This document shows, piece by piece, positions 1 to 8,028 of a stretch of DNA of 8,028 nucleotides (the first letter of the stretch is position 1; the number at the start of each line of letters is the position of its first letter). Source of the stretch: Candidatus Latescibacterota bacterium. Its GTDB lineage: Bacteria; JAAXHH01; JACQVL01. The stretch spans positions 1-8,028 of the forward strand of contig JACQVL010000058.1 in NCBI GenBank assembly GCA_016209865.1, given 5' to 3'. The notes under the pieces were generated by a model, which had not been told where the DNA came from, made no database searches, and saw only the letters and a list, made by a program, of their open reading frames with translations. The position numbers and the translations under genes were made by a program.

Positions 1-1327
1 CTCGTCCACCACCACCACCAAAGAACCCACCGCTCCGGCCGAGGTTGAAGATATCGCTTCGCTCCAGGAAGAACGGGCGTTTCTCGTCGAACCGGAACTC
101 GAATCGAGACAGGTTGACCACCTGATCGTCCGCCTCGATCTGCGCAAAGTCCGGGTTGACCGTCGCATCTGCCGTCAGCCCCGACCGCACGCGCCACTTC
201 AAGTCGCCGCCGACCCGCCGCTGAAGCCCGTATTGAACGTCAGTCTGGGCGATCGGAATCGCCGCCGTCGGCCCGCCCACCACCTGACGCGTGCCCGCCG
301 GGCCCAAGACGGTAAACGGGAGGACTTCCATCATGCCCCCCGGTTTGATGTCCCGGAGTCCGGTTAAGCGTCCCCCTTTGGCGAACTTGTAGGCCCCCCG
401 GAATCCATCCTGCGGGCTGACCGGAACCCAGTAGGCGCTCTCGCGAGTCCGCAAGATGAACCGGCCGAAGTTGATGTTCCACGTCTGAACAGAGTTCGAG
501 GGAAACCGCAAGGCCCGGAATGGAATGACCATCTCAGCCGACCAGCCGTGCGCATGGCGCACGCTGGCCGCGTTCCAGTTTCCGTTCCAATCCTGATCGA
601 AATTGCTTCCCTCCTGGCTGACGAACAGATCGCGGCGCGCCCCGTTCGGGTTGGTCATGAACTCGTAGGATTCCCGTCCCCCCTCGAACGGGGCGATGAT
701 GGCCATGACGTAGTCGTTCGAGCCATGCAGCGGGCCGTCGCGTTTGAACTCCCTGGCGACGATCTTCGACGGCTCTGCATCGTAACACATGAACCCGATA
801 TACAGGTTCTCTGTGTCGTAGAGGACGCGCACTTCGGTGGGCTGTGACGCCGGGAATCCCTCTTTGGGCTCGAGTTGGTAGAAGCGGGAGGCGGACCTGG
901 CGAGCTTCCAGGCATCGTCGTCGAGACGCCCGTCGAGCTTGATCGGAGTCGTCACCTTCACGGCAGTGAGGATGTAATCGTTCGGGTTGAGTGTGTGATA
1001 ATCGAACGGCTTCGTCTCCACCGGCGGCGGCGTGCCGAACGGCGTGTCCGGGAGGGACGTCCGCCGGTCCTCCGACGACCCGCCCGGATCAGGCGCACCC
1101 GTCTCCGGGCGCGCGTCACTCGCGCTCAGTTCATCGGCTGTCAGGTTCTTCTGCTCGATGGCGGCGGCCGCGGTGGAGTCGTTCGCTGCCCCGGATTGAC
1201 GGAGATCGGATGCGGCTCGGATGGATGAGGGCGCGCCCTCTTGGGCGCTCGTCTCAGTGGCGGCTGCGGCCAGGATGCACAGACAGATGCCAGGGATAAC
1301 CCTCCTCATCCTCCAGGTTTGGGCCAT
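1..1327 (-). CDS. Exported CBM9-like / DUF5916 protein, 3' end cut by window edge
   Basis: The frame is open from ATG at 1327 to the left edge, 442 codons without a stop. The start is supported by GAGAGG five bases upstream. The first ~29 residues look like a Sec signal peptide: basic start (RMRR), hydrophobic core (ICLCILAAAA), likely cleavage after TSA. Residues ~30-105 are low-complexity and Ala/Ser/Pro/Asp-rich, probably a linker. Residues ~118-315 resemble a family 9 carbohydrate-binding module (IKLDGRLDDDAW, VLYDTENLYIGFMCYD, GWSAEMVIPFRALRF). The DUF5916 signature begins at ~385 (ADATVNPDFAQIEAD, VNLSRFEFRFDEKRPFFLE) and ends in a Gly run at the edge. In this family the remainder, several hundred residues, is predicted as an outer-membrane-type beta-barrel; it lies outside the window. 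Substrate and role are unknown for most members. It lies 41 nt behind the RidA-family gene on the same strand and is probably co-transcribed with it. Confidence 0.9.
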   Translation of the reverse strand, partial: MAQTWRMRRVIPGICLCILAAAATETSAQEGAPSSIRAASDLRQSGAANDSTAAAAIEQKNLTADELSASDARPETGAPDPGGSSEDRRTSLPDTPFGTPPPVETKPFDYHTLNPNDYILTAVKVTTPIKLDGRLDDDAWKLARSASRFYQLEPKEGFPASQPTEVRVLYDTENLYIGFMCYDAEPSKIVAREFKRDGPLHGSNDYVMAIIAPFEGGRESYEFMTNPNGARRDLFVSQEGSNFDQDWNGNWNAASVRHAHGWSAEMVIPFRALRFPSNSVQTWNINFGRFILRTRESAYWVPVSPQDGFRGAYKFAKGGRLTGLRDIKPGGMMEVLPFTVLGPAGTRQVVGGPTAAIPIAQTDVQYGLQRRVGGDLKWRVRSGLTADATVNPDFAQIEADDQVVNLSRFEFRFDEKRPFFLERSDIFNLGRSGGFFGGGGGR

Positions 1328-1344
1328 GAATACCTCTCGACCAC

Positions 1345-1376
1345 GGAAGGGCGCAGCGTGCTGCGCCCCTACTTCC
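1345..1376 (-). other. GC-rich hairpin between the RidA-family and DUF5916 genes
   Basis: GGGCGCAG (1349-1356) and CTGCGCCC (1361-1368) form a perfect 8-bp stem around a 4-nt loop. The stem can be lengthened by GGAAG (1345-1349) with CTTCC (1372-1376) across a small bulge. On the minus-strand transcript it covers the stop codon of the RidA-family gene and ends upstream of the Shine-Dalgarno of the DUF5916 gene. No T-run follows in either direction, so an intrinsic terminator is unlikely. It could be an mRNA-stability or expression-balancing element, or a copy of a dispersed palindromic (REP-like) repeat. Confidence 0.55.
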
Positions 1377-1896
1377 CACGATAGGCGATCAGGTCGATCT
1401 CGATGTTCGCGTTCCCCAGCACCAGCCCGGCGACCACCGTCGAACGGGCCGGGGGATCGGCCGGGAAATACGTCCGGTAGACCTCGTTCATCGCCTGAAA
1501 ATCTTCCAGATTCTTGATAAACACAGTCACTTTGACGCCATTACTCAGGCTCAGCCCTGACTTGGCCAGCGTCTCTTTGAGGTTATCCAGCGCCTGGGTA
1601 GTCTCCGGCTTGATTCCGCCCTCGACGAGTTTCCCCTCTTTCGTGCCGAGCACGCCAGACAAGAACACGTACTCCCCGGCTTCGATGGCGGCGCTGTAAT
1701 TCTTGCTCGTCCCCGGAATGGCTTTCTTGCCGCGCCCTGCGGCCTGCTGGGATTGCGCGGGCATGACCGCGTAGCCGAGCGCCATCGCGCCGAGCACCAC
1801 GACCGCCACGCCAGCGAGCAATCGCTTCGACAGTCCCACGGTCATCTCGACCGTCCCATCCGCTTTGCGAGCCGTCAGTCTGATGAACGATGCCAT
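1369..1896 (-). CDS. RidA (YjgF/YER057c/UK114) family protein with N-terminal membrane segment
   Basis: 175 residues. The first ~50 hold a basic stretch (SKR, 23-25), a hydrophobic helix (~27-45, LLAGVAVVVLGAMALGYAV) and AQSQQ. This suggests a signal anchor or a signal peptide with a long n-region. Residues ~58-175 form a complete RidA domain: GEYVFLSG, the long TTQALDNLKETL helix, VFIKNLEDF, MNEVYRTYF and ARSTVVAGLVLGNANIEIDLIAY. R151 and E166 match the substrate-binding Arg and the Glu of catalytically active RidA. Canonical RidA is a trimeric cytosolic enzyme of about 130 residues that hydrolyses reactive enamines and imines such as 2-aminoacrylate, so placement at the membrane is unusual and the substrate is unknown. 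The start at 1896 has a near-perfect Shine-Dalgarno (AAGGAGG, five-base spacing). An internal Met at residue 18 would shorten the n-region but lacks a good site. The DUF5916 gene follows after 41 nt. Confidence 0.9.
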   Translation of the reverse strand: MASFIRLTARKADGTVEMTVGLSKRLLAGVAVVVLGAMALGYAVMPAQSQQAAGRGKKAIPGTSKNYSAAIEAGEYVFLSGVLGTKEGKLVEGGIKPETTQALDNLKETLAKSGLSLSNGVKVTVFIKNLEDFQAMNEVYRTYFPADPPARSTVVAGLVLGNANIEIDLIAYRGK

Positions 1897-1951
1897 CTCC
1901 CCCTCCTTCGTCCAGTAGAGTGTCCTCGCGCATGCGTCCTCAAATTGGTAG

Positions 1952-1981
1952 ATTATACAAACTGTGCTGAAAAACCTTCAG
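1952..1981 (-). promoter_or_regulatory. Possible sigma70-type promoter for the RidA-family gene
   Basis: On the minus strand a consensus -10 TATAAT occupies 1957-1952. The best -35 is weak, CTGAAG at 1981-1976 with an 18-base spacer. Transcription would begin near 1945, leaving a leader of about 50 nt before the ATG at 1896. The perfect -10 in otherwise GC-rich sequence is the main argument. Confidence 0.45.
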
Positions 1982-1990
1982 ACAGATTCA

Positions 1991-2133
1991 GTGACGAGTG
2001 ACCAGTGACGAGTGACGAGTAAAACAAAATGGATTCCCGCCTTCGCGGGAATGACATCAGAGAGCCCTGTTCTGTTTCCTTTCCTGCCCTTCCCGAATCC
2101 CGTACCCCGAACCCCGAGTTTTACTCGTCACTG
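1991..2133. repeat. Composite heptad-bounded repeat, copy 1
   Basis: The left end is four tandem 7-mers at 1991-2018 (GTGACGA, with the second unit GTGACCA), running into GTAAAAC. The segment GTGACGAGTAAAAC (2012-2025) recurs as a perfect 14-bp inverted copy at 2118-2131, so the unit is closed by inverted ends. Between them lie a palindrome (2033-2052) and a second heptad series of CCCGNNN type (2092-2119). Copy 2 at 5005-5148 has nearly the same length and plan. This looks like a small non-autonomous, MITE-like or REP-like intergenic repeat. It carries no coding potential and fills most of the spacer between the RidA-family gene and the unknown protein at 2136-3017. Confidence 0.75.
2033..2052 (-). 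terminator. ATTCCCGC/GCGGGAAT palindrome, possible minus-strand terminator
   Basis: ATTCCCGC (2033-2040) pairs perfectly with GCGGGAAT (2045-2052) over a CTTC loop. Read on the minus strand the stem is followed after two bases by ATTTTGTTTT, so it could act as a modest intrinsic terminator for the gene ending at 2136, roughly 85 nt upstream of the stem. The core also matches a palindromic motif dispersed in many bacterial genomes (the ATTCCC-N8-GGGAAT pattern of Neisseria dRS3), so it may simply be a mobile repeat. A degenerate copy is at 5060-5079. Confidence 0.45.
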
Positions 2134-2135
2134 CT

Positions 2136-3017
2136 TCACCAGTACTTCCGCCGTGTCCGTGCTTTCAGCACCAGTTGGCGGCCGTCTGACGAGGTGAAGC
2201 GCGTCAGGATGTTGGGGGACGCCTGCTCGAACCAGTAGTGCTGGGTGAGTGATTCGGTTTTGACCTCGACGTTCCAGGAAGGGATCGTCCCGATGCCGGT
2301 CTCGACCGGCTCCAGGCCCGTGACCGTGATCGCCGCGTCGATGAGTCTCGGCGGGGTCACCTGGTTGGTAATCTGCGTCTCGATGAAATGGGTGACGAAC
2401 TCCAACCCCGGCTTGAACGGGAGACTGCGGAAGGAAACCGGGAGTTGATCTTCCAGGAGGTCTCCGGCCCTCAAGTCGATCAGATAGGTGCCATCCCCCT
2501 GGTGATCGAAGTAGGAATAGAAGACCAGTCTCGGCCGGCCATCCCAGCCGATGAATTCCTTGAACGTATTGCCGCACCATTCCTGACTGCCCATCGTCAT
2601 CTTGACGACACGCATCGGCTGCGCCCGGTCGACGAACACGCTCGTCAGGTACCGGTAGGGATACTGCTCCGTCTGAATCTCCGAGACGACGTTCAGCTTC
2701 AGCACGGTCAGGAGGTCTCTGCCCTCGTACGGCGGGTCGGCTTTGACGTAGAACGCTTTTGTGAAGTCCTCCTTCACCGTGATCAACACCGTCTCGAACC
2801 GGCGGGGCTGCTGGTAGACCGTCCGGGCGGCCTCGTAGGTGGCCACCTCGGCCTGGCCGTCATCCCACACCGGGTCGAGACCCCAATCACTTCTCTCGTC
2901 GAGCTCCTGGGGGGACGATCCGGCGGCAAAGGGCGGACTCAGCCATCCGACCTTCCAGACAACCAGTCCGGTCACGATGAGCAGTACGGCTGCGATGAAC
3001 CCGTTTCGCGGCGTCAT
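2136..3017 (-). CDS. Membrane-anchored or exported protein of unknown function
   Basis: 293 residues from ATG at 3017, with AGGAG five bases upstream. A longer frame open to 3095 would begin inside the -35 element of the promoter at 3066-3095, so the shorter start is preferred. Residues ~6-24 (GFIAAVLLIVTGLVVWKVG) form one membrane helix or uncleaved signal. The rest is soluble and beta-rich by appearance, with alternating hydrophobic strands (RLVFYSYF, TYLIDLRAGDLL, SWNVEVKTESLTQHYWFE). It ends in a tail, phNILTRFTSSDGRQLVLKARTR-type then KYW, reminiscent of periplasmic DUF3108/LolA-like proteins. That similarity is by eye only. One Cys (in SQEWCGNTF) lies in the mature part and there is no lipobox. 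I do not recognise a catalytic motif. It is monocistronic, with its own promoter and a repeat behind it. A periplasmic, membrane-tethered role is inferred; the function is unknown. Confidence 0.8.
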   Translation of the reverse strand: MTPRNGFIAAVLLIVTGLVVWKVGWLSPPFAAGSSPQELDERSDWGLDPVWDDGQAEVATYEAARTVYQQPRRFETVLITVKEDFTKAFYVKADPPYEGRDLLTVLKLNVVSEIQTEQYPYRYLTSVFVDRAQPMRVVKMTMGSQEWCGNTFKEFIGWDGRPRLVFYSYFDHQGDGTYLIDLRAGDLLEDQLPVSFRSLPFKPGLEFVTHFIETQITNQVTPPRLIDAAITVTGLEPVETGIGTIPSWNVEVKTESLTQHYWFEQASPNILTRFTSSDGRQLVLKARTRRKYW

Positions 3018-3065
3018 GGATCGCTCCTTTCCTGGCTGATTGAGAAGCATCATCACGGCGCATAC

Positions 3066-3095
3066 AGTATAGACGATTTCTCCTATGTTCGTCAA
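3066..3095 (-). promoter_or_regulatory. Sigma70-type promoter for the unknown membrane protein
   Basis: On the minus strand TTGACG (3095-3090) and TATACT (3071-3066) are separated by 18 bases, each one base from consensus. Transcription would start near 3059 and give a leader of about 42 nt before the ATG at 3017. The promoter also argues against the upstream alternative start. Confidence 0.7.
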
Positions 3096-3111
3096 GCCAT
3101 TTTCCCGTTCA

Positions 3112-3139
3112 CCGACCCCCGACCCCCGATCACCAACCC
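3112..3139. repeat. Four degenerate CCGACCC-type heptads
   Basis: Four 7-mers in register: CCGACCC twice, then CCGATCA and CCAACCC. They lie between the divergent promoters, 16 bp from the minus-strand -35 and 15 bp from the plus-strand -35. The pattern resembles the CCCGAAC-type heptads at 2092-2119. They could be inert repeat or could influence the divergent promoters by spacing or binding; nothing in the sequence decides this. Confidence 0.6.
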
Positions 3140-3154
3140 TCGGCGTTTTTTCTA

Positions 3155-3210
3155 TTGACAGTAGAAACGAGAGAGGTTATTTTGACAGAAAGCTCGTTGT
3201 GTTCGATGAT
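3155..3210 (+). promoter_or_regulatory. Two overlapping plus-strand sigma70-type promoters
   Basis: Perfect -35 hexamers TTGACA occur at 3155-3160 and 3182-3187. Each has a candidate -10 after 17 bases: TATTTT (3178-3183) and GATGAT (3205-3210), both 4 of 6 to consensus. The first -10 overlaps the second -35, so both could not be occupied at once. They are the only convincing plus-strand promoters upstream of the zinc-ribbon/RNase HI/rnpB unit. The region between the terminator at 3319-3349 and the ATG at 3443 shows no comparable promoter. Confidence 0.6.
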
Positions 3211-3349
3211 CGGCGTTGCGTGATAGTCGCTCGATGAGACGGTTGGGTGCATGCACCGTACACAGGCTGTCGTATGACACGTGTGGTGACGCAGACGATT
3301 CAGAGTGGTGGAATGAGGAAAAGTGCACCCGGTGGTGCACTTTTTTTTT
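3190..3349 (+). ncRNA. Candidate small RNA or attenuated 5' leader
   Basis: Transcription from the 3155 promoter would begin near 3190 and end at the strong terminator at 3319-3349, a transcript of about 160 nt. No ribosome-binding site plus short frame convinced me inside it. It contains a perfect 12-bp palindrome (GGTGCATGCACC, 3246-3257), a further short hairpin around TGTC-GTAT-GACA (3270-3281), and the terminator stem. GGGTGCA (3245-3251) can pair with TGCACCC (3324-3330) in the terminator's 5' arm, a possible antiterminator. It may be a stand-alone sRNA or the leader of the downstream zinc-ribbon operon. I could not match it to 6S RNA, tmRNA or a known riboswitch by eye. Confidence 0.4.
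3319..3349 (+). terminator. Strong rho-independent terminator
   Basis: AAAAGTGCACC (3319-3329) and GGTGCACTTTT (3334-3344) form a perfect 11-bp stem over a CGGT loop, running into nine consecutive T (3341-3349). This is the strongest terminator in the window. It sits 94 bp before the zinc-ribbon start with no plus-strand gene upstream of it, so it must end a non-coding transcript or attenuate a leader. The minus-strand reading has only a four-T tail and would be weaker. Confidence 0.9.
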
Positions 3350-3442
3350 GAGGAGGATCGGCCTGGAGGCTCGACAGAATCGTCCCCATCCGAGGGGGTG
3401 CGGTAAGGCAGCGCCGGATGACGATTGGATGAGGAGGTCCGC

Positions 3443-4153
3443 ATGCAGGACAGTTTGTTGACCCTGCTCCAACTTCAACAGATCGACCAGAGGTTGCAAG
3501 AGTTAGAGCAGCTCAAGGCTGAGATTCCCCGGCAGATCGAGGCCTTAACGCAAGAGTACACGACCATTGAACAGACGTTGACCGACAAAGAACACCGCCT
3601 GGCCGACCTGCACAAGGATCGCCGCCAGCACGAACGAGACCTCGAAGACGCTCAGGAGAAGGCCCGCAAGTATCAAGGGCAATTACTCAGCGTGAAGACG
3701 AACAAAGAATATGACGCCCTCCAGGTGGAAATCCAGACCCAGAAAGTGAACGTGACGGAACATGAGGACGCTATCCTGCGGTTGATGACGGAGATCGAGG
3801 ACCTCAGCCGGGACATCGAGCAGACCCGGCTCATGGTGACGACGCAGCGGCAACGGATCACGGCGGAGCAGGACAGCCTCCAGCACCAGCTCACCGCAGT
3901 CGATGAGGACGTGCAGGTCGTCCTTGACGAGCGGCGGCGGACGCTCGTCCGGATCAACAAGCGGGTCGTCAGCGCGTACGAGCGGGTCAGAAAAGGGAAG
4001 AGCGCGGTGGCGGTGGTGCCCATCAAGAAGGGTGCCTGCGGGGGGTGCTTCAACATCATCCCGCTCCAGCGCATCGCGGAAATCCGGCGGATGGACCGGC
4101 TGATGACCTGTGAAAGCTGCGGGCGGATCCTCGTCCCGGAACCACAGGAATGA
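3443..4153 (+). CDS. Coiled-coil protein with C-terminal C4 zinc ribbon (COG1579 / CdsZ type)
   Basis: 236 residues from ATG at 3443, chosen because GAGGAGG lies exactly five bases upstream. A TTG at 3425 in the same frame adds six residues but sits before that site. Residues ~5-190 are a long heptad coiled coil rich in Glu, Gln, Arg and Leu, with the family-typical LLSVKTNKEYDALQ turn at ~81-94. The C-terminus carries a zinc ribbon with C199-x2-C202 and C223-x2-C226, followed by GRILVPE. This family is widespread in bacteria; roles proposed for relatives involve nucleic acid or ribosome contact, and no enzyme activity is expected. Its stop overlaps the RNase HI start (ATGA at 4150-4153), so translation is probably coupled. 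The same two-gene pairing occurs in actinobacteria, which supports a functional link. Confidence 0.92.
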   Translation: MQDSLLTLLQLQQIDQRLQELEQLKAEIPRQIEALTQEYTTIEQTLTDKEHRLADLHKDRRQHERDLEDAQEKARKYQGQLLSVKTNKEYDALQVEIQTQKVNVTEHEDAILRLMTEIEDLSRDIEQTRLMVTTQRQRITAEQDSLQHQLTAVDEDVQVVLDERRRTLVRINKRVVSAYERVRKGKSAVAVVPIKKGACGGCFNIIPLQRIAEIRRMDRLMTCESCGRILVPEPQE

Positions 4154-4671
4154 CTGCACTCGTCGGGTATATCGACGGTGCGTCGAGGGGCAACCCTGGG
4201 GATGCCGGCATCGGGGTCGTCCTCGTCGCTGAAGACGAGCGGGTCGTGGAGGAAGTCAGTCAGCCGATCGGCCGGGCGACGAACAACGAGGCGGAGTACC
4301 GGGCGCTCCTCGTCTGCCTGGAGCGGGCGCATCAGCACGGGGCACGTTGTCTGACGGTGTGCGCGGACAGTGAGTTGCTCGTCCGCCAGATGAACGGGCA
4401 GTACGCGGTGCGCCACGCGCGCTTGCGCGAGTTCTACCAGGCTGCCTGTGAGCGGGTCGAGGCGTTCGAGGTTGTCGTCTTCTTCCATATCCCCCGGTCG
4501 GCGAACGCCCGCGCCGACGCGCTCGCCAGCGCGGCCGCGAGGAAACAGCAGAAAGAGCGACTAAGAAAAGAAGTGGGTGCGGGCCCAAGGAGGTCAGGTG
4601 ATCGCGTCCGCTCGCCGTCAGGCGGGATGGATGAGGAAAGTCCGAGCACCACAGGGCAGGATGCCTGCTAA
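4150..4671 (+). CDS. rnhA: Ribonuclease HI family protein whose 3' end overlaps rnpB
   Basis: 173 residues. It cleaves the RNA strand of RNA:DNA hybrids, clearing R-loops and primers in the cytoplasm. Catalytic acids are in place: D9 (YIDGASRGNPG), E49 (TNNEAEYRALL), D73 (CADSELLV) and D123 (NARADALAS). The domain is complete by residue ~130, as in compact bacterial and actinobacterial RNase HI. The remaining 43 residues are a basic, Gly/Arg/Ser-rich tail with no recognisable fold, largely a read-through of RNase P RNA sequence: the frame enters rnpB at 4575 and stops at TAA 4669-4671. The start overlaps the zinc-ribbon stop by ATGA with AGGA directly upstream, indicating coupled translation. 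The tail may be tolerated rather than selected. A shorter protein would need a stop that is absent here. Confidence 0.93.
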   Translation: MTALVGYIDGASRGNPGDAGIGVVLVAEDERVVEEVSQPIGRATNNEAEYRALLVCLERAHQHGARCLTVCADSELLVRQMNGQYAVRHARLREFYQAACERVEAFEVVVFFHIPRSANARADALASAAARKQQKERLRKEVGAGPRRSGDRVRSPSGGMDEESPSTTGQDAC

Positions 4672-4993
4672 CGGCAGGGGGCAGTGATGCCACGGACAGT
4701 GTCACAGAAAACACACAGCCGATCCCCGATCCGGGGAGGCAACGGTGAAAAGGCGAGGTAAGAGCTCACCGCGGCCCAGGTAACTGGGCTGGCAGGACAA
4801 ACCCCATCCGGTGCAAGACCGAATAGGAGAGGAGAGACGGCCCGTCTCGCATCCCCCCGGCGTGGCCGGGGACAGACTCTCGGGTACGGTCGCTTGAGGC
4901 GGCTGGTGACAGCCGTCCCAGAGAGATGATCACCACCCTCGCCCCCGGCGAGGGCACAGAACTCGGCTTATGCACTGCTTGGGTTCCGCACCC
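4575..4993 (+). ncRNA. rnpB: RNase P RNA (class A)
   Basis: This is the catalytic RNA of RNase P, which removes 5' leaders from pre-tRNAs together with the RnpA protein. Helix P1 sets the ends: GGGTGCGG (4575-4582) pairs with CCGCACCC (4986-4993), then CCCAAG (4584-4589) with CTTGGG (4978-4983). Conserved blocks appear in order: GAGGAAAGTCCGAGC (4633-4647), GGGCAGGATGCCTGC, CACAGAAAACACACAGCC (~4703-4720), GGTAAGAGCTCACCGCG (4757-4773), GTGCAAGACCGAATAGG (~4812-4828), AGAGAGATGATCACC (~4919-4933) and ACAGAACTCGGCTTA (4956-4970). The length, about 419 nt, fits the class. The L15 segment reads GGAC (4795-4798) where I expect GGU. No clear promoter precedes it; TAAGAA at 4562-4567 is a poor -10. 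It may be processed from the rnhA transcript, with which it overlaps by 97 nt. Confidence 0.96.
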
Positions 4994-5007
4994 GTTTACA
5001 AGCAGTG
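4973..5007 (+). other. 9-bp inverted repeat across the 3' end of rnpB
   Basis: CACTGCTTG (4973-4981) is perfectly complementary to CAAGCAGTG (4999-5007) with a 17-nt loop that contains most of the P1 3' strand. The left arm uses bases 4978-4981 that otherwise pair in P1, so the two structures exclude each other. The right arm runs into the first heptad of the downstream repeat. No T-run follows, so it is not a standard terminator. It could guide 3'-end processing or be a chance product of repeat insertion. Confidence 0.45.
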
Positions 5008-5148
5008 ACGAGTGACCAGTGACGAGTGACAAGTAATACCTCCAGACCAGTACGCTGTCGTTCCCGCGCAAGCAGGAATCCAGCCTTGTATCTCGTCACG
5101 TGTTTTTCTTCGTGTTCTACTCGTCACTCGTCACTGGTCACTCGTCAC
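5005..5148. repeat. Composite heptad-bounded repeat, copy 2
   Basis: The left arm is four 7-mers at 5005-5032 (GTGACGA, GTGACCA, GTGACGA, GTGACAA) followed by GTAATAC. The right arm at 5121-5148 carries four inverted heptads, preceded by GTTCTAC (5114-5120). Between them GTTCCCGC (5060-5067) and GCAGGAAT (5072-5079) form a decayed version of the palindrome in copy 1, in the opposite orientation. At about 144 bp the unit is close to copy 1 (about 143 bp). It occupies nearly the whole spacer between rnpB and recJ and ends 11 bases before the recJ Shine-Dalgarno. I see no gene or clear promoter in this spacer. The arms could fold into a long hairpin in RNA. Confidence 0.75.
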
Positions 5149-5170
5149 TTCGTTTCACAGGAGTCGCTTC

Positions 5171-6883
5171 ATGGCCCACCGCTGGATGTTGTCTGAACCC
5201 TCCGCCCATCGCGAGGCGCTGATGGCCCTCATCAACGTGCCAGGGGTCATCGCCCAGATCCTGATCAACCGGGGGGTGCTGACCTTCGACGACGCCCGGC
5301 GCTTCCTCAAGCCCCGGCTCGACGACCTGCACGACCCCTTTCTGATGCAGGATATGGACAAGGCCGTCGACCGGATGGCGACAGCCCTGCAGCGGCACGA
5401 ACCGGTGATGGTCTTCGGGGACTACGACGTCGACGGCACGACCTCCACCGCGCTCCTGTACCTCGTCCTCCGCGGCCTCTCGGATCGGGTGTCGTTCTAC
5501 ATCCCCGACCGGCTGCAGGAAGGCTACGGGCTGTCCGAGCGAGGAATCGACGAGGCCGAACGACGCGGGTCGAGTCTGATCATCGCGGTCGATTGCGGGA
5601 TCACGGCGACCCGGGAGATCGACCTCGCCCGGACGGCCGGGATCGACGTCATCGTCGTCGACCATCACCAGCCCGGCGACCGCCTGCCCGACGCCCTGGC
5701 TCTGCTCAACCCGAAACGGCCGGGCTGCCCTTACCCGTTCAAAGACCTGTGCGGCGTCGGGCTGGCGTACAAAGTCGCCCAGGCGCTGGCTGCTCGACTC
5801 GACCTCCCGCAAGAAATCGTCGAGACACACCTCGACCTGGTCGCGCTCGGGACGGCGGCGGACATCGTGCCGCTGCAGGGGGAGAACCGGGTGCTCGTCA
5901 AGCACGGCCTGGAGGAACTCCAGTACTCGCAGAAACCCGGCCTTCGCGCGCTCATCACCGCCGCCGGACTGTCGGACAAAGAACTGTCCACGTCACAGGT
6001 GGTCTTCGGCCTCGCCCCCCGTCTCAACGCCGCTGGCCGGATGGGGGACGCCTCACGCGGCGTCCGGCTGATGATCACGACGGATGCCGACGAGGCGGCC
6101 CGGCTGGCGGAGGAGCTGAACGCGGAGAACCGCCGCCGGCAACAACAGGATGAGTTGGTGTTCTTCGAGGCCAGGACTCTGGTCGAACAGGATGCGTGCC
6201 TTCGTGAGGCCAAAGGTCTCGTCCTCGCCTCCGACCGGTGGCATCCGGGAGTCATCGGGATCGTCGCCTCCCGGATGGTGGAGGCGTTCTGCCGGCCGGC
6301 CGTGATGATCGCGGTCGAGGGCCAGGTCGGCCGCGGGTCGGCGCGCACGATGGGGGATTTCCACCTGTACGACGCCCTGAAGGCGTGCTCCGACCTGCTC
6401 GTCCGGTTCGGCGGCCACCGGCACGCCGCCGGCCTGACCATCCGGGCGGACCGGATCGATGCCCTGCGAGAGCGGTTTAATGACGTCGTCTCCGAACGGA
6501 CGACCCCGGCGGACTTCATCCCCAGGCTGCCCATCGACGCGGAGATCGCCTTCCAGGAGATCGACGCCCGTCTGATCAAACTGCTCAAGATGCTCAGTCC
6601 GTTCGGCCCGGACAACCGCCAGCCGGTGCTCGTCGCCCGTGACCTCACCCTGGCCAGCGTCCCATCCATCATCGGCAGCGACCGGACGCACCTCAAGTTC
6701 AGGGTCGAGCAGCATGGGCGCACGCTCGAGGCCATCGGGTTCGGGATGGCCTCCTGCGCGGAACAGCTCCGGTCGCAGCCTCAGGGCCTCCAGCTCGCCT
6801 TTACCCTGGAAGAGAATACCTGGAACGGGACGACCAGCTTCCAGTTGCGGGTGAAAGACATCAAGACCGGGACCGACGCATGA
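5171..6883 (+). CDS. recJ: Single-stranded-DNA-specific exonuclease RecJ
   Basis: 570 residues, normal length for RecJ and apparently complete. It degrades single-stranded DNA 5' to 3' in recombination, mismatch and base-excision repair, using divalent metal. The DHH domain shows motif I FGDYDVDGTTST (83-93, D84/D86/D88), motif II DCGIT (141-145), motif III VVDHH (162-166) and ALGTAADIVPLQGENR (225-240, D231). The DHHA1 domain shows ASDRWHPGVIGIVASRM (353-369), GRGSAR (387-392) and GGHRHAAGL (414-422). The C-terminal OB-like domain follows (SPFGPDNRQPVL at 476-487, then beta-strands to ~565). The start at 5171 has AGGAG seven bases upstream. Its stop overlaps the meaB start by ATGA, so the two are translated from one message. 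The upstream spacer is composite repeat copy 2, and I find no convincing promoter in it. Confidence 0.98.
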   Translation: MAHRWMLSEPSAHREALMALINVPGVIAQILINRGVLTFDDARRFLKPRLDDLHDPFLMQDMDKAVDRMATALQRHEPVMVFGDYDVDGTTSTALLYLVLRGLSDRVSFYIPDRLQEGYGLSERGIDEAERRGSSLIIAVDCGITATREIDLARTAGIDVIVVDHHQPGDRLPDALALLNPKRPGCPYPFKDLCGVGLAYKVAQALAARLDLPQEIVETHLDLVALGTAADIVPLQGENRVLVKHGLEELQYSQKPGLRALITAAGLSDKELSTSQVVFGLAPRLNAAGRMGDASRGVRLMITTDADEAARLAEELNAENRRRQQQDELVFFEARTLVEQDACLREAKGLVLASDRWHPGVIGIVASRMVEAFCRPAVMIAVEGQVGRGSARTMGDFHLYDALKACSDLLVRFGGHRHAAGLTIRADRIDALRERFNDVVSERTTPADFIPRLPIDAEIAFQEIDARLIKLLKMLSPFGPDNRQPVLVARDLTLASVPSIIGSDRTHLKFRVEQHGRTLEAIGFGMASCAEQLRSQPQGLQLAFTLEENTWNGTTSFQLRVKDIKTGTDA

Positions 6884-7827
6884 CCGACCTGCTTCGCCGT
6901 TTCTTCTCCGGCGACCGGCTGGCGTTAGCGCGCGTCATCACGGTCATCGAGAACGACCCGGAGCGCCGGGAAACGCTGCTCCAGGCCCTCCATCCCCACA
7001 CGGGACACGCCAGTCGCCTCGGCCTCACCGGCCCTCCGGGCGCGGGCAAGAGCACCCTCGTCGACCGGCTGACCAGCCTCATTCGCCGGGACGGCCAGAC
7101 GGTCGGGATCGTCGCCGTCGACCCGACGAGTCCGTTCACGGGCGGCGCGCTGTTAGGCGACCGGCTCCGGATGCAGAGCACCTGGGCCGACCCCGGCGTC
7201 TTCATCCGGAGCATGGCCGACCGGAGCCAGAGCGGCGGGCTGGCCTCCGCCACCCCCGACGTGATGGTTGCGCTCGATGCGTTCGGAAAGGACACCATTC
7301 TCGTCGAGACCGTCGGCGTCGGCCAGTCGACCTTCGACATCGCCAACGTCACGGAGACGACCGTCGTCGTCCTGACGCCGGAGTCGGGGGACAGCATCCA
7401 GGCGATGAAGGCCGGACTGATGGAGATCGCCGACCTGCTCGTCGTGAACAAAGCCGACCGGGACGGCGCCAGCCGTTTCGCGTCAGAACTGAGGATGATG
7501 CTGGACATGCGGCAGCGCACGAGCGAGTGGCTGCCCCCCGTGCTCAAGACGAGCGCGCGGGACAACACGGGCATCGACGACCTGTACGCCTCTATCCTGT
7601 GCCACCGGGCGTACCTGACGCAGAGCCGCGAGTTGGATGCCCGTCGGCTGCGCCAGAGCCGGGCGGCGATCACGCGGGCGATCGACGCGCGAATCGCCCG
7701 GCGCATCTGGGATCAGCCAGAGACCCGGCCGGCGCTCGACCGGCTGGCCGAACGAGTCTGCCGGCGCGAGGTCGAGCCGTACGCCGCCGCGGACGAGGTT
7801 TTGAGGACGGTGGGATTGGGAAATTAA
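6880..7827 (+). CDS. meaB: MeaB/ArgK-type GTPase, chaperone of a B12-dependent acyl-CoA mutase
   Basis: 315 residues, a typical MeaB length. MeaB is a G3E-family P-loop GTPase that gates adenosylcobalamin loading and protects methylmalonyl-CoA mutase from inactivation. Motifs: Walker [10 protein letters not shown] (51-59); [18 protein letters not shown] (78-95), the family-specific metal/switch segment; VETVGVGQ (142-149); NKAD (190-193), giving guanine specificity; and [12 protein letters not shown] as the G5 region. The usual Glu after VGVGQS is Thr here (VGVGQST), a small departure from the MeaB sequences I recall. It overlaps recJ by four bases and is followed by the mutase small subunit gene, which fixes its likely partner. 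The earlier name 'LAO/AO transport ATPase' for this family is outdated. Confidence 0.95.
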
Positions 7828-7831
7828 ATTT

Positions 7832-7901
7832 ATTGCGGATTGCGGAATGCGGATTTGGGATTGTTCAATCCGCAATCCGAAATCTAAAATCCGCAATCGT
7901 T
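7832..7901. repeat. Inverted ATTGCGG/AATCCGC heptad repeat between meaB and the mutase gene
   Basis: Ten consecutive 7-mers. The first four vary on ATTGCGG (7832-7859). After a turn at 7860-7866 the series continues as the inverse, AATCCGC-type units. The two 32-base arms (7832-7863 and 7866-7897) pair imperfectly, with a perfect outer 10 bp (ATTGCGGATT with AATCCGCAAT) and a mismatched centre. It begins four bases after the meaB stop and ends just before the next gene's GGGAGGTG. In RNA it would be a long hairpin in the middle of the operon, possibly affecting stability or read-through; it has no clear T-run of a terminator. Confidence 0.75.
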
Positions 7902-7915
7902 CGGGAGGTGTCCGT

Positions 7916-8028
7916 ATGGAACGCACAATCCGTGTCCTGGTCGCCAAGCCGGGACTGGATGGCCATGACCGGGGCGCGAAGGTCGTCGCCAGCGCCCTCC
8001 GGGATGCCGGGATGGAGGTCATCTACAC
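7916..8028 (+). CDS. Cobalamin-binding small subunit of a methylmalonyl-CoA-type mutase, cut by window edge
   Basis: Only the first 37 residues are in the window. The start ATG at 7916 has GGGAGGTG five bases upstream. The segment [19 protein letters not shown] (8-26) holds the DxHxxG cobalamin motif, with H17 as the expected lower axial ligand to cobalt, followed by the first helix of the Rossmann-like B12 domain. Stand-alone proteins of this kind are usually about 130-150 residues and pair with a separate catalytic large subunit. Methylmalonyl-CoA mutase is most likely; isobutyryl-CoA or related acyl-CoA mutases are possible and cannot be told apart from this fragment. The adjacent meaB supports an adenosylcobalamin mutase. 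Confidence 0.9.

Follow-up and report, generated by a model that had tools for sequence, protein, structure and literature searches.

In the closest described system, that of Staphylococcus aureus, whose RNase P RNA is of class B, a protein gene lies directly before rnpB, as in the locus presented here. This gene, gpsB (SA1279), and rnpB yield a read-through transcript from which the RNase P RNA is matured by RNase J; a weak promoter of its own possibly also serves rnpB, and an ORF lying inside rnpB (SA1278) may not be translated (PMC3937233). Unlike the rnhA gene described below, gpsB ends before rnpB, and no RNase H is involved. The neighbourhood formed by a zinc-ribbon gene, rnhA and rnpB is found in diverse bacteria in the same order as in our locus, and no paper on it was located. 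Similarly, no description of an overlap of rnhA with rnpB was found in the literature searched, which comprised open-licence papers only.

The window, by which we mean the whole stretch of 8,028 nucleotides analysed (contig JACQVL010000058.1 of a Candidatus Latescibacterota bacterium), harbors in a single direction a zinc-ribbon coiled-coil gene, rnhA, rnpB, recJ and meaB (Table 1). The zinc-ribbon gene starts at an ATG (3443) preceded by AGGAGG, and its stop overlaps the start of rnhA in an ATGA at 4150-4153. The product of rnhA lies above the Pfam cutoffs for PF13456 (77.8 bits) and PF00075 (40.8 bits) and retains the motifs DGASRGNPG, NNEAEY, DSELL and ARADALAS. The acidic D-E-D-D set is present (D in YIDGASRGNPG, E in NNEAEY, D in ADSELL and D in ARADALAS), and we take these residues to be the catalytic ones from general knowledge of RNase HI. 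According to Rfam, rnpB is an RNase P RNA of class A, with a full-length match (model positions 1-367, 265 bits for a cutoff of 100). A dispersed repeat, AGTGACGAGTGACCAGTGACGAGTGAC, is also present in the window at 1989-2025, 5003-5039 and 5113-5149 (reverse), two inverted copies lying just downstream of rnpB; the genome holds 258 matches to it at no more than 3 mismatches, versus 0 for the control.

Table 1. Positions of the features discussed in the text, numbered from the first nucleotide of the window
Feature	Position	Strand	Remarks
Nearest strong sigma-70-like promoter upstream	3155..3183	+	TTGACA-17-TATTTT; consensus match only
Zinc-ribbon coiled-coil protein, CT398-like / Zn_ribbon_9	3443..4153	+	Pfam PF24481, PF02591
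rnhA, RNase HI of RVT_3 type, 173 aa	4150..4671	+	Stop TAA 4669-4671 within rnpB
RNase H domain proper, residues 9-130	4174..4539	+	PF13456, E 8.6e-22
rnhA frame past the domain (43-codon C-terminal extension)	4540..4668	+	GC3 0.58 vs 0.85 in body
Extended P1 helix, 5' strand, GGGUGCGGGCC...	4575..4585	+	Weaker pairs may reach 4571
rnpB, RNase P RNA, bacterial class A	4586..4985	+	RF00010, 265 bits, E 2.9e-86
Conserved region I (CR-I), GAGGAAAGUCC... up to the conserved UAA(C)	4633..4671	+	rnhA frame reads EESPSTTGQDAC, then stop
Extended P1 helix, 3' strand	4986..4997	+	Pairing with 5' strand from 4575

The only in-frame stop of rnhA is the TAA at 4669-4671, and a frame scan bore out the claim of an earlier note on this DNA that the frame has no stop before this point, inside conserved region I of the ribozyme. 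The overlap of 97 nt given in the same note is right if the extended P1 helix, from about 4575, is counted as part of rnpB, and amounts to 86 nt with the Rfam bounds; counted from 4575, the tail of rnhA comprises about 31 codons. The extension of P1 is formed outside the Rfam bounds by GGGUGCGG, from 4575, which pairs with CCGCACCC at 4986-4993. Most of the other 15 genomes in the window's order have it too, formed by different paired sequence, as GUAAAACGUC/GACGUUUUAC in the largest genus, and shuffled-flank controls gave equal pairing in 0 or 1 of 200 shuffles, with the exception of L004 (15/200). P1 is about 12 bp longer in this order than in the Rfam model (4571-4585 with 4982-4997 in the window, and L002-L016), and the extension shows compensatory differences between genera. 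The 43 codons following the RNase H domain would stay free of stops with a probability of about 0.30 from the base composition of the window, so that the open frame alone is no evidence of selection, and the fall in GC3 from 0.85 to 0.58 indicates that the composition typical of coding sequence stops at the end of the RNase H domain.

The arrangement with rnhA directly before rnpB belongs to many bacterial lineages. Across 384 genomes drawn from the whole bacterial domain, in which adjacency was judged from the positions of rnhA and rnpB among the listed matches, an rnhA of the window's type was found in 227, and among the matches listed it lies directly before rnpB, on the same strand, in at least 46 genomes besides the window. 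The stop falls beyond the start of CR-I in 6 of the 47 listed adjacent pairs, window included, inside P1 in about 10 of them, and before P1 in the remainder, many relatives ending rnhA 4-12 residues past the RNase H domain. A zinc-ribbon Cys motif is recognisable upstream of rnhA in 24 of these 47 pairs. With the orders to which three of the overlapping genomes belong examined as well, the deep-overlap loci numbered 15 in all. A search of genome contigs with the window protein yielded a single homologue, an archaeal one, which did not help with the question of the overlap.

The stop codon of rnhA in the window is the UAA of the conserved UAAC of rnpB, in frame and 36 nt past the start of GAGGAAAG. 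Thirteen deep-overlap loci, window included, share this UAA in frame with GAGGAAAG; the other 12 belong to three other clades, include the three starting genomes, and stop at the exact nucleotide used in the window, with tails that read EESPGSTGQGGG, EESPGPTGQGAG or EESPSSTEQGTG at the place of EESPSTTGQDAC. Deep overlaps are also found in L110 and L116, in other frames. Among 88 distinct rnpB cores, taken from all loci fetched, the conserved UAA is the first stop of the GAG-GAA-AGT frame in 85, so that this UAA ends any gene running into rnpB in that phase, and the same frame is open between the start of P1 and CR-I in 69. Judging from these cores, entry in the GAG-GAA-AGT frame would usually suffice to reach the conserved UAA. 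The recurrence of overlap and stop in these 12 loci, on which several species of a clade agree, also speaks against a frameshift or sequencing error in the window, as does the lack of homopolymers of more than 4 nt nearby. Such an error would place the true end of rnhA at a TAA in the +1 frame (4562-4564), just before the extended P1 and near the ends seen in many relatives, and the long branch of the window's rnhA would fit it, but we consider it unlikely.

The overlap is gained and lost among close relatives. In one genus, L170 reads through into rnpB and L171-L174 stop before P1; in another, L132 reads through and L133 stops before P1; in a third order, L162, L163, L166, L167 and L168 read through, and L164, L165 and L169 stop in P1. 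A tree built from 83 adjacent pairs, which is based on a short alignment and has many open forks, requires 10 changes of the overlap character, well-supported branches forcing at least 6 of these. The alignment displays the loss of the stop as a substitution, TTATAA in the relatives versus TTTTAC (TTT TAC) in L170. The rnhA of these relatives ends in TTA TAA inside a TATAAT box just before P1, and in L175, L176 and L132 a shift of 1 nt keeps the TATAAT while the frame reads TAT AAT or TAT ATA. The overlap persists across several genera of one clade (L162, L163, L166, L167 and L168) and across three species of one genus (L134, L136 and L139), thus it is not always short-lived. In one family (L134, L135, L136 and L139), rnhA also carries some 50-80 extra C-terminal residues before rnpB.

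Boxes of this kind bear on the expression of rnpB. Of the 47 listed pairs, 30% have a -10-like box within the 30 nt that precede P1, versus 4.5% of rnhA control stretches, and the 12 genomes of one sister genus harbor a TTGAAC/A-17-TATATT from which transcription would begin at the extended P1. The internal rnpB promoter proposed earlier as one of two possibilities is supported in relatives by these boxes. In the window, a scan found no sigma-70 promoter between rnhA and rnpB, and the position of the sister-genus promoter gave a best score of 5 of 12, no match; no clear rnpB-proximal promoter was found in L002-L004 either. In L171-L173 and L133, the rnhA stop, TAA or TAG, lies within a TATAAT or TATAGT box a few bases before P1, and in some species a putative -10 box of rnpB apparently also provides the stop of rnhA. 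In the window, the zinc-ribbon gene, rnhA and rnpB probably share one transcript from which the RNase P RNA is cut, for which gpsB-rnpB of S. aureus offers a precedent; the ATGA overlap and the lack of a detected proximal promoter hint at such a shared transcript, for which the upstream sigma-70-like sequence (Table 1) is a candidate promoter. The same region (3155-3350) presents a promoter-like pair followed by a T-run hairpin (3318-3349, -16.2 kcal/mol, z -3.9), which could possibly represent a small RNA or an attenuator upstream of the zinc-ribbon gene; an Rfam scan of the leader (3100-3450) gave no match.

Selection on the tail was assessed from the substitutions at codon positions 1/2/3 between overlapping relatives, in families other than that of the window. 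In the enzyme body these amount to 30/19/66, 10/11/53, 36/31/79 and 36/34/84, a third-position excess that is missing from the P1-P3 tail of the same pairs (5/6/7, 1/0/2, 9/10/9 and 10/9/10), where counts are small, with about 20 tail codons per pair and sequences shared between pairs; one pair, L170/L175, deviates with 3/4/8 in the tail. By codon positions, protein-level conservation beyond the demands of the RNA is not seen in the P1-P3 tail of the relatives. The CR-I part of the tail hardly changes between overlapping relatives because the ribozyme does not change there, and since the residues are held invariant through the ribozyme, their conservation by itself is compatible with a protein role of EESPGxTGQ. 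That the tail works as a functional addition to RNase HI, contacting for example the RNase P RNA or its protein, could be suspected from the near-identical tails of unrelated lineages. We regard this as extremely unlikely, as the identity follows from the ribozyme sequence, which does not differ in loci without an overlapping gene, and relatives of the same genus lack the tail. A selected functional overlap of rnhA and rnpB is not supported, given the unbiased tail substitutions and the gain and loss of the overlap in close relatives.

These data also bear on the view, put forward in the earlier note, of a conflict between translation and ribozyme folding or of a regulated nesting of the two genes, which found no support: the overlap toggles between close relatives, and the variable part of the tail shows no sign of selection on the protein. 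In a selected regulatory nesting, ribosomes finishing rnhA would unwind P1-P4, so that translation of RNase HI would set the folding of the RNase P RNA. The frame ending always at one ribozyme position, the maintenance of the overlap in some clades and the lack of a detected proximal promoter in the window would all agree with it. Yet the fixed stop is common to nearly all class A cores examined, including those with no overlapping gene, the overlap comes and goes between species of one genus, the P1-P3 tail is without codon-level constraint, and in relatives a promoter-like box stands immediately ahead of P1, which together leave this nesting very unlikely. We give equally little credence to the related proposal that translating rnhA through P1 as far as the UAA ties the synthesis of RNase HI to the amount of RNase P RNA made, the in-frame UAA protecting the ribozyme from ribosomes where an upstream gene runs in.

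An rnhA of the window's type is absent from all 15 other genomes of the window's order. Unlike the neighbourhood known from diverse bacteria, they harbor the zinc-ribbon gene directly before rnpB, with recJ after it, suggesting that rnhA was either inserted in the lineage of the window or lost in the others. The window's rnhA branches near proteins of a different order, in a set with 98% SH-aLRT, and this placement leans towards acquisition, although not firmly. An assembly chimera was rejected, the zinc-ribbon gene, rnpB and recJ being in the same order in 15 of 15 relatives, and so was an isolated artefact, the same type of overlap recurring in genomes of very different lineages; the conserved neighbours and the recurrence elsewhere together make a chimera unlikely. 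The earlier note had reasoned that this copy would be an assembly artefact if rnhA always ended before P1 in relatives, and deep overlaps in other lineages contradict this.

The reading that we favor, with a probability of roughly 0.8, is that the tail of rnhA represents ribozyme sequence decoded as protein, which arose as a by-product when rnhA lost, or lacked, a stop of its own and which both genes tolerate. The recurrence of the overlap, its fixed stop, its turnover between relatives and the missing codon signal in their tails point to a tail read by default rather than to a selected nesting. In the window, no stop separates the RNase H domain from P1, so that the rnhA frame enters rnpB; the entry phase reads conserved region I as GAG GAA AGT CC(G), with the core open until the conserved UAA, which terminates rnhA. 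The RNase P RNA would be cut from the shared transcript, or be started from a weak rnpB promoter not recognised here. Co-transcription, processing and the accommodation of the tail by the protein are inferred.

The overlap shows that the near-invariant core of the ribozyme doubles as a ready-made stop codon, so that genes upstream of rnpB can repeatedly dispense with a stop codon, apparently at little cost. A C-terminal signature EESPxxTGQxxG is predicted for such proteins and could be mistaken in annotation for a conserved protein motif. Pairs of the same genus with and without the overlap provide natural material on whether ribosomes disturb the folding of an essential RNA. The overlap may be seen as a recurrent variant of overlapping genes, for which a regulatory role is possible but unsupported. 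As in overlaps of protein genes with structured RNAs in general, one DNA stretch serves here as reading frame and as folded RNA; unlike in these, the stop codon comes from the near-invariant core of a catalytic RNA, and the outcome recurs.
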